Shown piece after piece: positions 1-64,000 of a stretch of DNA of 64,000 nt. The stretch is taken from positions 1 through 64,000 of IMG/VR virus record IMGVR_UViG_3300032213_002832; one strand, given 5' to 3'. A program made the translations under genes and the position numbers. Source of the DNA: a virus. Under the pieces are notes generated by a model. That model was given only the letters and a program-made list of their open reading frames with translations, was not told the DNA's origin and searched no databases. Position 1 is the first letter of the stretch. Each line of letters begins with the position of its first letter.

Positions 1-76
1 AAAGGGTTCTTTAAAAAGCGCTGATTCATTTAGCCTTTCTGGTGATCCAGATATAGTTATTAAGGGTAATGAATAG
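1..76 (+). CDS. 3' end of an unidentified gene (partial)
   Basis: An open frame enters from the left edge (codons begin at base 2) and ends at a TAG at 74-76. The visible tail is about 24 residues and ends IVIKGNE. Too little is visible to assign a function. Its position just upstream of baseplate genes suggests a tail or baseplate component. The neighbouring gene begins 43 bases downstream with its own TATAAT box and Shine-Dalgarno sequence. Confidence 0.6.
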   Translation, partial: KGSLKSADSFSLSGDPDIVIKGNE

Positions 77-93
77 TTTTATTACTTATGCTA

Positions 94-99
94 TATAAT
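94..99 (+). promoter_or_regulatory. Possible -10 box (TATAAT) before the first baseplate gene
   Basis: TATAAT lies 20 bases before the start codon at 119, and GGAG precedes that start by 7 bases. No TTGACA-like hexamer occurs about 17 bases upstream, where the sequence is GAATAG. The surrounding DNA is very AT-rich, so a chance match is possible. Confidence 0.35.
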
Positions 100-118
100 T
101 ATAGTATTAGGAGAATAT

Positions 119-1108
119 ATGGCACAGGCTAGACCAGATGGCGGTAGCAGTAGTAATTCGGGACTTGAGAACGACATTTATAATGTTGAACCCAATCGTT
201 GGTACAAAGCATATCCATATGGCTTTGCTTTTTCTGGTGCTAAAACTAAGCAGGGAGATGCTGTAGAAGAGATATTTCTACTACCAATAGCTCCAAACAA
301 TATTAATACTACTACACATTTTGCTACCAATATAGTAACAACACTTTATGGAATCATAGAGGAACATTCTGAAGTAAGGTATTACGATATAACAATATCA
401 GGTAATACTGGCATTGCTCCTAAAAATGTTCTTCCAACTACATCAACACTCTCTGTTAAAAAAGACCCTTTTAACCAACCGCCACCAAATGAAGTGGATA
501 AGACTAAACCCTCTGTTGGTAGAATTTCTTTTAAACCTCAATCTGGTTTAGTTGGTTCTTTAGGCGGATTTTTACCGGAAGTTACTAACACAATTAATGC
601 GGCTGCCAATTTAGTAAAAAGTGTTACGACTAATGCTGACAGTATTAATGAAACCGGCATCACTCCTACACAGAGTGGTTATTATGCTTTTCATAATTTC
701 TATAAATTTCTACTTAGATATAAACAAGATGTTTCTGGTACCAATAGTAATTCAGGGTCATCTGGATTCTCTATTGAATTGCCAAAAATTGGTGGCGGCA
801 GCAATGGTAAAGGTAGTAAAATACGTGAAGTACATCCGCTTCAATTTTTAAACTATAAAGATAATATCAAATATGATGTGGTTCCAATTGCTTTTACACT
901 AACTAGATCAGCAGATAATCCACTTCTATATGTATATAACATAAAGTTAAGGGCTTTCAATTTACGCAATGCTACATCTAAGGTTGACTCAAATAACTTA
1001 TTAGCAGATTTAGGTCTAGGTGATATCAAAGGTTCTTTGTTCTCTAAGATGACTGGGGTTGTTGGTAAGGCTAGTACATTAATTAGTGGCTTAGGCGGTA
1101 TAAAGTAA
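119..1108 (+). CDS. Putative baseplate/tail hub-associated protein
   Basis: This 329-residue protein has no catalytic motif that I recognise. The N-terminal third carries the segment FLLPIAPNNI followed by a stretch around YYDITISGNTG, a pattern I associate with tail-tube or baseplate-hub proteins that sit next to a LysM-containing partner. The middle and end are rich in Gly, Ser and Asn. The start has a good Shine-Dalgarno sequence (AGGAGAATAT). The stop overlaps the next start by one base (TAATG), so translation with the LysM/gp25-like gene is probably coupled. It is most likely a structural protein of the baseplate; the exact role is inferred from context only. Confidence 0.5.
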   Translation: MAQARPDGGSSSNSGLENDIYNVEPNRWYKAYPYGFAFSGAKTKQGDAVEEIFLLPIAPNNINTTTHFATNIVTTLYGIIEEHSEVRYYDITISGNTGIAPKNVLPTTSTLSVKKDPFNQPPPNEVDKTKPSVGRISFKPQSGLVGSLGGFLPEVTNTINAAANLVKSVTTNADSINETGITPTQSGYYAFHNFYKFLLRYKQDVSGTNSNSGSSGFSIELPKIGGGSNGKGSKIREVHPLQFLNYKDNIKYDVVPIAFTLTRSADNPLLYVYNIKLRAFNLRNATSKVDSNNLLADLGLGDIKGSLFSKMTGVVGKASTLISGLGGIK

Positions 1109-2691
1109 TGTCATTAGTAGATAAAGCATTTAAAAATCTTGGCGACTTAAGGTTGTGGTACAACGATCAGGCTGGTACGGAACCAACTCTTGCTGATATG
1201 CAGGAGATAATTCCATTGCGTTGGGTTTACTTTCGTGATAACTGGGAATTTATCTTAAGCAAACTCCAAGACAAGATCCCAACATATGCTTATCCTGATT
1301 TATTAGATACTCAAATAAGTAAACTAAGTGAACTTATTCGTATTCAGCGCCACGATGCTAATAAGCGTGTAAATCCATTTTCAAGATCAAATATACTAAA
1401 TCAATACTATGCTGTATGGGAAAGCCTTAGCTTAACAGATATCCCTCTTACAAAAGAAGAGAATACAATAGCTAGTGATAAAATTTCTCGTATTCGTAGG
1501 TTTATAAAAACAGATTTCTTAGCTATACGAAAAAGCTTAGAAGATGGTAGAGATGAAATAGCGGATACTGTTGGATTATCAGATACTGACTATAATGCTA
1601 CTTTTCACCGTAGCTCAACACCTCAACTTAGGTCTGCTAGGATAAAAGATATTGTAGATATGCAGACTTTTCAGCAGGCTATAGTATCTGTGGATTACAT
1701 CTTATCCAACACTGCTTCGTTAAATACAACCAACGTTGATCCATTTGCCCTAGCAAGAGCTAATGCTAATAACCCAGATATTGATATTGTGACTGGATTA
1801 TCTGGACAACTAGTTCGTATGTATTATGGTGATAGCTTACAAGCTATTGCTGCTCGTTATTTAGGCGACGCGGATCGCTGGATTGAAATAGCTATTGCCA
1901 ATGGACTTCGACCTCCTTATATAGACGAGATCGGACAAGCTATACCACTAATATCTAATGGTGGTGGAAGTCAGATAAATATAGCAAAGCTTGATAATCT
2001 TGGTGCTAGTAATATTGATAAGATATATGTTAATCAAATTATATTCTTACAATCAAATACAATTAAATTTCCAGATCAGCGCGCCATACTCAGTATCAAA
2101 GAGATACCTATTTCTGGTGAACTAGTTATTGAACTTAGTGGTACACCTAATCTAGGCGATTATCAAACTGTCGATGGTGCTTATATTCGTGTATTCAAGC
2201 CAAACACAATTAATAGCAACTTTCTAATAATGCTTCCACAGCCAGAAGCTGTCCAGCAATCCTCTACAAAAGAGGTGCCATTCTTTTTAGCATCTAAAAG
2301 TGAAGATGAGAAAAGAGCTGGAGTAGATTTACTTCTTAATACCACCAATGATCTTTCTTTTACAGCATCGGGTGACTTCCAACTAAGCTATGGGCTAGCT
2401 AATGCTATGCAGGCCATGCAGATTAAGATGATGTCAGAAAAAGGTGTATCTTCACGGCACCCTGATTTTGGGTTACCCTCTGTAATAGGCACAAGAGTTG
2501 GCAACGTCGTCTCTGTAAAGGAGACTCTAGTTACGGGTATAAAAGATATGGTAAGCGCTGATAGTCGTTTTTCTAGAATAGAAGTTTTAGATGTATCGGT
2601 TAGTCAAGGTTCTGCTATAATTTCATTAGTAGTTAGATTGGCTGGTTCTGGTTCTCTGTTGCCGATTAATTTTACAGTTAATATTAGCTAA
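1108..2691 (+). CDS. Baseplate protein with LysM-like and gp25-like domains
   Basis: The protein has 527 residues. A LysM-like segment lies near residues 230-275 (MYYGDSLQAIAARYLGDADR, followed by an IAIANGLRPP stretch). Such domains bind peptidoglycan or act as assembly modules in contractile-tail hubs. The last 110 residues resemble gp25/W-type baseplate wedge proteins: they begin DLSFTASGDFQLSYGLANAM and end in alternating beta strands (VSQGSAIISLVVRL). T4 gp25 relatives dock the tube and sheath onto the baseplate. A fusion of LysM-like and gp25-like parts in one chain is unusual. It is flanked by the hub-like gene (1-base overlap) and the J-like gene (13-base gap), as expected for a baseplate cluster. 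Confidence 0.72.
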   Translation: MSLVDKAFKNLGDLRLWYNDQAGTEPTLADMQEIIPLRWVYFRDNWEFILSKLQDKIPTYAYPDLLDTQISKLSELIRIQRHDANKRVNPFSRSNILNQYYAVWESLSLTDIPLTKEENTIASDKISRIRRFIKTDFLAIRKSLEDGRDEIADTVGLSDTDYNATFHRSSTPQLRSARIKDIVDMQTFQQAIVSVDYILSNTASLNTTNVDPFALARANANNPDIDIVTGLSGQLVRMYYGDSLQAIAARYLGDADRWIEIAIANGLRPPYIDEIGQAIPLISNGGGSQINIAKLDNLGASNIDKIYVNQIIFLQSNTIKFPDQRAILSIKEIPISGELVIELSGTPNLGDYQTVDGAYIRVFKPNTINSNFLIMLPQPEAVQQSSTKEVPFFLASKSEDEKRAGVDLLLNTTNDLSFTASGDFQLSYGLANAMQAMQIKMMSEKGVSSRHPDFGLPSVIGTRVGNVVSVKETLVTGIKDMVSADSRFSRIEVLDVSVSQGSAIISLVVRLAGSGSLLPINFTVNIS

Positions 2692-2704
2692 TGGCGGTAT
2701 ATAA

Positions 2705-5700
2705 ATGTCAATAGATATAAGAAGTTACAACCAAATATTGGGTGAAATGGTTCGTAAGATTATCGCGGACACTCCACTAAATGACTTAAATACAGGGTCT
2801 GTACTTCTGTCTCTTCTTGAAGCCGCTGCTCAGAATGACTTCGAAAACAACGCTTCAATACTTAGCGTTCTTGAGTTATTGAATATTGATGCTACTAGAA
2901 ATAATGACCTAGACGCAAGAGGTGCTGATTTTGGCTTAGTTAGAACTCCAGCTCAAAGAAGTACTGGCTTCATCACTATTCAAGACATCAGCATCTCAAA
3001 GCGAAGTACTGGCTTATATCAAGTTAAGGCTCCACCAATTGCTAGCTCTACAACTATTTATGTAAATGACGCGTCAAACTGGTCATTAACTGGCAACTTA
3101 TTTATTGGTCGTGGCACAAACAGCTTTGAAGGTCCAATTCCGTATACTAATATCGTCAATAACGGTTCATTTTTTACTATTACACTTGGTTCCGCTTTAC
3201 AAAAAGATCATTTGATATCAGATGTTGTTGTAGACGCACAAGGAACAACAGATAGGTTGATCGCAGCTGGTACGTCAGTATTCATACCCGCAAATAATCA
3301 GAACCCTATCATTGAATTTAGAACACTTAGGGATGCTGTTATTCCTGCTGGTGAAGATACAGTATCTGGTGTAAGTATTGTTTCACTACTTGCTGGCTCT
3401 AACAACAATGCCGGCATTAACACAATTACAAACTTTACAACTATACCTTTCACAGGTGCTGTTGCTTTCAACACTTCTGCTTTAAGTGATGGCAGGGATG
3501 TTGAGACTGATGAGAATTTCCGTGAACGTATTAAGTCATACTCTACTACCTTAGCAAGAGGTACAGCAGACGCCATACTCTCCTCTATCATCGGCGTCTC
3601 TGACTCTGATGACGGTAAGCAAGTAGCTTCTGCTTCTATTACTGAGCCTCCTCATCTTGGAGATCCATCTATTCTCTATGTGGATGATGGTAGTGGTTTT
3701 GAACCGTCATTTGAAGGTCAAAGTGTTGATATTTTACTTAGTGAGGCTTCTGGTAATGAGGAGTTCTTACAGCTTGCTAACTATCCGCTTCCACGTCCGC
3801 AAGTGATCTGTACAGCAGAGAGTCCATATGAACTAACAGATGGTATGACTTTGAGCGTTTTAGTTGATGGCGTAGAAGAAGCTATAACTTTTAGCACAAG
3901 TCAATTCTTAAATATTTCAGCAGCGACAATCTCTGAAGTTATTGTTGCTATTAATGATCAATCACAAAGCTTTAAAGCAACTTTTACAGATACATCTAGT
4001 AAGATACTTCTTTTTCCAGTGAATCATGCGACTGAACTAATTCAAGTCTCGCCATTGCGTCCTACGGATGATCCACTACTATTTGCTAACACTATATTAA
4101 AGTTTCCAAATAACGAATATTCATATATCAGGTTATATCAAAATAACACATTGCTTAATGAAGAACAAAAATCAGCTTCATTACTAACTACTGTATTTTC
4201 TTCTTGGAATATAACAGCTAATGGTAATCTAGTTATATCTGTTGATGGTACACCTCCACAAGATCGTGGCTTTGATACTACTGATTTCGGCGGTACTCCT
4301 TTTGCTTCATTAACACTAAGTGATTGGGTTGATGCTTTTAATGCCAAATATGCTGGAATTACAGCAACCGCTACTTCTAGTGGTAGAATGCAGATTGTTT
4401 CGAATAAAGATGGTAGCTCATCTGCTTTGTCTGTTGAGGGTGGAACATATTTTGATAAACTATTTAGTAGTCAAGCCACTAGTTCACTTGGACAAAACTC
4501 TGATTTTCAATTAAATCGCCAAACTGGTAATATTCGAATACTCACAGATATTGCTGTTGGTGATACCATTACAGCTGGAACAGATGATGCTAAAGGCAAC
4601 TTCACATCTACAGAGACAATCACTGGAAACTACAACGTTTCATCTGACTCTAATACTCGCCCTGCTGAAATTGTATTAGTAGCAGATGCTAAGCATGTTA
4701 CTCCAAGATATGGAGTAGGTCTTGCTATCGGTCACACTATTACAATAACGGACCAAGGCAGCAATGTAATGAGACTCATGTCTGATTCTTTGTCGTCATT
4801 TGATGCCGCACAACCGCATGACTTTATTTATATAGTTAATCGCAGCTCTGGACTATGGGTTAATACAGCCAATACTGGTTTGTATAAAGTGATAGCTAAA
4901 GGTGAACATACTACAGCTAGCACCAACTCGTATATCGAAGTAAAGAATGTTAATATTGTTCCTGGAGTACACACTGTTTTAGCTGCTGAAGATATTCAGA
5001 TATTCAAGTCTGATGCGTATGTCCAACTTTGGAAAGGTACATCTACAGCTACTCCTCCTTCAGCAACTATTCAGAATATTGTAGATACCATAAATAGTAA
5101 CTTAATAAATGTACGTGCTTCTATTTTCAAAACAGATGCTATCAAAATCACTTCTACCACAGAGGACTCTGGTAGTATTGCTTTACCGATATCTGTTGGT
5201 AATGCGACTCTCTTATTCGAGAGTCAGCAAGCAGAAAAAGTAGGAAACCCTTCACATATTGCTAATAGGGTTTCAAGTAAAGATGCTGTTTCATTCTTCA
5301 AGATTACAGAGCCAACAAATGAAGATGCTGATGGCGTAAGTGGAAAAACAGTTTGGTTAGATCGTGTTACATATTCTGATCAAAGCGGAGTATTAACATC
5401 TAATGCCGTACCTGGTGTTGAAGGTGTAGACACATATAGTGAAGAGCTACAATCAACCAATAGCTTAGATCCTGCTGTTGTAGATTATGATGATTATATT
5501 AACAACCTTGATGGAAACAACAAGGGACAGTATCGATCAATACGAGATAAAATTACTGGCGATAAAATAGGTACACAACATGCGCTTCCGCGTACTGTAA
5601 TGGATTATAGTAGTGGTGATCGCTTCAATTTAATGAGACCAGTTTCAGTGAATTCTGAAGATAGTGTCGTACTAATTTTAGATCAAGATGCTGTGTCTAA

Positions 5701-8700
5701 AACTATTGATATTAAGATGTCAAGAACAGGTCGCGTAAGCAACCTTCCTCCTTTAACCAACCAGTCATTTTCGGCTGATGATGCTGATAATGAACCGGGT
5801 ATTACGTTTAATAGTTTACCTGTTTGGGGAAAAACGGCTAATAAGACAGAGTTTAAGGATTACGCTGTATGGTTCCGTTCTAGAAACTGGTATGTATCCG
5901 GTGGAGCTACTAGCGGCGGTGGAGCTATAATCTTACGAGCTAGAGAGTACGGTCCACATGGAGATAATCAGCGTTTCCGTATAGAGTATCCAACTTTTCC
6001 TAATCAAGCAAATACTATATCTCACAATTCAACTCCAGATTACGCATTAAGTACATATACTTTTGGTTCTGGTGTATTAAAAGCTACCGGTATCACTGCT
6101 GGCGATACCATTGCTGTAACCTCGCTTGGCGGTGATGATTACAGGCTAACCTTCTCTAATCCTAGCACCGATCTATCTACAGTTGTTGCTGATGATATTA
6201 TTAGTATGTTAAACGATTCGGGTGTTAGTACTTCTAATAGGGGTCAATACAGTATTAAGGCTGTCGACAACTTATTAAAGCATGTTGATATATATAATCC
6301 GAATGGGGCAGTAACTGGCGCCGGTTCACCTGAAATTACAGATATTACAACTATTGCCGATGTTGTTGGAACAAAAACGTCTAGTACGATATCAAGTATT
6401 ACAGCTTCTGCTGCTTTAAATGGTAAGTGGTTTAGACTTACAGATTCTGCTGGAACAGTAGCGGTTTACTACACTACCGGATCAATCCCTACTCCTGGGT
6501 CTTTAGGCGTAAACAGAATCATACCAGTCACAATAGCTGGTACAGAACTTGCTGCGGCAACAGCTGCTTTAACGGCAGCTTATATCGACGCAGATCCGGA
6601 GTTTACAGCTACTGCTATAACAACAACCGTTACAGCAATTAATGCCAACAATGGTGCTTTTGCTATCTCTACAGATGGAACCACTGCTACTGGCTTCTCA
6701 TTTGCTGGCACACTTGGCACGAGTGATGTAAGCGTAGATGGTAAGTATTTTATATTACAAGATGCTGCGGGTAGCGTGGCGTTTTGGTATGATGTTAGTG
6801 GTGTTACTTCAGAACCATTGCACGGTGCGGATAGAGCAGTACGTATCGGAACAGTTTTAGCTGGTGATAGTGCGAATACTATCGCTACTAAAACAGCTGT
6901 TATAATAGCGGGTGATGGCGCATATGCTTCTGCCACAGTTTTAGCAAACGTTATTACAGCCACAGATATAGCCAATGGTGGAAGACCAACAGCTACTGCT
7001 GGTACATCTGGTTTTACAGTGGGTCAGGATACAGCAGGTGTTAATGCGGGACCTGAAGTAATAAATATTGCTACATCCATAATGATATTCTCTTTAATCA
7101 ATACTGCTGTTGCTGATATTGTTACAAAAATAAATGATGATAGTGAAGTATTATATGCTGCTACTATTAGCGGAACCAATCCTATTACAAAAGCCACTAG
7201 AGATGAAGAGTATACTCCAGCTGGTCCTAGTGATTATAGTGTATCGTTATCCTTCGGACACGATCCAGATCCTCTAAGTTTAGAGAATGGATACGTTAAG
7301 CTATATGACGGTATTAATTGGGTTCGTCAGTTTGAAAATACACAGCCTAACTTCTCTTTAAAAACAGCAATGAAATTACAGGGAGTCGCACCTACAGCTT
7401 ATTCAATGCACAATACTCCTAATCATGACAGTGCGGATTTAGGTGAGTTGTTTAAACTTGTTCCGATTACATTAAACAATGTTAATCACCACTTTACACA
7501 AAAAGCTTTATCACAATTACCAATTGTATCTAATGTAGATATATCAAGTGCTATTAGAAAAGTACAGATTAAATCTAAAGAATTAGGTTCTGCTGGATCA
7601 GTTGAAGTTGTTGGTGGAAACGCAAACAATATTGAGCTCTCTGTCGCAGGTGAAGCTCAGGTTTCTGCTGGTGCTACTAAAGATTTACTTGAAGTCAGGA
7701 CAGCAGCATTTCCAGTTACATTGACGAAGGGCGATTATGTAGAGGTATCTAATACACAATCTGCGCCTAGGGCTTCTAAGCTTAAAGCTGGTGACTCAAT
7801 AGACGTGTTTAAAGGTGTTGGTAGCAACACTGAATATCGCTGGAACTATAAAGATACTCAACTTGGTGAGTATGTTAGGTTTACAATTGCTGATACTTCG
7901 GCTACTTACAATCGTCCATCTGGAACTGTTTGGCGCTGGACTCACAATGATGGTGGCTCATATTTTCAAATAGTTGCTACAGCTAATGGTTTACCATCAG
8001 TAGCAATAAATAATGAAATTGCTGCAGGTGGAACGAACACTGTGAATCTAAAAAATGATTCAATAGCACCTGGCTCTGTTTCAACCAAGCAAGCATTTAA
8101 TCTAACAGTTGCGGGTGTACCAACTCAAGCAGATTACTTCACATTTGAAAGTGCGAGTGGTGTAACGTTTGCTGTATGGTTTGATATCAACAACGTTGGG
8201 ACTGTACCAACTGGAGCAACATATGTTGCGGCCACAAACAAGATAGAAGTCAATATATTAAGTACTGATACAGAAGACCAAATCGTGTCTGCTTTATCAA
8301 TAGCATTATTAGGCTCAGCAGCTTTCTTAGCGCACTTCTCTGGTTCTCAAACTCAAGGCGCAAATCTTGATGATGTTGAGATTGGTGATTTATTATGCGC
8401 ATATGGGACATTCGCTTCTGGTTGGAGTAGTGGCAATAAAGCTAAAGCTAATGGCGATACCAATATTGCTGGCTTACCTATCATAAATAAGAATGTCACA
8501 TCACGGTATATCGATGTCGTCAATCCTGATGGCGTTGCTATGACCAACCAAGCTATTGGTGCTGGAAATGTTAGCATTGCGCCTACTCCATTTATTAAGT
8601 GGAATCTTAAACACTCTGCTAAAACTGATATTGTTAAAATCACGGTTCTAGCTGGTACAGCCACTACTACAACAAGTGTACCGCACGGTTTAAAAGAAGG

Positions 8701-10183
8701 TGATACGTTTGTACTCACTGATAATGCTGTCGTACCAACCACTAGTATAGTACTTACAGTTCCAGATGCTTTATCATTCACCTTTGCCACAGGAACAGCA
8801 AATGGTGACTACTTTAAAGGTTTGGTTATCAGAAGTGGTAGAGTAGTTACTCGCTACGCGATTGAATCAATTGGTTTCAATAATCTCTTTAAGCTTCGTT
8901 TGATTGACGGTGATGCTGCTGGTTTTATTGACTGTGGCGCTGCTGTAGATGACCTACTCTCTATATCTGGTGAAACCTTTAATAGTAGTAACTCTGGAGT
9001 ATTCCGTATATTGGGTCTAACGAATGATTCGATAATATTTGAAAACGAAATAGCAACAGAACAATTAGATACAATCGTACCTTTCAATAACTTGGCACTA
9101 AGTGCTACTTGGGTATCAAACTCAAATAGCATAACTGGCGCTGCTGGTGTATTTAAGAATCTAAATATCGGTGACTGGGTTAAGAAGAAAGAAGATCCAG
9201 AAACTCTATATCGTCAGGTGATTGCTAAGAATACCGGTTCATTCGACACTGCTACAATTATCACTCTTGGCGGAAACTATCAGGGCACCACTTCAGTATC
9301 TGTTGGTGTATCCTTTGATCAGAATTCAGATGTTGGTAAAGGGTGTTATCTTCAGGGTATTAATGATATTCAGATATACGAAGGTGACTCTGTTAGGATA
9401 GATGACACGTTGTTCGTTGATAATATATCTAATACTAACTGGTTTAACTCAGTAAATGCTGGGACATTCAAGATTACGCAGATTGGTAGTACAACAGATT
9501 GTAGACCTTTTGTAAGAGTTGATAACTCAGCTGGTTTAACTCAAACCAATCGCTTAATATCAGTGAGCCCTATAGGTTATTTTATAATCGAAGGTATTAG
9601 TAACACTTATAAGAGTATACGTAGAGTAGAGCATACCACTATAGATGGCAGCAATGCTAATAGACGCCAAATATTCTTAACTCCTGCTACGAGAGCATAT
9701 AAAGTATCTCAGACCAACGGTTCTAAAATAGTACCAATTGGTAAACTAGGATATTCAGTAGATATCACTACTGGTATAGATGGTTATAGCTACTATACTG
9801 GGTTGATGAGAACTGTACAGAGAATCATAGATGGTTTTGAACCAGACGCTATCACATATCCTGGACGTAGAGCAATTGGTGGCGTTATAGAAACATTGCC
9901 TCCACTAATCAAGCGTATCACTATGAGTCTACAAGTTACAACTAACGAAGGTGTAAATCTTAATGACGTAACAAATGATATTAAGTCTGCTATAATAAAC
10001 TATGTAAATCAACTTGGTGTTAGTGGTGATGTTATTCTTGCGGAAGTAGTAGTTAGGGTTATGGGCATCATTGGTGTTGAAGCTGTTACGGTTAGTTCAC
10101 CGTTAGCTACAACAGAGGGTAGAATACCTGTCTCTGATAATGAACGTGCGTATATTCAGCCGGAAAATATAAGTGTAGCTTAA
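2705..10183 (+). CDS. Giant baseplate J-like protein
   Basis: This 2492-residue protein has a typical J-like baseplate N-terminus (residues about 1-300, including ALSDGRDVETDENFRERIKS) and a typical J-like C-terminus (from about 2350: TVQRIIDGFEPDAITYPGRR, ending near EAVTVSSPLATTEGRIPVSD). Known J/gp6 homologues form the outer baseplate ring and are usually 300-700 residues. Here about 2000 residues are inserted between the two halves. The insert is beta-rich and repetitive. Three copies of a module with a YF...AVWYD-like core lie near 1222, 1335 and 1805, an HGL..GD module lies near 1994 and a GDWVKK module near 2156. Related modules recur in neighbouring fibre proteins. It probably forms baseplate ring plus outward-facing adhesive domains. 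Confidence 0.85.
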   Translation: MSIDIRSYNQILGEMVRKIIADTPLNDLNTGSVLLSLLEAAAQNDFENNASILSVLELLNIDATRNNDLDARGADFGLVRTPAQRSTGFITIQDISISKRSTGLYQVKAPPIASSTTIYVNDASNWSLTGNLFIGRGTNSFEGPIPYTNIVNNGSFFTITLGSALQKDHLISDVVVDAQGTTDRLIAAGTSVFIPANNQNPIIEFRTLRDAVIPAGEDTVSGVSIVSLLAGSNNNAGINTITNFTTIPFTGAVAFNTSALSDGRDVETDENFRERIKSYSTTLARGTADAILSSIIGVSDSDDGKQVASASITEPPHLGDPSILYVDDGSGFEPSFEGQSVDILLSEASGNEEFLQLANYPLPRPQVICTAESPYELTDGMTLSVLVDGVEEAITFSTSQFLNISAATISEVIVAINDQSQSFKATFTDTSSKILLFPVNHATELIQVSPLRPTDDPLLFANTILKFPNNEYSYIRLYQNNTLLNEEQKSASLLTTVFSSWNITANGNLVISVDGTPPQDRGFDTTDFGGTPFASLTLSDWVDAFNAKYAGITATATSSGRMQIVSNKDGSSSALSVEGGTYFDKLFSSQATSSLGQNSDFQLNRQTGNIRILTDIAVGDTITAGTDDAKGNFTSTETITGNYNVSSDSNTRPAEIVLVADAKHVTPRYGVGLAIGHTITITDQGSNVMRLMSDSLSSFDAAQPHDFIYIVNRSSGLWVNTANTGLYKVIAKGEHTTASTNSYIEVKNVNIVPGVHTVLAAEDIQIFKSDAYVQLWKGTSTATPPSATIQNIVDTINSNLINVRASIFKTDAIKITSTTEDSGSIALPISVGNATLLFESQQAEKVGNPSHIANRVSSKDAVSFFKITEPTNEDADGVSGKTVWLDRVTYSDQSGVLTSNAVPGVEGVDTYSEELQSTNSLDPAVVDYDDYINNLDGNNKGQYRSIRDKITGDKIGTQHALPRTVMDYSSGDRFNLMRPVSVNSEDSVVLILDQDAVSKTIDIKMSRTGRVSNLPPLTNQSFSADDADNEPGITFNSLPVWGKTANKTEFKDYAVWFRSRNWYVSGGATSGGGAIILRAREYGPHGDNQRFRIEYPTFPNQANTISHNSTPDYALSTYTFGSGVLKATGITAGDTIAVTSLGGDDYRLTFSNPSTDLSTVVADDIISMLNDSGVSTSNRGQYSIKAVDNLLKHVDIYNPNGAVTGAGSPEITDITTIADVVGTKTSSTISSITASAALNGKWFRLTDSAGTVAVYYTTGSIPTPGSLGVNRIIPVTIAGTELAAATAALTAAYIDADPEFTATAITTTVTAINANNGAFAISTDGTTATGFSFAGTLGTSDVSVDGKYFILQDAAGSVAFWYDVSGVTSEPLHGADRAVRIGTVLAGDSANTIATKTAVIIAGDGAYASATVLANVITATDIANGGRPTATAGTSGFTVGQDTAGVNAGPEVINIATSIMIFSLINTAVADIVTKINDDSEVLYAATISGTNPITKATRDEEYTPAGPSDYSVSLSFGHDPDPLSLENGYVKLYDGINWVRQFENTQPNFSLKTAMKLQGVAPTAYSMHNTPNHDSADLGELFKLVPITLNNVNHHFTQKALSQLPIVSNVDISSAIRKVQIKSKELGSAGSVEVVGGNANNIELSVAGEAQVSAGATKDLLEVRTAAFPVTLTKGDYVEVSNTQSAPRASKLKAGDSIDVFKGVGSNTEYRWNYKDTQLGEYVRFTIADTSATYNRPSGTVWRWTHNDGGSYFQIVATANGLPSVAINNEIAAGGTNTVNLKNDSIAPGSVSTKQAFNLTVAGVPTQADYFTFESASGVTFAVWFDINNVGTVPTGATYVAATNKIEVNILSTDTEDQIVSALSIALLGSAAFLAHFSGSQTQGANLDDVEIGDLLCAYGTFASGWSSGNKAKANGDTNIAGLPIINKNVTSRYIDVVNPDGVAMTNQAIGAGNVSIAPTPFIKWNLKHSAKTDIVKITVLAGTATTTTSVPHGLKEGDTFVLTDNAVVPTTSIVLTVPDALSFTFATGTANGDYFKGLVIRSGRVVTRYAIESIGFNNLFKLRLIDGDAAGFIDCGAAVDDLLSISGETFNSSNSGVFRILGLTNDSIIFENEIATEQLDTIVPFNNLALSATWVSNSNSITGAAGVFKNLNIGDWVKKKEDPETLYRQVIAKNTGSFDTATIITLGGNYQGTTSVSVGVSFDQNSDVGKGCYLQGINDIQIYEGDSVRIDDTLFVDNISNTNWFNSVNAGTFKITQIGSTTDCRPFVRVDNSAGLTQTNRLISVSPIGYFIIEGISNTYKSIRRVEHTTIDGSNANRRQIFLTPATRAYKVSQTNGSKIVPIGKLGYSVDITTGIDGYSYYTGLMRTVQRIIDGFEPDAITYPGRRAIGGVIETLPPLIKRITMSLQVTTNEGVNLNDVTNDIKSAIINYVNQLGVSGDVILAEVVVRVMGIIGVEAVTVSSPLATTEGRIPVSDNERAYIQPENISVA

Positions 10184-10199
10184 AGCTTTGGGGTCATAG

Positions 10200-12320
10200 A
10201 TGGCAAACAAAACAAAAGTAGACCGCATTCATGACGAGTTGCCACGCTATTTTAAAACTAAGCAGAATCCAAACTGGAAAGCACTCATAGAGACGCTTGG
10301 TGAATCAGATCAAAAGCTTGCTGACTTAACAGAGGAAGTTCGTAAGCAGTTCTTTATCAAAACAGCATCTCGACCATATATAGATAGGTTGGGTGCTAAC
10401 TATAAAGTATCTAGACCTAAGTATGTTGGAATGCAGGACAATGACTTCCGTAGGTATATACCAGTTTTGGCTTATCAGCCTAAGCAAGTAAAGCTTGTAA
10501 TGGATTTATTATTAGATATCTTCTTTTTTAAAGAGACCACTACATCCTTTACACAATCTATAGCATTTGATCCCTTTGTTCTAAAAGATGGTTGGGAACT
10601 AGAATATAAGGTTGATCAGATAAATCAAGAGCGCATAGTTTTTAAATCTGAAAACTTTACCAACATCTCTATAGCAACAGCTGATGAGGTTGTTGGTGCT
10701 ATTAACCGGCAAGCTCTTCATAGCTTTGCCATTGTTTTTGATGATCGTATTCAAAAGAAAAAGTTTATTCGCATATTCTCTAACACTGTAGGCGCCAAAG
10801 GTTCTATACAGATGGTTGGTGGACGAGCGAACATTGGCCTACAATTCAAGGGCTTTAATGAAGGTGCTGGTTCTAGTGTTGGAACTGCGTGGACGATCAC
10901 AAAGGTCGGCGATACCATGACATTCCAGCACACTGGCGGATCAACTCCTAACTTAAATCAAGTACAAGTAGGTGATATAGCTATAATTGACATCCCTGGA
11001 AATGTGGGCTCATTTGCTATAACCGATATTAACTTATCTACTAACTCTTTTACTTTTATAAACTTATTTGGTACAGCTGGAACACATACTCATACCTCTA
11101 ATACTGCTTTAAGATTTATTACTCCATTAAAGCTGGTAATATACAACAACGACTCACGCTCTGTAGTGTGGGAAGTATCCCCAGGACAGATAATAGTTGA
11201 GATGCCTGCTTCACCTCCTGTAGTAAAAAGAAGTTTGAAGGGATCTGGTCACTTAAACGGTTTCTCTGAAAGAGTTCAAAATAGATTAAGTGCTACAACT
11301 TTAGAAATCGCGAATGCTACAGATTGGCCTTTAAACGGTGGTCAGTTTGTTATTCAAGAGCTTAAAGAAATTAAGACTCATGTTCTCACTACTTCTGAAG
11401 ATATTGTCTTATCAAAAGACTTTAATACTCGATTTGATAAAAAGCAGATTTATCAGTATACTTCTAAGACTGGAAATATATTAAGTGGTATTACTCCAAA
11501 TCTTCCAGAAATTGCTCAGTTATTTGAAGCTAACATAGTTACAGCTACACGTGCCGGTACGACAGTTACAGTAGTCACAGCAACACCACATGGTTTTTTG
11601 GTTGGAGAAGGTGTTAAGGTTCAAAATACAGTTGGCGAAACTACCAAGAACGGTACTTTTGTAATAGAGTCAACACCCACTACAACTTCGTTCACATATT
11701 CTTCAATAGGCATTGCCGGTGTTAATACTGGCGGGGTAAGTAGAACAGAGAGAATTGGTATGTCAAATGATGGCAGTATCGCCCACCTAACTAGCGCACA
11801 GCTGGATACTGGTATTTTAGGTCCATATGAGTGGGATTTAGGGGCAGCATTTGTGATATCATCTCTGACTTCAACTATACAAGCAGAGATAAAAGCTGGT
11901 AATATAGTTAGGACTATGGAGATAGATTCTCCTAACAATATAGAAAATCAGGAGTCTTTTGCTATTTTTGACTTTGGTACTGAGTTCCAAGAAGGGCCAG
12001 TAAGAATACTTTATAAGCCCACCGCTAACTCTATACAACTTGATCCAGCTTATATATTTAAGCAAAATCATGAAATAGGTTCGAGTGTTACGATTATTCG
12101 CAAGCGTGGTGCTATAGTGATGAGTGGCTTAGGTAAAGAGTACAGTATGTATATCACTGATCCAAGTATAGCACGAGAGATTCTTCAAGATTTGATACGA
12201 CAAGTAAAATCAGTAGGTATATTCATAGAGTTTTTAATCAGGTACCCCCAACAAGTTTACGGGGTTTTGGATGTTTATAAAAGTGGTAGTACTACTTTAT
12301 ATCCTATAGGTCAGCAATAG
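10200..12320 (+). CDS. Baseplate wedge/tail protein I-like protein with adhesive C-terminal modules
   Basis: The protein has 706 residues. The N-terminus (VDRIHDELPRYFKTKQNPNW, then helical segments to about residue 110) resembles the tail-protein-I/gp7-like proteins that follow J-like genes and link baseplate to fibres. The remainder is beta-rich. It contains an ATPHGFLVGEGVKVQN module near residue 460, also seen in the J-like protein and in the long fibre. The last 60 residues are helical (EILQDLIRQVKSVGIFIEFL). The gene starts 16 bases after the J-like gene. Order and N-terminal character support a baseplate wedge or fibre-connector role. The exact family was not verified. Confidence 0.62.
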   Translation: MANKTKVDRIHDELPRYFKTKQNPNWKALIETLGESDQKLADLTEEVRKQFFIKTASRPYIDRLGANYKVSRPKYVGMQDNDFRRYIPVLAYQPKQVKLVMDLLLDIFFFKETTTSFTQSIAFDPFVLKDGWELEYKVDQINQERIVFKSENFTNISIATADEVVGAINRQALHSFAIVFDDRIQKKKFIRIFSNTVGAKGSIQMVGGRANIGLQFKGFNEGAGSSVGTAWTITKVGDTMTFQHTGGSTPNLNQVQVGDIAIIDIPGNVGSFAITDINLSTNSFTFINLFGTAGTHTHTSNTALRFITPLKLVIYNNDSRSVVWEVSPGQIIVEMPASPPVVKRSLKGSGHLNGFSERVQNRLSATTLEIANATDWPLNGGQFVIQELKEIKTHVLTTSEDIVLSKDFNTRFDKKQIYQYTSKTGNILSGITPNLPEIAQLFEANIVTATRAGTTVTVVTATPHGFLVGEGVKVQNTVGETTKNGTFVIESTPTTTSFTYSSIGIAGVNTGGVSRTERIGMSNDGSIAHLTSAQLDTGILGPYEWDLGAAFVISSLTSTIQAEIKAGNIVRTMEIDSPNNIENQESFAIFDFGTEFQEGPVRILYKPTANSIQLDPAYIFKQNHEIGSSVTIIRKRGAIVMSGLGKEYSMYITDPSIAREILQDLIRQVKSVGIFIEFLIRYPQQVYGVLDVYKSGSTTLYPIGQQ

Positions 12321-12343
12321 TCCTAAACCAACGGTTCACATAG

Positions 12344-12349
12344 TATAAT
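12344..12349 (+). promoter_or_regulatory. Possible -10 box before the long tail fibre gene
   Basis: TATAAT sits in the 59-base gap between the wedge gene and the fibre gene, about 31 bases before the ATG at 12380. The hexamer 17 bases upstream is TCCTAA, so no -35 element is visible. A GGAG Shine-Dalgarno sequence (ATGGAGAATATTAG) precedes the start. Confidence 0.35.
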
Positions 12350-12379
12350 TTAAGTATGGTAATGAATGGAGAATATTAG

Positions 12380-15300
12380 ATGAGTGTACTTGGAAGAATA
12401 CTCGTTGGTAGTGGACAAAGATTAGACTTAACTGATCTTTTATCGATAGATAGTTATGCGGCAGCTGACTTTAAATACCTTATCCAAAGCTTCATCGGAG
12501 CAAGCAAACCATATATCCTATATGGATTAGACGTTATTAATCCACAGGATGCTATTGGTACTGAAAATATTTCTATAAAAATCGCTGACTCAGTAGTTTA
12601 CTATCCTGGTTCACAGGCTGGTTCATTTTACTATGGCCTTAAAGAAGGCGATGTTAATGCGCAACCACTTATACCAGAACTTAGAAAAAATGCGACAAAC
12701 TTTGTTTATTTGACTTTTAGTACCTTTGATACAGCAAAAGATAGTAAAGCATTTTGGGATGCTGATCAGAATGGCGGTGCTGGTGGCGAATTCAGTCAAG
12801 ATGTTAATACTGAAACTGCTCTAAAAATTGAAGTAAACGTTTCCGTATCCACATTTCCAGAAAATACTATTCCAATCTGTAAGGTTGTAGTTGGTTCTTC
12901 TGTAATATCTTCTATTCAAGATTGTAGAGATCACTTCTTCAGACTTGGTACTGGTGGCATATCTCCTAATCCGTTTTCTACATATGATTTCCGAGATGAG
13001 CCAAACTCTACGTATGCTAGATTAGAACCACCTACTACAATGACCTCCGCATTAAATCCAAATCCTTTTAAAGGCGGTGATAAAAACATTCGCACCTTAA
13101 AAGAGTGGATGGATGTTGTAATGACTCGCATCAAAGAACTTGGCGGTACCTCATACTGGTACGAAGGTTCAGGCTCTGCGGGATCTAGTCCGAATGTTAA
13201 CAATATATTTCTTGATGCTCTTGGTAGCACTATTAAATCTAAAGGTGAATGGCAACATTCAAGTATTACTCCGGGAGAGGCTACTTGGACTGAGGACATA
13301 CACTATTATTCTTTGATTGATTCTCGTGACTTAATTATTAGAGCAACTACAATTAATTTACCTACTACTGATAAAGTAGCATGGATTGATATTAATCGTG
13401 GTGTTGATTTTAACGGCGTTTCTGCGCCAGCTGATTGGCAAAATGGCTTAAGTTATATAAATGGTGTAACTGGTACTTTTGCTAACCTATCTCAAGGTGA
13501 TTGGGTTAAGAAAACTGCTGATGCCAACTTATTGTTTTTAAGAGCAGAAGAGTTTTATGCTTCACCAGCACTCGCAGGCGGAACAACAACTCCGGCTCTA
13601 GCTCAATCTGTTAAATTAAGTGGAAACTATGCTGGCATAAGTGGCTCAGAAGTTGGTCAATATACTAAAGGTGAATATCTATTAACAGATATAAATGTAA
13701 CAGATAGAAATGATGCTGCGATTGATGCAGCCGGTGGTAATTTCTTCTGGTTAGCATATAGAAGTGATACATCATTAAGCTTAGCAAGTGCGGTAAGTAC
13801 CACTCTTTCTTTAAATATCACTGACCACGACGGTGAAGTAGCTACATGTACAACAGGTGCTGCTCACGGGTTGTTAGATAAAGATAGGATCACAATAGTT
13901 GGTGGCAGTTTTGCTGGCACATATGTAATTGAATATGAGAGCTCAACAGTATTTACAATTAGTAAAACTAGTGCTCCAATCGCTGATGATCTTGGTAGAG
14001 CAGCATACTATGGAATAGTTACAACTGCTGCTAGAAGTACTACTTATGGCTATGCTCTAGATTCCGCACAGCACGGTTTTAAATCTGGTGAGCAAATCAC
14101 TATCTCCAATGCTGCTCCTTGGAATGGTTCATATATAGTAAATTATCGTACAGCAACTTCTGTACAAGTACCTCTTGGAAGTGCTTTGACAGGTGTTGGT
14201 TCTACTCCAGGGGAAGTTGTAAGTCTTGCGCGCTTAAATGTAAGAACAGAATTTGGTACTGTTAAAGTAGTACAGGGTGAAACAGTAAATATTGGTGATA
14301 TGGATAGTGCTAACCTATTATCATACATTGGCATGGATTCATTAGCACAAACATATCCAGTATATAGTATCCCCAATAGTTATAATGCCTTAAATGGTGC
14401 TCACAACTACAACTCAATGATTGACGACGATTTAACTACACGCGTATCTAGACTCACTGCGATGATGGCAGATAGGGTTCAAGATCGTGGAACACAGATT
14501 GTTGGTCGTACCAATATCACCAGTGTAACAAGTGGCGCAAATCAAGAAATTAGCGCATTAGCTAACCTAACATTAAAAAGACCTGGTAGTTCAGATCAAA
14601 CTATTAATATGACTTCAGCTATTGCTCTTCCAGCTAATAGCGTGATTGTAATTAACATTGATCGAGATAGTGGCGTTGCTCTTACACCAGTTGTTGAGAG
14701 TTGGGGAAGTAGTTTCTTAATATCTGAAAATAAGATAATCTTATTCTATAGATTTAGTGATACAGCAGTATATACTTGGGATCACACTAAGATTGATCCA
14801 TCTGGGCATACAAACCTTCATAAACCAGAAGATGCGCAGAATAGAAATATTTGGGCATTTAATCCAGGTCAGGTAGTACTAAATACTACTAACGACATAT
14901 TGACATTAGATGTTAAGCAGGTATCAGAAGTAACGCGAGTTACAACTTTACCTTTTACTAGCATTGTTCAAAGCAGCTATTTTACATTTGAAGCGATTAG
15001 TTCTCTTGGTGTAATTACACAATATTATGTTTGGTACCAAAAGAACGGCATAGGAACAGATCCTGCGCTAGTTGGTTATACAGGTATTCTTGTAAATACA
15101 ACTACTGGACAAACAGCAGCACAAATTGCGACAAGTACTATTTCGGCAATAAACACAATTGCTGGTACATTAGTTACAGCAACAAACTATTCAGCCGATA
15201 CAGTTTTAATTACCAATGACTTTGTTGGCGCTGTTACAAGTGCGGCAGATGGTGTGTTGGCAACAACCTTCTTAATCAATATAGTAACCAAAGGTTTTAA

Positions 15301-17593
15301 TCCTGACATTGTAATAAACATCTCTGGATCTGCTGATGATAATACTATTGATGTAGATGCTATAAATACACTTGGAACTCTTGCTATACAAGATGGTGAA
15401 TCTGCTTGGATACGAATAAATAGATTTGGACCTAAAACATTCAATACTGTTGCTTTTGCTGATCTTCCAGATACAAATGTTGCTGGTAAGATTTACGTAA
15501 CCGACCATGCCGATATTCCAGTAGATCAAGATGTATTTGTTTTATGGTCACGTATTGGAAATAATATACTAGAAACACATTTTGGCAATCGTCCAGATGG
15601 TAATGTATATGATGAAACATATAATATTAGGACAGTATCGTCTGGAAACTACCAGATTGCTGGGCCGATTTCTGCTACTAGTGAGCTTTCATTACCTCTA
15701 GATAGTCGAGATGGTAGCACTGTTCAAGAGTATGTCGTTGGTTCTGGTCAACTTGAATTATATCTAAATGGTCAATACTTAATTAATGGTGTTGATTGGA
15801 GTGAAGTTGGTACAGCTGGTTCCCTCTCTCGTCGTATTGTAATTAACATTAATTTAGTAGTGGATGATGATTTAACATTCCGCTGTGATGCCCATGGCGC
15901 CGTATATTTTGCTGCGAGTGCTGGCGGTGGTGGTAGTTTACAAGATGCTTATGATAGCGGACGCTTCATAGCTGTTACAACTGGTCAACCAATTGAAATC
16001 ACAGGTACTCCAGGAACTAAATTATTGTCTGTTCAAGGTGATATGGAGGTTACTGGTGTAATTGACCCGGCTGGTATTACTTTTAGCCAAGAAATCTCAA
16101 ATCCTTTTGCCGCTCCAACCGATCATGGTTTGTGGAGAAATGGTTCAGATGAACTTATATATACGCCAGGTAGTAATCCAGATGTAAACATAAGTACGGA
16201 CTTTATTCGTCGTGATGGTTCACATACCATGTTGGCAGATTTAGATCTCAATAGTAATAAGATAACGAATTTAGTTGATCCAGTAGATCCACAAGATGCT
16301 GCTACTAGAAACTATATTGATGGTGAAGTTAATACAATCAATAGCGACTTTGTTCGTGTAGATGGCAGCAATGCCATGACCGCAGATCTTGATTTAGGTA
16401 GTAATCAGATCACCAATCTAGCTACTCCTACATTAGGTACTGATGCCGCTACAAAAGATTATGTTGATACTACTAAAGATAAAGTTACTGTATCATTAAC
16501 TAATACAACTGGTTCCACAATTTTAGCGGGCACAGTAGTATATATAAGTTCAGCAAATAATATTGCGGTTGCCGATGCTGACGCATTAGGTACTTCACTT
16601 GGTACAGTTGGTGTAGTGATATCAAATATAGCCAACACTGCTACAGGTTTCGTACAGGTTTCTGGTCGTGCTACTGTTCTTGGAACATTAACGCCAGGTA
16701 GTATTGCGTACCTATCATCTACGCCGGGTGAAGCTACAACTACTGCGCCATCTGCTACTGGTAAATCGTTAGTATCTCTTGGTATAGCATTAAGTGCGAC
16801 TGAAATTGATGTTAATGTAGAGTTTATTAAAGTTCTTGATAATCCATATGATGAAAGCTATACATTAGTTTCTGGTGCTCCAGGTAATAGTTATGAGTTA
16901 ACTGGTCCAATCACAGCTACCACCAATATAACTCTTCCAGTAGATAGTAGAAATGGTGGCGCAGCTAGAAGTTATGTAGTAGGATCTGGAATAATGCAGG
17001 TCTATTTGAATGGCGAGAAACTTCGTGTAGTTGATGATTGGTCAGAGGTTGGATCTTTTGGTTCATTAAGTACTTCAATTGTAATCAATCAAGATTTGGT
17101 TATTGGAGATTTACTAACCTTCATTATCCAACTAAATGGATCTACAGTTCTTGCTGGTGGCGGTGGTGGTGAAGCCAATACTGCTTCTAACGTTGGCTCT
17201 GGTGCTCAAGTATTCAAGCAAAAAGTAGGTTTAGATCTTCAGTTTAGATCGCTTATATCTACTTCTGGCTTATCTATAACACAAAACACAAACACTGTAG
17301 CAATAGCTACGGCACTAACGACTCGTGTTGTTAGCACGACTACAAGCGTGTTATCAACTGATGACTTATTATTAGTGGATACTTCTGGTGGTGCGGTTAC
17401 ATTAAATTTACCAGCTGCTTCTACAGTTCCAGGTAAGGTTTACTATGCTAAGAAAACTAGCGGTACCGCCAACAACATGATTATTGATCCTGATTCATCA
17501 GAAACAATTGATGGCTTAGCTACTAAAACAACCAACGTTCAATATGAAACCTTTACTTTCGTGAGTGATGGGTCGTCGTGGTGGATTCTTTAA
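12380..17593 (+). CDS. Long modular tail fibre/adhesin
   Basis: A 1737-residue fibre protein. Two copies of the phage fibre repeat with core [20 protein letters not shown] and [20 protein letters not shown] lie near residues 1283 and 1333. A domain of about 95 residues is duplicated near 1075 and 1488 (NVYDETYNI / NPYDESYTL, ending in VVDDDLTF / VIGDLLTF). HGL/HGF modules lie near 494 and 564, a GDWVKK module near 368 and a YFTF...YYVWY module near 865. The C-terminus ([16 protein letters not shown], ending SDGSSWWIL) resembles a terminal fibre domain. The start follows TGGAGAATATTAG. It probably forms a trimeric receptor-binding fibre attached through the preceding wedge protein. Confidence 0.82.
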
Positions 17594-17607
17594 AATAGGA
17601 GGCTACT

Positions 17608-18054
17608 ATGTCATATAATCCGAATTTTGCTGGTTCATCTAGTGCTGCCGCAAGTCAGGCTATTAATACTACTGAGCTTAATAATACTGGTAGTTCTATT
17701 ACTAAATTAACACCAGTTCGTATTAATTCTAGTGGAAATATAGCTTTAATAGATGTTGCAGTTGAATCTGAAGCATTAGCAATAGCTGGCTTAACAGATT
17801 CTGATATAACTAATAGTAGTAGTGGAAATATAGTAAATTCAGGTAAAATTAAGAATATCACTACGACAGCTGTTTTTGGAGACATCTTGTTCTTGTCGAA
17901 AACTGGTGATATTACCAATATCAAACCGTCTATAGGGGTGGGTGGGTTTCTTGCTGGTGATTTTGTAGTGAAACTTGGGATAGTGGCTAAAAACGCCGAC
18001 GTTCCAACAGATAAAGACTTAATAGTACATATATCAATCGTGGGGCAATTATAA
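17608..18054 (+). CDS. Small fibre-associated beta-barrel-like protein
   Basis: The protein has 148 residues and no signal peptide. The pattern ...TPVRINSSGNIALI...ALAIAGLT...GDILFLSKTGDI...KLGIVAKNADV resembles a small beta module also seen inside the long fibre (near residue 1376), at the end of the 18294 fibre and in the 20803 fibre. It begins after a good Shine-Dalgarno sequence (AGGAGGCTACT). Its stop overlaps the next start (TAATG). It is likely a stand-alone version of a fibre module, perhaps decorating or capping the fibre. No enzymatic motif is seen. Confidence 0.55.
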   Translation: MSYNPNFAGSSSAAASQAINTTELNNTGSSITKLTPVRINSSGNIALIDVAVESEALAIAGLTDSDITNSSSGNIVNSGKIKNITTTAVFGDILFLSKTGDITNIKPSIGVGGFLAGDFVVKLGIVAKNADVPTDKDLIVHISIVGQL

Positions 18055-18263
18055 TGAAGAGAAAAATCAACATAGATAAATTAGATAATAATCAACTTGA
18101 AACTGCTATAGAAAAGATATCTATAGAAATTAATAAAGAAGTTGATTATGCGTGCGAAAAAGCCAATAAGCTTTTAAATCGCTATGGGTTACAGTGTAAA
18201 ATGGCAGTTGTAATTGAAGCTTTAAAGAATGATGCCGAAGCCGGAATACATGATAAAATTTAG
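18054..18263 (+). CDS. Small helical protein of unknown function
   Basis: A 69-residue, charged, predicted mainly helical protein (LDNNQLETAIEKISIEINKE). It is translationally coupled to the preceding gene through TAATG. It lies between two fibre genes, the usual location of small fibre assembly chaperones, but no homologous motif supports that. Function unknown. Confidence 0.5.
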   Translation: MKRKINIDKLDNNQLETAIEKISIEINKEVDYACEKANKLLNRYGLQCKMAVVIEALKNDAEAGIHDKI

Positions 18264-18293
18264 CAGTAACTAATATTATTTTAAGGGATTTAT

Positions 18294-20477
18294 ATGGCTG
18301 ATGTATCAATTTTATCCAGGCTTGTCAACGGCGTACAACGCAACGTTGACTTATCAAGCAATACCATTGTCGTAAGTAGCATTAAAGTGGGTGGTTCTGG
18401 TGGAACTGTACTAACAAAGGCTATTCTTGATAGGTTGATTAGTCTACAGGACGGTAGTGATATTGGTGCTACTTATCACACTCATGATGGTCGTTATTTC
18501 ACTGAGACTGAACTTGGTGCTCAAACAAACGGTGCCTCTGGCGCAAGCTTAATTGGTATTGATGTTACACCTGCCTTCTCTAATTTTACCTCTGGTAACA
18601 ATGTACAGAGTGCTTTAGAAGGTATCGATTCCGCATTAGCTAGTGCTGGTGGCGGGTTGGTTAAAGTCTCTGCTGCTGATACAACTTCAGGTTATCTCGA
18701 TGCTTCACTTACAGCAGGTTCTGGTCTTAGTAAATCTATTACCAACCCTGGTGCTAACGAAGTTTTAGATTTAGCAGTTAATGTTGATGGTTCCTCTATC
18801 GAAATCAATGCCGATACGCTTCGTGTTAAAGCTTCTGGTATTACCTCTGCGATGCTTGCTGGCTCTATTGATGCTACAAAGATTGCTGATGGTAGTGTTA
18901 CCTCTACTGAATTCCAATACATTAATACATTATCAAGCAATGCGCAAGATCAACTTGATGCTAAAGTAGCAAAAGCTGGTTCTTCAATGACCTCTGCTGC
19001 TAATATCACATTCTCTGGTGGTGGTGAAGTTTTAGGCTTACCATCTACTCCGAGTGCTGCTGGTGCTGCTGCTTCTAAAGCGTATGTTGATGCTGTTGCT
19101 TTGGGTTTAGCTCCTAAAAAAGCAGTAAGAGTTGCTACATTAGTTACTGGCACACTCGCATCTAGTTTTGAAAATGGTGATGTAATCGACGGGATCACTC
19201 TTGTTACCGGTGACCGAATTCTTATTAAGGATCAGAGTACAGCTTCTCAGAATGGTATTTATACAGTTAATGCTTCCGGCGCTCCTACTAGAGCAACAGA
19301 TATGGATTCTCTTTCTCCTATTGATGAAGTCAATGGAGCATGGGTTCCAGTTCAATTAGGTACACAAGCTGGTCAAATCTTTGTTCAATATGGTGTTGTA
19401 TCAACAATTGGTACTGACGCTATAAATTTCGAATTCTATAATCCACTTGCTGCCCTTGTCGGCGGTGATATGATTACAAACTCGGGATCAACCTTCTCTG
19501 TTGATCTTGCTTCTACTTCTGGTCTTGAATCTACAAATGCTGGCAATGCTACTGGTCAATTGAGAGTTAAGCTTGAAGCATCTAACCCATCTCTAAAAAT
19601 TACCGGTTCAAATGAATTAGGCGCAAAATTAGATGGTTCTGGAGCGATTACTTCTGGTGCCTCAGGTCTTGCTGTTGGTGTAGATGGTTCGACTGTTGAA
19701 ATTAGTGCTAACGCCTTAAGAGTAAAAGATGCTGGTATTACATCTGCTAAATTAGCCGCAGCAGTTGCTGGAGCTGGTTTAACTGGTGGCGCTGGTTCAG
19801 CTCTAGCTGTTGGTGCCAACGCTGATTCTTCTATTACAGTTAATGCTGATGATATTCAAGTTAAAAGAGACTCCTCTGGAGCAATCTCTGTATCTGGCTC
19901 TGGTATCGCAGTTGCTACTGATGATGTAACAATTGAAAAATCTTCAAATGCGATAAGAGTTAAAGATTTAGGTATCTCCACAGCTAAACTTGCTGCTACC
20001 TCTGTAACGGCTGCTAAATTAGGCAGCGATGTTGCCGGTGCTGGACTTGCTGGTGGTAACGGTTCTGCCATCACAGTTTCATATGCCCCTAGTATTCAAG
20101 CAACTGGTGAAATTGCTGGTGAAGCATACTCTGCCACTACGCTATATGCTGTAAGATATGGCCAAAACGCAGAAACTGCGGGACGTTTATATAAAGCTGA
20201 TAACGATGCTACTTCAACTGATAATATGTATGTAATTGGCTTAGTACTAACAGTTGGTGCTTTATCAGCTGCTAACACAATGCCAGATGTTGTCAAAATG
20301 GGGCCAATGACTGTTACAGGACACGGCTTTACAGTTGGTAAGCCTGTTTATTTAGGTGCTTCTGGAGCACTTACAAGCACAGCTCCTACAACCTCTAACT
20401 TAGCAGTAGTGAGAGTTGGTATGGTTAAAAGTGCTAATATTATTGATGTTAATGTTCAAGTTGTTGGTGTAAACTAA
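18294..20477 (+). CDS. Tail fibre protein with repeated beta-helical motifs
   Basis: The protein has 727 residues. The N-terminus (ILSRLVNGVQRNVDLSSN) resembles that of the 12380 fibre ([15 protein letters not shown]), suggesting a shared attachment end. A THDGRYFTETEL segment typical of fibres follows. The middle contains repeats of the type GSSIEINADTLRVKASGITS, GSTVEISANALRVKDAGITS and SSNAIRVKDLGISTAKLAA, the pattern of triple-stranded beta fibre shafts. The last 110 residues carry the small beta module (GKPVYLGASGALTSTAP...VVRVGMVKS). Start after AAGGGATTTAT. Confidence 0.8.
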   Translation: MADVSILSRLVNGVQRNVDLSSNTIVVSSIKVGGSGGTVLTKAILDRLISLQDGSDIGATYHTHDGRYFTETELGAQTNGASGASLIGIDVTPAFSNFTSGNNVQSALEGIDSALASAGGGLVKVSAADTTSGYLDASLTAGSGLSKSITNPGANEVLDLAVNVDGSSIEINADTLRVKASGITSAMLAGSIDATKIADGSVTSTEFQYINTLSSNAQDQLDAKVAKAGSSMTSAANITFSGGGEVLGLPSTPSAAGAAASKAYVDAVALGLAPKKAVRVATLVTGTLASSFENGDVIDGITLVTGDRILIKDQSTASQNGIYTVNASGAPTRATDMDSLSPIDEVNGAWVPVQLGTQAGQIFVQYGVVSTIGTDAINFEFYNPLAALVGGDMITNSGSTFSVDLASTSGLESTNAGNATGQLRVKLEASNPSLKITGSNELGAKLDGSGAITSGASGLAVGVDGSTVEISANALRVKDAGITSAKLAAAVAGAGLTGGAGSALAVGANADSSITVNADDIQVKRDSSGAISVSGSGIAVATDDVTIEKSSNAIRVKDLGISTAKLAATSVTAAKLGSDVAGAGLAGGNGSAITVSYAPSIQATGEIAGEAYSATTLYAVRYGQNAETAGRLYKADNDATSTDNMYVIGLVLTVGALSAANTMPDVVKMGPMTVTGHGFTVGKPVYLGASGALTSTAPTTSNLAVVRVGMVKSANIIDVNVQVVGVN

Positions 20478-20488
20478 GGGTGTAATTA

Positions 20489-20788
20489 ATGGCTAAGTTC
20501 TTACAAATCATAAATGGTATACCTCGGATGATAACAGAGACTGTTGCTGTTACCATTTATGATCAAACAACTACATTAGTCGCTGGAGTAACAACTGGAG
20601 TAGCTGTAACTTTACCAGCGTCTGGAACTTATACAAGTGAAGAACTTGAGGTTAGGCTAAATGGTGTTAAAATGGATTCAGGTATTGATTACAACTTTGT
20701 TGGATCACCACCTCGAACTCAAGTTACTTTTACTTTTGATTTAGTTATTGGTGATCAGTTAAACTTTAGAGTAGACAGACCGGCATAA
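20489..20788 (+). CDS. Stand-alone fibre beta-module protein
   Basis: A 99-residue protein with the core LEVRLNGVKMDSGIDY...FDLVIGDQLNFRVD. The same core appears twice in the long fibre ([20 protein letters not shown]...[10 protein letters not shown] near residue 1520 and [20 protein letters not shown] near 1105). It seems to be a free-standing copy of that fibre domain, perhaps a cap, collar or co-assembly partner. It lies between two fibre genes with gaps of 11 and 14 bases. The start is preceded by AAGGGTGTAATTA. Confidence 0.6.
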   Translation: MAKFLQIINGIPRMITETVAVTIYDQTTTLVAGVTTGVAVTLPASGTYTSEELEVRLNGVKMDSGIDYNFVGSPPRTQVTFTFDLVIGDQLNFRVDRPA

Positions 20789-20802
20789 ATAGGAGAATTT
20801 AG

Positions 20803-23800
20803 ATGGCGACAAAACTCGATGCCAGGCAGGTAATATCTAGAGATGTTCTAGATCAGATTGCTGCCACTGGAGCAGAACTAGATAATATATTACGTTCAAT
20901 AAATAGTAATGATACCGCTCCGTTATCACTTTCGGTTGCTGGTACAAACCGCATAGTAAATATTGGTTCGATTTTCGTTACCAATCCAGAAACAAATAAA
21001 AACAAAACAATACCAACAATAAGCAATGTACTTCCAGCTTTCACAAGTGGAACAGTCACTGCTCCTGCTACTGGTTCTGGTACGATCACGGTATCCGCTG
21101 GAACTTCTTTAGTAATTGCGATGACATCAAGTCAGTTTTTGAAAATTGGTATTAATATAGATAACCTTGGAAATATCTCACTTACAGCTGGAACCGCTGG
21201 AGCTTCATTAGCTGCGGCTACAGCACCTGCCGCTGTCGCGAATACTTTCAGCCCTGGTTACGTAGTTCTTAGAACCGATGGTTCCAATAACATGGCTAAT
21301 ATACTAAGTTCTGATTTGTATCAGTATGTTGGTGGTGGTGGTGGTGGAAGTGGTAGTAGCAGTTCAACAGAGATTGTTCAAGCTAACACATTTAGTGTTG
21401 GTAATTTAGTTTATTTAAATGGTTCAACATATACTTTAGCTAGAGCTGATTCAGCCAACACCGCTTCAGTGGTTGGCATGGTCTCTGTAGCAAGTAGTAC
21501 TCGCTTTACAATAGTGACTTCTGGTTTAGTGACTGGACTTACTGGATTAACAGTTGGCGCTGATTACTTCTTAGATGGTGTAACAGCTGGTTTAGCCACT
21601 ACTGCTGATCCTACAACAATAGGGTACGTTTCAGCTCCAATTGGTATTGCTGCTAGCGCAACTTCTATGTATATCGCAATTAAGCGTGGTGTGGTCGTTG
21701 GAACTTCCAACGTATTCAATAATATAACATTAGCAAACAATGCGGCTACTACTATTCAAAATATCTCTAGTTTCGCAAATGGTGAAGGTGGGATATTAAC
21801 CGGTACGATTAAGATAGATGCGACTACTGACTATACTTTCGGATTTGAAATTTCATTTACAAAAGATACGGCAGGAGTAATTAACCACTCTGCGCGATAT
21901 TTTGCTGGTGACATCCCTACTTTAGCACTGTTTAGTGTTGGAGTATCTGGTCAAAATATTCAAATTACGTTAGGTTCTCATACTGGATTTGTTGCTGCTA
22001 GTGCTAGATTCCAATTATCAGCGAGTGCGGTAAGCCCAGTATTGACAACAGTTTCCGGATCTGGAGTCAATGAACTTCCTCAAAAGAATTACTTAAAAGA
22101 CTATTATGATGCTAGTGGAACTCTTCCGTCAGTATCCACATTAGCTTCTACAACATCAAACCTTGTATCACTAACAGCTTTCTATGCGGATTCAACTTCT
22201 GGAGCATCTGCGTTAACAATTAATGCTTCTACTCTATTAAGAGGGTCTGCCAACTATTTAACTGCTACAGGCACTTCAAATGCTACTGGTGCTAGATTTG
22301 TTCAGTTTCCAGCCTTTGCTTTAGAGGGAACAGATTTAGGTAAGCCTATCTCTATCTCTTTTGATGTGACTGGCGTGACTACAGATGGAAACTGGGATGC
22401 AGTAATCGTTAGATATAACTCTTCAGGGGTGTATCAGAATACGCTATCAATCGCGGGTAACGTGTCTAGTGCTTCAGCTTTTCCAAGTGCAAAACTCCCT
22501 ACTGGTACTACAACTTTCAACGGCTTCTTTGTTCCTGACAGCACAACAGCGAGTGATATTTATGCTTTACGTTTAAGATCACTAGCTAACACGGTACAGA
22601 TTAGAGTCGATACCCTCTTCGTGGGCCCTCAGCCGATTAGAGTGGGGAATGCTAGGACCGGTAGACAGAGCTATACCCCTACTGGCCCATATACCGGCAC
22701 AACTACCTATACAGGCTTTTGGAGTAGAGATAATGAAGACATCCTATTAGACATTGATATTGAATTTTCAGGTGCTCCGACTGGAACCAATGCACTCTTC
22801 ACTTACGCTCAGTTATTAAATGGTTTGGGATTAACTGTTGACACAACTAAATTGCCAAATCTTGCCTTATCCTCCCCACCATGTGGAACGTGGTCGATAA
22901 ACGATTCTGGTACAGCAATATATAACGGTGCCGCAACTTTAAATGGTGCCAATGGTCAAGTAGAATTATATTCGGCAGCAGGGGTATTAGTTACTAAAAC
23001 AGCACCACTTACAATTGGTGCGGGCGATAATATGAGTATGTCCATTCGCCTCCCTATCACCGGCTGGTCATCCAACGTAACCATGGCAGATCGGAGCGTT
23101 GAAGAATACTCCTTTAACACCTCTACAACGGATACTAACGACACTACAGCTTTTGGTTATGGAATTTCGGGTAATACCTTCCCAGGCACTTTAACTACGG
23201 CTAAAACTAAACGGGTAAGATTTACAACACCTATTCAACCGACAGATATTCTAATCGTCGAAAAGAAATACTCAGGCGATTCATACTGGACGCCGATGAT
23301 AACAGAATCGGACTCAACAGCCGGGTCTCAGGTTATTTCAACTTTTTCTGCTTCAAGTGAGGTAGGCTTTGGCCAACTTAGAATAGTAAATAGTACTGAT
23401 GTTGATGTGGTATTTAGGCGATATAGAACAGGTACAACCGACTGGACTACGGCCCTGGGATCTTGGCGAGTCCGTAAAGTCTCAGGCGGCGCACAAGTTG
23501 GCTATCCAATCTCATCAGCTAACATAGTCGGTAGGGTCGATGGCAATGCACCTGCAACGGGGATGGTTGGACAATTATTAACTGAGACTACAACAGCCAA
23601 TGGTGGAACAAATACTGTAACTAATAATACACAAACAAATATTCGAGTTTTAAGTTTACCGGCTGGAGTCTGGGATGTCGTTGGATATGGTAGCGTAGTT
23701 ACTTTACCTACTGGTCCTATTAGACAGATTTTGGGTTTAAGTACGATCTCAGCTACAAATGGAACTCAAGCCATTGATAGACTTGATTACCCATACCCTG

Positions 23801-23952
23801 CCACATTAACAGGTAGTTTTGGAACATCTACTCCGATAGTTCGTTTTAATTTGTCAAGCACTACTACCATTTATCTAGTAGCATATTCAAGTGGTACATC
23901 TGGTAGTACCACTTTTGATGGCGGTTCAATTCGAGCAACTAGAATAGCATAA
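20803..23952 (+). CDS. Large receptor-binding tail fibre with C-terminal knob
   Basis: The protein has 1049 residues. A coil-like N-terminus (SRDVLDQIAATGAELDNILR) is followed by a beta region, a Gly/Ser linker near residue 178 (GGGGGGSGSSSS), and the small GNLVYLNGSTYTLARADSAN module. A carbohydrate-binding-like jelly-roll segment follows (FPAFALEGTDLGKPISISFD near 505), then a GFWSRDNEDILLDIDIEF domain. The C-terminal domain of about 130 residues (from GMVGQLLTETTT, ending SIRATRIA) matches the separate 25118 gene in pattern. The stretch about 22610-23570 is clearly GC-richer than its surroundings, pointing to a recently acquired receptor-binding part. Confidence 0.75.
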   Translation: MATKLDARQVISRDVLDQIAATGAELDNILRSINSNDTAPLSLSVAGTNRIVNIGSIFVTNPETNKNKTIPTISNVLPAFTSGTVTAPATGSGTITVSAGTSLVIAMTSSQFLKIGINIDNLGNISLTAGTAGASLAAATAPAAVANTFSPGYVVLRTDGSNNMANILSSDLYQYVGGGGGGSGSSSSTEIVQANTFSVGNLVYLNGSTYTLARADSANTASVVGMVSVASSTRFTIVTSGLVTGLTGLTVGADYFLDGVTAGLATTADPTTIGYVSAPIGIAASATSMYIAIKRGVVVGTSNVFNNITLANNAATTIQNISSFANGEGGILTGTIKIDATTDYTFGFEISFTKDTAGVINHSARYFAGDIPTLALFSVGVSGQNIQITLGSHTGFVAASARFQLSASAVSPVLTTVSGSGVNELPQKNYLKDYYDASGTLPSVSTLASTTSNLVSLTAFYADSTSGASALTINASTLLRGSANYLTATGTSNATGARFVQFPAFALEGTDLGKPISISFDVTGVTTDGNWDAVIVRYNSSGVYQNTLSIAGNVSSASAFPSAKLPTGTTTFNGFFVPDSTTASDIYALRLRSLANTVQIRVDTLFVGPQPIRVGNARTGRQSYTPTGPYTGTTTYTGFWSRDNEDILLDIDIEFSGAPTGTNALFTYAQLLNGLGLTVDTTKLPNLALSSPPCGTWSINDSGTAIYNGAATLNGANGQVELYSAAGVLVTKTAPLTIGAGDNMSMSIRLPITGWSSNVTMADRSVEEYSFNTSTTDTNDTTAFGYGISGNTFPGTLTTAKTKRVRFTTPIQPTDILIVEKKYSGDSYWTPMITESDSTAGSQVISTFSASSEVGFGQLRIVNSTDVDVVFRRYRTGTTDWTTALGSWRVRKVSGGAQVGYPISSANIVGRVDGNAPATGMVGQLLTETTTANGGTNTVTNNTQTNIRVLSLPAGVWDVVGYGSVVTLPTGPIRQILGLSTISATNGTQAIDRLDYPYPATLTGSFGTSTPIVRFNLSSTTTIYLVAYSSGTSGSTTFDGGSIRATRIA

Positions 23953-23963
23953 AAGGAAACAAT

Positions 23964-25100
23964 ATGGCTTCTTCAATTTCATTACCAAGTTTTGCGGCAA
24001 AAACGTCAAACATACTAAACCCAGATGGCACTTCTATTGACCAAAGCTTTGCGCCAATCAATGGTGGCATGTTTAGAAACCGTATTATCAATGGGGATAT
24101 GCGAATAGATCAGAGAAATTCAGGCGCAGCCGTAACGGTAAACACTGCCGGTGCTTTTTACGCCACGGATCGCTTCAGGCTTTCAGGTAAGGTTGCTGAT
24201 GGTGTTTTTACTGGACAAAGAGTTGCTGATGCCCCAACCGATTTTACCAACTCATTAAAAGTTACAGTTACAACTGCTGATGCTTCACTTGGAACGTCAG
24301 ATAGCTATTATGCTGTTCAGTTTATTGAAGGGAATCATGTTGCGGATTTTGGTTTTGGTGCGTCCACGGCTAAAACAGTAACACTTTCTTTCTGGGTTAA
24401 GTCTTCTTTAACAGGGACATTTGGTGGTGCTTTATCAAATTCAGCAGTAACAAGATCTCTAGCCTTTTCTTACTCGATACCTGTGGCAAATACTTGGACT
24501 AAAATTACAATGTCTTTAGCTGGTGATACCACAGGTACTTGGCTTATAGATGAAGGTATCGGTCTACGAATTTATTGGGGACTTGGTGTCGGCACAAGTT
24601 TAAGTGGAACTGTTGGAACGTGGTCTGCTTCACAGCTCATCTCTGCTACAAGTGCGGTTTCTGTTATTGGGACAAACGCGGCCACTTGGCAGATAACCGG
24701 TGTTCAAATTGAGGCAGGTTCTTCTGCGACAACATTTGAAATCAGACCATATGCGTTAGAAGAAACTTTGTGTCGTCGATATTATTATCATTTAACAAAT
24801 GCTGGAACTCCTCCTGTAGGAAATTCTGCTAACTATTTGACTACACGTGTTTTTGGTAACTGGGTTCTACCTGTTGCTATGAGAGGTGCTCCGGTTATAT
24901 TAACAAGTGGTACCAACTCTATACAACTTTTTTGTGGTGGCACTACTGCTGCAAGTACAGCCATAGCAGCTGGACCAGTATCAAGAAATACTATTGAACT
25001 CTCTGTAGACCATGCTGGCGGTGCTCCATTATCTACAGTTGGAAATGCTTCATTTATGCGTGTTCAAAACGGATATATAGCAGCAGACGCAGAATACTAA
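23964..25100 (+). CDS. Tail fibre/adhesin with NRIINGDMRIDQRN motif
   Basis: A 378-residue protein. The N-terminal part carries FRNRIINGDMRIDQRNSGAA followed by a FYATDRFRLSG segment, a widely occurring start of phage fibre and adhesin domains. A jelly-roll carbohydrate-binding-like domain follows (VTLSFWVKSSLTGTFGGALS, then WTKITMSLAGDTTGTW and WQITGVQIEAGSSATTFEIR). It probably binds a host surface glycan. It starts 11 bases after the previous fibre with AAAGGAAACAAT. No depolymerase active site was recognised. Confidence 0.75.
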   Translation: MASSISLPSFAAKTSNILNPDGTSIDQSFAPINGGMFRNRIINGDMRIDQRNSGAAVTVNTAGAFYATDRFRLSGKVADGVFTGQRVADAPTDFTNSLKVTVTTADASLGTSDSYYAVQFIEGNHVADFGFGASTAKTVTLSFWVKSSLTGTFGGALSNSAVTRSLAFSYSIPVANTWTKITMSLAGDTTGTWLIDEGIGLRIYWGLGVGTSLSGTVGTWSASQLISATSAVSVIGTNAATWQITGVQIEAGSSATTFEIRPYALEETLCRRYYYHLTNAGTPPVGNSANYLTTRVFGNWVLPVAMRGAPVILTSGTNSIQLFCGGTTAASTAIAAGPVSRNTIELSVDHAGGAPLSTVGNASFMRVQNGYIAADAEY

Positions 25101-25117
25101 TCTAAAAAGGAAACACA

Positions 25118-25561
25118 ATGGCGATTAAAGCGATAAATACATTAGGCGCAGATGGTATAGCAATACCTACGGGGTATGCCGGTGAAGAATTAACACAATC
25201 TCAAACAACATCTGTAAACTTTGGCACTACTGGAACCTACTTTGACGCTTGTAGCGTGACATTAACTCCAGGTATATGGGATATTACCGGATCAGCATAC
25301 TGCGGATCTGCTGGAGCTACTGTTACAGCTATGGAGGGATTTATTGGAACTGCTTCTGGCAATAATAACACAGGTCGTCTTTTTTATGCTAACGCATTTG
25401 GTATTTTCTTGCCAAACGCCTCAATGAATGGTAGCGGGTGTGTATCAGGGTACAGGGTAGTTGTAACTTCTACTACAACATATTATTTGAAACTAACAGC
25501 CAACTATTCTGCCGGTACGCCTCAATACTACGCAAAAATAAGAGCTGTGAGAATTTTATAA
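25118..25561 (+). CDS. Small knob-like tail protein (C1q/TNF-like fold suspected)
   Basis: A 147-residue beta-rich protein. The pattern GEELTQSQTTSVNFGTTG, VTLTPGIWDITGSAYCGSA, TTTYYLKLTANYSAG and KIRAVRIL matches the last domain of the 20803 fibre (GQLLTETTT, SLPAGVWDVVGYGS, TTTIYLVAYSSG, SIRATRIA). It therefore looks like a duplicated, free-standing fibre knob. It is preceded by AAAAGGAAACACA. It is the last gene of the fibre cluster and may offer an alternative receptor-binding tip. Confidence 0.62.
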   Translation: MAIKAINTLGADGIAIPTGYAGEELTQSQTTSVNFGTTGTYFDACSVTLTPGIWDITGSAYCGSAGATVTAMEGFIGTASGNNNTGRLFYANAFGIFLPNASMNGSGCVSGYRVVVTSTTTYYLKLTANYSAGTPQYYAKIRAVRIL

Positions 25562-25570
25562 TTCATAAAA

Positions 25571-25912
25571 ATGATTAAACTTATAACCCACATATCAGAT
25601 GTTGTTAAAGGCAAAGCCTCACTTTTTAGACCAAGATCTTCTAAGTGGCCAGCCCTAAGGAAGTCTTTTCTAGAATCTCACCCAGAATGTGCGGCGTGTG
25701 GCTCTAAGGAAGATTTAGAAGTCCATCACGTCAAAAGCTTTCATCTTAATCCAGACTTGGAACTAGATCCAAAGAATCTCATAACTCTTTGCGATAAGCC
25801 GGGGCCAGACAATCACCATATGCGGGTGGGACATCTAAATAATTGGCGGTTAGAAAACCCAAATGTAATTACTGACGCAAGAAAAATTAGAAATTCATTA
25901 AAAGATGTCTAA
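25571..25912 (+). CDS. HNH nuclease (short)
   Basis: A 113-residue protein with CAACGSKEDLEVHHVKSFHL, then NLITLCD and DNHHMRVGH. This is the HNH (beta-beta-alpha metal) layout, with one visible CxxC pair at the start. Such small HNH proteins may be free-standing homing endonucleases or packaging-associated nickases. It follows the knob gene by only 9 bases with a poor Shine-Dalgarno sequence, and its stop overlaps the next start by 8 bases (ATGTCTAA), so coupled translation with the unknown 264-residue protein is likely. Confidence 0.75.
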   Translation: MIKLITHISDVVKGKASLFRPRSSKWPALRKSFLESHPECAACGSKEDLEVHHVKSFHLNPDLELDPKNLITLCDKPGPDNHHMRVGHLNNWRLENPNVITDARKIRNSLKDV

Positions 25913-26699
25913 ACAATTAGAAACTTATAAAAAACTAGCACCACGAGGTTGGTATCACTCTAACAAATGTGATGCCATTCTTTTTGACGCATTAAGACAT
26001 GTTGCTCTTAACGAGCAATTCGATATTGAAAGAGCTAACAACAATGGGATGTGGCTTAGACGACCTAAAGAGTGTGGTGATTGTGGAGCAACAACTTCAC
26101 GAGATATGTTAATTGGTATTCTAACTTATATTAACCATTTTAAAAGAGCAGATTTAGCCCAAGAACTTTGGGATTATGGTGTTAAACATCTTTGGAAGAT
26201 GGGTATAGAAACTGAACACCCAAATACAAGAGTTTGGGCTACACCAAATATCATCTTCACATTAGCAGCAATTAAGAACAAACTCACTGGTTCTAAAAAT
26301 ATTCTAGGGTATTTACCAATATATCCTTTATCTACAGCAGAAGGATATCCAAGTCATTTAACAGCTTTGTTGATAGACCTTAGAGGTAATGTTAAAGGTA
26401 GTATTAATTTCTATGAGAAGAGTGTTTTAAGAAAACTCGCTGACAAAAATCCTAACAACCCTCTTATTTTAGCATTGTGCTATAAGTGGTTGGGTAATAT
26501 TGCTTACAAAGCTTTAGCTATGAAGATAGTTGAGAGAATTTGGCCAAGTGATCGATTAGCCAATACAACTGATTGGGATGAAGAGTGGTATACACAGAGA
26601 GCTGAAGGTGATAAAAACCTTAAGCCAGATTTAGCTACACCTCTTAAAGATCACTGTGGTGGAGATTTACTTTACGTTTACCACGTTTTAAACTCATAA
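25905..26699 (+). CDS. Unrecognised 264-residue protein
   Basis: I do not recognise the family. The protein is probably mostly helical. It has a conserved-looking segment RRPKECGDCGATTSRDMLIG near residue 55, a region rich in Trp and Tyr (WATPNIIFTLAAIKN, PLSTAEGYPSHLTALLIDLR), and a charged end (TDWDEEWYTQRAEGD, then DHCGGDLLYVYHVL). The Asp/His/Trp/Tyr-rich helical makeup could fit a glycan-active alpha-toroid enzyme, but this is speculation. It is last in the plus-strand fibre block and its end overlaps the convergent minus-strand gene by 22 bases. Confidence 0.5.
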   Translation: MSKQLETYKKLAPRGWYHSNKCDAILFDALRHVALNEQFDIERANNNGMWLRRPKECGDCGATTSRDMLIGILTYINHFKRADLAQELWDYGVKHLWKMGIETEHPNTRVWATPNIIFTLAAIKNKLTGSKNILGYLPIYPLSTAEGYPSHLTALLIDLRGNVKGSINFYEKSVLRKLADKNPNNPLILALCYKWLGNIAYKALAMKIVERIWPSDRLANTTDWDEEWYTQRAEGDKNLKPDLATPLKDHCGGDLLYVYHVLNS

Positions 26700-26908
26700 A
26701 AATCTTTAATAAGCTTTTTAGCACCATTACTATATATTCGAGTAATAATAGATAATCTATTAGCAGACATCTCAGCTTTTTTATAACGTGAAATCATTTC
26801 ATACATTTCAAGAGTTTTTTCTTTAGTGGGTTCTTTTTCCCACCTTGCGTGATAGCCTTTTAGAAGACCAAAAGCAAGTCCTAATGGTAAATCATCATCT
26901 AATTTCAT
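26678..26908 (-). CDS. Small helical protein of unknown function
   Basis: 76 residues, charged and probably helical (SRYKKAEMSANRLSIITRIY). Its ATG overlaps the stop of the upstream gene (ATGA), so it is part of the leftward replication operon, of which it is the last gene. It converges on, and overlaps by 22 bases, the unknown 25905 gene. No clear intrinsic terminator was seen at this junction. Confidence 0.5.
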   Translation of the reverse strand: MKLDDDLPLGLAFGLLKGYHARWEKEPTKEKTLEMYEMISRYKKAEMSANRLSIITRIYSNGAKKLIKDFYEFKTW

Positions 26909-27105
26909 AATTTATCCCTAAATTTTCTATATTCTGCCAAATTCTTATAAGCTATATCAATATCTAGAACTCCATAAGGTATGAGTATCTCTATAGTGAA
27001 ACACTTATGCTTGTGTTTTTTATTATGGAAATACCAGTTAATACCAAGTTTGGCATTAAAATCATGAAAACTATCCTCATACTTATAATATCTAACAAAA
27101 ATCAT
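26905..27105 (-). CDS. Small protein of unknown function
   Basis: 66 residues from the ATG at 27105. That start is preferred over a GTG at 27111 because AGGAG is then about 7 bases upstream. It contains a basic stretch HNKKHKHKC and the segment TIEILIPYGVLDIDIAYKNL. It is coupled to the next gene by an ATGA overlap and lies 10 bases after the thymidylate synthase gene in the operon. No known motif. Confidence 0.48.
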   Translation of the reverse strand: MIFVRYYKYEDSFHDFNAKLGINWYFHNKKHKHKCFTIEILIPYGVLDIDIAYKNLAEYRKFRDKL

Positions 27106-27115
27106 ACTCACTCTC

Positions 27116-27979
27116 CTAAAGTAATTTTGGTCTAATTCTGGTAATTGGTTCTGGTATTAAACCCGTAATACTAAAATCTGTAGCAATATAATTAGGTACA
27201 CCTGGATAATGGATACTAGAATGAGTGTTATTGTGTGGACCAGAGTAGTTATATTCTAAATATGGCGTATGACGGTGGTGTAAATCTACGTCATAATCTT
27301 TGATAATATTCGCAACTTCTAAATGACTAGATTCATTGTAGATATGACAATCACCGCCAATCCACTGATATGTGCCAACTTCTCTACCAGAGTGATAGGC
27401 CAAGAATGTAAGTAGTGACCAATGTTGTATTAGGTTGTGTGGTAATCCTAGGAGTACATCGCACGATCTTTGGTATTGGACCATGTGAACCTTATTAAAA
27501 CCGTCAACAAAGAATTGAACAAAAGACATATGACATGTACTTGGTGTTGCTGGGTTATCATTGTATTCTGTTATTTTGGCCATATTTTCTGGATCCCAAA
27601 CCGTTAAGCACAACCTTCTAGAAAAGGGGTTATTTTTTAGCCCGTCGAGAAGATATTTAATCTGATCAAAGGCTACAGAATCTCCTCTTAATTGTTCGGG
27701 ATAGCCGCCGAAATAATGTCCAGTGGGATTTAGTTGTCCAGCCCACCAATCTTTTAAATCATCAGGACATTTAACGTTGCCGCTCATGAACCACTCCATC
27801 TCTTTCATAGCCTTCTTAGCTGCAGTAGGCCTTAGAGTTACTAATGGTAGAGAGTCGAACACCATTATATTCTGTGTAAAGTTTCGAAATACCCCGTGAT
27901 TGCGTGTAATAATATTATCACCAAATGTAAGTATTTTAGTGATTAAACTCTGATATTGTTTATCTGCGTCAGTACTCAT
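27116..27979 (-). CDS. thyA: Thymidylate synthase (ThyA type)
   Basis: The 287-residue protein would methylate dUMP to dTMP using methylene-tetrahydrofolate. Visible family features are NPFSRRLCLTVWDP (phosphate-binding Arg pair), the catalytic Cys149 in TPSTCHMSFVQFF, QRSCDVLLGLPHNL (residues 170-183) and GGDCHIY (209-214). The Asn at 182 occupies the position that selects dUMP in ThyA; dCMP hydroxymethylases carry Asp there. The usual PFN triad is PHN here, a minor oddity. Length is close to that of the family. It overlaps the preceding gene by ATGA. Together with the dUTPase and the nucleotide kinase it supplies dTTP for replication. Confidence 0.9.
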   Translation of the reverse strand: MSTDADKQYQSLITKILTFGDNIITRNHGVFRNFTQNIMVFDSLPLVTLRPTAAKKAMKEMEWFMSGNVKCPDDLKDWWAGQLNPTGHYFGGYPEQLRGDSVAFDQIKYLLDGLKNNPFSRRLCLTVWDPENMAKITEYNDNPATPSTCHMSFVQFFVDGFNKVHMVQYQRSCDVLLGLPHNLIQHWSLLTFLAYHSGREVGTYQWIGGDCHIYNESSHLEVANIIKDYDVDLHHRHTPYLEYNYSGPHNNTHSSIHYPGVPNYIATDFSITGLIPEPITRIRPKLL

Positions 27980-28266
27980 TTATCACCCCTTTCATCTACC
28001 CAAACCTCCCAATCTGCCATTAATTCCGCAAAGGCATATTTGTATACCTCTGCTTTATCATCTTCATTCAACATTGTACCGTCATTACAAACATTAGAGA
28101 TATTGATTATATAATGATCTAATTCCAAAGCTGGAATACCCCTATTACCGTCAGCATCTTCACCGTATGTTGTTTTATAATAGGTAAGCTCTATCTCAAC
28201 TTCGACAGATTTATCCTCTATACCGTAAGAGATGACAAGATTTTTATTTAAAGTATTTGATCTCAT
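27976..28266 (-). CDS. Small acidic protein of unknown function
   Basis: 96 residues, acidic, with a mixed pattern (VEVEIELTYYKTTYGEDADG, then FAELMADWEVWVDERGDK). A good Shine-Dalgarno sequence (GGAGACTAT) precedes the ATG at 28266. It is coupled to thymidylate synthase by an ATGA overlap. No motif recognised. Confidence 0.5.
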   Translation of the reverse strand: MRSNTLNKNLVISYGIEDKSVEVEIELTYYKTTYGEDADGNRGIPALELDHYIINISNVCNDGTMLNEDDKAEVYKYAFAELMADWEVWVDERGDK

Positions 28267-28276
28267 ATAGTCTCCG

Positions 28277-28681
28277 TTAATTAAAATAACCTTCTAAAAA
28301 CAAGTGACCTATATCTACAGTTTCTTCTCTAGGCTTTTTTGTCTTATTAACGTAATCATCACCCCAAGTAACAACTACACTATCAACCTGAAGATCTCGC
28401 CATGTATCATCAATATTTTCATTATTATTCCAGACAATAGAGATATGGGCATCTGTATCAAGCATACAGATATTATTATTTAACTTAGTAGCCGCATCAT
28501 CTAGCATAGTATTGAAATCTACAAACGTTTCACTATTCTTAATTGCGATATCCATATCTTTTACAAAATCAGCAACAGTATTATATATGTTTTGCTGACG
28601 TTCAATCTTATTACGCATATAGCGAATCTTATCTTGCTTTGCTTTTATAAGTTTACGTATATTATCGCGCGCTTCAGACAT
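28277..28681 (-). CDS. Coiled-coil protein of unknown function
   Basis: 134 residues from the ATG at 28681, which shares ATGTCTGA with the primase stop; an in-frame GTG lies 9 bases earlier. The first 45 residues are basic and likely form a coiled coil (KLIKAKQDKIRYMRNKIERQ). The rest is mixed and acidic. Coupling to the primase gene suggests a replication-related role, but none can be named. Confidence 0.5.
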   Translation of the reverse strand: MSEARDNIRKLIKAKQDKIRYMRNKIERQQNIYNTVADFVKDMDIAIKNSETFVDFNTMLDDAATKLNNNICMLDTDAHISIVWNNNENIDDTWRDLQVDSVVVTWGDDYVNKTKKPREETVDIGHLFLEGYFN

Positions 28682-29564
28682 CTTTAACACTCTTTAAAAA
28701 GAATTTAACTAAACCATCTTTACCTTCTGAACGTAGAATATCATTCCAGTCTACAGAATCATCCTCTGTTAAAGCATAATGAGTAATAGCATCGGCATTC
28801 TTAAGTTTAGCCAACATTGACATGCCTGCCTCATCAGAATCTGACGCACATATTATACGAAACCCTTGATCTTTAAGGTCTTTAATCATCTCAATATGGT
28901 GTTGAGAAACGCCAGATCCAGATAGAGCAATTGCTTTAAAAGGATTGTTTAGTACGCCATCATACTTTTCATTGAATGCCTGTTGTAAACTAATAGCATT
29001 AAACGCACCTTCACAAACTATCACTGCTTTAATCTTGGTTCTAAAAGGAACCTGATTCCACCCATAAGCTAATAGGCCTAGTCTGGTACCTGGCATTGTA
29101 TCTATTTTTCTTTCGTTATCATCTTCATCTATCCAAGGAGTAATGAAACGTATTTGTGCTCCACAGAATGTGCCATCATAATAGTAGGGAAACACTATAC
29201 CTTTACGTTGAGTATCATAATACATTCCGTCATCTGGATCTATTCCGCGAGACTTAATATATTCAACACCTAGTTTTGCTTGAGAATCATATAGTGGTAT
29301 GAAGTTTCTTGGCCAATTCATCTTCTGAACTTCATTATTTTTAGCTTCTTGAAAATCAAAATCATTCTTCAAGAACTCAGATAGTGTTAATCCAGCTAAT
29401 GCGCAATATTGATATATAGAGTAACCACGTTGACACTTACCAACACAGTAAACCCATATATCGCCCGAGTCAGCGTCGGAGTGCCAATGTAAACACGCAT
29501 TTTTGCGGCCTCCCTTACAAATTAAGCAATGTTTGGTAGATATTAAGTCTGTATCGTTAGTCAT
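28674..29564 (-). CDS. DNA primase (zinc finger plus TOPRIM)
   Basis: The 296-residue protein would make RNA primers for replication. The N-terminus carries a zinc-binding arrangement (HCLICKGGRKNACLHWHSD, then VYCVGKCQRGY). A TOPRIM domain follows, with CEGAFNAISLQQAF (the acidic Glu) and CASDSDEAGMSMLAKL (the DxD motif). The arrangement resembles the primase half of T7 gp4 and DnaG-like phage primases. The ATG at 29564 is chosen because AAGGAG lies 6 bases upstream; an earlier ATG at 29585 lies within the preceding HNH gene. The start shares ATGACTAA with the HNH stop. The helicase is encoded two genes upstream, separated by the HNH insertion. Confidence 0.87.
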   Translation of the reverse strand: MTNDTDLISTKHCLICKGGRKNACLHWHSDADSGDIWVYCVGKCQRGYSIYQYCALAGLTLSEFLKNDFDFQEAKNNEVQKMNWPRNFIPLYDSQAKLGVEYIKSRGIDPDDGMYYDTQRKGIVFPYYYDGTFCGAQIRFITPWIDEDDNERKIDTMPGTRLGLLAYGWNQVPFRTKIKAVIVCEGAFNAISLQQAFNEKYDGVLNNPFKAIALSGSGVSQHHIEMIKDLKDQGFRIICASDSDEAGMSMLAKLKNADAITHYALTEDDSVDWNDILRSEGKDGLVKFFLKSVKDV

Positions 29565-30225
29565 AACGTGCTCCTTTACTGACATTATCTTTGCCCCACA
29601 AAGGTTGTAAATTGCTATAATGACATGCTTGTTTTAATTGCTCTATATCTGTTAAATCAAATAAAATTAAAGGTTTTATATGATCTATATGCCATTTTCC
29701 ATAGTTATCCCAGGACATATTATCTGTAAACTTAGATTCTAAGTGTAGAACTAAATCATCCAGTGAACATCCCAAATACTCAGGTAAAGAGCAGGACTTA
29801 TTCTTTACAGCGATCCAGATACGTGTTCTAATTCTTGCCGCAATTTTAGCGGATATATTGCTATCTAAATATAACTTATGACTTCTGTTTATTTTATCTT
29901 TATTGTTTTGATAGTATTTTTGTTTTTTAATTCTTATTTCTTCTTTATTAACCTCTATATTAGCTTTTATTTTATCTTTGTTATTACTGTAATAATCTTT
30001 TTTATATTCTTTAGTTTTATCTAATAGAATTTGTTTGTTTTCTTTAAAATACTCTTTCGCATAAGTTTTTAACTTATCAGTATTATTTCTATAATAAGCA
30101 ACCATTTTTGTAGCTTCTTTATCACGATTATTTTCATACCATTGTTTCTTGTAGCATTTTTTACAGTATCCCTTTACTAATTTAATGGAGGGATTATTAC
30201 AGGATATACAAGTGGGATTAGTCAT
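29557..30225 (-). CDS. HNH homing-type endonuclease inserted between helicase and primase
   Basis: 222 residues from the ATG at 30225, which shares ATGACTAA with the helicase stop. The N-terminus is a zinc-binding segment (CISCNNPSIKLVKGYCKKCY). A long basic helical region rich in Lys, Asn and Tyr follows. The C-terminal nuclease domain has KFTDNMSWDNYGKWHIDHIK followed by NLQPLW and a conserved Asn. It is paralogous to the 37164 gene (KFTDNMTWENYGKWHIDHIK). The gene is strikingly AT-rich. Homing endonucleases cut alleles lacking their gene and spread by repair. Here the gene interrupts the replication operon without breaking either neighbour. Confidence 0.85.
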   Translation of the reverse strand: MTNPTCISCNNPSIKLVKGYCKKCYKKQWYENNRDKEATKMVAYYRNNTDKLKTYAKEYFKENKQILLDKTKEYKKDYYSNNKDKIKANIEVNKEEIRIKKQKYYQNNKDKINRSHKLYLDSNISAKIAARIRTRIWIAVKNKSCSLPEYLGCSLDDLVLHLESKFTDNMSWDNYGKWHIDHIKPLILFDLTDIEQLKQACHYSNLQPLWGKDNVSKGARYD

Positions 30226-31240
30226 CAGTTTCCTCTTTAGAGGCTTCACCGTCTATTAGATTTTTAAGATCACTAATCTTTTCATTTCTCAATTTCTGTA
30301 ATGCTTCTTCAGATATGTTAACATATCTGCCTTTATCAAAGGCACAGGCAATTCTTTGTCCGGCTAATCCGAACCTGTCCTTAACTATCACGAAGTCTGA
30401 TGTTTTCTCTTCGAAGTTAGGGATTACTTCGAGTACTACAGTGCTGGTTTCGTATATATCAGCGCAATGTTTTATTCTATTATCTAGATCTTTATTGTTA
30501 CGCTTACCTAATGAGTGTAGCTGTGCGAACACCACTACTGGAATCTCTGCGCGTTTAATAAACTGACCTAGCCATATACGGAAGTCGTTAAGGACTTCAT
30601 AAGAGCCTGCGTCTGGTCTATCTATTGATTTTTTGATAAGCTGATAGTAATCCAACATTACACAACTATAATCGCTATTCATCACAGAGGACAGAAGTGC
30701 CTTAACACCTTCAACTGTTGCTGTGGCATTCTCTATGGTTTTTGTAGAGAAATTAACATCAGCTACTTTAACACATTGCGCAATCTGTGGTATTAGTTTG
30801 ACGCACTCTTTCTGTCTTGAAGAAGGCATTAAACCTTTCTTGTATTCATTGAAATTAGCACCAAGGTGTAAACATGCTATGCGCATATATACATCTTCTT
30901 TAGATTCTTCGTTAGTGATAACTAAACTCTTCTTACCTTCACGCCAAAGTGGATAAGAGACGTTCGCAGCAATTGTTGATTTACCGTTACCAGAATAACC
31001 GCATATAAGATATAGGTTCTCTTTTGTAAATGGTACAGCAGCTGTGATAGTACTATTGATAAAGGTAATTCGTTCTTTTAACATAGCATTGTATCGTGCT
31101 ATGTTTTTAAACATCTGTACGACATCATCTTTATTGCCAAGATCATTTATCTCGTCATATGAGATATCTATCTTTGTGGGTTCTTTTTGAGCGCCTTGTA
31201 AAATACGGCTAATTTTATCTGGAGCTATTTTCGCCATCAT
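30218..31240 (-). CDS. DnaB-type replicative helicase (RecA-like domain)
   Basis: The 340-residue protein would unwind DNA at the fork. Walker A is ICGYSGNGKST near residue 83. Walker B is SCVMLDYYQLI and is followed by VVVFAQLHSLGKR (the DnaB H3 region). A FVIVKDRFG segment lies near the end, where SF4 helicases have the arginine-finger and DNA-loop region. The N-terminal primase-interaction domain of bacterial DnaB appears to be missing or much reduced, as in T4 gp41-sized phage helicases. The gene overlaps its upstream neighbour by 26 bases, and the primase gene follows after the HNH insertion. ATG codons at 31240 and 31237 are both possible starts. Confidence 0.88.
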   Translation of the reverse strand: MMAKIAPDKISRILQGAQKEPTKIDISYDEINDLGNKDDVVQMFKNIARYNAMLKERITFINSTITAAVPFTKENLYLICGYSGNGKSTIAANVSYPLWREGKKSLVITNEESKEDVYMRIACLHLGANFNEYKKGLMPSSRQKECVKLIPQIAQCVKVADVNFSTKTIENATATVEGVKALLSSVMNSDYSCVMLDYYQLIKKSIDRPDAGSYEVLNDFRIWLGQFIKRAEIPVVVFAQLHSLGKRNNKDLDNRIKHCADIYETSTVVLEVIPNFEEKTSDFVIVKDRFGLAGQRIACAFDKGRYVNISEEALQKLRNEKISDLKNLIDGEASKEETDD

Positions 31241-31754
31241 TGTCCCCTAAAATGTCTTCCAATGAAATAGAATTCTCATGCTCATTTTGTTTATACAAAT
31301 GTTCGATAGCAGATAGGTCTAATAGCGGGAATGATTTTGCGTGGTTTCTTTGTAAAGAATACTCATTCTTAGACATACCTCTTGGTAACTGGATCTTCTC
31401 CTTCTCTTCCTCAGCAGAAACTAATGGATAGACATCATAAAATGCCTGAACAGCTTTATCATGAATCAACTGTTTCCAACCTTCAAAAAACTCAGATTCT
31501 GTTTGAATCTTATTAGCAGGAGAACTCTTATATGTTCGCTGAACTATAAATCTATCTGGAAGATGTTTAGATACTGCCGGTTTTACTAGACCATATGCTA
31601 TATCATGTGGAATAAAATGTTTACTCAGTTCAAAGAATAAATCATTAAAATTACTATATATATTGTCTTTATCACGAGGCCTACTGTGTAGATTACTAAA
31701 CCACTTCTCAAAGATTTTGTCAGCACCCTTTGAATCAGGTGAAATCTTCGACAT
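31215..31754 (-). CDS. Protein of unknown function in the replication operon
   Basis: 179 residues, mixed charge, probably helical (SNFNDLFFELSKHFIPHDIA, then FFEGWKQLIHDKAVQAFYDV). AGGAGG lies 7 bases before the ATG. It overlaps both neighbours and immediately precedes the helicase gene. The position matches that of helicase loaders such as T4 gp59, but no sequence motif supports that assignment. Confidence 0.5.
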   Translation of the reverse strand: MSKISPDSKGADKIFEKWFSNLHSRPRDKDNIYSNFNDLFFELSKHFIPHDIAYGLVKPAVSKHLPDRFIVQRTYKSSPANKIQTESEFFEGWKQLIHDKAVQAFYDVYPLVSAEEEKEKIQLPRGMSKNEYSLQRNHAKSFPLLDLSAIEHLYKQNEHENSISLEDILGDNDGENSSR

Positions 31755-31950
31755 CAGAGGCCTCCTGACTTACTGAATCGATGATCTCATTGGTCTTTAG
31801 GTTTGTAATACGTATTTTAGCACTATTGTGCTCGCGATCGATATGTAAGAGTTCTATCTTATATTCACCATTAATAAAGAACGATCTTCTGGCACCTAAC
31901 CACCAAACTAAACTACTTTTCAATTTGCCAACGTAATTCTCACTCTTCAT
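31735..31950 (-). CDS. Small protein of unknown function, first gene of the leftward operon
   Basis: 71 residues with a short beta-rich core (SSLVWWLGARRSFFINGEYK, then SAKIRITNLKTNEIID). A strong GGAGG sits 5 bases before the ATG. It begins just left of the inverted repeat at 31964-32007 that probably holds the divergent promoters. Function unknown. Confidence 0.52.
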   Translation of the reverse strand: MKSENYVGKLKSSLVWWLGARRSFFINGEYKIELLHIDREHNSAKIRITNLKTNEIIDSVSQEASDVEDFT

Positions 31951-31963
31951 TTTGCCTCCAAAA

Positions 31964-32007
31964 CGGTATAATTATTAATATAAATTCGTATCGGTTTTTT
32001 TATACCG
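31964..32007. promoter_or_regulatory. Inverted repeat with face-to-face -10 boxes between divergent genes
   Basis: CGGTATAA at 31964-31971 and its exact complement TTATACCG at 32000-32007 flank an AT-rich core. Each arm contains a -10-like box pointing inward: TATAAT on the plus strand, TATAAA on the minus strand. Transcripts would start within the repeat and run to 32027 rightwards and 31950 leftwards. Neither side has a -35 hexamer at 17 bases. The symmetry could also serve as a repressor site. Confidence 0.5.
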
Positions 32008-32026
32008 AAACACAAATGGACACGAT

Positions 32027-33400
32027 GTGGATATTGAAATTAAAAATAATGAGATAATAATAAAAAATTATACTCTAGATTTTTCTAGTAAGTTAAATGA
32101 GCTATTATCTTATAAAGATAAGTCAAAAGAGTACCAGATTAGAAAAATGAGTAAGAACCCGTTTTCGCGTGGCTCTGATCACTATAAGAAACTACTAGAA
32201 AGTCAAGAAGGTACCTTAGTTAATGAGCAAAGCGGTGTCATAACTATACCATCTGGTTTTTCATATCTGTTTAAAGATGAAAAATATATTGACAATAGAA
32301 AAGATACCGGTAAATCGGTTGTATTTCCATGGAAGTTAAAACCTCATGATATGAGGGATTATCAACTTGAAGCTGTAAATCTAATGTCCAATAACTATCG
32401 TGGACTTATTAACTTTGCTACTGGCTTAGGCAAAACACTAACGGCTGTATATGCTGTACGAGCAATTGGTAGGCGAGCACTAATATTATGTCCAAGTAAA
32501 GCTATTGCTGATAATTTCCATAGTGAACTATGCTCTGCGTTTGGTGACCATTGCGTCGGGTACTTTGGTGGTGGTAAGAAACAAGTTAAAGATATAACAG
32601 TTGGAATCGTTCAATCTGTTGTCAATTCAATTGATACATTTACAAAACATGATCTTGGATTGGTTATATTTGACGAAGTTCATCACTTAGCTGCTGATAC
32701 TTTCTTCTCTATTGCTTCTGGACTAATTGGGGTAGGTAGAATGTTTGGTCTCACTGCGACTGACTTTAGATCAGATGGTAAAGATATTATGATTCAGGGC
32801 GGAGTCGGTGAAGTCTTAATCAAAAGAGATATTGTATGGGGCATATCAAACAATTGGCTCGCATATCCTAATATTGTAATTAGAGATGTAAAAACAACTG
32901 GCCGCGACTATCCTGATGATAAGTTAAAGAACTATAAAGCACATGTACTCAACTCTAGTGAAATGAATAATAGAATTATTCAAGATATTCAGAAATGTTT
33001 AGCAGCTAATAAGTCAGTATTATGTTTAGTAGACCAAAAAGAACATGGTAGAGTTTTAGCAGATGCCCTAGGATTGCCCTTGGCAACAGGGGATGACAAG
33101 AATTCTAAGGTATATATTCAGCAACTGAATGATGGAAGTGTCCCAGGATTGATCGGAACCAGCTCCCTTATTGGTGAGGGATGTGATACTAAGAATGTTG
33201 ATGTATTGGTGTTAGCTAATTTTGTTGCTAACAAAGGGTCACTATGGCAGAATCTTGGGCGTGGATTGAGAAGGCAAGGTATTAAAACACAAGTTTTAGT
33301 ATTAGATTACAAACCAACTGGCTCTAAAATGCTAACACGCCATGCTAATCAGCGCCTAAAACTGTATAAGGCTATTACAAATAATATTAAGGAGGTTTAA
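32027..33400 (+). CDS. SF2 DNA helicase (UvsW-like)
   Basis: The 457-residue protein has SF2 helicase motifs: RDYQLEAV (Q-like), FATGLGKTLTAVYAV (Walker A), VIFDEVHHLAAD (DEVH box), GLTATDFRSDG (motif III), IGTSSLIGEGCDTKNVDVLV (motif V) and LWQNLGRGLRRQG (motif VI). T4 UvsW, of similar makeup, remodels branched DNA and removes R-loops during the switch to recombination-dependent replication. The GTG at 32027 is the longest reasonable start but has no convincing Shine-Dalgarno sequence, so the true start may be slightly different. The stop overlaps the next ATG (TAATG). Confidence 0.85.
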   Translation: MDIEIKNNEIIIKNYTLDFSSKLNELLSYKDKSKEYQIRKMSKNPFSRGSDHYKKLLESQEGTLVNEQSGVITIPSGFSYLFKDEKYIDNRKDTGKSVVFPWKLKPHDMRDYQLEAVNLMSNNYRGLINFATGLGKTLTAVYAVRAIGRRALILCPSKAIADNFHSELCSAFGDHCVGYFGGGKKQVKDITVGIVQSVVNSIDTFTKHDLGLVIFDEVHHLAADTFFSIASGLIGVGRMFGLTATDFRSDGKDIMIQGGVGEVLIKRDIVWGISNNWLAYPNIVIRDVKTTGRDYPDDKLKNYKAHVLNSSEMNNRIIQDIQKCLAANKSVLCLVDQKEHGRVLADALGLPLATGDDKNSKVYIQQLNDGSVPGLIGTSSLIGEGCDTKNVDVLVLANFVANKGSLWQNLGRGLRRQGIKTQVLVLDYKPTGSKMLTRHANQRLKLYKAITNNIKEV

Positions 33401-33690
33401 TGTTCAACATAGATAGAGAAGAGTTAAAGAATAAAATAAACGACAGTATCAATAGTCATTACGCACAAAATATCACTGAGCATATCTATATATCTGGTAG
33501 CGGCTCTAACAGTCATGAATTGGCTGATGGTTTTAATAATATTATTAGAGGTTTAGACGCACGCATCCAAAATCAGATAAAGCAAGCTTTTGAAATACAT
33601 ACAAAAACAATGCTAAGAGATGTTATGTCTGATCTAATAGATAGTTTATATACTGCTGATGACTTTGAAAAAGATCTAGAGCTAAAGTAG
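33400..33690 (+). CDS. Small protein of unknown function
   Basis: 96 residues, mixed helical (NNIIRGLDARIQNQIKQAFE). Translation is coupled to the helicase through TAATG, with GGAGG just upstream of the ATG. An acidic C-terminus (SLYTADDFEKDLELK) is seen. No known motif. Confidence 0.5.
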   Translation: MFNIDREELKNKINDSINSHYAQNITEHIYISGSGSNSHELADGFNNIIRGLDARIQNQIKQAFEIHTKTMLRDVMSDLIDSLYTADDFEKDLELK

Positions 33691-33692
33691 GT

Positions 33693-33719
33693 TATAATAG
33701 CTTTAGGAGAGCTATTATA
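33693..33719 (+). promoter_or_regulatory. Hairpin with the lysozyme Shine-Dalgarno in its loop, overlapping a -10 box
   Basis: TATAATAGCT (33693-33702) and AGCTATTATA (33710-33719) are exact 10-base complements around the loop TTAGGAG. The loop holds the ribosome binding site, and the right arm ends on the A of the lysozyme ATG. The left arm is itself a TATAAT box. RNA started at that box would begin near 33705 and lack the left arm; RNA reading through from the helicase gene would contain the full hairpin. Confidence 0.62.
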
Positions 33720-34258
33720 TGAAAATAAACAATGCCGGACTTGAATTAATCAAAGATTTTGAAGGCCTATCACTAGTACCATATCCAGATCCTGGAACTA
33801 AAGCTGCCCCATATACCATAGGTATTGGTGCTACTTTTTATCAAGATGGTCGAAAAGTCACTATGGCAGATGCTCCTATTACTGAAGCTCAAGCTATTGC
33901 CCTCCTACAATTCCACCTCACTAAATTTGAACAATCTATAACACAACTTGTTAAAGTACCACTATCTTCTAATCAATTCTCCGCCCTTGTATCTTTTGCT
34001 TATAATTGCGGAACTGGCAATCTTCAAAGTAGTACTCTACTTAAAAAGCTTAACGCATCAGATTATGCTGGAGCAGCTGACGAATTCCTTAAGTGGGACA
34101 AAGCCAATAAGATAGTTATGGCAGGTCTTACTCGTAGACGCAAAGCTGAAAGAGAGCTTTTCTTAAAGTCAGAAACAGCTAAAAACAGCTTATTGCCAGA
34201 TGGTCCAAGCGAGCAAGAAATGAATGAGATTTTAAAGAATCTAGAGAATGGTATCTAA
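33719..34258 (+). CDS. Endolysin: GH24 (T4-type) lysozyme
   Basis: The 179-residue protein would hydrolyse peptidoglycan during lysis. The catalytic Glu lies in IKDFEGLSLVPYPDPG, with an Asp in the following loop and Thr in YTIGIGATF, matching the Glu-Asp-Thr arrangement of the family. NQFSALVSFAYNCGTGNL and GLTRRRKAERELFL are the usual later motifs. Length is close to T4 lysozyme with a short extension. No signal peptide or membrane anchor is seen, so export would need a holin, none of which is recognised nearby. Expression is probably controlled by the hairpin and promoter at 33693-33719. Confidence 0.9.
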   Translation: MKINNAGLELIKDFEGLSLVPYPDPGTKAAPYTIGIGATFYQDGRKVTMADAPITEAQAIALLQFHLTKFEQSITQLVKVPLSSNQFSALVSFAYNCGTGNLQSSTLLKKLNASDYAGAADEFLKWDKANKIVMAGLTRRRKAERELFLKSETAKNSLLPDGPSEQEMNEILKNLENGI

Positions 34259-34724
34259 CAAAAACTACATAGACAGTTCATCTACAACTGTTGTTTATAA
34301 AGGTTGGCTATCAATCTCTCGTCCTGAAAGAAATAAAGACACTACCGTTATCTTATCTAAAAACAAATTCTTCTACCGCCCTAAGAATCATGTATTAACA
34401 GAGTCTATTTACTTTGATGTATATGAGTATGGTCGTTATGTTAATGTGAGGTTGTGGGCCAATAAGAAACAGAAAAATATAGGTATATGCCTTAATGATT
34501 CGTGGATGGGTAGGCTTAATGTTAAATATCAAGAAATAAGTAATATAAATCAATACCTATATTCACGACAGTTTCTAGATATCAATGAATTCAACCTATT
34601 AGACCATTTAACCAAATTTAATGGTCAATATTGTGTTATAGAGATCACTTATAATAAAAGTGAGTTTGACATGATATCTCATGAAGCTGAACTTATTCTA
34701 CTAACAAATGAGATTACAGAGTAG
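34248..34724 (+). CDS. Protein of unknown function
   Basis: 158 residues, beta-rich, with aromatic and basic content (TESIYFDVYEYGRYVNVRLW, KKQKNIGICLNDSWMGRL). It overlaps the lysozyme gene by 11 bases. The first half repeats a beta-strand rhythm, but no family is recognised. No membrane segment is present, so it is not a holin. It lies between the lysozyme and sigma-factor genes. Confidence 0.5.
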   Translation: MVSNKNYIDSSSTTVVYKGWLSISRPERNKDTTVILSKNKFFYRPKNHVLTESIYFDVYEYGRYVNVRLWANKKQKNIGICLNDSWMGRLNVKYQEISNINQYLYSRQFLDINEFNLLDHLTKFNGQYCVIEITYNKSEFDMISHEAELILLTNEITE

Positions 34725-34733
34725 AATAGTCAC

Positions 34734-35420
34734 ATGAGTGATATTGACATACTAAAACTATATATGAAACAAGCCTGTAAGACACCACTACTTACTTATG
34801 CCCAAGAAGTTCAATTGGCTAAGGAGATAGTGGAGGGTAATATGAGGTCGCGTGAAAAGCTTATACACGCTAATCTACGCCTAGTGATCTCTATAGCCAA
34901 AGCTTATAGTAATCGTGGAATGGCTCTTGAGGATTTGATTCAAGAGGGTAATTTGGGTTTGATTAAAGCCATAGAGAAATTCGAATATCAGCGTGGTTAT
35001 AAGTTTTCGACTTATGCTACTTGGTGGATTCGCCAAGCAGTGACAAGATCTATCGCCGACAAAAATAGATTGATTAGATTACCTGTACACATGGTTGAGA
35101 CCTACAATAAAGTATCTAAAGTAGTTAGCTTATTCGTAACTGAGTTTGGTAGAAGTCCAACTCATAAAGAAATAGCTGAGAAGTCTGGGCTTTCGGTCGA
35201 AAAAGTTAACGATGTAATCAATTACGGTGCCCCTCTCGCAAGTATTGATGATATTTTGATGGAAGATTCTGACGTAAGATTTAGTGATATATTATCTGAC
35301 AATAACTCACCTATATCCTCCTTTATGGAAGACTCTATGAATACTGTTGTCTTTTCATCTCTAAAAGAATTATCTAGCCGTGAAGAAAAAATATTAAGAT
35401 TAAGGTTTGGTATAAAATAA
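34734..35420 (+). CDS. Sigma-70-like factor lacking region 4.2
   Basis: 228 residues. Region 1.2 ([17 protein letters not shown]), regions 2.1-2.4 ([14 protein letters not shown] to [30 protein letters not shown]) and region 3 ([20 protein letters not shown]) are all well preserved. Core-binding and -10 recognition and melting should therefore be intact. The chain ends at [16 protein letters not shown], inside region 4.1. The region 4.2 helix-turn-helix that contacts the -35 box is absent, and no other frame downstream encodes it. It should direct host RNA polymerase to phage promoters of the -10-only type, perhaps with a partner such as the 60343 protein. Shine-Dalgarno sequence is weak. Confidence 0.88.
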
Positions 35421-35446
35421 ACAATATTAATTTCATTGGGTTAGTG

Positions 35447-35671
35447 ATGAAAACTTTAATTTTATTGGGCGAAAATAGAACATATTTAGGTTATAAAATC
35501 TTCTCTACTGAAGAGAAACTTGATTTATTCATAGATAAAATCCATCCACTAATGATGGCCAACATTCTTGGCGAACTTCCATTAAAACAGAGACTTGAGA
35601 TAGTTAAAGATGACTATTTCCCCTATGCAGGGTTAGTATTTGATTTCGAAGTTATAGAATTACCTTCCTGA
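35447..35671 (+). CDS. Small protein of unknown function next to the sigma factor
   Basis: 74 residues from the ATG at 35447; an in-frame GTG immediately precedes it. The sequence (LILLGENRTYLGYKIFSTEE, LPLKQRLEIVKDDYFPYAGL) suggests a small alpha/beta fold. Its position just after the truncated sigma factor raises the possibility of a co-factor, but there is no helix-turn-helix or other motif. Confidence 0.48.
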   Translation: MKTLILLGENRTYLGYKIFSTEEKLDLFIDKIHPLMMANILGELPLKQRLEIVKDDYFPYAGLVFDFEVIELPS

Positions 35672-35701
35672 AAAATTCACAAAAACCTCTCTATACCTTA
35701 C

Positions 35702-35725
35702 ATAAATGCACTTTAGTGCATTTAT
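35702..35725. repeat. Inverted repeat in non-coding gap (10-base arms, 4-base loop)
   Basis: ATAAATGCAC (35702-35711) and GTGCATTTAT (35716-35725) are exact complements around TTTA. The sequence after the right arm is not T-rich, so it is a poor intrinsic terminator for the upstream sigma-factor unit. A protein binding site is equally possible. It stands 4 bases from a second, perfect palindrome. Confidence 0.6.
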
Positions 35726-35729
35726 AACA

Positions 35730-35751
35730 TTACACACGCATGCGTGTGTAA
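35730..35751. repeat. Perfect 22-base palindrome
   Basis: The half-site TTACACACGCA is followed directly by its exact complement. It contains alternating purine-pyrimidine steps (ACACGCATGCGTGT). It lies in the 252-base gap 35672-35923, the largest non-coding stretch I see in the window. The downstream part of this gap (35755-35825) is made of short irregular AGTAGT/TAGTAT repeats with no open frame of note. Operator or replication-origin element are the candidate roles. Confidence 0.65.
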
Positions 35752-35890
35752 GAAGAGTAGTGTAACTTAGTGTGAGAAATCTAGAAGAGTAGTCTAGTAT
35801 AGTATAGAATAGTATTGTAGGTTGTTGTTAGATTCATTGTACCCGCGACGAAGCACTTTTTTAGTAAAAAATAAAAATAAATATTTTATG

Positions 35891-35926
35891 TATAATGCAC
35901 TCATTAATGTTATGGAGATTTTAATG
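35891..35926 (+). promoter_or_regulatory. -10 box and small RBS-enclosing inverted repeat before dUTPase
   Basis: TATAAT at 35891-35896 has no -35 hexamer (AAAATA at the expected place). CATTAA (35902-35907) and TTAATG (35921-35926) are exact complements. The second includes the dUTPase start codon, and the loop contains the GGAG ribosome binding site. A six-pair AT-rich stem is weak alone. Confidence 0.4.
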
Positions 35927-36433
35927 GCTAAAAAAGATTATAAAATTGAAGTTGAATTACTAGAAGGCGGTAAGTTACCAACTAAAGCAAACTCTACTGA
36001 CGCAGGGTTCGACGTATTTGCCACAGAAGACTTGATAATTTTTCCAGGTCAAGTTATTAAAACACCGCTTAATATTCGTATGAAGCTTCCAGCTGGATCT
36101 TGGGCTCGCATTGAAACAAAGAGCGGGCTAGGTTCTAAAGGCATGCTAGTATATGCTGGAGTTGTGGATGAAGGATACCGTGGTATTCCACATGTGATCG
36201 CAACCAACTTAAACTGGAACTTAGAGTGGGCACTTCAGACAAATGGTGGATTTACACCAATAGAGGGAACTGGTGCTAAAGCAATATTACCAATAATTAT
36301 TAAAAAAGGTGAAAAGCTTGCGCAGATCACTATGAATGAGCATTCTAACAAATACTTTATGGTACAAGTTGATAAAGTTGATACAGATACAGCTAGAGCA
36401 ACTGGAGGATTTGGGTCCACTGGTAAAACATAG
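35924..36433 (+). CDS. dut: dUTPase
   Basis: The 169-residue protein would hydrolyse dUTP to dUMP, keeping uracil out of DNA and feeding thymidylate synthase. Conserved motifs are present: GGKLPTKANSTDAGFDVFA (motif 1), ARIETKSGLGSKG (motif 2), VYAGVVDEGYRG (motif 3), GEKLAQITMNE (motif 4) and ATGGFGSTGK (the flexible C-terminal motif 5). An insertion of about 25 residues between motifs 3 and 4 (NLNWNLEWALQTNGGFTPIE) makes it a little longer than typical trimeric enzymes. The ATG at 35924 is chosen because GGAG lies 8 bases upstream; a longer frame from 35822 would run through the promoter. Confidence 0.9.
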   Translation: MAKKDYKIEVELLEGGKLPTKANSTDAGFDVFATEDLIIFPGQVIKTPLNIRMKLPAGSWARIETKSGLGSKGMLVYAGVVDEGYRGIPHVIATNLNWNLEWALQTNGGFTPIEGTGAKAILPIIIKKGEKLAQITMNEHSNKYFMVQVDKVDTDTARATGGFGSTGKT

Positions 36434-36443
36434 GTAAGTGTAG

Positions 36444-36475
36444 TATAATGCTCACATGTATCCAGGAGGAATGTG
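36444..36475 (+). promoter_or_regulatory. -10 box, Shine-Dalgarno and small hairpin setting a GTG start
   Basis: TATAAT at 36444-36449 (no -35; TGGTAA at the expected site) is followed by AGGAGG at 36464-36469, 5 bases before the GTG at 36475. CACAT (36453-36457) and ATGTG (36471-36475) can pair across the ribosome binding site. The five-base arms are weak evidence for a hairpin, but the promoter and Shine-Dalgarno positions make the GTG start convincing. Confidence 0.5.
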
Positions 36476-37167
36476 TGGGCAATAATTTAGATAAGCTTTT
36501 TACTTCAAATATACGAATCTCAAATCTTAATCCCTTCCATTCAGACGCTGTCTGGCCTGCCGGAATCGAAATATGTATCACTCGAGTACCAATACGTAAA
36601 CGAGATGGTTATGATGATGCGATGATTCAAGAATTAGCTTTAAAATTAAAAAATAATATGGTTAAAAATGGAATAGTATTTCTAATATGCTATGCGCCAG
36701 TTGAAGCTAAATTTAGACCTTTTCAGGTTGCTAAGTTTATGACTGATGCTGGTTTTAATCATATTGATAATATTGTAATTCAAAAAACCTGGTATCCAGG
36801 TAAACGATCGGAAATTAACTTAGTCAACTCTCACGAATACGTTATGTACTTTTGTAACGGTGATGTATGGAGTCTAGACCGACTCCCAATCAGACAGTAC
36901 TTAGGTACTGATCCCGAAATATCATGTCCTGGAAACACGTGGAAGGTCCAAACAGGTTCACTCGATGAATCAATACCTCCAGATTTAGCCGAATTATTGC
37001 TTCGCATGACTGACTCACTTCCAGGATCTATAGTTTTTGACCCATTTTTAGGAACAAGTTCCACTCTCCTAGCTTCTCTTAAACTTGGCCATTCTTTCTT
37101 TGGATTTGAATCAGATCCAAAAAGAATAAAAAAATATGAAAAAATAGTAGAGGAGTTTAATAAATGA
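36475..37167 (+). CDS. DNA methyltransferase-like protein without a recognisable catalytic motif
   Basis: The 230-residue protein resembles beta-class N4/N6 DNA methyltransferases. The C-terminal SAM-binding loop FDPFLGTSSTLLASLKLGHS and the following FFGFESDPKRIKKYEKI are typical. The middle segment (LKNNMVKNGIVFLICYAP, HIDNIVIQKTWYPG, HEYVMYFCN) also fits. The catalytic motif (DPPY or SPPY) expected near residues 20-35 is not seen; SDAVWPAG occupies that area. It may be inactive, act on another target, or use a divergent motif. Start at GTG 36475 is set by AGGAGG. The stop overlaps the following HNH gene by 4 bases. Confidence 0.72.
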   Translation: MGNNLDKLFTSNIRISNLNPFHSDAVWPAGIEICITRVPIRKRDGYDDAMIQELALKLKNNMVKNGIVFLICYAPVEAKFRPFQVAKFMTDAGFNHIDNIVIQKTWYPGKRSEINLVNSHEYVMYFCNGDVWSLDRLPIRQYLGTDPEISCPGNTWKVQTGSLDESIPPDLAELLLRMTDSLPGSIVFDPFLGTSSTLLASLKLGHSFFGFESDPKRIKKYEKIVEEFNK

Positions 37168-37709
37168 TAAAAACATGTATTAAATGTGAAAATCAAATTG
37201 GCAATAAAAATAGTAGTGGCAAGTGTAGAAAGTGTTATAAAACAGACTACGAGAAAAAATACTGTATAAACAGGTATAAAACTGACAATTCTTTCGCACA
37301 AAAACAAATTATTCGTGCTCTTAATTATTACGAAGATAATAAAAAAAGTGTTCTTGAATATAGGGCTAAGTATCGTTTTGTAAGAGAAAAAACAGATATT
37401 TCTTTTAAATTAGCTAATTCTTTACGAACCAGATTAACTCATGCGGTTAGAAATAACCAAAAAGTTGGTTCAGCTGTAAAAGATTTGGGTTGTTCTGTAG
37501 ATGAACTTAAATCATATTTGTCTTCTAAATTTACAGATAATATGACTTGGGAAAACTATGGCAAATGGCATATTGACCACATAAAGCCACTAAGTAGTTT
37601 TGATCTGGCAAATAGAGATGAATTGTTAAAAGCTTGTCACTATACTAACTTACAACCTCTTTGGGCTGAAGATAACTTAAAAAAGGGAGCAAAAGATGTC
37701 ATTTCATAA
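37164..37709 (+). CDS. HNH homing-type endonuclease (paralogue of the 29557 gene)
   Basis: The 181-residue protein has an N-terminal zinc-binding segment (CIKCENQIGNKNSSGKCRKC), a basic AT-rich middle, and the nuclease core KFTDNMTWENYGKWHIDHIK followed by NLQPLW. The core is nearly identical to that of the HNH gene in the helicase/primase operon, while the middle regions differ. The start overlaps the methyltransferase-like gene (ATGA) and the end overlaps the GroEL gene by 14 bases. It therefore sits seamlessly inside a plus-strand operon. Likely a mobile gene of the same family. Confidence 0.85.
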   Translation: MIKTCIKCENQIGNKNSSGKCRKCYKTDYEKKYCINRYKTDNSFAQKQIIRALNYYEDNKKSVLEYRAKYRFVREKTDISFKLANSLRTRLTHAVRNNQKVGSAVKDLGCSVDELKSYLSSKFTDNMTWENYGKWHIDHIKPLSSFDLANRDELLKACHYTNLQPLWAEDNLKKGAKDVIS

Positions 37710-39411
37710 AACAAAAAGTAAACAAATAATTGCGGATAAGACTCAAATACGTGATCTTGTTCATAAGACTATGGGTGACATGGCAGCAATCATTGGCTCT
37801 ACACTAGGACCCGGTGGTTCTCCTGTACTAATTGAGCGAGATGGTTTGTCACCTCTTGTAAGTAAAGATGGAGTCACTGTAGCTAAAAATATTGGAGTTA
37901 CAGATGCTGCGGCCAACACTATCATCGAGGCTGCTAAAGAGATATGTTTAAATACAGCTAAAGAAGCGGGTGACGGAACAACTACGGCTATCGTACTAGC
38001 TGATGCTCTAGTTAGAGAAGGACAAAAGTTTCTATCTACAAGACCTAAATATAATCCGCAACGAATGATTAATGAACTTAATGAAGCATACTCAAAAATC
38101 GTATTGCCATACTTAGAAAAAGTAGCCACAAAAGTTGATAAAGAAGAACAATTAAAATTTGTAGCCACAATCTCTGCTAACGGCGATAAAAACATTGCTG
38201 AAGTTGTAGTTAAGGCAGTAATGGATGCGGGAGATGATGGTACTGTTCTTATTAACGAAAGCCAAGGTGGTAAAACCTACGTTGAAATAAGTGAAGGCTA
38301 TATTGTAACTACTGGTCTAAAAGACCTAGGCCAAATCGGTCCTGCTTTTATTAACGATAAGGCAAATCAACAAGTAAAAATGGATCAAGGTGTTGTTGTT
38401 CTATATGATGGAACAATGAATGATCTTAAGGTTCCAGGACTAATTCAAGCGGCGGTTGCTGATGAAGGTGGCTTTTCAGATGGAACACCTATCATTGTGT
38501 TTGCTCATGGTTTTGCGGATAGCGTTCTAGATAAATTCGCTAAAACAACCAAAGGCGGGCTAACAGTAGTACCAATCAAAACCCCAAGATCAGGACTACC
38601 TAATGGAGCCTCTATGTTTCTAGAGGATATGTCCGTGTATACCGGCGCAAAAGTATATAACCCAAGCAATGTTGAAGAACTTAACGAAGATGGTTTAGGT
38701 GATTTCGAAAATGCTACAGTAAACCTATACGAATCGTTTATATCTGCCACTCCTGATCCAGATGCTGTTAACTCACGAGTACTAGAACTTAAAGCTATTT
38801 CAGATGCCGCAATGGGAGAATTAGATCGATCATTCTTAAGAGCAGCAATAGCTAAATTGACAGGTGGTGTATCTACCATTCACGTAGGTGGATCTTCTGA
38901 TCTTGAAATACGAGAGAAGAAAGCCCGTGTTGAAGATGCTGTAGAAGCTGTTCGCTCAGCTATAGCCGAAGGTATAGTAGCTGGTGGATGCGCATCACAC
39001 CTAACATTATCCCTTATCCTAAAAACTCACGAAGAAAGAACAGAAGCCTGGTCTATTCTTGCTGACGCACTATTTGCTCCATTTAAACTATTATTAAAGA
39101 ACTGTGGTGAGGATTTTGATGATGTTTGGTCTAAATATGGAGTTAATGTTCTAGTTGCTTCTAAGGGAAGCTATAAGTTACCAGAACAGGTGTTTGACGC
39201 CAATCTACATGAAATGGTAGATCCGTTAAAAACCGGAATCATCGAACCTGCTAAAGTTGTTAGAGTTAGTATTGGCAACGCGCTCTCTGTAGCTTCTCTT
39301 TTGACAACGTTAGGTGGAATTGTGGTTGTTCCGCGGGATATAAGTATGGAAGGCCAAGCTGAGTTAGCACAACAAGCTTTCAAATCTATGATGGAGACAG
39401 TAAATGATTGA
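37696..39411 (+). CDS. groEL: GroEL-type group I chaperonin (phage-encoded)
   Basis: The 571-residue protein would form a double-ring ATP-driven folding chamber. Nucleotide-binding signatures are intact: GSTLGPGGSPVLI, SKDGVTVAKNIG, EAGDGTTTAIVLAD and EKKARVEDAVEAVRSAIAEG, which includes the Asp corresponding to E. coli D398. The late motif LKNCGED is present. The GGM-rich C-terminal tail of bacterial GroEL is missing; it ends at SMMETVND. The length is slightly above that of bacterial GroEL (548). No GroES-like gene is seen in the window. Phage chaperonins such as that of Pseudomonas phage EL work without a separate co-chaperonin. It probably folds abundant virion proteins. It overlaps HNH and the next gene, so is co-translated. 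Confidence 0.93.
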   Translation: MSFHKTKSKQIIADKTQIRDLVHKTMGDMAAIIGSTLGPGGSPVLIERDGLSPLVSKDGVTVAKNIGVTDAAANTIIEAAKEICLNTAKEAGDGTTTAIVLADALVREGQKFLSTRPKYNPQRMINELNEAYSKIVLPYLEKVATKVDKEEQLKFVATISANGDKNIAEVVVKAVMDAGDDGTVLINESQGGKTYVEISEGYIVTTGLKDLGQIGPAFINDKANQQVKMDQGVVVLYDGTMNDLKVPGLIQAAVADEGGFSDGTPIIVFAHGFADSVLDKFAKTTKGGLTVVPIKTPRSGLPNGASMFLEDMSVYTGAKVYNPSNVEELNEDGLGDFENATVNLYESFISATPDPDAVNSRVLELKAISDAAMGELDRSFLRAAIAKLTGGVSTIHVGGSSDLEIREKKARVEDAVEAVRSAIAEGIVAGGCASHLTLSLILKTHEERTEAWSILADALFAPFKLLLKNCGEDFDDVWSKYGVNVLVASKGSYKLPEQVFDANLHEMVDPLKTGIIEPAKVVRVSIGNALSVASLLTTLGGIVVVPRDISMEGQAELAQQAFKSMMETVND

Positions 39412-40153
39412 GAAATTAAAGACACTATGGCAGTATGATTGGTTTAAGATTACTTTTTCACTTCTAATTGGAGGTGTAATTGGTGTAGTTTTTTACCCAA
39501 CCAAAACCACTATTGAACGTGAAACGCTTAAGTTAAAAGAAACTTATGAGTTAAAGATTAGTGAGCTACAAAAAACTCATATAGAAGAAGTTGCTAAACT
39601 TAATGAAAAAGTCGTATCTGAAGAGACTACTCGTAAAACAATTGAATCAGAGACCTCTAAGAAACTAGAACTTCTTACTCAAGAGAATAGAAGTTTGAAA
39701 CAATCTAGTAAGAAACAAAAGTTTAAACTAGTTAAACCAGATGGGACAATTATCGAAAAAGAAATGGAGCAATCTAATTCTGAAGAAGTTTCAAGTGTAG
39801 TTACTTCTATTAAAGAAGAGTTTAATGAAAAAGTTAAATCCATTGAAGATAAATGGAAGAAGGTTCATCAAGAGCGTATCGTTGAACTCAAAAAGAAATT
39901 CGATCAAGATATTGAAAAAACAAAGAGTGAGCAAAAGGTAGTTGAAAAGATAGTGGAAAAAGAAAAGATCGTAGAAATTAACAAGAAGAAACTAAGACCA
40001 GAATTAGGTGTTAGTTATAATAAAGACAAAGTCACATTAGGTTATTTCCACCTATCTTATCCTATAAGTGGACCTATCTTTATCGGTGGTGGTGTAAGTG
40101 GCAATCAAACAAGAGTTGGTGAAATTCAACTAGGATTAGGATTAGAACTTTAA
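39404..40153 (+). CDS. Membrane-anchored coiled-coil protein
   Basis: 249 residues. A single hydrophobic segment lies near residues 15-31 (ITFSLLIGGVIGVVFYP). A long Lys/Glu-rich coiled coil follows (about residues 40-200, such as ELQKTHIEEVAKLNEKVVSE). The C-terminal domain of about 45 residues is beta-rich (LGVSYNKDKVTLGYFHL, SGPIFIGGGVSGNQTRVGEI). The orientation suggests a coiled coil held outside the inner membrane or at its inner face. A spanin-like or holin-accessory role is possible, but no lipoprotein partner is visible. The start shares ATGATTGA with the GroEL stop. Confidence 0.55.
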   Translation: MIEKLKTLWQYDWFKITFSLLIGGVIGVVFYPTKTTIERETLKLKETYELKISELQKTHIEEVAKLNEKVVSEETTRKTIESETSKKLELLTQENRSLKQSSKKQKFKLVKPDGTIIEKEMEQSNSEEVSSVVTSIKEEFNEKVKSIEDKWKKVHQERIVELKKKFDQDIEKTKSEQKVVEKIVEKEKIVEINKKKLRPELGVSYNKDKVTLGYFHLSYPISGPIFIGGGVSGNQTRVGEIQLGLGLEL

Positions 40154-40154
40154 T

Positions 40155-40514
40155 ATGCCAAAGTATAGTTTTAAATGTGAAAAATGTAGTTTATTACACC
40201 AAATGTATGTACCTATTTTAGTTCAACATGTCGAGTGTAAGGCATGTGGTGGTACAATGCATAGGCAGATGCCAACTCTTAACGGTCCCGCAAATGTACG
40301 TGAGGTTGTAGATAAAAATACAGGTATAACCTGGGGTGATGATCAAAAACAAATGATTCAAGATAGAAAAGATGAGTATTATTGGACAGTAGAAGTACCA
40401 AGATTTGTTGCTTCTGGTACTTATAGTCTTGAAACTATGTTAGAGAATTCGTGGATTCAAGTTGATGATGCTGGAAAAATCCATGTAAATAATAAACCTC
40501 CAAATAAGAGATAA
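40155..40514 (+). CDS. FmdB-type zinc ribbon protein
   Basis: 119 residues. The N-terminus has two CxxC pairs in the pattern YSFKCEKCSLLHQMYV and VECKACGGTMHRQMP, which is the FmdB-family zinc ribbon found in many phages. A charged C-terminal extension follows (DDQKQMIQDRKDEYYWTVEV). The molecular role of this family in phages is unclear; regulation or assembly are usual guesses. One base separates it from the preceding gene and two from the gp46-like gene. Confidence 0.72.
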   Translation: MPKYSFKCEKCSLLHQMYVPILVQHVECKACGGTMHRQMPTLNGPANVREVVDKNTGITWGDDQKQMIQDRKDEYYWTVEVPRFVASGTYSLETMLENSWIQVDDAGKIHVNNKPPNKR

Positions 40515-40516
40515 AT

Positions 40517-42229
40517 ATGAGAGTGAAGGAATTAGAGGTTGAGAACATACTAAGTATCGGACAACTCTCTATCTCCTTCCAAGACTCTGGTCTAGTCTTA
40601 CTAGATGGTTGGAATCATGACGACAACTCTCATAACGGTGCTGGTAAGTCCTCTATCTTTAATGCTTTAGCATTTGCTATATACAATAAGCTTCCAAGAA
40701 AAATAACAGCCTCTGAGATTGTTCGTAGAGGATGTAAGACTGGTTTTGCTCGTGTTGTTTTAAATATAGGAAAAGACGAGTTAGATATTAAGCGTAGTAG
40801 ACCGAATGGTCTAGTTGTTCTTAAGAACAATATCCCTTGCCCTGAAATATCTCAAGAACAATTAGAAAAACTAATCAACCTAACATATGACCAATTTCTA
40901 ATATGTATGTATTCTTCTCAAGTTGAATCAGTAAAGCTACTAACACTTAATGACGGATCTAAAAAGGACTTCTTTTTACGTCTACTTAATTTAGAGGATT
41001 TCGCTGAAAGAAAGAAGCATATAGATGCTCTAATAAAAACTAAAAATACTGAATTATCAGAATTACGCTTATCTCTTGGTAAGGTAGAGGCAAAAATATC
41101 AGCATATAGCGAAAATCTAGTTGATATCGATAGCGTTATTAATAAGATTAAAGAACTTGATTCTAGCGAATTAATTTTGGAATTAGAATCTTTATCAAAA
41201 ATTCAAAAACCAGACATATCTAAGTTTGATCTATTGGAGTCCAATCTAAATAAGAAATTAAGAGATATAGCGATTGCTGAGAGTGGTATACGAAACCATA
41301 ATTCTCTATTAAAGAAGTTAAAGCATGATATGGCTCATATGCGACCTGAGGGTGTTGTGTGTCCACATTGTGATCAGTATTTTATAGTTGATAATGATGG
41401 TGCTGTAACTGAAAATCAATTACAGTTAGAGCATGATAAATGTGTTGATGAAATTGCCACGTTATCTCAAGATGTTTTAGAAAAAGATAAGATTGAAAAT
41501 AACTTACTAAAACTAAAGAATAAAAAATCAGAACTGCTATCTGAATACAGCGATGCCTCTATAAGAAAATCAGAACTCAATAATCTAATAGATAGACGTT
41601 CACACCAAATATCCTCATTAAATGAGAAACTAGAAAAGCAAGCAGAAGCCCTAAGCAAGATAGAAGATGCTAAAAAATTAGTGGAAGCCCTCTCTAATAA
41701 GATGTCTCAACTAAATACAGACATATTAGTATATGAAGCAGTGTCGTCAGCACTTTCACCTACTGGTGCTCCAGCATATGTTGTAGATTCAATTATCGAC
41801 AGGTTTAATGAGAAGGTATCTCAATACGTATCATTGGTTTGGCCAAATGCTACATATATGCTACAGTCTTATAAAGAAAATAAAACCGGTGATGTTAAGG
41901 CTAAATTCAGTGATAAACTGATGATACAGGGAGTCGAAAGCTCAATAGGAAGCCTGTCTGGTGGTGAGTTGCGCTGTCTATCTCTCGCTGTAGATTTTGC
42001 TATTATTGACGTGGTTGAATCAGTATTCGGCATATCTATTAACCCAATAGTGCTTGATGAAGGATTTGAAGCTTTAGACTCTTTGAATAGAGAGCGTGTA
42101 ATCGAGGTCTTAGAGACAATCTCTGCTGATAGGCAGATCTATGTAATAGATCACGCTACAGAAGCCAAATCTATGTTCTCATCCATCATTAAGATAGAAA
42201 AGAAGAACGGCATATCCTCAATTGTCTGA
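40517..42229 (+). CDS. SbcC/gp46-like recombination ATPase
   Basis: The 570-residue protein belongs to the Rad50/SbcC/T4 gp46 family, the ATPase of the complex that resects DNA ends. It has Walker A (HNGAGKSSIFNALAFAIYNK), two coiled-coil arms, a zinc hook CPHC near residue 287, the ABC signature SSIGSLSGGELRCLSLAVDF and Walker B PIVLDEGFEALD, followed by a His switch (VIDHATE). The nuclease partner (52287) is 10 kb downstream rather than adjacent, with the polymerase and RecA genes between. Length matches T4 gp46 (560). Confidence 0.9.
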   Translation: MRVKELEVENILSIGQLSISFQDSGLVLLDGWNHDDNSHNGAGKSSIFNALAFAIYNKLPRKITASEIVRRGCKTGFARVVLNIGKDELDIKRSRPNGLVVLKNNIPCPEISQEQLEKLINLTYDQFLICMYSSQVESVKLLTLNDGSKKDFFLRLLNLEDFAERKKHIDALIKTKNTELSELRLSLGKVEAKISAYSENLVDIDSVINKIKELDSSELILELESLSKIQKPDISKFDLLESNLNKKLRDIAIAESGIRNHNSLLKKLKHDMAHMRPEGVVCPHCDQYFIVDNDGAVTENQLQLEHDKCVDEIATLSQDVLEKDKIENNLLKLKNKKSELLSEYSDASIRKSELNNLIDRRSHQISSLNEKLEKQAEALSKIEDAKKLVEALSNKMSQLNTDILVYEAVSSALSPTGAPAYVVDSIIDRFNEKVSQYVSLVWPNATYMLQSYKENKTGDVKAKFSDKLMIQGVESSIGSLSGGELRCLSLAVDFAIIDVVESVFGISINPIVLDEGFEALDSLNRERVIEVLETISADRQIYVIDHATEAKSMFSSIIKIEKKNGISSIV

Positions 42230-42241
42230 TACTATAGATAT

Positions 42242-42517
42242 ATGAATGATTTAATATCCAAACTAACAGAACTAAACAAAGCTCTTAAAACAGCTAATGT
42301 TTTACCATCCCCTAAGCTACCTAAGGCACCTACGGCCCCTAAAGTCGGTGATATTCCAGAGGTACCTAAGCAACCGACTTTAACACCTACGTCTCAAAAA
42401 GACCCAATGAAACAAGCCCAACAAGTCCAAGATCCGAGTACAAAGATCCAAGCTGTTAAAATGGCTAAAGAAAAGATTAAATTATCTAAAAATGGACAAT
42501 GGACATTAGAATCATAG
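42242..42517 (+). CDS. Small proline-rich protein
   Basis: 91 residues. A helical start (LISKLTELNKALKTANV) is followed by a Pro/Lys-rich segment (LPSPKLPKAPTAPKVGDIPE) that is probably disordered, then a basic helix. It lies between the gp46-like gene and the homing endonuclease. No family recognised. Confidence 0.5.
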   Translation: MNDLISKLTELNKALKTANVLPSPKLPKAPTAPKVGDIPEVPKQPTLTPTSQKDPMKQAQQVQDPSTKIQAVKMAKEKIKLSKNGQWTLES

Positions 42518-42534
42518 GGTAGAATTGCCCTATG
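42513..42534 (+). promoter_or_regulatory. Hairpin covering RBS and start codon of the homing endonuclease
   Basis: CATAGGG (42513-42519) and CCCTATG (42528-42534) are exact complements with the 8-base loop TAGAATTG. The left arm holds the only Shine-Dalgarno-like sequence (AGGG) and the right arm ends with the ATG at 42532. Folding would block translation of the nuclease. Comparable RBS-hiding hairpins are established for T4 homing endonuclease genes such as I-TevI. Confidence 0.65.
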
Positions 42535-43839
42535 AAAAAGAAGACTAAAAATACTTTCGATAGTTTAAAGAAAGCTAGAAACAAATCTGGAGTTTTACTA
42601 CCAGATTCTGAATCAATGTCTTCAATAATTGGTTCTCTAAAAAGAACGTTTTCAAGATCGCCAATGGTTAGAGACTTCTTAAGTAAGTACAGAAGAGAAC
42701 AAGAATGGTTTAAAAAAGACAATACTAAAGCTAAAAAACCTAAGGTTTTTTATAAGTGCTTTAAATGTCAACAAGAATTTAACTCTAATAATGTTCAGGT
42801 AGATCACATTGAGCCTGTTGTACCAGTTAATATACCAGCCAAACACTTATCTATGAATACATTGATTGATCGTCTTTTTTGTGATGAAAGTAATCTACAA
42901 ATATTATGTAAAGAACACCATAACGAGAAAAGCAAATTAGAAAATGAATTGCGAAAAGAATGGGTTTCAAAAGTTAAATTTATAGTTTATCAAACTACAA
43001 ATAAAATTAATTATAAGAAATATATAGGTATTCACAAGTGTCAAGACTATGATGACGGATATATGGGGAGTGGTACGGCTTTTAAAGCTGCTCTTAGTAA
43101 ATATGGTAAGTCTAATTTTTATAGACATATATTATTTGTTTACGATAACGCAGAAGACGCTCTTAATAAAGAAAGAGAACTAGTTAATGATGATATAGTA
43201 AATTCTGATGAGTACTATAATCTAATAAATGGAGGATTATATAATAAAGATCATAGAGATGCCGACTCTAAAATAGAAATTATATGTCATGAAACTAAAG
43301 AGGTGTTTGAATCTATAACTTCTGCCGCTGGGGCAATAAGTATTAGTATTAGTAGTATTTGTAAAGTACTTGATAATCCAAATGAAACTGCTAAGAATCT
43401 ACATTTTTTTAATTTATTGTCATATAACCCTAACACTATAGTTTCCTATCCCAAAAACGGTAAAAGTATTATCCACTTAAATTCAAATACAGAATATGAC
43501 TCCATCGAAAAAGCTGCTACAGCACTATCATTAAATTACAAAAGTTTAAGAAATGCCTTAATAGAAGAAAATGAAGATGAAGTTTTTGAGTTAAAAGATC
43601 ATTTTTTCTTATATAAAGAAGATTATGTGCCTGATAAACAATATTTTAAAACTATAAAAAAAGTTAAGTGTATTCAATTAGATAAGACTTTCGACACACT
43701 CTCAGAAGCAGCCACCTTCTTAAAGCATAAAAACCCTATACATGGTGGTATAGCTATAGGTAAATCCATTATAAAAGAAACGAAAGCATATGGCTATAAC
43801 TGGCAATGGATAGTAGAAAAACTTCCAATTAGGCAATAA
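42532..43839 (+). CDS. Composite HNH + GIY-YIG homing endonuclease with NUMOD-like repeats
   Basis: 435 residues in three parts. Residues about 1-145 form an HNH protein (YKCFKCQQEFNSNNVQVDHI, NLQILCKEHHNEKSK). Residues about 148-235 form a GIY-YIG-type nuclease (FIVYQTTNKINYKKYIGIHK, GYMGSGTAFKAALSKYGKSN, ALNKERELVND). The remainder contains three NUMOD1-like DNA-binding repeats (FESITSAAGAISISISSICK, YDSIEKAATALSLNYKSLRN, FDTLSEAATFLKHK). Two nuclease folds in one chain is unusual. A simple reading is that a GIY-YIG homing gene fused to the end of an older HNH gene. The later part is very AT-rich. Translation is likely limited by the hairpin at 42513-42534. Confidence 0.82.
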   Translation: MKKKTKNTFDSLKKARNKSGVLLPDSESMSSIIGSLKRTFSRSPMVRDFLSKYRREQEWFKKDNTKAKKPKVFYKCFKCQQEFNSNNVQVDHIEPVVPVNIPAKHLSMNTLIDRLFCDESNLQILCKEHHNEKSKLENELRKEWVSKVKFIVYQTTNKINYKKYIGIHKCQDYDDGYMGSGTAFKAALSKYGKSNFYRHILFVYDNAEDALNKERELVNDDIVNSDEYYNLINGGLYNKDHRDADSKIEIICHETKEVFESITSAAGAISISISSICKVLDNPNETAKNLHFFNLLSYNPNTIVSYPKNGKSIIHLNSNTEYDSIEKAATALSLNYKSLRNALIEENEDEVFELKDHFFLYKEDYVPDKQYFKTIKKVKCIQLDKTFDTLSEAATFLKHKNPIHGGIAIGKSIIKETKAYGYNWQWIVEKLPIRQ

Positions 43840-43880
43840 AATATCAAAATATATTTAAAAAGCAATATAAAATAATTTCG

Positions 43881-43915
43881 TATAATCATTTTGATAATTT
43901 TATAAGGAGATATCA
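43881..43915 (+). promoter_or_regulatory. -10 box with small RBS-enclosing repeat
   Basis: TATAAT at 43881-43886 has no -35 (AAAAGC at the expected place). TGATA (43892-43896) and TATCA (43911-43915) can pair around AAGGAG, the right arm reaching the A of the ATG at 43915. Arms of five pairs are short, so the promoter is better supported than the hairpin. Confidence 0.4.
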
Positions 43916-44199
43916 TGTCTGTAGATTTAGGTAAAGCAAAGAAAATATTAAGCAAAGCGTTTCTTGATACCAACAGTTCAGTTACAGAGGCTCAAGCTAA
44001 TAGCATGGTTGTAAAATCTGAAATGACTATTAAAGAAATCAGAGAAGAAATGAATGCTAACGAAAGCCTTGCTGCTGCTCAGCAAATTGTTGCAGATCTT
44101 AAAAAGAGTTACAAAAGTGCAATTGAGTATGAAGAAGCTAAGATCCAGTTTTTATTAACAAAGATTGAAGAACTACAGCAAAGTATTGTAACTAAATAA
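43915..44199 (+). CDS. Small helical protein of unknown function
   Basis: 94 residues, almost entirely predicted helix, with a coiled-coil end (KSAIEYEEAKIQFLLTKIEE). A strong AAGGAG lies 5 bases before the ATG, and its own -10 box lies upstream. It stands as a small separately transcribed gene between the homing endonuclease and the 44257 unit. Function unknown. Confidence 0.55.
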   Translation: MSVDLGKAKKILSKAFLDTNSSVTEAQANSMVVKSEMTIKEIREEMNANESLAAAQQIVADLKKSYKSAIEYEEAKIQFLLTKIEELQQSIVTK

Positions 44200-44221
44200 G
44201 TGTTTGACTTAAAAGTGGTGA

Positions 44222-44258
44222 TATAATGTACTATCCAAACTCCCGGAGATTACATTAT
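44222..44258 (+). promoter_or_regulatory. Extended -10 promoter overlapping an RBS-enclosing inverted repeat
   Basis: TGA followed directly by TATAAT (44219-44227) is a textbook extended -10 element; AGTGTT at the -35 position is not a match. ATAATGTA (44223-44230) and TACATTAT (44251-44258) are exact 8-base complements. The left arm overlaps the -10 box and the right arm includes the first bases of the ATG at 44257, with CCCGGAG in the 20-base loop. Promoter-started RNA would lack the left arm. Confidence 0.55.
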
Positions 44259-44589
44259 GTCACTTAGAACTACATATACTGGTGCACTTGATACCAAACT
44301 TGCAGAAGCAAGGGCCGCTGGCAATACATTTATAGTTACAACCAACACCGTAGCAATAGACACAGGATTGGCTACAGCTGCTGGTAGAGGACAGAAGAAA
44401 TTCACTCTAACCTACCCAGTTTCCTACCAACCATCAGATCTAAGATTACTAGGCCCTCTATGGGAAGCTTTTAAAACCGGTGTAATACAAGGTTTAGCCT
44501 CACAAGACATTATGGGTAATGAGGTCACTGTTAAACTCAATACTGCTGATACTGTAACTACCTCTGTTGATCTAGTTTTCGCATTCTAA
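44257..44589 (+). CDS. Small protein expressed from its own unit; function unknown
   Basis: 110 residues, small and compact, mixed alpha/beta (YTGALDTKLAEARAAGNTFI, LRLLGPLWEAFKTGVIQGLA, VTTSVDLVFAF). It has its own extended -10 promoter and an intrinsic terminator directly downstream, the only gene here so clearly isolated. This suggests a need for separate, possibly high expression, as for a minor virion or DNA-associated protein. No family was recognised. Confidence 0.6.
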   Translation: MSLRTTYTGALDTKLAEARAAGNTFIVTTNTVAIDTGLATAAGRGQKKFTLTYPVSYQPSDLRLLGPLWEAFKTGVIQGLASQDIMGNEVTVKLNTADTVTTSVDLVFAF

Positions 44590-44613
44590 AATATAAATAT
44601 AAACAATAATTTT

Positions 44614-44640
44614 AGGCGCCATTTGGCGCCTTTATTATTT
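44614..44640 (+). terminator. Intrinsic terminator
   Basis: AGGCGCC (44614-44620) pairs exactly with GGCGCCT (44625-44631) around an ATTT loop, followed by TTATTATTT. The GC-rich stem in an AT-rich genome and the T-rich tail make a typical rho-independent terminator for the 44257 gene. The polymerase gene begins 40 bases later. Confidence 0.88.
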
Positions 44641-44679
44641 GTAAAAATGTACAATCTAAACACATAAACGGAGATTTTA

Positions 44680-47600
44680 ATGTCGAACTTCTTGTGGATT
44701 GACTCAGAAACAACTGGACTTTACCCAGAAAAAAATGATATAGTACAATTAGCATGTATACCAGTTATTCTTGGTAAAGAACAAAAGGCATTTAATCAAT
44801 TTTGTAAACCAGTAAATTGGGATAAGATTGATGCTATTGCAGTTAGTGTACATGGTATCACTGTTGATAGAATGCATACCTTTCAAGAACCTGAGGCTAT
44901 GCTTGATAGTTTTATTGCGTATTTGAGATCATTTAATACAAAATTCGTAATTGCCGGATACAATGTCAATTTCGACAAGCGCTTTCTAAGCTCATTCTTT
45001 ACCCGTAATGGTAAAGCATCTGAATTCTTTGAATTGTTTGAAATTCAAGTTCATGATACATATACTAGAGCTCAAAAAGTAAGAAGTCTACTTAAGACTG
45101 AAAATCTAAAATTAGCTACACTTTCAAAGCATTTCAATATTGAAATCAATGCTCACGAAGCGATGTCAGATATTGAGGCTACTATTAAGGTAGATAAAGA
45201 GATTGGTAGTTTATTAGGTGAAGAGAAAATAGTTGAAGAAATAGTAGAAGTTTATAAAGAAATTCAGCTAAACACCAAGTTTAAAGAACCAGCACAATTA
45301 CATTTACATTCTATGTATGGCATGGCTGAATCTGTACCTTCAGTCGAAGAGTGGATCCAATGGTGTAAAGATACAAAAACACCAGGATTTAGCATAGTAG
45401 ACCATGGTCCTGCTATCGCTACATATCATATGATAAACGAGAAAGACCCAGACGTAGTTGGTATTCCTGGTGTTGGAATATACATGTACGAAGATAAGAA
45501 CCCAGACTTATTGTTTCCAATGAACGTTTGGGCTACTAATACTGATGGCTATTTTAATCTAATGAAACTAGCCTCATTAGGATATGAAGAACAGGTTGTT
45601 ATAGATAAAGTTACTTATCCAAAATTGAAAGTAGAAACTGTTAATCAATATAAGGCAGGTTTAGCTTTTGGTGTTGCCGATGTATATGGTCCAATAGGTC
45701 AAGCTATATTAGACGGTAATAATGCCGAGGCGGTCAGTAGATTTGACGTATATTTGAATAATTTCAAAGACCAGATGTATATAGAATTTAATCCAGTATC
45801 AATTAAAGAGACTTTCTCTACAAAGAACGGTTTTCAGAAGATAAAGAAAAATAAGCTTATTATAAATGGCGATTTGAATATGGCATATAACTTATTCTTA
45901 TCTCAAATGGTTGACAAGTACCAATTACGTTGCGTACCGGTTAGTGGAGCTCACTTTATAGCCCCAGGCGATAAGCTTATACAAGAATGTATATCCCGTA
46001 ACTCATTTGAGAGTGGCAAAAGCTATACAGAGTCATATCACGCAAAAACTGCAGAGCAATTATATAAAGAACTTAAGCACCAATTAAAAGATTGGTTGAC
46101 AGAGGATATGTTTAAGGATTGGATTGATAATACTCATAGCATTATGGAAACAGCTAAAACAATTGAAGTTAAATTCGATTATCATATGCCAAAGATCGAA
46201 ATTCCAGCTAATATAGCAGCACAGACCAGTGATTATAATGAACAAACCAGATTGTTAGCTATAGCCTTAGCTAAAGCTCATAATAGATGGAGTGACGATC
46301 CAATATACGTTGAGAGATTCAATAAAGAATTAGATGTAATCATGAATAATGAAGCAACTAATTTCTTACCATATTTTTTACTATATGAAGATATATGTAC
46401 CTATGCTAGATCTATCGGCATTTTACAGAATATAGGTCGTGGATCAGCAGGCGGATGCTTATTATCCTACTATCTCAAAATTATCCACATAGATCCTATT
46501 AAGGCAAAACTACCATTCGAAAGATTCTTGTCTCATGCTCGTATTAGAGCAAAATCGTTTCCAGATATTGACTGTGACTTTGGTGATAGAACAAAAATAC
46601 TTGCATACTTAGAAGAGAAGTACAAGACAGGTTTTGCTCAAATTGGTACGCTTCTAAAAATGAAAACCAAGTATGCTATTAAAGATGCTATGTGGGCTCT
46701 TTATGGTAGAAATCGTGAAGATTTTGAAATCAAACAACTATGTGAATTAATACCAGATTCTCCCCAAGGTGTAGATGAGTATGACTTTATTTACGGCTTT
46801 ACCGATAAAGAAGGAACCGTACACCCTGGTGTAGTCGAGCTTTTTCCAGATATAGCTGCATTTTTCCAACAATATCCTCAGGTTGAACAGATGGTTAAGC
46901 GTCTAATTGGTATCCCTAGAGGTTGGGGTAGACATGCCTCTGCATTCGTTGTCTCAACTATTGACCTATCTGCTACTAGATTACCAACAATGCACACCTT
47001 GGATGCCAATACTGGTCAAATGATAAGAGTAACACAGTACGAAGCACATATGGTAGAAAAGTGTGGTCTAGTAAAAGCAGACATACTTGGTGTTGTTACC
47101 ATTAACATGGTTTCTGATTGTATAGAACTTGTAAAACAAAGATATGGCATAGATTACCTAAAAGAAGATAAGGGTGTATCTTTCATATACAGGTTGCCAG
47201 AAGATAAGAACGTATATGTAGATTTTAGAAATAAGAAAACGGATTCATCATTCCAGTTCAACTCATCTATTATTAAATCTGTAATCTATGATTTTGATCC
47301 AAAAACAAAAGAACAGCTTTCAATTATGACAGCCCTTATGAGACCAGGTTCAATGGATGTGCAGATGGATGTAGACGCTGTTAGTGGAAAAATAGATGAC
47401 CCTGAAGCAAAAACTATGTCAGCTGCTAATTTCTATATCTCAGTTAGAAAAGGCTCCTCAGATCCTTACTATATTCATAAAGATCTTGAACCTATCTTAA
47501 ATGAAACTTATGGGGTTATCGTATACCAAGAACAAGTTATGTCAATTCTAGTCGCAATCTGTGGATATACCTTAGAAGAAACAGATACTATTAGAAGTGC

Positions 47601-48735
47601 TATTGCTAAAAAGAAGCACGACGTTATGATGGCTTGTTTTACTAGGGTTAGAGAGAACTGTGCTAAACGAAACTGGTCACCAAAGCAAGCGGATGCATTA
47701 TGTGATCAGATTATGGCATTCTCAAGATACTCTTTCAACAGGTCTCACTCCAGATGTTATGCCGAACTAGGCTATATAACTATGTTCCTAAAGCACCATC
47801 ACCCACTAGAGTGGTGGACTTCTGTACTAAACAATACAGACAAAGAAGAAAAACTACGCCCCTATGTTGCGCTGTTGGGCCCAATAATTAGACCACCCTC
47901 TTTATCGATACCTACAGAAAAATTTGCAATTATCGGTAACACTATTGTAGCCCCATTGTCTGTAGTTAAAAAAGTAGGCCCATCGTCTGTGCGTGAGCTA
48001 GTTACAAAAGGTCCATTTAATAGTTTAAGTGACTATATAACAAAAGTAGCACATAATAAAGTAAATATCGGACATTTCATTGCCCTTATTAATGCAAGAG
48101 CTGCAGATTCATTAATGGACAGCACTTTACCCTATATAGATGCTAGAAAACAACTAATAATGGATTATGTTGCATTACGCAAACTAAAGCGAGATATTAC
48201 AGAATTTGATAGTATCACTGCAATAGATGTCTTTTTATTAGAGCGTGAATACAATAAATGTTTTAATAAAACACTAGTAGAAGATGAGTCATTACAGGGG
48301 ATGATTCAAGAAGCAATGCCAATGATAGTGAAAACTCATAGAACTGGCATACCTCTATATTATGGTAGGGATATACCTATTATTTCTGGCTATAAGATGG
48401 CAGATGGTTTGGCTAAAAAACAATATGATAAAGAAGTTGCTATGATTCTTTTATTTCAAGATTCTTTACATAAAAGCGGCAAATCAAAGAAAAACAATAA
48501 AGAGTATAATTTCGTTAAGGTAAATCTATCCGATGGAAACAATATTATTGAATGTACTTGGTGGGATAAGAAGAGAGCACTAAATTGGCCCAAAAATAGT
48601 ATCGTGTTTGTTAAGGGTACATTACAAGAGGGCTGGAAAGGCTCTGTCCAATTAACAGTAAAAGAAATGGAGAAAATCATCGATGTCAAGATTCTTAGTA
48701 GTGAAGACAGCACCAGAAAATCTGCAAGAGCATGA
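44680..48735 (+). CDS. dnaE: C-family DNA polymerase III alpha with N-terminal proofreading exonuclease
   Basis: The 1351-residue chain begins with a DEDDh exonuclease: WIDSETTGL (Asp8, Glu10), AGYNVNFDKRF (Asp99) and HEAMSDIEAT (His159, Asp164). A PHP domain starts near 207 (LHLHSMYGMAES). The polymerase core has GRGSAGGCLLSYYL, FPDIDCDFGD (Asp631, Asp633) and VKADILGVV (Asp801), which match the three catalytic Asp of DnaE, plus RHASAFVVS. The C-terminus has an OB-fold-like segment (FVKVNLSDGNNIIECTWWDK). Polymerase and proofreading activities are therefore fused in one chain, unlike E. coli where DnaQ is separate. No clamp loader or clamp is seen in the window. Confidence 0.93.
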   Translation: MSNFLWIDSETTGLYPEKNDIVQLACIPVILGKEQKAFNQFCKPVNWDKIDAIAVSVHGITVDRMHTFQEPEAMLDSFIAYLRSFNTKFVIAGYNVNFDKRFLSSFFTRNGKASEFFELFEIQVHDTYTRAQKVRSLLKTENLKLATLSKHFNIEINAHEAMSDIEATIKVDKEIGSLLGEEKIVEEIVEVYKEIQLNTKFKEPAQLHLHSMYGMAESVPSVEEWIQWCKDTKTPGFSIVDHGPAIATYHMINEKDPDVVGIPGVGIYMYEDKNPDLLFPMNVWATNTDGYFNLMKLASLGYEEQVVIDKVTYPKLKVETVNQYKAGLAFGVADVYGPIGQAILDGNNAEAVSRFDVYLNNFKDQMYIEFNPVSIKETFSTKNGFQKIKKNKLIINGDLNMAYNLFLSQMVDKYQLRCVPVSGAHFIAPGDKLIQECISRNSFESGKSYTESYHAKTAEQLYKELKHQLKDWLTEDMFKDWIDNTHSIMETAKTIEVKFDYHMPKIEIPANIAAQTSDYNEQTRLLAIALAKAHNRWSDDPIYVERFNKELDVIMNNEATNFLPYFLLYEDICTYARSIGILQNIGRGSAGGCLLSYYLKIIHIDPIKAKLPFERFLSHARIRAKSFPDIDCDFGDRTKILAYLEEKYKTGFAQIGTLLKMKTKYAIKDAMWALYGRNREDFEIKQLCELIPDSPQGVDEYDFIYGFTDKEGTVHPGVVELFPDIAAFFQQYPQVEQMVKRLIGIPRGWGRHASAFVVSTIDLSATRLPTMHTLDANTGQMIRVTQYEAHMVEKCGLVKADILGVVTINMVSDCIELVKQRYGIDYLKEDKGVSFIYRLPEDKNVYVDFRNKKTDSSFQFNSSIIKSVIYDFDPKTKEQLSIMTALMRPGSMDVQMDVDAVSGKIDDPEAKTMSAANFYISVRKGSSDPYYIHKDLEPILNETYGVIVYQEQVMSILVAICGYTLEETDTIRSAIAKKKHDVMMACFTRVRENCAKRNWSPKQADALCDQIMAFSRYSFNRSHSRCYAELGYITMFLKHHHPLEWWTSVLNNTDKEEKLRPYVALLGPIIRPPSLSIPTEKFAIIGNTIVAPLSVVKKVGPSSVRELVTKGPFNSLSDYITKVAHNKVNIGHFIALINARAADSLMDSTLPYIDARKQLIMDYVALRKLKRDITEFDSITAIDVFLLEREYNKCFNKTLVEDESLQGMIQEAMPMIVKTHRTGIPLYYGRDIPIISGYKMADGLAKKQYDKEVAMILLFQDSLHKSGKSKKNNKEYNFVKVNLSDGNNIIECTWWDKKRALNWPKNSIVFVKGTLQEGWKGSVQLTVKEMEKIIDVKILSSEDSTRKSARA

Positions 48736-49210
48736 ATTTGTAATAGGTAAACCTGATTTTTATGAACAAATTAGTAAAAGCAAAACAAAGAAACCAAAAT
48801 CTTCTCAAATGACAGTTAACTACTTGCGTGAAGTAATTGCATCGGTAGGGCAAAAGTATATGGGTGAAGATTTTGATGCTTTACTTAGTATCAATGTTAG
48901 TAAATTTATTGGAGTACCATGTAGTACAGATAAGGAAGTCCACGATGTTCTTATTAAAGCATTTGACGAGCAGTGCCCAAAGATCCTATCATCTTATGTA
49001 CAACATTGCTTTAAACAGCGTCCTTCTAGAACAAATGTCATTTACTATACTTGGAACCCTAAGTATGCTACTAAATTAGCAGAGTATGGGTGGGAGCAAG
49101 TAAGCCAAAAAGATCTAGAAGATGAACGATCTGGTAAGCAGAAGAAGGTGGTTGGCAAACCTGCAATTACTGCTGAGCAAGCCGCTTCTTTAGATGTAAA
49201 TAATAAATAA
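48683..49210 (+). CDS. Protein of unknown function coupled to the polymerase
   Basis: 175 residues, overlapping the polymerase 3' end by 53 bases. GGAG lies 10 bases before the ATG. A later ATG at 48809 is a less favoured alternative with no Shine-Dalgarno sequence. The sequence is mixed (NYLREVIASVGQKYMGEDFD, HCFKQRPSRTNVIYYTWNPK) with a charged disordered end. It sits between polymerase and SSB genes, so a replication accessory role is likely but unproven. Confidence 0.52.
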   Translation: MSRFLVVKTAPENLQEHEFVIGKPDFYEQISKSKTKKPKSSQMTVNYLREVIASVGQKYMGEDFDALLSINVSKFIGVPCSTDKEVHDVLIKAFDEQCPKILSSYVQHCFKQRPSRTNVIYYTWNPKYATKLAEYGWEQVSQKDLEDERSGKQKKVVGKPAITAEQAASLDVNNK

Positions 49211-49282
49211 CCTTTTTAATATAAAAATTGGTATAAAAATATCGTAAATCAACAAATGTCAATTATGACAAAGGAGTAAACA

Positions 49283-50326
49283 ATGGCTAAAATAACGATT
49301 AACATGGATTCTTTAAAATCTGGCCGTGACTATGTACGTCACAAGATTAAAGATGGCTCTAATATCTATAGGATATTGCCACCTCACGGTGATGCCTCTG
49401 TACATAATAACTACCCATACCGCAGATGGAGCACAGTGTGGTTACACGATCCAAAAGCTAATAAAAGACTTCCATTCGCCACTCCACTAATGGATGGCAA
49501 AGATTGTCCTATTAAAGAATATGGTGATGCTCTAACTGCGCGTATTGAACAAATCAAGAACAAACTTGCGTCAGAGGGTCATTCTGAGTCAGAGATTAAG
49601 ACTGAACTTGAAGGATTACGTCAAATACAGTGGAGTCTTAAAGTAAACTATACTTATGCGTATAATGCTTGTGACCAAGCTGGTACAGTCGGTATTCTAG
49701 AATTAAAACCAACAGCACACAAATCAATGAAAAAGATGATGAATTTATTCATTACAGAGAATAGCCAAGATCCAACAACACTCGGTGCCTCTTCTGATGA
49801 GTATGGTGTTTGGTTCAATATTCTAAAAGAAGGTCAGAAAAAAGATACAGAATATAGCGTAGCATTCCATCAGACTAAAGAGAAGCGAGATGGAAAATTG
49901 ATTAAAATTGATGATACCTCACCATTGCCAGACAATGTTATTGAGAACTACGATAGTCTAGCATATGATCTAAATGCCATCTATACACGTAGATCATATA
50001 ATGAACTAAAAGCGATTCTAATCGCCAACCTTGCTATGATAGCAAATGATGTTCCTGAAGCAATATTGCCGGGATACGAGAGCAGTGAAAAACCTACACT
50101 AGTTGCACCTGTTAGATCATTACCAACACAGAAAACCTCTGCCCCTGCTGCTAAGGTTGCGCTAAATCTACGTGATGAAGATGATGACGAAGATGACGGG
50201 ATTCCATTTAGCGGATCAACAAAAAGAGCACCAGTTCCAGTATCTGTCCCAACAAGAAGAGCGGCAGCTAAGTTTGAAGATGATGATGAACTAAATAGAC
50301 TTACAAATGAAATCTTAGGAGACTAA
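49283..50326 (+). CDS. Single-stranded DNA-binding protein (gp32-like)
   Basis: 347 residues. The N-terminal part (MDSLKSGRDYVRHKIKDGSN, YRILPPHGDASVHNNYPYRR) resembles gp32-type SSBs of large myoviruses. An OB-fold region follows. The C-terminus is a typical acidic tail in two clusters (LRDEDDDEDDGIPF and KFEDDDELNRL), which in SSBs recruits partner proteins. It is followed 1 base later by the 50328 gene and then RecA, as in phage recombination operons. Good AAGGAG Shine-Dalgarno sequence. Confidence 0.82.
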   Translation: MAKITINMDSLKSGRDYVRHKIKDGSNIYRILPPHGDASVHNNYPYRRWSTVWLHDPKANKRLPFATPLMDGKDCPIKEYGDALTARIEQIKNKLASEGHSESEIKTELEGLRQIQWSLKVNYTYAYNACDQAGTVGILELKPTAHKSMKKMMNLFITENSQDPTTLGASSDEYGVWFNILKEGQKKDTEYSVAFHQTKEKRDGKLIKIDDTSPLPDNVIENYDSLAYDLNAIYTRRSYNELKAILIANLAMIANDVPEAILPGYESSEKPTLVAPVRSLPTQKTSAPAAKVALNLRDEDDDEDDGIPFSGSTKRAPVPVSVPTRRAAAKFEDDDELNRLTNEILGD

Positions 50327-50327
50327 G

Positions 50328-50801
50328 ATGTCTCAAGACCTCGTTAAGGTTGAGGAGGGACTACGGTCTCTCCGTCTTGATCGACTTGCCGAGTTTACAA
50401 AAAAGATCGAAGATATTTCTAAAGGGTTCAACACTATGTTGGCCCCTGTTTATCTACGAGATTTTATTATGGCATACGATTTCACAAACACAATGCTGGC
50501 ATCAGCTATGAGAATGCATGGGATTGCTGATTCTGCTCTTCGCACTGCTGAAGCAGTAGCATACTTTGAAAATGCACCAGAGTATCTAAAATCTAAAGAT
50601 GTAAAAGATAGCGATGCAGCTAGAAAAAGATATGTACCAATGGATCCAGCAGTTCAACAAGCAGATAAGATTAAAGCACAGGCTGAGGCTATGGTTGTAT
50701 TTTTAAAGAATAAACTACAAGCATTCCGTTTAGCACATGATGATACAAAGAAAATAGCTTATGCTAATGAAAACAATGACTCGCCTTATGAAGGCATGTA
50801 A
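50328..50801 (+). CDS. Helical protein of unknown function between SSB and RecA
   Basis: 157 residues, strongly helical (LRLDRLAEFTKKIEDISKGF, ADKIKAQAEAMVVFLKNKLQ). It starts one base after the SSB stop, so is in the same operon. A position between SSB and recombinase fits a recombination mediator or loader, but sequence alone does not show it. Confidence 0.55.
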   Translation: MSQDLVKVEEGLRSLRLDRLAEFTKKIEDISKGFNTMLAPVYLRDFIMAYDFTNTMLASAMRMHGIADSALRTAEAVAYFENAPEYLKSKDVKDSDAARKRYVPMDPAVQQADKIKAQAEAMVVFLKNKLQAFRLAHDDTKKIAYANENNDSPYEGM

Positions 50802-50822
50802 GATATAAAATAAGGAATAAGT

Positions 50823-51953
50823 ATGAGTAAAGATAAATGGATGTCCAAATTAGTAGAGGATTTTGGTATTATTGCTAGTCAACTTAATACAAAACTTCCA
50901 CCTGTCATACCCACGCGATCACCATCATTAAACTATGCTACAGGAATAGGCGGATTTCAGCCAGGTAAAATACTTATCCCATATGGACCTGAATCATCAG
51001 GTAAGTCGCTTTTAGCCATGATGGCAATTGCTGATTATCAGAAAATGGATCCAGAAGCTATATTTATATGGTTTGATGCTGAATTCTCATTCAATCTACC
51101 ACTATTTAAAAAGATTGGTGGAAATGCTGAAAAATTGATTATTAGAAGATCAAATGATCCACTACTAATATTCGATTATATTGGCAAAGATCTGCTCGCC
51201 ATGCTACAAGATGGCGCTCCTGTAAGAGGAATTGTCATCGACTCCATAAAGGCTATTAGATACCCTAAAGAAACAAATATGAAGCAAACCACCGATCAAA
51301 AAATGGGTGGAACTGGAGCTAGCTATTTACCGTCAGCTTTAAAATTGATAATACCAATCATTGCTGAATATAATCTATTAACATTCTTAATACAACAAGT
51401 TACAATGGAAATCGATCCAATGAAAGCACTGCGTAATCCGTATGTGATAACAGAGGGTAGAGCTCTTAAACATGCTGGCGATTTGATGTTAGAGATTGTC
51501 AAACTAGATACAAAAAATGGTGTTTTAGAAGATGGAAAAACAATCTCTGGTGCTGCTCAGCAAACAGGCCATGTTGTTAGGGTGAAGGTTAAGAAGAACC
51601 GCCTTGGTGTTCCAGCACGTATGGCTCAATTTACATACAGCTACGATCATGGCATTATTAATACAGGTGATGAGATATTCGATTTAGCTAAATCACTAAA
51701 TGTAGTCTACCATCCTGTTAATCCTTCTACCGGTAAAGAAAACAACATGATGTGGCAATTCGCTAACTATCCTCCTATTCGTGGTGAAGATGCTATGCGT
51801 AAATTTGTTTTAGAATCTAAGAGGATTCAAGAGGAAATCATGGAAGCATGTAACCAGTGTAAAAGTGATAACATTAGTTTTGATGCTGATGGCATGGTTA
51901 TAGATACAGATTCTATTGATCTTGATGTTGGCGTTCCAGAGTTGGATGAATGA
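50823..51953 (+). CDS. RecA/UvsX recombinase
   Basis: The 376-residue protein would form filaments on ssDNA and carry out strand exchange. Walker A is YGPESSGKSLLAMMAIADYQ, followed by IFIWFDAEFSFN (catalytic Glu region) and Walker B GIVIDSIKAIR. A TDQKMGGTGASYLPSALKLI segment matches the loop L1 region and the MAW-like late segment is present. It lies directly downstream of SSB and is coupled to the next gene by ATGA. In T4-like phages it drives recombination-dependent replication together with SSB, gp46/47 and UvsW, all present here. Confidence 0.9.
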   Translation: MSKDKWMSKLVEDFGIIASQLNTKLPPVIPTRSPSLNYATGIGGFQPGKILIPYGPESSGKSLLAMMAIADYQKMDPEAIFIWFDAEFSFNLPLFKKIGGNAEKLIIRRSNDPLLIFDYIGKDLLAMLQDGAPVRGIVIDSIKAIRYPKETNMKQTTDQKMGGTGASYLPSALKLIIPIIAEYNLLTFLIQQVTMEIDPMKALRNPYVITEGRALKHAGDLMLEIVKLDTKNGVLEDGKTISGAAQQTGHVVRVKVKKNRLGVPARMAQFTYSYDHGIINTGDEIFDLAKSLNVVYHPVNPSTGKENNMMWQFANYPPIRGEDAMRKFVLESKRIQEEIMEACNQCKSDNISFDADGMVIDTDSIDLDVGVPELDE

Positions 51954-52327
51954 GTAAGATTAATGAAATCGCGGATAAGGTGGACGAGATCGCCAGCTTT
52001 TATCCCAATCTAGATTTCAGCTACATCTTAGTAGCACCGAAACTATTTAGTAATATGCTTATTGCATTAAATGCATCACCATGGTATCACCAACATAAAT
52101 CTCCTACTGGTGTTGCGTTTGAGAATATCGTGTTACAAACACGTCATGGTGAACTATATGTTAAACCGGAAATAGATTTGGAAGAGGATGATTTGGTTTT
52201 GATGGATAAATCCGGCAATAGATACTCATATAAGCACTTCTTTGTTAATATGCTGGCGGAAAAAATCCTACTAGAGGAGAATGATAATGAAGATATTACT
52301 CATTGGAGATCCTCACCTACAATTTAG
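51950..52327 (+). CDS. Small protein of unknown function
   Basis: 125 residues, starting in an ATGA overlap with RecA and ending inside the gp47-like gene (41 bases shared). It carries a helical start (NEIADKVDEIASFYP) and a beta-rich middle (ENIVLQTRHGELYVKPEIDL). No family recognised. The three-gene overlap suggests co-expression in end processing. Confidence 0.5.
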   Translation: MSKINEIADKVDEIASFYPNLDFSYILVAPKLFSNMLIALNASPWYHQHKSPTGVAFENIVLQTRHGELYVKPEIDLEEDDLVLMDKSGNRYSYKHFFVNMLAEKILLEENDNEDITHWRSSPTI

Positions 52328-53294
52328 CAGGTTTGATACTGCTAAAAAGTTTTTAAGATGGATTGATGAAGTTGTAACTAAACATAAGCCAGACTTAGTT
52401 ATTAACTTAGGCGACACGTTTCATGATCATGGTGTATTGAGATCTGAGATAGTATCAGAATTTAATAGTCATGTTAAAAGAGTAACAGAAAAAGTACCAT
52501 ATATGTATGTGTTGGGCAATCATGATATGGCGAAGCCACGAGATGCTACATATCATGCTCTTCAAGCATTTAAAGATGTTTATGAAGATTTTACAGTAGT
52601 AGATTCTATCTCTCATAGAGAAGATTTAGGTATTACGTTTGTGCCTTTTCAAGCAAATGATCGAGATTTCCCAACTCAGACATTACCAATTTGTATAGCA
52701 CACCAGACATTCGCCGGATGTGATTTTGGTGGCTATAGACCAGATGATGGCCTTGATCCAGATAAGATATCCGCAGATATTATAATAAGTGGACATATCC
52801 ATAAGAAGCAAGCATTCGGTAAAGTCTTCTATCCAGGTAGTCCATACTCTCAAAGCATGAGGGATATCGGGCAGATTAAGGGATTATCGCTATTTGATAC
52901 AGAAACATATAAGACGCAATTCATCCAATGCCCACTACCGTCCTGGCAAAGTCTTGAAGTAGTGGTGTCCGATATTAAGTCAACAATATCTCATATATCC
53001 AATTCCGTAAATGAAACTGATAATTGGGTTGTAGTTTTTACAGGCCCACGTAAAGAGATTGCTGCTATTTTTGAATCTAAAGATTGGAAAAAACTATGTG
53101 AAAAACATAGGATTTCTACCCGTACTAAGTACGTTGATTCAGATCGGGTAGAAAGGATTAAGATTAAGGCTCATACGGTAACTGACGTAGTTGAAGAGTA
53201 TGTTGATAAGGTCTATTCTGGTGGAATAGATAAGGCATTAATAAAGAAGACAATGCGACAACTATTTGATAATTATGACAAAAATAATGTTTAA
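52287..53294 (+). CDS. SbcD/gp47-like nuclease subunit
   Basis: The 335-residue calcineurin-like metallophosphoesterase has the motifs LIGDPHLQFSRFD, DLVINLGDTFHD, VLGNHDMAKPRD, IAHQTFAG and ISGHIHKKQAF, giving the complete metal-binding set. It matches the Mre11/SbcD/T4 gp47 nuclease that pairs with the gp46-like ATPase at 40517. The ATG at 52287 is preferred because GAGGAG then lies about 8 bases upstream; an ATG at 52281 is too close. Confidence 0.9.
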   Translation: MKILLIGDPHLQFSRFDTAKKFLRWIDEVVTKHKPDLVINLGDTFHDHGVLRSEIVSEFNSHVKRVTEKVPYMYVLGNHDMAKPRDATYHALQAFKDVYEDFTVVDSISHREDLGITFVPFQANDRDFPTQTLPICIAHQTFAGCDFGGYRPDDGLDPDKISADIIISGHIHKKQAFGKVFYPGSPYSQSMRDIGQIKGLSLFDTETYKTQFIQCPLPSWQSLEVVVSDIKSTISHISNSVNETDNWVVVFTGPRKEIAAIFESKDWKKLCEKHRISTRTKYVDSDRVERIKIKAHTVTDVVEEYVDKVYSGGIDKALIKKTMRQLFDNYDKNNV

Positions 53295-53300
53295 GTATGT

Positions 53301-53332
53301 ATATCTGATATTATAACATAGGTAAGAGATAT
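53301..53332 (+). promoter_or_regulatory. -10-like box inside an inverted repeat reaching the start codon
   Basis: ATATCT (53301-53306) and AGATAT (53327-53332) are exact complements. The right arm includes the first bases of the ATG at 53331, and the left arm lies upstream of TATAAC (53312-53317). RNA begun at that box would lack the left arm. The ribosome site (AGGTAAG) is in the loop. Confidence 0.4.
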
Positions 53333-53783
53333 GACTCGTCCAGTAGAAGAAATCTTAGATCAGCACCGATGGCTCATGAATAATGGGCTAATAAACGATC
53401 TTCATAAGGATACTTTATACCTATACGGTACTTTAGTACACAAAGACGTCCAGGCAGTTGAACTAAGTATAGATGTGGAAAGCAAATCATTGTCCTATAT
53501 AATATATGTAGGCACAAGTTTGTATAAAAGCTATATGACTTACCAAGAATTGCGTACAACTACTACTGTGTTTGGACTTCTAAGATTAAAGTTTCTGCTT
53601 AAGAGAATGGGAAATCTAAATTTTATGGCAATTCTAAACAGTTTTGTAAAGGACTATTGTGGTCCAAATTGGAAAGTGGCATTAGAAATCAAGGATTTTA
53701 AATATTATGAGGACGGTTTTAAGGGGATTAACGACGGATCAGAAGATGATCCACGAGCTAATCCTAATCTTAACAAAGAATGA
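53331..53783 (+). CDS. Protein of unknown function at the start of the packaging block
   Basis: 150 residues, mixed alpha/beta (NDLHKDTLYLYGTLVHKDVQ, VFGLLRLKFLLKRMGNLNFM), with an acidic disordered end (GINDGSEDDPRANPN). It follows the gp47-like gene with its own -10-like box. No known motif. Confidence 0.5.
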   Translation: MTRPVEEILDQHRWLMNNGLINDLHKDTLYLYGTLVHKDVQAVELSIDVESKSLSYIIYVGTSLYKSYMTYQELRTTTTVFGLLRLKFLLKRMGNLNFMAILNSFVKDYCGPNWKVALEIKDFKYYEDGFKGINDGSEDDPRANPNLNKE

Positions 53784-54153
53784 GGACCTACAACAAGACC
53801 TCTGGCTCTCCTACCTCTGCGGAGAAATAGATTCAACTTTCTCCAATAAATTAAGACAGTTATCCCTATCTCAAAAAATACAACAAACAGCCTCACACAA
53901 CTTTCAAGATATAATCAACTTAAATATTCCACAAGATCAACTAGACGAACTATCAGAGCTACAGTGCTTAATTTTGTTTATGACTATATTAGGTTATAGT
54001 TTAAAACAGGTTAGAGAGTATAATAGTGTAAGTCAGGTTGCTATCAATAAAGAGATGGCTACTCTATCTAAACATGCATTGTGGGTACAGTATGGGTCTA
54101 AAGAGATATCTAAATCCAGATCAAAGATTCGGATTAACAGAACAAGAGATTAA
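53746..54153 (+). CDS. Putative helix-turn-helix protein
   Basis: 135 residues from the ATG at 53746. An in-frame ATG at 53707 would extend it by 13 residues and deepen the overlap with the previous gene. The segment ELQCLILFMTILGYSLKQVR followed by VSQVAINKEMATLSKHAL looks like a helix-turn-helix of the sigma region 4 or small-terminase type. It overlaps the next gene. It is a candidate transcription or packaging factor. Confidence 0.5.
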   Translation: MIHELILILTKNEDLQQDLWLSYLCGEIDSTFSNKLRQLSLSQKIQQTASHNFQDIINLNIPQDQLDELSELQCLILFMTILGYSLKQVREYNSVSQVAINKEMATLSKHALWVQYGSKEISKSRSKIRINRTRD

Positions 54154-54715
54154 GGTCTCTGAGAAATATTTAAGACGCTATAAAACAGCTGGAGCTATTG
54201 GCGAATCTGAATCAAGCAAGCTATATGAGCTACTCATGATAGGTTACTCTTTTAGTGACATCCATAACCAATACCCACAATATCCTATGGGTCAAATTAT
54301 ACTAACAGCTGCACTTCGTGGTTGGTGTAAAGACAGAGATAAAATGATGGGAACCCTGCGTGATCGAATTCAGGCTAGGGCAGCAAAGAGTATTATTGAG
54401 CAAGTAGATTTTCTTACGTCCATGCTCTCTGTAGCTAATGTACAACATTTAGACGCTATGCGTAAATATATATTAGATCCAGTAAATAATCCATTACCTA
54501 AATTACTCATTAGCGATATTAAGGAATACAAAGAGGTTGCTGAAACTCTAAATAAGTTAATATCTGGTACATCTTCTGGTGGAAAAAAGAGCACAATGAT
54601 GGATGCTGTATCCGCACAAGCATCCACTAGTAAAATAGAAAAAACAGCTAATAAACCACAGGGTAAAGTTTTAGATATTAGACAACTAGATATGGCTAAT
54701 GAAGATGACGAATAA
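54092..54715 (+). CDS. Putative terminase small subunit
   Basis: 207 residues from the ATG at 54092; an upstream in-frame ATG at 54038 would overlap the previous gene by 116 bases. It carries a helix-turn-helix-like stretch (YELLMIGYSFSDIHNQYPQY) followed by long helices (IQARAAKSIIEQVDFLTSML) and a basic/Ser-rich end. It directly precedes and overlaps the terminase large subunit gene, the usual position of the DNA-recognition small subunit. Identification rests on context and the helix-turn-helix-plus-coil layout, not on a firm family match. Confidence 0.55.
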   Translation: MGLKRYLNPDQRFGLTEQEIKVSEKYLRRYKTAGAIGESESSKLYELLMIGYSFSDIHNQYPQYPMGQIILTAALRGWCKDRDKMMGTLRDRIQARAAKSIIEQVDFLTSMLSVANVQHLDAMRKYILDPVNNPLPKLLISDIKEYKEVAETLNKLISGTSSGGKKSTMMDAVSAQASTSKIEKTANKPQGKVLDIRQLDMANEDDE

Positions 54716-56705
54716 GAAACCTAAAAAGGCTAAGACACAAAAAGTAGAGACTGTTAAGCATAAGGTAAATATTTTAAAAACACTCACTATAGAACAGCGC
54801 ACTGAGTTGTTTTTTCGCATTTGTAAGACAAGAGCAGAACTAAAAGCCTGGATTAGGTTGTTCTTGGGTCTGGATATGCCAGATACCACTGTTTCTCGAT
54901 ATGCAGATACAAATCCATTGGATATCATATGGCTTATATATGAAATATGTGTACTTGAGAAAAATCCAGACAATATAGAAGAATTATTATGCGTAGCTGG
55001 AAGGGGTAGTGGAAAAACCTTGGCTGTAGCTATAGCCGAATTTATATTATTATTCCATGATCAAAGAGATGTTGCTCACGTAGGGGCAATTCTTTCACAA
55101 GCTAAGCGATGTTATCAGTATCAGCAGGGCTTCATGCTTAGCGAAAGAGTTAAGCCAATATTAAGCCAATCAATCGACGGTTTTCCTGTCATGGAAAAAA
55201 CAACACAAGAAAAAAGCTCATTTAATGTTAGAGATAGAAAAACAGGCGAACTAGTTAAGATAGACCTAGAAGTATTACCTTGTACACTTAAGTCGGTAAA
55301 CGGTTTTCACGGCGCATTTGTATCCGTAGATGAGATTGATACGGTTCAAGGCGAAGGCGTGAGAGCATTCCAAGATATTTCCGGTATGCTGGATTCCAAG
55401 AGAGGTCGCAAGTCTCTCCGTGTTGGTATATCGACAAGGAAAACACGAAATGGGTTGATGAATCAGCAAATTGAGGATGCTGATGCTCAGGGTAGAACTG
55501 TTAAAAAATGGACAGTTTTAGAGTTCAGTGAACGTTGTCCAGATGAAAGATCTGGAACTACACCTACAGTTGGCTATTATCTACAAGATTCTATGGAAGT
55601 AATCTCTGAAGAATTGTGGCTTAAGAAAGACCCTAAAAAGCAAGAAGAATATAGCAGACAAGAGTTTGCTGGGGAAGGATGTTTAAAATGTCCGATGGCA
55701 GCATTGTGTCTATCTGACGCAAAGAAACAGACGTCTAAATCTCCTATGTTAAAACCAATCTCTGACGCAATTAAGAAAACTAGAGAAAACGGAGCAGATT
55801 GGGCAATATCACAGCTTTATAACTTAAAACCCTCTGTTGAAGGTATCGTATATAAAGAATTTGATGAAAAGGAACATGTTAAAGACTGGAACCAAATGTG
55901 GTTCGTACTTACAAACCAAGAATTTCCTGGTGAGTGTACCCATGATATCTTCGTCAAAAAATGCCATAGTATGGGATTATCTTGTTATGCTGGCATTGAC
56001 TGGGGATGGTCTAACCCTAGTACTGTAGTTTACTTTTTTGTAGATAAAAGAGAAAACATATATGTGGTACGTTGCGAAGGTAGGACGTACACTAATAACC
56101 CAACATGGGCACAGATTATAAAGAGCAAATGGCAACATATGTATCGATGCCAGCTTTATCTACCTGACTTAGCAAACCCCGGCGATGCTCAGACTATGAG
56201 ATTCGAGGGGTTACCATGTCCATCTGAACAACTTAAAGATACCCCTGGTGGTATACAAGTTATTAAAAAATGGCTAAAAAGCTTAGCTTCAATAAATACA
56301 AAGATATTCTTTGCAAAAGAAACATGCGGACCAATAATCACCGAGTTCGGTCTATACCACTTTAAAACAGATGCTGCTGGTAAGATCACTGATGACGTAG
56401 AGAAAGAGCATGATCACTGGTTGGATGCGCTCAGATACGCAATGTACCATTTATTTGGTAAGAGTTCAGCAATTGTTGGTGATGATGACTTTGACATTAA
56501 GAGTTCAGCTTTCGATAGAAATGGAACCTACTCCAGAATGCCCTCTCCTGAAGAATTTGCTTTGTCAAAGAATATCAAAATAAACCCAGACATAACTCAA
56601 GATAAGAGTAAATTAGGGCAAATTGGTACTAAACATGATCTAGATAATGATGGCAATGACGATGATGGGATAGGTGGTAATGGAAGTTTCTTGTGGTCAA
56701 TATAG
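54699..56705 (+). CDS. Terminase large subunit
   Basis: The 668-residue packaging motor has an N-terminal ATPase with Walker A VAGRGSGKTLAVAIAEF, Walker B GAFVSVDEIDTV and a coupling region (VGISTRKTRNGLMN). The C-terminal RNaseH-like nuclease has CYAGIDWGWSNPSTVVYFFV (first Asp) and a late HDHWLDALRYAMYHLF (Asp near the end). An oddity is a Cys cluster between the domains (Cys328, Cys331 and Cys337 in GEGCLKCPMAALCLSDAKKQ), with another Cys near 280, that could bind zinc or an iron-sulfur cluster. The start lies within the preceding gene. Confidence 0.92.
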   Translation: MKMTNKKPKKAKTQKVETVKHKVNILKTLTIEQRTELFFRICKTRAELKAWIRLFLGLDMPDTTVSRYADTNPLDIIWLIYEICVLEKNPDNIEELLCVAGRGSGKTLAVAIAEFILLFHDQRDVAHVGAILSQAKRCYQYQQGFMLSERVKPILSQSIDGFPVMEKTTQEKSSFNVRDRKTGELVKIDLEVLPCTLKSVNGFHGAFVSVDEIDTVQGEGVRAFQDISGMLDSKRGRKSLRVGISTRKTRNGLMNQQIEDADAQGRTVKKWTVLEFSERCPDERSGTTPTVGYYLQDSMEVISEELWLKKDPKKQEEYSRQEFAGEGCLKCPMAALCLSDAKKQTSKSPMLKPISDAIKKTRENGADWAISQLYNLKPSVEGIVYKEFDEKEHVKDWNQMWFVLTNQEFPGECTHDIFVKKCHSMGLSCYAGIDWGWSNPSTVVYFFVDKRENIYVVRCEGRTYTNNPTWAQIIKSKWQHMYRCQLYLPDLANPGDAQTMRFEGLPCPSEQLKDTPGGIQVIKKWLKSLASINTKIFFAKETCGPIITEFGLYHFKTDAAGKITDDVEKEHDHWLDALRYAMYHLFGKSSAIVGDDDFDIKSSAFDRNGTYSRMPSPEEFALSKNIKINPDITQDKSKLGQIGTKHDLDNDGNDDDGIGGNGSFLWSI

Positions 56706-56776
56706 ATAATAAAGTCGTATTTACATATACTTGGTATAAGAATAGTGCTATATGTTGCGATAGTATGATAATAAGA

Positions 56777-56782
56777 TATAAT
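56777..56782 (+). promoter_or_regulatory. Possible promoter before the portal gene
   Basis: TATAAT lies 30 bases before the portal ATG. Unlike most boxes here, a partial -35 match (TTGCGA at 56755-56760) lies 16 bases upstream. The 106-base gap 56706-56811 holds no gene. GGAGG precedes the ATG by 7 bases. Confidence 0.45.
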
Positions 56783-56811
56783 TAATATAAAGAACGTACT
56801 GGAGGCATTTA

Positions 56812-58749
56812 ATGGGCTTTTTTGATGATCTAACTAAAGGTATTAAAGGCGCCTTATTAAACGATATTAATGAGTTATCTAAAGGCGATGGCAACAAAGT
56901 CATTGATAAGCCACAACAACTACCCGAAAACGAAGGTTCAATAGGTCAAAAGGCTATAATTGACGATCCCTTCTTTGACCAAGTACAGCAACATTTTATT
57001 TTCAGAAACAAAGTATCTCGCATATCTAATAAAACCCTAAAAAGTGTCTCTATGAGAGATTGGGTCGTATCTGCAGCTATACAAGCTAGATGTGACACAA
57101 TGCTGCGATTTGCTCGTCCTCAGCACAAAATGTTTGAGATGGGTTTTAAAATACGCAAGAAAAATCATACAGAAGATCTATCGGTAGAAGATCGTGCCAT
57201 GATTGACAATCTACAAGATTTCATCTATCATTGCGGACGTAAAGATAATGTCCCTCCTGGCGATGAAATGAATTTTGGTGAATTTTTAAAACTATGTACT
57301 CGTGATGCTTTAACATTTGGTCACGTTGCTATTGAAAAAGTACTAACTCGTAAAGGTAGTCTTCATCGTTTTAGACCAGTACCATCAGAAGCTGTATACA
57401 ATATCAACTCTAAAACTAGTAAAGACATTATAGCTAAAGAGATTACAAATGCACGAAAAACTTATAAAATTAAGCAAAACTCTGCAAATACTAATAATTC
57501 AGCTGAATCAGTACAACAATATAATGAACCACCAATAGATTACTACAAATATGTTCAAATGTCGTATGATGAGCGCGTTTTAGCGGCATTCGGTAATGAG
57601 GATATGATATTTAAGCTATTTAATCCACAGAATTTTGCAGATTCTATGGGGTATTGCTATTCACCACTTGAATTAGCTATTATCAATGTTACTAATCACT
57701 TAAATGTCGAAAACTATAACTCTAACTTCTTTACCCATGGATATGCAGCAAGAGGCATCCTACATTTAAAAGGTGCTGTTACTCAATCCCAACTTGCCTC
57801 ATTCCGTCGTCAATTTTACAATTCTATATCTGGTACACAGAATGCTTGGCGAACACCAATTATTGCTGGTATAGATGAAGTTGATTGGGTACCAATGTCT
57901 GGATCTGCCAAAGAGATGGAGTATCTAAACTACAACAACCACGTTATACGTGCTATCTGTACTCAATTCCAAATCGACCCAGTAGAACTAGGCCTAGATT
58001 ACCTAATAAGCGGTACAGGTCGTTCTTCATCACAGCAAGCTAATAATGAATACAAGATCAACTACTCCCGCGAACGTGGTTTGATCCCTATTCTAATGTT
58101 GTTTGAAGACATGATGAATGCTAATGTCTTACCAGCTATCGACCCTGAGATAGCTAAAAAGTTTGAGTTTAAGTTTACTGGTATTGATGAAGAATCTGCT
58201 CAAACAAATGTTGCTTTACAGCAAGCTCAAATGACCGTATTCTCCACAATGAATGATCTTCTTAGAGGCGAAGGCAAAGAACCAATTAAGCATGAAGTGG
58301 CGAACCTACCACTTAACCAAACCTTCTGGGCCTTAGTAGAAAAGAATATGACACGCGGAGAGATTCGTGCAACATTCTTTGGAGATAAGGGTGCAGATAA
58401 GAGAAGAGAGTTACAATATTTACCAGCTGATCCCGCATTTCTTAGCTGGCAACAGCTACTATTAACCATAGACAGTCAGAAGAAACAAGCTGAAGCGCAA
58501 CAACAGCAAGCTGAACAAGAAGCACAACAAGCTGCTCATGATCAAAAAATGGCTGAAGCTAAACATAATCGCGAACAAGAGATGCATGATTTGCAAATAG
58601 ATGATCATAAGAATCGTCAAGCTCATGCAGCAGCAGGCGGTCTTTCATTAAAAGATGCAGCTAAACAATTTGGAGCTGGATCTAAAGCTATAAATATTGA
58701 TGGACAATCAACATCAAATCCAATAAACTCGGACTTAGCAGATACATAG
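56812..58749 (+). CDS. Portal protein
   Basis: The 645-residue protein would form the dodecameric DNA channel at the capsid vertex. It shows the portal layout: MRDWVVSAAIQARCDTMLRF early (clip/wing start), NFGEFLKLCTRDALTFGHVA, DSMGYCYSPLELAIINVTNH, then IDPVELGLDYLISG and SSSQQANNEYKIN near the crown. The last 110 residues contain a Gln/Ala-rich helix (QAEAQQQQAEQEAQQAAHDQ) and a disordered tail. It lies downstream of the terminase and upstream of the protease and capsid genes. Confidence 0.88.
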   Translation: MGFFDDLTKGIKGALLNDINELSKGDGNKVIDKPQQLPENEGSIGQKAIIDDPFFDQVQQHFIFRNKVSRISNKTLKSVSMRDWVVSAAIQARCDTMLRFARPQHKMFEMGFKIRKKNHTEDLSVEDRAMIDNLQDFIYHCGRKDNVPPGDEMNFGEFLKLCTRDALTFGHVAIEKVLTRKGSLHRFRPVPSEAVYNINSKTSKDIIAKEITNARKTYKIKQNSANTNNSAESVQQYNEPPIDYYKYVQMSYDERVLAAFGNEDMIFKLFNPQNFADSMGYCYSPLELAIINVTNHLNVENYNSNFFTHGYAARGILHLKGAVTQSQLASFRRQFYNSISGTQNAWRTPIIAGIDEVDWVPMSGSAKEMEYLNYNNHVIRAICTQFQIDPVELGLDYLISGTGRSSSQQANNEYKINYSRERGLIPILMLFEDMMNANVLPAIDPEIAKKFEFKFTGIDEESAQTNVALQQAQMTVFSTMNDLLRGEGKEPIKHEVANLPLNQTFWALVEKNMTRGEIRATFFGDKGADKRRELQYLPADPAFLSWQQLLLTIDSQKKQAEAQQQQAEQEAQQAAHDQKMAEAKHNREQEMHDLQIDDHKNRQAHAAAGGLSLKDAAKQFGAGSKAINIDGQSTSNPINSDLADT

Positions 58750-58756
58750 TTTTTAG

Positions 58757-58762
58757 TATAAT
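58757..58762 (+). promoter_or_regulatory. -10-like box after the portal gene
   Basis: TATAAT begins 8 bases after the portal stop, with CTTAGC at the -35 position. RNA from it would run into the inverted repeat at 58771-58807. It may be a chance match in AT-rich DNA. Confidence 0.25.
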
Positions 58763-58770
58763 ATTAATAT

Positions 58771-58819
58771 ATAACGTGTATAGACATAATTAGTTTATGC
58801 ACGTTATTTTATACACTTA
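58771..58819 (+). terminator. Inverted repeat with T-rich tail after the portal gene
   Basis: ATAACGTG (58771-58778) and CACGTTAT (58800-58807) are exact complements. A second inner pairing CATAA/TTATG is possible. TTTATACACTTATTTTATTT follows. It may be a weak terminator for the portal unit or a regulatory stem before the kinase gene. Confidence 0.45.
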
Positions 58820-58836
58820 TTTTATTTCATGATGTG

Positions 58837-58842
58837 TATAAT
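58837..58842 (+). promoter_or_regulatory. Possible -10 box before the kinase gene
   Basis: TATAAT lies 41 bases upstream of the ATG at 58883. The -35 position reads CACTTA, so no match is visible. GAGGTG precedes the start codon by about 6 bases. Confidence 0.35.
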
Positions 58843-58882
58843 TATTGAGAATAATCTGTCTTAAAGATAAGAGGTGCTAGTA

Positions 58883-59809
58883 ATGGCGTGGGTTATATGC
58901 GAAGGTTTAGATAGAGTTGGCAAGAGCACAGTTGCCGAACTGTATAAGCGACAAGGATTTCAGGTAATCCACATGTCGGCACCTAATAAGAAATATAAAC
59001 AACCAGGATACTCTGGACCATCATATTTAGATGAAATACTAGATATGTTAATGGAACATGACGGTAAAGACGTATTCTGGGATAGAAGTTGGTATGGCGA
59101 ATCTTCTATATGGCCTCATGTCTATGGTAGAGAGCCAGCGCTTTCAGAAGACGAATTAGAAATTCTTCAAGAATATGAAGAGCGAAATGAAGCTCTTAAA
59201 ATTCTAATGACTGACCCTAATACAGAAGCACATTGGAAACGATGCGTTGAAAACAACGAGCCATTGACACACCCGCAATTTCGTTTAGCCAATAGTCTGT
59301 ACGCAAAACTTGCACATAAGTATAACTTTGTGCCAAAACAATTGAGTGACTTTAACCATGACATTAGTAAACCTAAAGCAAAAAATGATGAACAAATTAG
59401 TAATGTTGATTCTGAAGTATCAGAAAACACAAAAACTAACAATACTAGAAAAGACATCGTTACTAGCAATATTAGCATCGTTGCGAATACTAAACCTATT
59501 CATGAAAAAAACTCCGGTCTTGAAAGACTCGAAAAAGCTAACGCAATTTCAGCAATCCTCAGCAAGCGCCTTATTAAACAAAGAGGCGATGCGTTCGACG
59601 AACTCGAAGGAGAAGTTACCGACTTCCTTAAGGGACGATTGGAAGAACTTTTAGGTGCTAAAAAGGCTTCTACTCCCTCATTTGCAGAAGAAGAGATTGA
59701 AATACTCAAGGTATTCTGTAAACGTTTAATGGAAAAAGAAAAAGAATCGCAAAGTGTACAGACAAATGTAAGTAAAACCTCTATTAATAGACAACCAATC
59801 AGGAGATAG
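58883..59809 (+). CDS. P-loop nucleotide kinase with helical C-terminal extension
   Basis: 308 residues from the ATG at 58883; an in-frame GTG at 58874 lies in the ribosome site. The N-terminal 165 residues resemble thymidylate/deoxynucleoside kinases: Walker A CEGLDRVGKSTVAELY, VFWDRSWYGESSIW (the DR-like motif) and later HPQFRLANSLYAKLAHKY. After a disordered Asn/Ser/Lys-rich linker comes a helical extension (about residues 215-300, ANAISAILSKRLIKQRGDAF, then EEEIEILKVFCKRLMEKEK) not found in ordinary kinases. It is located inside the head-gene block, away from the other nucleotide genes. The extension may have a separate virion or assembly role. Confidence 0.75.
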   Translation: MAWVICEGLDRVGKSTVAELYKRQGFQVIHMSAPNKKYKQPGYSGPSYLDEILDMLMEHDGKDVFWDRSWYGESSIWPHVYGREPALSEDELEILQEYEERNEALKILMTDPNTEAHWKRCVENNEPLTHPQFRLANSLYAKLAHKYNFVPKQLSDFNHDISKPKAKNDEQISNVDSEVSENTKTNNTRKDIVTSNISIVANTKPIHEKNSGLERLEKANAISAILSKRLIKQRGDAFDELEGEVTDFLKGRLEELLGAKKASTPSFAEEEIEILKVFCKRLMEKEKESQSVQTNVSKTSINRQPIRR

Positions 59810-59810
59810 T

Positions 59811-60380
59811 ATGACTAAGCGTTTCAATAAGACTAAGGGTGAGCGTTTTCAACAAGCAGAAACCGGAGTTAGCCAATTACAAATGGCCACAAGAGTCACC
59901 CAAATGCTCCTAAAGCAAATGGGCGAATCTATAACTTCAATGTCTAGAGATTTTAATGAACTAACTGCTCGTCAGCGCGATCTGCAATATAAAGTCTTAG
60001 CAATTCAAGAGCTTTCTGGTTTAACTGAAGACCATGTTACTAAACGCGCAGAGTCATTGCAGATTAAGGATTTTGAAGAGACCTCTGCTAAAGAAGATCT
60101 TGCCGTAGGCGCAACGGATGTAGCGGAAGTTGCTGACGATTCTGTTGTAATTTTGACATCTAAACTAGCTTCTGGCGGAGGTATTCTTAGAACTAGATTA
60201 AACGTATCAGAGATTGGATTTCCACAATTTAAACAAGACCTTTTAGGTAAAAAAGTAAATGATACTTTTGATGCAGATATTAACGGAACTACACATAGTA
60301 TAACTGTTCTTGGTATTAAAAAGTTACCAGCAAAGGTAGAAAATGTTGAAGGACAAGAACAACCAACCTCAATCAACTAA
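59811..60380 (+). CDS. Coiled-coil protein with possible GreA-like C-terminus
   Basis: 189 residues. The first 70 form a coiled coil (MATRVTQMLLKQMGESITSM). The end (LLGKKVNDTFDADINGTTHS, ITVLGIKKL) resembles the FKBP-like C-terminal domain of GreA-type transcript cleavage factors (G-K-x-V-x-D). GreA has the same coiled-coil plus C-terminal layout, but the acidic tip residues are not clear, so this is tentative. It is preceded by AGGAGATAGT. The neighbouring 60343 gene is a putative sigma-region-4-like factor, supporting a transcription link. Confidence 0.5.
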   Translation: MTKRFNKTKGERFQQAETGVSQLQMATRVTQMLLKQMGESITSMSRDFNELTARQRDLQYKVLAIQELSGLTEDHVTKRAESLQIKDFEETSAKEDLAVGATDVAEVADDSVVILTSKLASGGGILRTRLNVSEIGFPQFKQDLLGKKVNDTFDADINGTTHSITVLGIKKLPAKVENVEGQEQPTSIN

Positions 60381-60783
60381 GAAGATTGATTCTAGATGCC
60401 CTCGCCAGCTAGAGTGTTTACCAGATACCTGGTGCGCCCTAGCGGTCCAGCGTTTAAAAGCGCTAAGACATGCTGGCAGAGAACTCTCGGAAGAAGAAGA
60501 GGCAAAACTCCCAGGTTGCCCCTACGCTACCAATCATCAACTAGCTAATTACTGCTTTTTCAAACTAGTCGAAGAATTCCTTCCAGAAGGAAGAAGTTTC
60601 TCTGATATGGAAATAGCTCATTTTCTAAATATATCTACCGATACTGTTAAGAAGGTTGAGAAAAAGGCTATTCAGCGTATTAAGAATTCGCCAGTATTCA
60701 GAGAAATAATAGATATGCATGATGGTGATCAGATTATGGAAGAAACCACTGATTTTAGAGAATCTGACCATACTAAAGAGTAG
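60343..60783 (+). CDS. Small Cys-rich protein with sigma region 4.2-like helix-turn-helix
   Basis: 146 residues. The C-terminal half has FSDMEIAHFLNISTDTVKKV followed by EKKAIQRIKN (residues about 86-115). This follows the pattern of sigma-70 region 4.2 (E. coli TLEEVGKQFDVTRERIRQIE, AKALRKLRH). The N-terminal half has five Cys (19, 25, 31, 59 and 71, within RCPRQLECLPDTWCALA and GCPYATNHQLANYCFF), suggesting metal or Fe-S binding. It could supply in trans the region missing from the phage sigma factor, analogous in logic to T4 gp33. It overlaps the preceding gene by 38 bases. Confidence 0.72.
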   Translation: MLKDKNNQPQSTKKIDSRCPRQLECLPDTWCALAVQRLKALRHAGRELSEEEEAKLPGCPYATNHQLANYCFFKLVEEFLPEGRSFSDMEIAHFLNISTDTVKKVEKKAIQRIKNSPVFREIIDMHDGDQIMEETTDFRESDHTKE

Positions 60784-60804
60784 CTTACACAATTAAGCAC
60801 CATT

Positions 60805-60847
60805 CCTGTTAAAATAAGAGGTAGAATTACTATATCTCTTAAACAGG
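60805..60847 (+). promoter_or_regulatory. Interrupted hairpin ending at the protease RBS
   Basis: CCTGTT (60805-60810) pairs with AACAGG (60842-60847), and AAGAG (60816-60820) with CTCTT (60836-60840), leaving an asymmetric internal bulge. The right arm covers AGG, the likely ribosome site for the ATG at 60854. The interruption makes this only a tentative control element. Confidence 0.35.
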
Positions 60848-60853
60848 TAGTTA

Positions 60854-62041
60854 ATGTCTAATAAGAAACAACTAGAGTTCGACTGCATCGCCGGATCCCA
60901 AGTTAGGGATACACAAGGCGAGATGCTTGACGTTGCCGGTGCTGATATATCTCATTTAGAACAAGGGCTTGGTCTTTGGAATGATAATCACGGTGCTGGG
61001 TACTTTAATACATTGGGTCGTATAACTTCAGCAAAGAAGATCTTTAAAGCTGAAGATTGTGAAAATGATCGACAGAGATATTACTGGGAAAAAGTAAAAA
61101 GCCCATACATATATGCTCGTGGCTATATGTTTGATGACGACCATCCAAACGCTAAAGCAGCGGCAGCCATATTAAGAAACATACATAATACTGATAGTCC
61201 ACTAAAGTTAAAAGCCTCTGTTGAAGGGGGTGTGATTGCTCGTGGTATTAATGATAGTAGCCTCTTAGCAAGAACCAAAATAACCAAAGTAGCCATTACA
61301 TTCACTCCTGCCAACAATGCCACCCTAGTTGAACCACTTAATCTAGATAAATCAAGTACTTGGGAACAAGACGAGATATTGATCAAATCAGTAATGCACC
61401 TTGCGAAAACAGATATCCCATCTTTTAGGCATATTACGCGATATGCCTCTGCAGAAAAGATTATAGATAATTTTAATAAAATTCGCAATATCGCTAAAGA
61501 GGCTGGCTTGAAAACACAACTACCCGAATATACTACTGATACTTTGATTCGCGAAGCAGTGTTAGAAAAAGTAACTGGTAACATTAATAAAATCAATGAC
61601 TTAATAAAAGGCAAGATTATACCAGGTACGACTGAAGATGTATTTCCAAAAACAATAGGCGCAATGAAGTTAGATGGTGACGATGTTGCTACTATGAGAC
61701 ATCATCAGCAACTACATCAAGCAGCCGCACTAAAAGATCCTACACATTCTGGTCGACTATATCATCAGGGGCAAATCAAAGAAATAGATGACCACATAGC
61801 TAAACTAAATAAAGCCCTGACTGCTGGCTATGGCGGAGCAGGTTCTCCCACTTCTATGACTGGCGGCTCTGTAATTCAATCAGAAGCATTGGATGATGGT
61901 AGGGGGAATGGTCTTAAGTATATAACATGTAACAACTGTGGTAAAGAACAAGTCTACATGAAGCACCAGGTTAAGTGTAGGTCCTGCAACCAGCATTACC
62001 CTATGTCTACACTATACGGTGTAATGGTTAAGAATAAGTAA
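60854..62041 (+). CDS. Prohead protease-like protein with C-terminal zinc ribbon
   Basis: 395 residues. The N-terminal 175 residues resemble phage head-maturation proteases of the XkdF-like/S78-like type: VRDTQGEMLDVAGADISHLE, then WNDNHGAGYFNTLG (candidate catalytic His), LKASVEGGVIARG (candidate Ser) and KITKVAITFTPANNATLVEP. A helical middle follows. The end is a zinc ribbon with two CxxC pairs (ITCNNCGKEQVYMKHQVKC, RSCNQHYPMS). Its position between portal and scaffold/capsid genes is the usual place for the protease. The appended zinc ribbon is unusual and may help it join the scaffold. Confidence 0.7.
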   Translation: MSNKKQLEFDCIAGSQVRDTQGEMLDVAGADISHLEQGLGLWNDNHGAGYFNTLGRITSAKKIFKAEDCENDRQRYYWEKVKSPYIYARGYMFDDDHPNAKAAAAILRNIHNTDSPLKLKASVEGGVIARGINDSSLLARTKITKVAITFTPANNATLVEPLNLDKSSTWEQDEILIKSVMHLAKTDIPSFRHITRYASAEKIIDNFNKIRNIAKEAGLKTQLPEYTTDTLIREAVLEKVTGNINKINDLIKGKIIPGTTEDVFPKTIGAMKLDGDDVATMRHHQQLHQAAALKDPTHSGRLYHQGQIKEIDDHIAKLNKALTAGYGGAGSPTSMTGGSVIQSEALDDGRGNGLKYITCNNCGKEQVYMKHQVKCRSCNQHYPMSTLYGVMVKNK

Positions 62042-62073
62042 TTATAATTACTACATTAATTTTATAAAATACA

Positions 62074-62116
62074 ATGCACATATCTCCCACAATAATGAGG
62101 TATGTGCATAATTTTG
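62074..62116 (+). terminator. Probable intrinsic terminator after the protease gene
   Basis: ATGCACATATCTC (62074-62086) pairs with GAGGTATGTGCAT (62097-62109), 13 pairs including one T-G, around a 10-base loop. AATTTTGTTTAA follows. It lies in the 150-base gap between the protease gene and the 62192 gene and would separate the packaging genes from the capsid genes. Confidence 0.7.
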
Positions 62117-62191
62117 TTTAACTAAGCCCATGTGATATAAAGGTAATTGCATTACGCAGTTTTGCAATATTAAAATATAGGAGAAAACAAA

Positions 62192-62599
62192 ATGGCGAAC
62201 AAAGAAGCGATGCTAGACAAGATTGCTCGCAATCTGAAGCAAAGAGGACTCGCGGAATCAGTAGTGGTTCGGGGTGCAACAAGTGTTTCTGTCACTAAAA
62301 CTGGTGGCGATGTGTTAACAATTTCTTATGTAGACAAGTCAGTTCAATCACCAATGGGTGGTGTAAGTGCTAGTGCTGCACCTTATCTAGGAATCGGCAT
62401 TGCTGCTCCTGGTTCACTTAAAGTTAAAGGCGCTGCTGCTGAAACTACTATTGCTGCAATCGTTGATACGACTGAAGCTCTACAAGTTTTGGCTGTACTA
62501 AGTGGTTTTGGAAATGATGTGATTATTGAATCTGGAGCTTCAACTGCTGAGCTTGCTCGTATTGCTGGAACTTCTGATCTACTAGGTATGGGAATGTAA
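62192..62599 (+). CDS. Small putative virion protein
   Basis: 135 residues, rich in Ala, Gly, Ser and Val with alternating strands (VVVRGATSVSVTKTGGDVLT, AAPGSLKVKGAAAETTIAAI). AGGAG lies 9 bases before the ATG. The composition and its place next to the scaffold and capsid genes suggest a head decoration or minor capsid protein. No family match can be named. Confidence 0.55.
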   Translation: MANKEAMLDKIARNLKQRGLAESVVVRGATSVSVTKTGGDVLTISYVDKSVQSPMGGVSASAAPYLGIGIAAPGSLKVKGAAAETTIAAIVDTTEALQVLAVLSGFGNDVIIESGASTAELARIAGTSDLLGMGM

Positions 62600-62601
62600 T
62601 C

Positions 62602-62643
62602 TAGTTTGGGTATAAGTAAATAGGTTACGAAAACCCTAAACTA
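62602..62643 (+). other. Hairpin-forming sequence before the scaffold gene
   Basis: TAGTTTGGGT (62602-62611) pairs with ACCCTAAACTA (62633-62643) except for one bulged base. It is followed closely by the ribosome site of the 62660 gene (AGGAAAGGA). Possible roles are RNA stability or a weak attenuator between the decoration-like and scaffold genes. Confidence 0.4.
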
Positions 62644-62659
62644 TAGGAAAGGAATACAG

Positions 62660-63331
62660 ATGAATGAGGAACTAATGAAATCCCTCACTTCCTTGATTGA
62701 CGAGTCCCTAGCGGAACTTGAGATCATGAAAAAGTCTGATCGTTTTTCTGCTACTGAGATCAAACTAGATGGACCGGGTACAGGAATTGCTGGCAAAGAT
62801 CCACAAGGTAGTCTTGGTAAAGACGAAGATAAAGACGAAGACGACGACGAAGATGAAGATGAAGAAGAAAAAGACGAAGACAAAAAACCAGAAATGGAAA
62901 AAGCTGAGTCTAAAAAAGAAGACAAAGACGAAGACAAAAAAGAAGACAAAGACGAAGATAAGAAAAAAGATATGGATGATATGAAGAAGTCGCTTGACGA
63001 GCAGTCAACACTACTTAAATCCTATGTTGATTCTAAATTTGCTAGCTTCGAGACCCAATTAGATAAGATCGCAAAACTTGTCTCTGATATTGCTGATGCA
63101 CCAGTAGCTCCAAAGAGTGTAAGCTATAAAAACATAGCTCCTCTTAAAAAGTCTGCAGGTTCACACGATGAAGAAGGCGAAAATGAGCCACTAACTAAGG
63201 GCCAAATTGTTGATAAGCTTTTTGATCTTAAGAAGTCGGGAACACGCGTAGATAGTGCAGATATAGCAAGCGCAGAATTGGCGAGTGGCCATGATCTTGC
63301 GAAAATCGCTAACAAATACAACATCAAATAA
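62660..63331 (+). CDS. Putative capsid scaffolding protein
   Basis: 223 residues. A helical N-terminus (LMKSLTSLIDESLAELEIMK) leads to a highly charged Lys/Asp/Glu block (about residues 54-112, such as KDEDKDEDDDEDEDEEEKDE), then a coiled-coil segment (LKSYVDSKFASFETQLDKIA) and a short globular end (GQIVDKLFDLKKSGTRVDSA). Acidic, helical, low-complexity proteins directly before the major capsid gene are usually scaffolds or internal core proteins. There is no enzymatic motif. The charge-rich block is encoded by a DNA repeat. Confidence 0.65.
   Translation: MNEELMKSLTSLIDESLAELEIMKKSDRFSATEIKLDGPGTGIAGKDPQGSLGKDEDKDEDDDEDEDEEEKDEDKKPEMEKAESKKEDKDEDKKEDKDEDKKKDMDDMKKSLDEQSTLLKSYVDSKFASFETQLDKIAKLVSDIADAPVAPKSVSYKNIAPLKKSAGSHDEEGENEPLTKGQIVDKLFDLKKSGTRVDSADIASAELASGHDLAKIANKYNIK
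62818..62976 (+). repeat. Low-complexity AAAGACGAAGAC-type repeat
   Basis: Imperfect tandem units of AAAGACGAAGAC and close variants encode the Lys/Asp/Glu block of the scaffold-like protein. Units remain in frame. The repeat could change in length by slippage without breaking the gene. Confidence 0.75.
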
Positions 63332-63343
63332 GGAGTAACATCG

Positions 63344-64000
63344 ATGTTCAATGATTCAGTTAACAACATTATGCAAGGTATCGAACAGGGTATTCTTACT
63401 CCTGATGAAGTAGAAAACCTGCAAAAAGCTATATCCGCGGGTTACGGATATGCTGGAAAACCAACCGACCTAACATACGGCGGAGTTATCCAAACAGAAT
63501 CGCTAGAAACAACTCTTAAGAGTGTTACTTTCGATATGAAAAACCTAAAAATGTGGCCAGCAATTTCAATGGATAAAGCCACTAACTTGTTCGAGCAATA
63601 CAATCGCTTAACAAGCTACGGTTCTGATTCCGCACCTTACCTAGCAGAAGGTGGAGCTCCTCAAGAAGAAGATAGCTCTTATATCCGTGATGGACAAAGG
63701 ATCGTGTTCTTTGGTACAAGACGTAAAGTTTCTCACCAAATGACATTGATCAAGACTACTGTTGGTGATGTAGTCGCTCAGCAAGCTAAAGAAGGAACAA
63801 TGCACCTTCTTAAGAATGTTGAAAGAGAACTATACTGGGGACAAGCACACTTTGCTAACGCATTGGGCGCTCACACCGGTGAAAACTCTGCTATTCCTGC
63901 AGATTCTATCGCAATGAGCGGATTGCTACAGCAGTTACTTAAGGGTGACTCTGATGAGCAACATCGTTCAGGTGATTTCGAAGGATACGGTTCATTCGAA
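63344..64000 (+). CDS. Major capsid protein (partial, runs off the right edge)
   Basis: 219 codons are visible from the ATG at 63344, with no stop before the window ends. AAGGAG lies 9 bases upstream. The start (NDSVNNIMQGIEQGILTPDE) and the segments LTYGGVIQTESLETTLKSVT, KNLKMWPAISMDKATNLFEQ and ILKNVERELYWGQ-like (LLKNVERELYWGQAHFANAL) are typical of an HK97-fold major capsid protein of large phages. Its place after protease and scaffold genes supports this. The 12 bases around the ATG form a short palindrome (AACATCGATGTT). Confidence 0.82.
   Translation, partial: MFNDSVNNIMQGIEQGILTPDEVENLQKAISAGYGYAGKPTDLTYGGVIQTESLETTLKSVTFDMKNLKMWPAISMDKATNLFEQYNRLTSYGSDSAPYLAEGGAPQEEDSSYIRDGQRIVFFGTRRKVSHQMTLIKTTVGDVVAQQAKEGTMHLLKNVERELYWGQAHFANALGAHTGENSAIPADSIAMSGLLQQLLKGDSDEQHRSGDFEGYGSFE

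Follow-up and report, generated by a model that had tools for sequence, protein, structure and literature searches.

The lysozyme start and its hairpin

The window, which is the whole 64,000-nucleotide stretch of DNA that was analysed, belongs to a virus record of 167,515 bases from an uncultured phage. Its plus strand carries a gene for a DEAD/ResIII-type helicase (32027..33400), presumed to be the source of read-through RNA, followed by a 96-aa ORF with a strong Shine-Dalgarno sequence (SD; 33400..33690) and by the gene for a 179-aa endolysin of the Phage_lysozyme (GH24) type (33719..34258). In the original prediction the helicase was taken for the gene directly upstream of the lysozyme, a position that was found to be occupied by the 96-aa ORF instead. 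No signal or transmembrane segment was apparent in the lysozyme. The enzyme would therefore need a holin, and making it early would not by itself have to cause lysis.

The stop codon of the 96-aa ORF ends 2 nt before a perfect 10-bp inverted repeat, TATAATAGCT-TTAGGAG-AGCTATTATA, which covers exactly 33693..33719 of the plus strand and corresponds to an RNA hairpin with the loop TTAGGAG. The last base of the repeat is the A of the lysozyme ATG, which begins at 33719. An AGGAG SD is located in the loop at 33705..33709 (plus strand), 9 nt before the ATG. The anticipated 10-pair stem, with a 7-base loop containing AGGAG and ending on the lysozyme start, was thus confirmed. The repeat is among only seven perfect ones with 10 or more pairs and a loop of 3-10 in the 167.5-kb genome, where 1.25 are expected from an order-1 model. 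When folded as RNA, the site formed a 12-pair stem with the loop AGG, meaning that two of the AGGAG bases are themselves paired. The folding energy, a check proposed earlier, was -10.7 kcal/mol (z = -3.8) for this stem. Among the 224 predicted gene starts, the lysozyme start had the third strongest local fold (-32..+4).

The cost of opening the region from the SD to the AUG in the window was found to depend on the 5' end of the RNA, amounting to 8-11 kcal/mol as long as the 5' end lies no further downstream than 33693 and dropping to 1-1.5 kcal/mol once it lies at 33701 or beyond. A ribosome that terminates on the 96-aa ORF would lie over much of the left arm and thereby open the hairpin. When the RNA was masked to 33700 to imitate this, opening cost 3.0 instead of 8.5.

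Promoter box and start sites in related phages

A TATAAT -10-like box, recognised by motif enrichment and conserved in relatives, is located in the left arm of the hairpin at 33693..33698 (plus strand). TATAAT was the most enriched 6-mer between the genes of the window phage, with 37 copies compared to 4.9 expected, and GTATAAT was observed 18 times between genes compared to 0.84 expected. Neither a -35 hexamer at the usual spacing from the lysozyme -10 box nor an extended -10 TG was found, and the intergenic TATAAT sites of the phage were likewise without a consensus -35. The spacing to the -10 box predicts an RNA start at about 33704-33706. GTATAAT was also present in the promoter region of the helicase, and on that strand no early AAACCGATNCGA box accompanies it. 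Since the helicase and lysozyme promoters both have TATAAT and are without the early AAACCGA box, they may fire together. The AAACCGATNCGA / AACCGAATCGA box was observed to recur upstream of -10-like sites on the minus strand of G000 at about 85000-144000 (L083-L085), a region made up of consecutive short genes that are presumably early.

Related viral contigs, reached through the helicase family, provided 44 distinct start sites of lysozyme genes, or 45 with the window. A -10-like box was present close before the start in 37 of the 45 sites. The short, nearly fixed distance at these sites supports well the earlier identification of the left arm as a promoter -10 box. The endolysin slot is filled by an amidase in L214 and by an M15 peptidase in L174 and L311, each preceded by TATAAT-N6-ATG. 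Taking the start sites as a whole, with TATAAT kept even for these enzymes, it is very likely, judging from the sequences, that the lysozyme promoter is real and that it belongs to the endolysin slot rather than to one enzyme.

In the more distant relatives, whose helicase is about 50% identical, 27 lysozyme sites had TATAAT 6-10 nt (mostly 6-7) before the ATG and no SD, and five further sites had a one-base variant of the box 6-10 nt before the ATG. With TATAAT at 6-7 nt, transcription would be expected to begin on the A of the ATG or on a neighbouring base, and the mRNAs are therefore predicted to be leaderless. The window lysozyme, with its -10 box at 20 nt and an SD, does not fit this class. 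For 491 ORFs of the relatives, the distance from TATAAT to the start peaked at 6 nt (33 ORFs) and 7 nt (16 ORFs), with few elsewhere. An SD beside a leaderless start was found in 0 of 69 cases. In eight long records (L177, L186, L188, L200, L201, L210, L214 and L218, most of them 165-177 kb), GTATAAT-N6/7-ATG was about tenfold commoner than the reversed pattern (94 vs 8). By gene, the leaderless class was made up of 24 of 38 lysozymes and 13 of 59 helicases, and of none of the 45 DnaB-like genes. GTATAAT-N6/7-ATG is found in a large group of uncultured phages, which implies leaderless mRNAs for selected genes.

Hairpins as a general trait of leaderless lysozyme starts were considered and rejected. 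The stems first looked significantly longer at lysozymes than at other leaderless genes, but in a phage-swap test the effect was no larger than for controls (p for energy 0.02 with lysozymes and 0.009 with controls; p for stem length 0.36).

Stem turnover in the closest relatives and the proposed switch

The window and its five closest relatives (L002, L003, L093, L252 and L250), whose lysozymes are 68-78% identical to that of the window, constitute a clade of six, all with SD leaders. Further scans for additional clade members found none. The -10 box is located 17-20 nt before the start in five of the members, and a short RNA would thus begin at the SD. TTAYAATA was found at the matching place in L002, L003/L004, L093 and L252, the lysozyme start region of L004 being identical to that of L003. 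Its distance to the start is 17-18 nt in L002, L003 and L093, 19 nt in L252 and 20 nt in the window. In L250 both the proximal promoter and the hairpin are absent. At 5839-5893 of L250, TATAAT-AGCCTT-ATG is followed by a 9-codon ORF (MRPNIQLAI, ending in TAA) just before the SD-led lysozyme start, and in sequence this ORF looks like a remnant of a leaderless start.

The structures at the remaining sites were found to differ. In L252, ATAGCTTAC pairs with GTAAGTTAT around the loop AGGGA in a strong stem, and in L093 the SD is paired with DNA upstream of the -10 box in a strong stem of 15 pairs, the left arm of which extends beyond a 36-nt folding span. L003 has a shorter GTCTC/GAGAC stem with modest occlusion, and the structure in L002 is weak. 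The strong stems in the window, L252 and L093 are unrelated in sequence, which points to selection for hiding the start and not for a particular sequence.

When randomisation was confined to the DNA that is absent from the short RNA, the excess in opening cost had a combined p of 4.5e-5 for five sites (window 0.13, L252 0.019, L003 0.037, L002 0.12 and L093 below 1/1500). Randomisation of the sequence from the -10 box to the ATG gave p 0.014 for the window (dinucleotide-preserving) and 3e-4 for L252. The difference in opening cost between long and short RNA for the six clade lysozymes, compared to 175 SD-led genes of the window phage, gave p 1.6e-4. The clade sites are related by descent, so that these p values are somewhat optimistic. 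The earlier claim of a hidden start is partly supported within the clade, with strong stems in three members (combined p about 5e-5), weak structure in two and none in one.

It is proposed that the lysozyme promoter consists of a TATAAT -10 box with no -35, situated within the left arm of the hairpin that covers the SD and the start codon. Read-through RNA from the helicase and the 96-aa ORF would carry the whole hairpin and be poorly translated, and RNA from about 33705 would lack the left arm, start at the SD and be translated. Lysozyme would then be made only while the embedded promoter is active, and most relatives would reach the same outcome through a leaderless mRNA without an SD. The hairpin, the conserved box, the opening costs and the turnover of stems in the clade were computed, and we infer where the transcript begins, how translation responds and when. 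A lysozyme start that is hidden on read-through RNA and exposed on RNA from its own promoter is considered the probable arrangement, with some reservation. As far as sequence can tell, the promoter is strongly supported and a switch like that of T4 gene e moderately. The switch is weakened by the faint structure in two clade members and its loss in L250, by the opening of the hairpin that a ribosome finishing the 96-aa ORF would cause, and by a helicase promoter apparently of the same class as that of the lysozyme.

An explanation for the hairpin could also be that the promoter alone is functional and that the pairing is incidental, an AT-rich -10 box lying beside an AT-rich start region. TATAA pairs with TTATG by composition, L250 is without the hairpin and L002 has a weak one, and in the swap test the hairpins at the lysozyme starts of the leaderless relatives were no more phage-specific than those at control starts. 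An incidental hairpin is, however, difficult to reconcile with the combined shuffle result, with the long-minus-short difference relative to the 175 genes, and with the occurrence of three strong stems of unrelated sequence at the same position, and it is regarded as unlikely. Translational coupling, by which the hairpin would tie lysozyme translation on polycistronic RNA to ribosomes finishing the upstream ORF, would suit the upstream stop codon so close to the stem, the strong SD of the 96-aa ORF, the opening of the site by masking to 33700 and the helicase stop codon of L003, which also adjoins structure. Coupling leaves the conserved -10 box unexplained, and in L002 some 13 nt separate the upstream stop codon from the -10 box that follows; coupling is thought improbable but is still a serious rival to the switch.

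The two remaining explanations assign the repeat to other functions. TATAATAGCT reads alike on both strands, and a dyad acting at the DNA level, as a divergent promoter or operator, would be in line with the perfect palindrome in the window and the minus-strand promoter-like match there. L002, L003, L093 and L252 keep the plus-strand -10 box only, with right arms that differ and contain no reverse -10. A bidirectional promoter or operator was rejected because the reverse -10 is not kept in the relatives, and a function of this kind seems very improbable. Hardly any weight was given to a transcription terminator or an RNA-processing hairpin. The stem-loop does lie within a short intergenic gap, but no T run follows the stem (TGAAAATAAAC), the terminator scan does not list the hairpin, and an Rfam search over 32000-36000 at E<=1 gave no match. 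An intrinsic terminator was rejected, as a GC-rich stem followed by a T run was not found at the lysozyme hairpin.

With the switch as the preferred explanation, the comparison with the relatives suggests, tentatively, that one phage family possesses two alternative ways of limiting endolysin translation to its -10-only promoter. One would be the leaderless start, apparently ancestral and kept through enzyme replacement, and the other, in the clade of the window, an SD hidden by a fast-changing hairpin. This wider reading is plausible rather than probable.

The helicase ORF of L003 (2434-4878, 814 aa) was observed to contain an extra insert of about 350 residues, intein-like in appearance. The L004 helicase has no such insert.

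Comparison with T4 gene e and a candidate sigma factor

The T4 lysozyme gene e has a hidden ribosome-binding site that results in 100-fold repression, and its late promoter, TATAAATA, encodes the 5' strand of the structure (PMC3014915). Hidden ribosome-binding sites also control T4 soc, 49 and I-TevI, and loss of the structure in some relatives has been reported for T4-like phages as well (PMC3014915). The parallel with gene e drawn in the original prediction is accurate (PMC3014915). As in gene e, a stable hairpin would enclose the SD and start of the window lysozyme on long transcripts, the putative promoter box next to the gene would supply the 5' strand, and the predicted short RNA would lack the left arm. 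Unlike gene e, the window has TATAAT and not TATAAATA as its -10 box, an upstream ORF that ends 2 nt before the stem, a phage sigma that is RpoD-like and without region 4.2, and relatives outside the clade that are mostly leaderless.

The last of these differences and the unlike promoter box make the hidden-SD switch look, from sequence, independently derived from that of T4. The suggestion that the switch had arisen in, or been kept by, this phage is accordingly narrowed to independent arrival, which is favoured, since retention by descent is unlikely with relatives that are mostly leaderless. A bacterial survey describes leaderless genes in which a TATAAT-like box precedes the start by about 10 nt (PMC3160421). 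The endolysins of most relatives, with TATAAT-N6/7-ATG and no SD, resemble the genes described there, and the window, with its SD leader, differs from them.

If true, the switch would be a T4-independent case of lysozyme translation restricted to the RNA of its own promoter, and the relatives would be a natural series in which leaderless and hidden-SD solutions interchange. It would then become directly testable what reason phages have for not translating endolysin from read-through RNA, even when the enzyme depends on a holin. The results also point to a large group of uncultured phages of 165-177 kb with predicted leaderless genes.

A sigma-70-like protein is encoded at 34734..35420 (plus strand). 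It has regions 1.2, 2, 3 and the start of 4 and ends before region 4.2, and its homologues in the sampled relatives break off at nearly the same position, give or take a few residues. The protein is a candidate factor for the -10-only promoters. T4 gp55 and gp33 provide a parallel for a sigma lacking region 4.2 at promoters without a -35, and by analogy the truncated sigma would fit the -35-less promoters described here. A candidate partner is the 146-aa protein encoded at 60343..60783 (plus strand), which is conserved in eight of eight long relatives and resembles region 4.2 weakly, with a match that falls short of the Pfam cut-off. The AlphaFold model of this protein had a pLDDT of 50 and was too poor to use. 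The two genes, 25 kb apart and the second with a helix-turn-helix, possibly encode a split sigma factor. Of 26 sampled RpoD-like phage sigmas (L418-L480), most stop 12-35 residues beyond the RLRFGI motif and so apparently have no region 4.2; L425, L431 and L433 seem to possess it.
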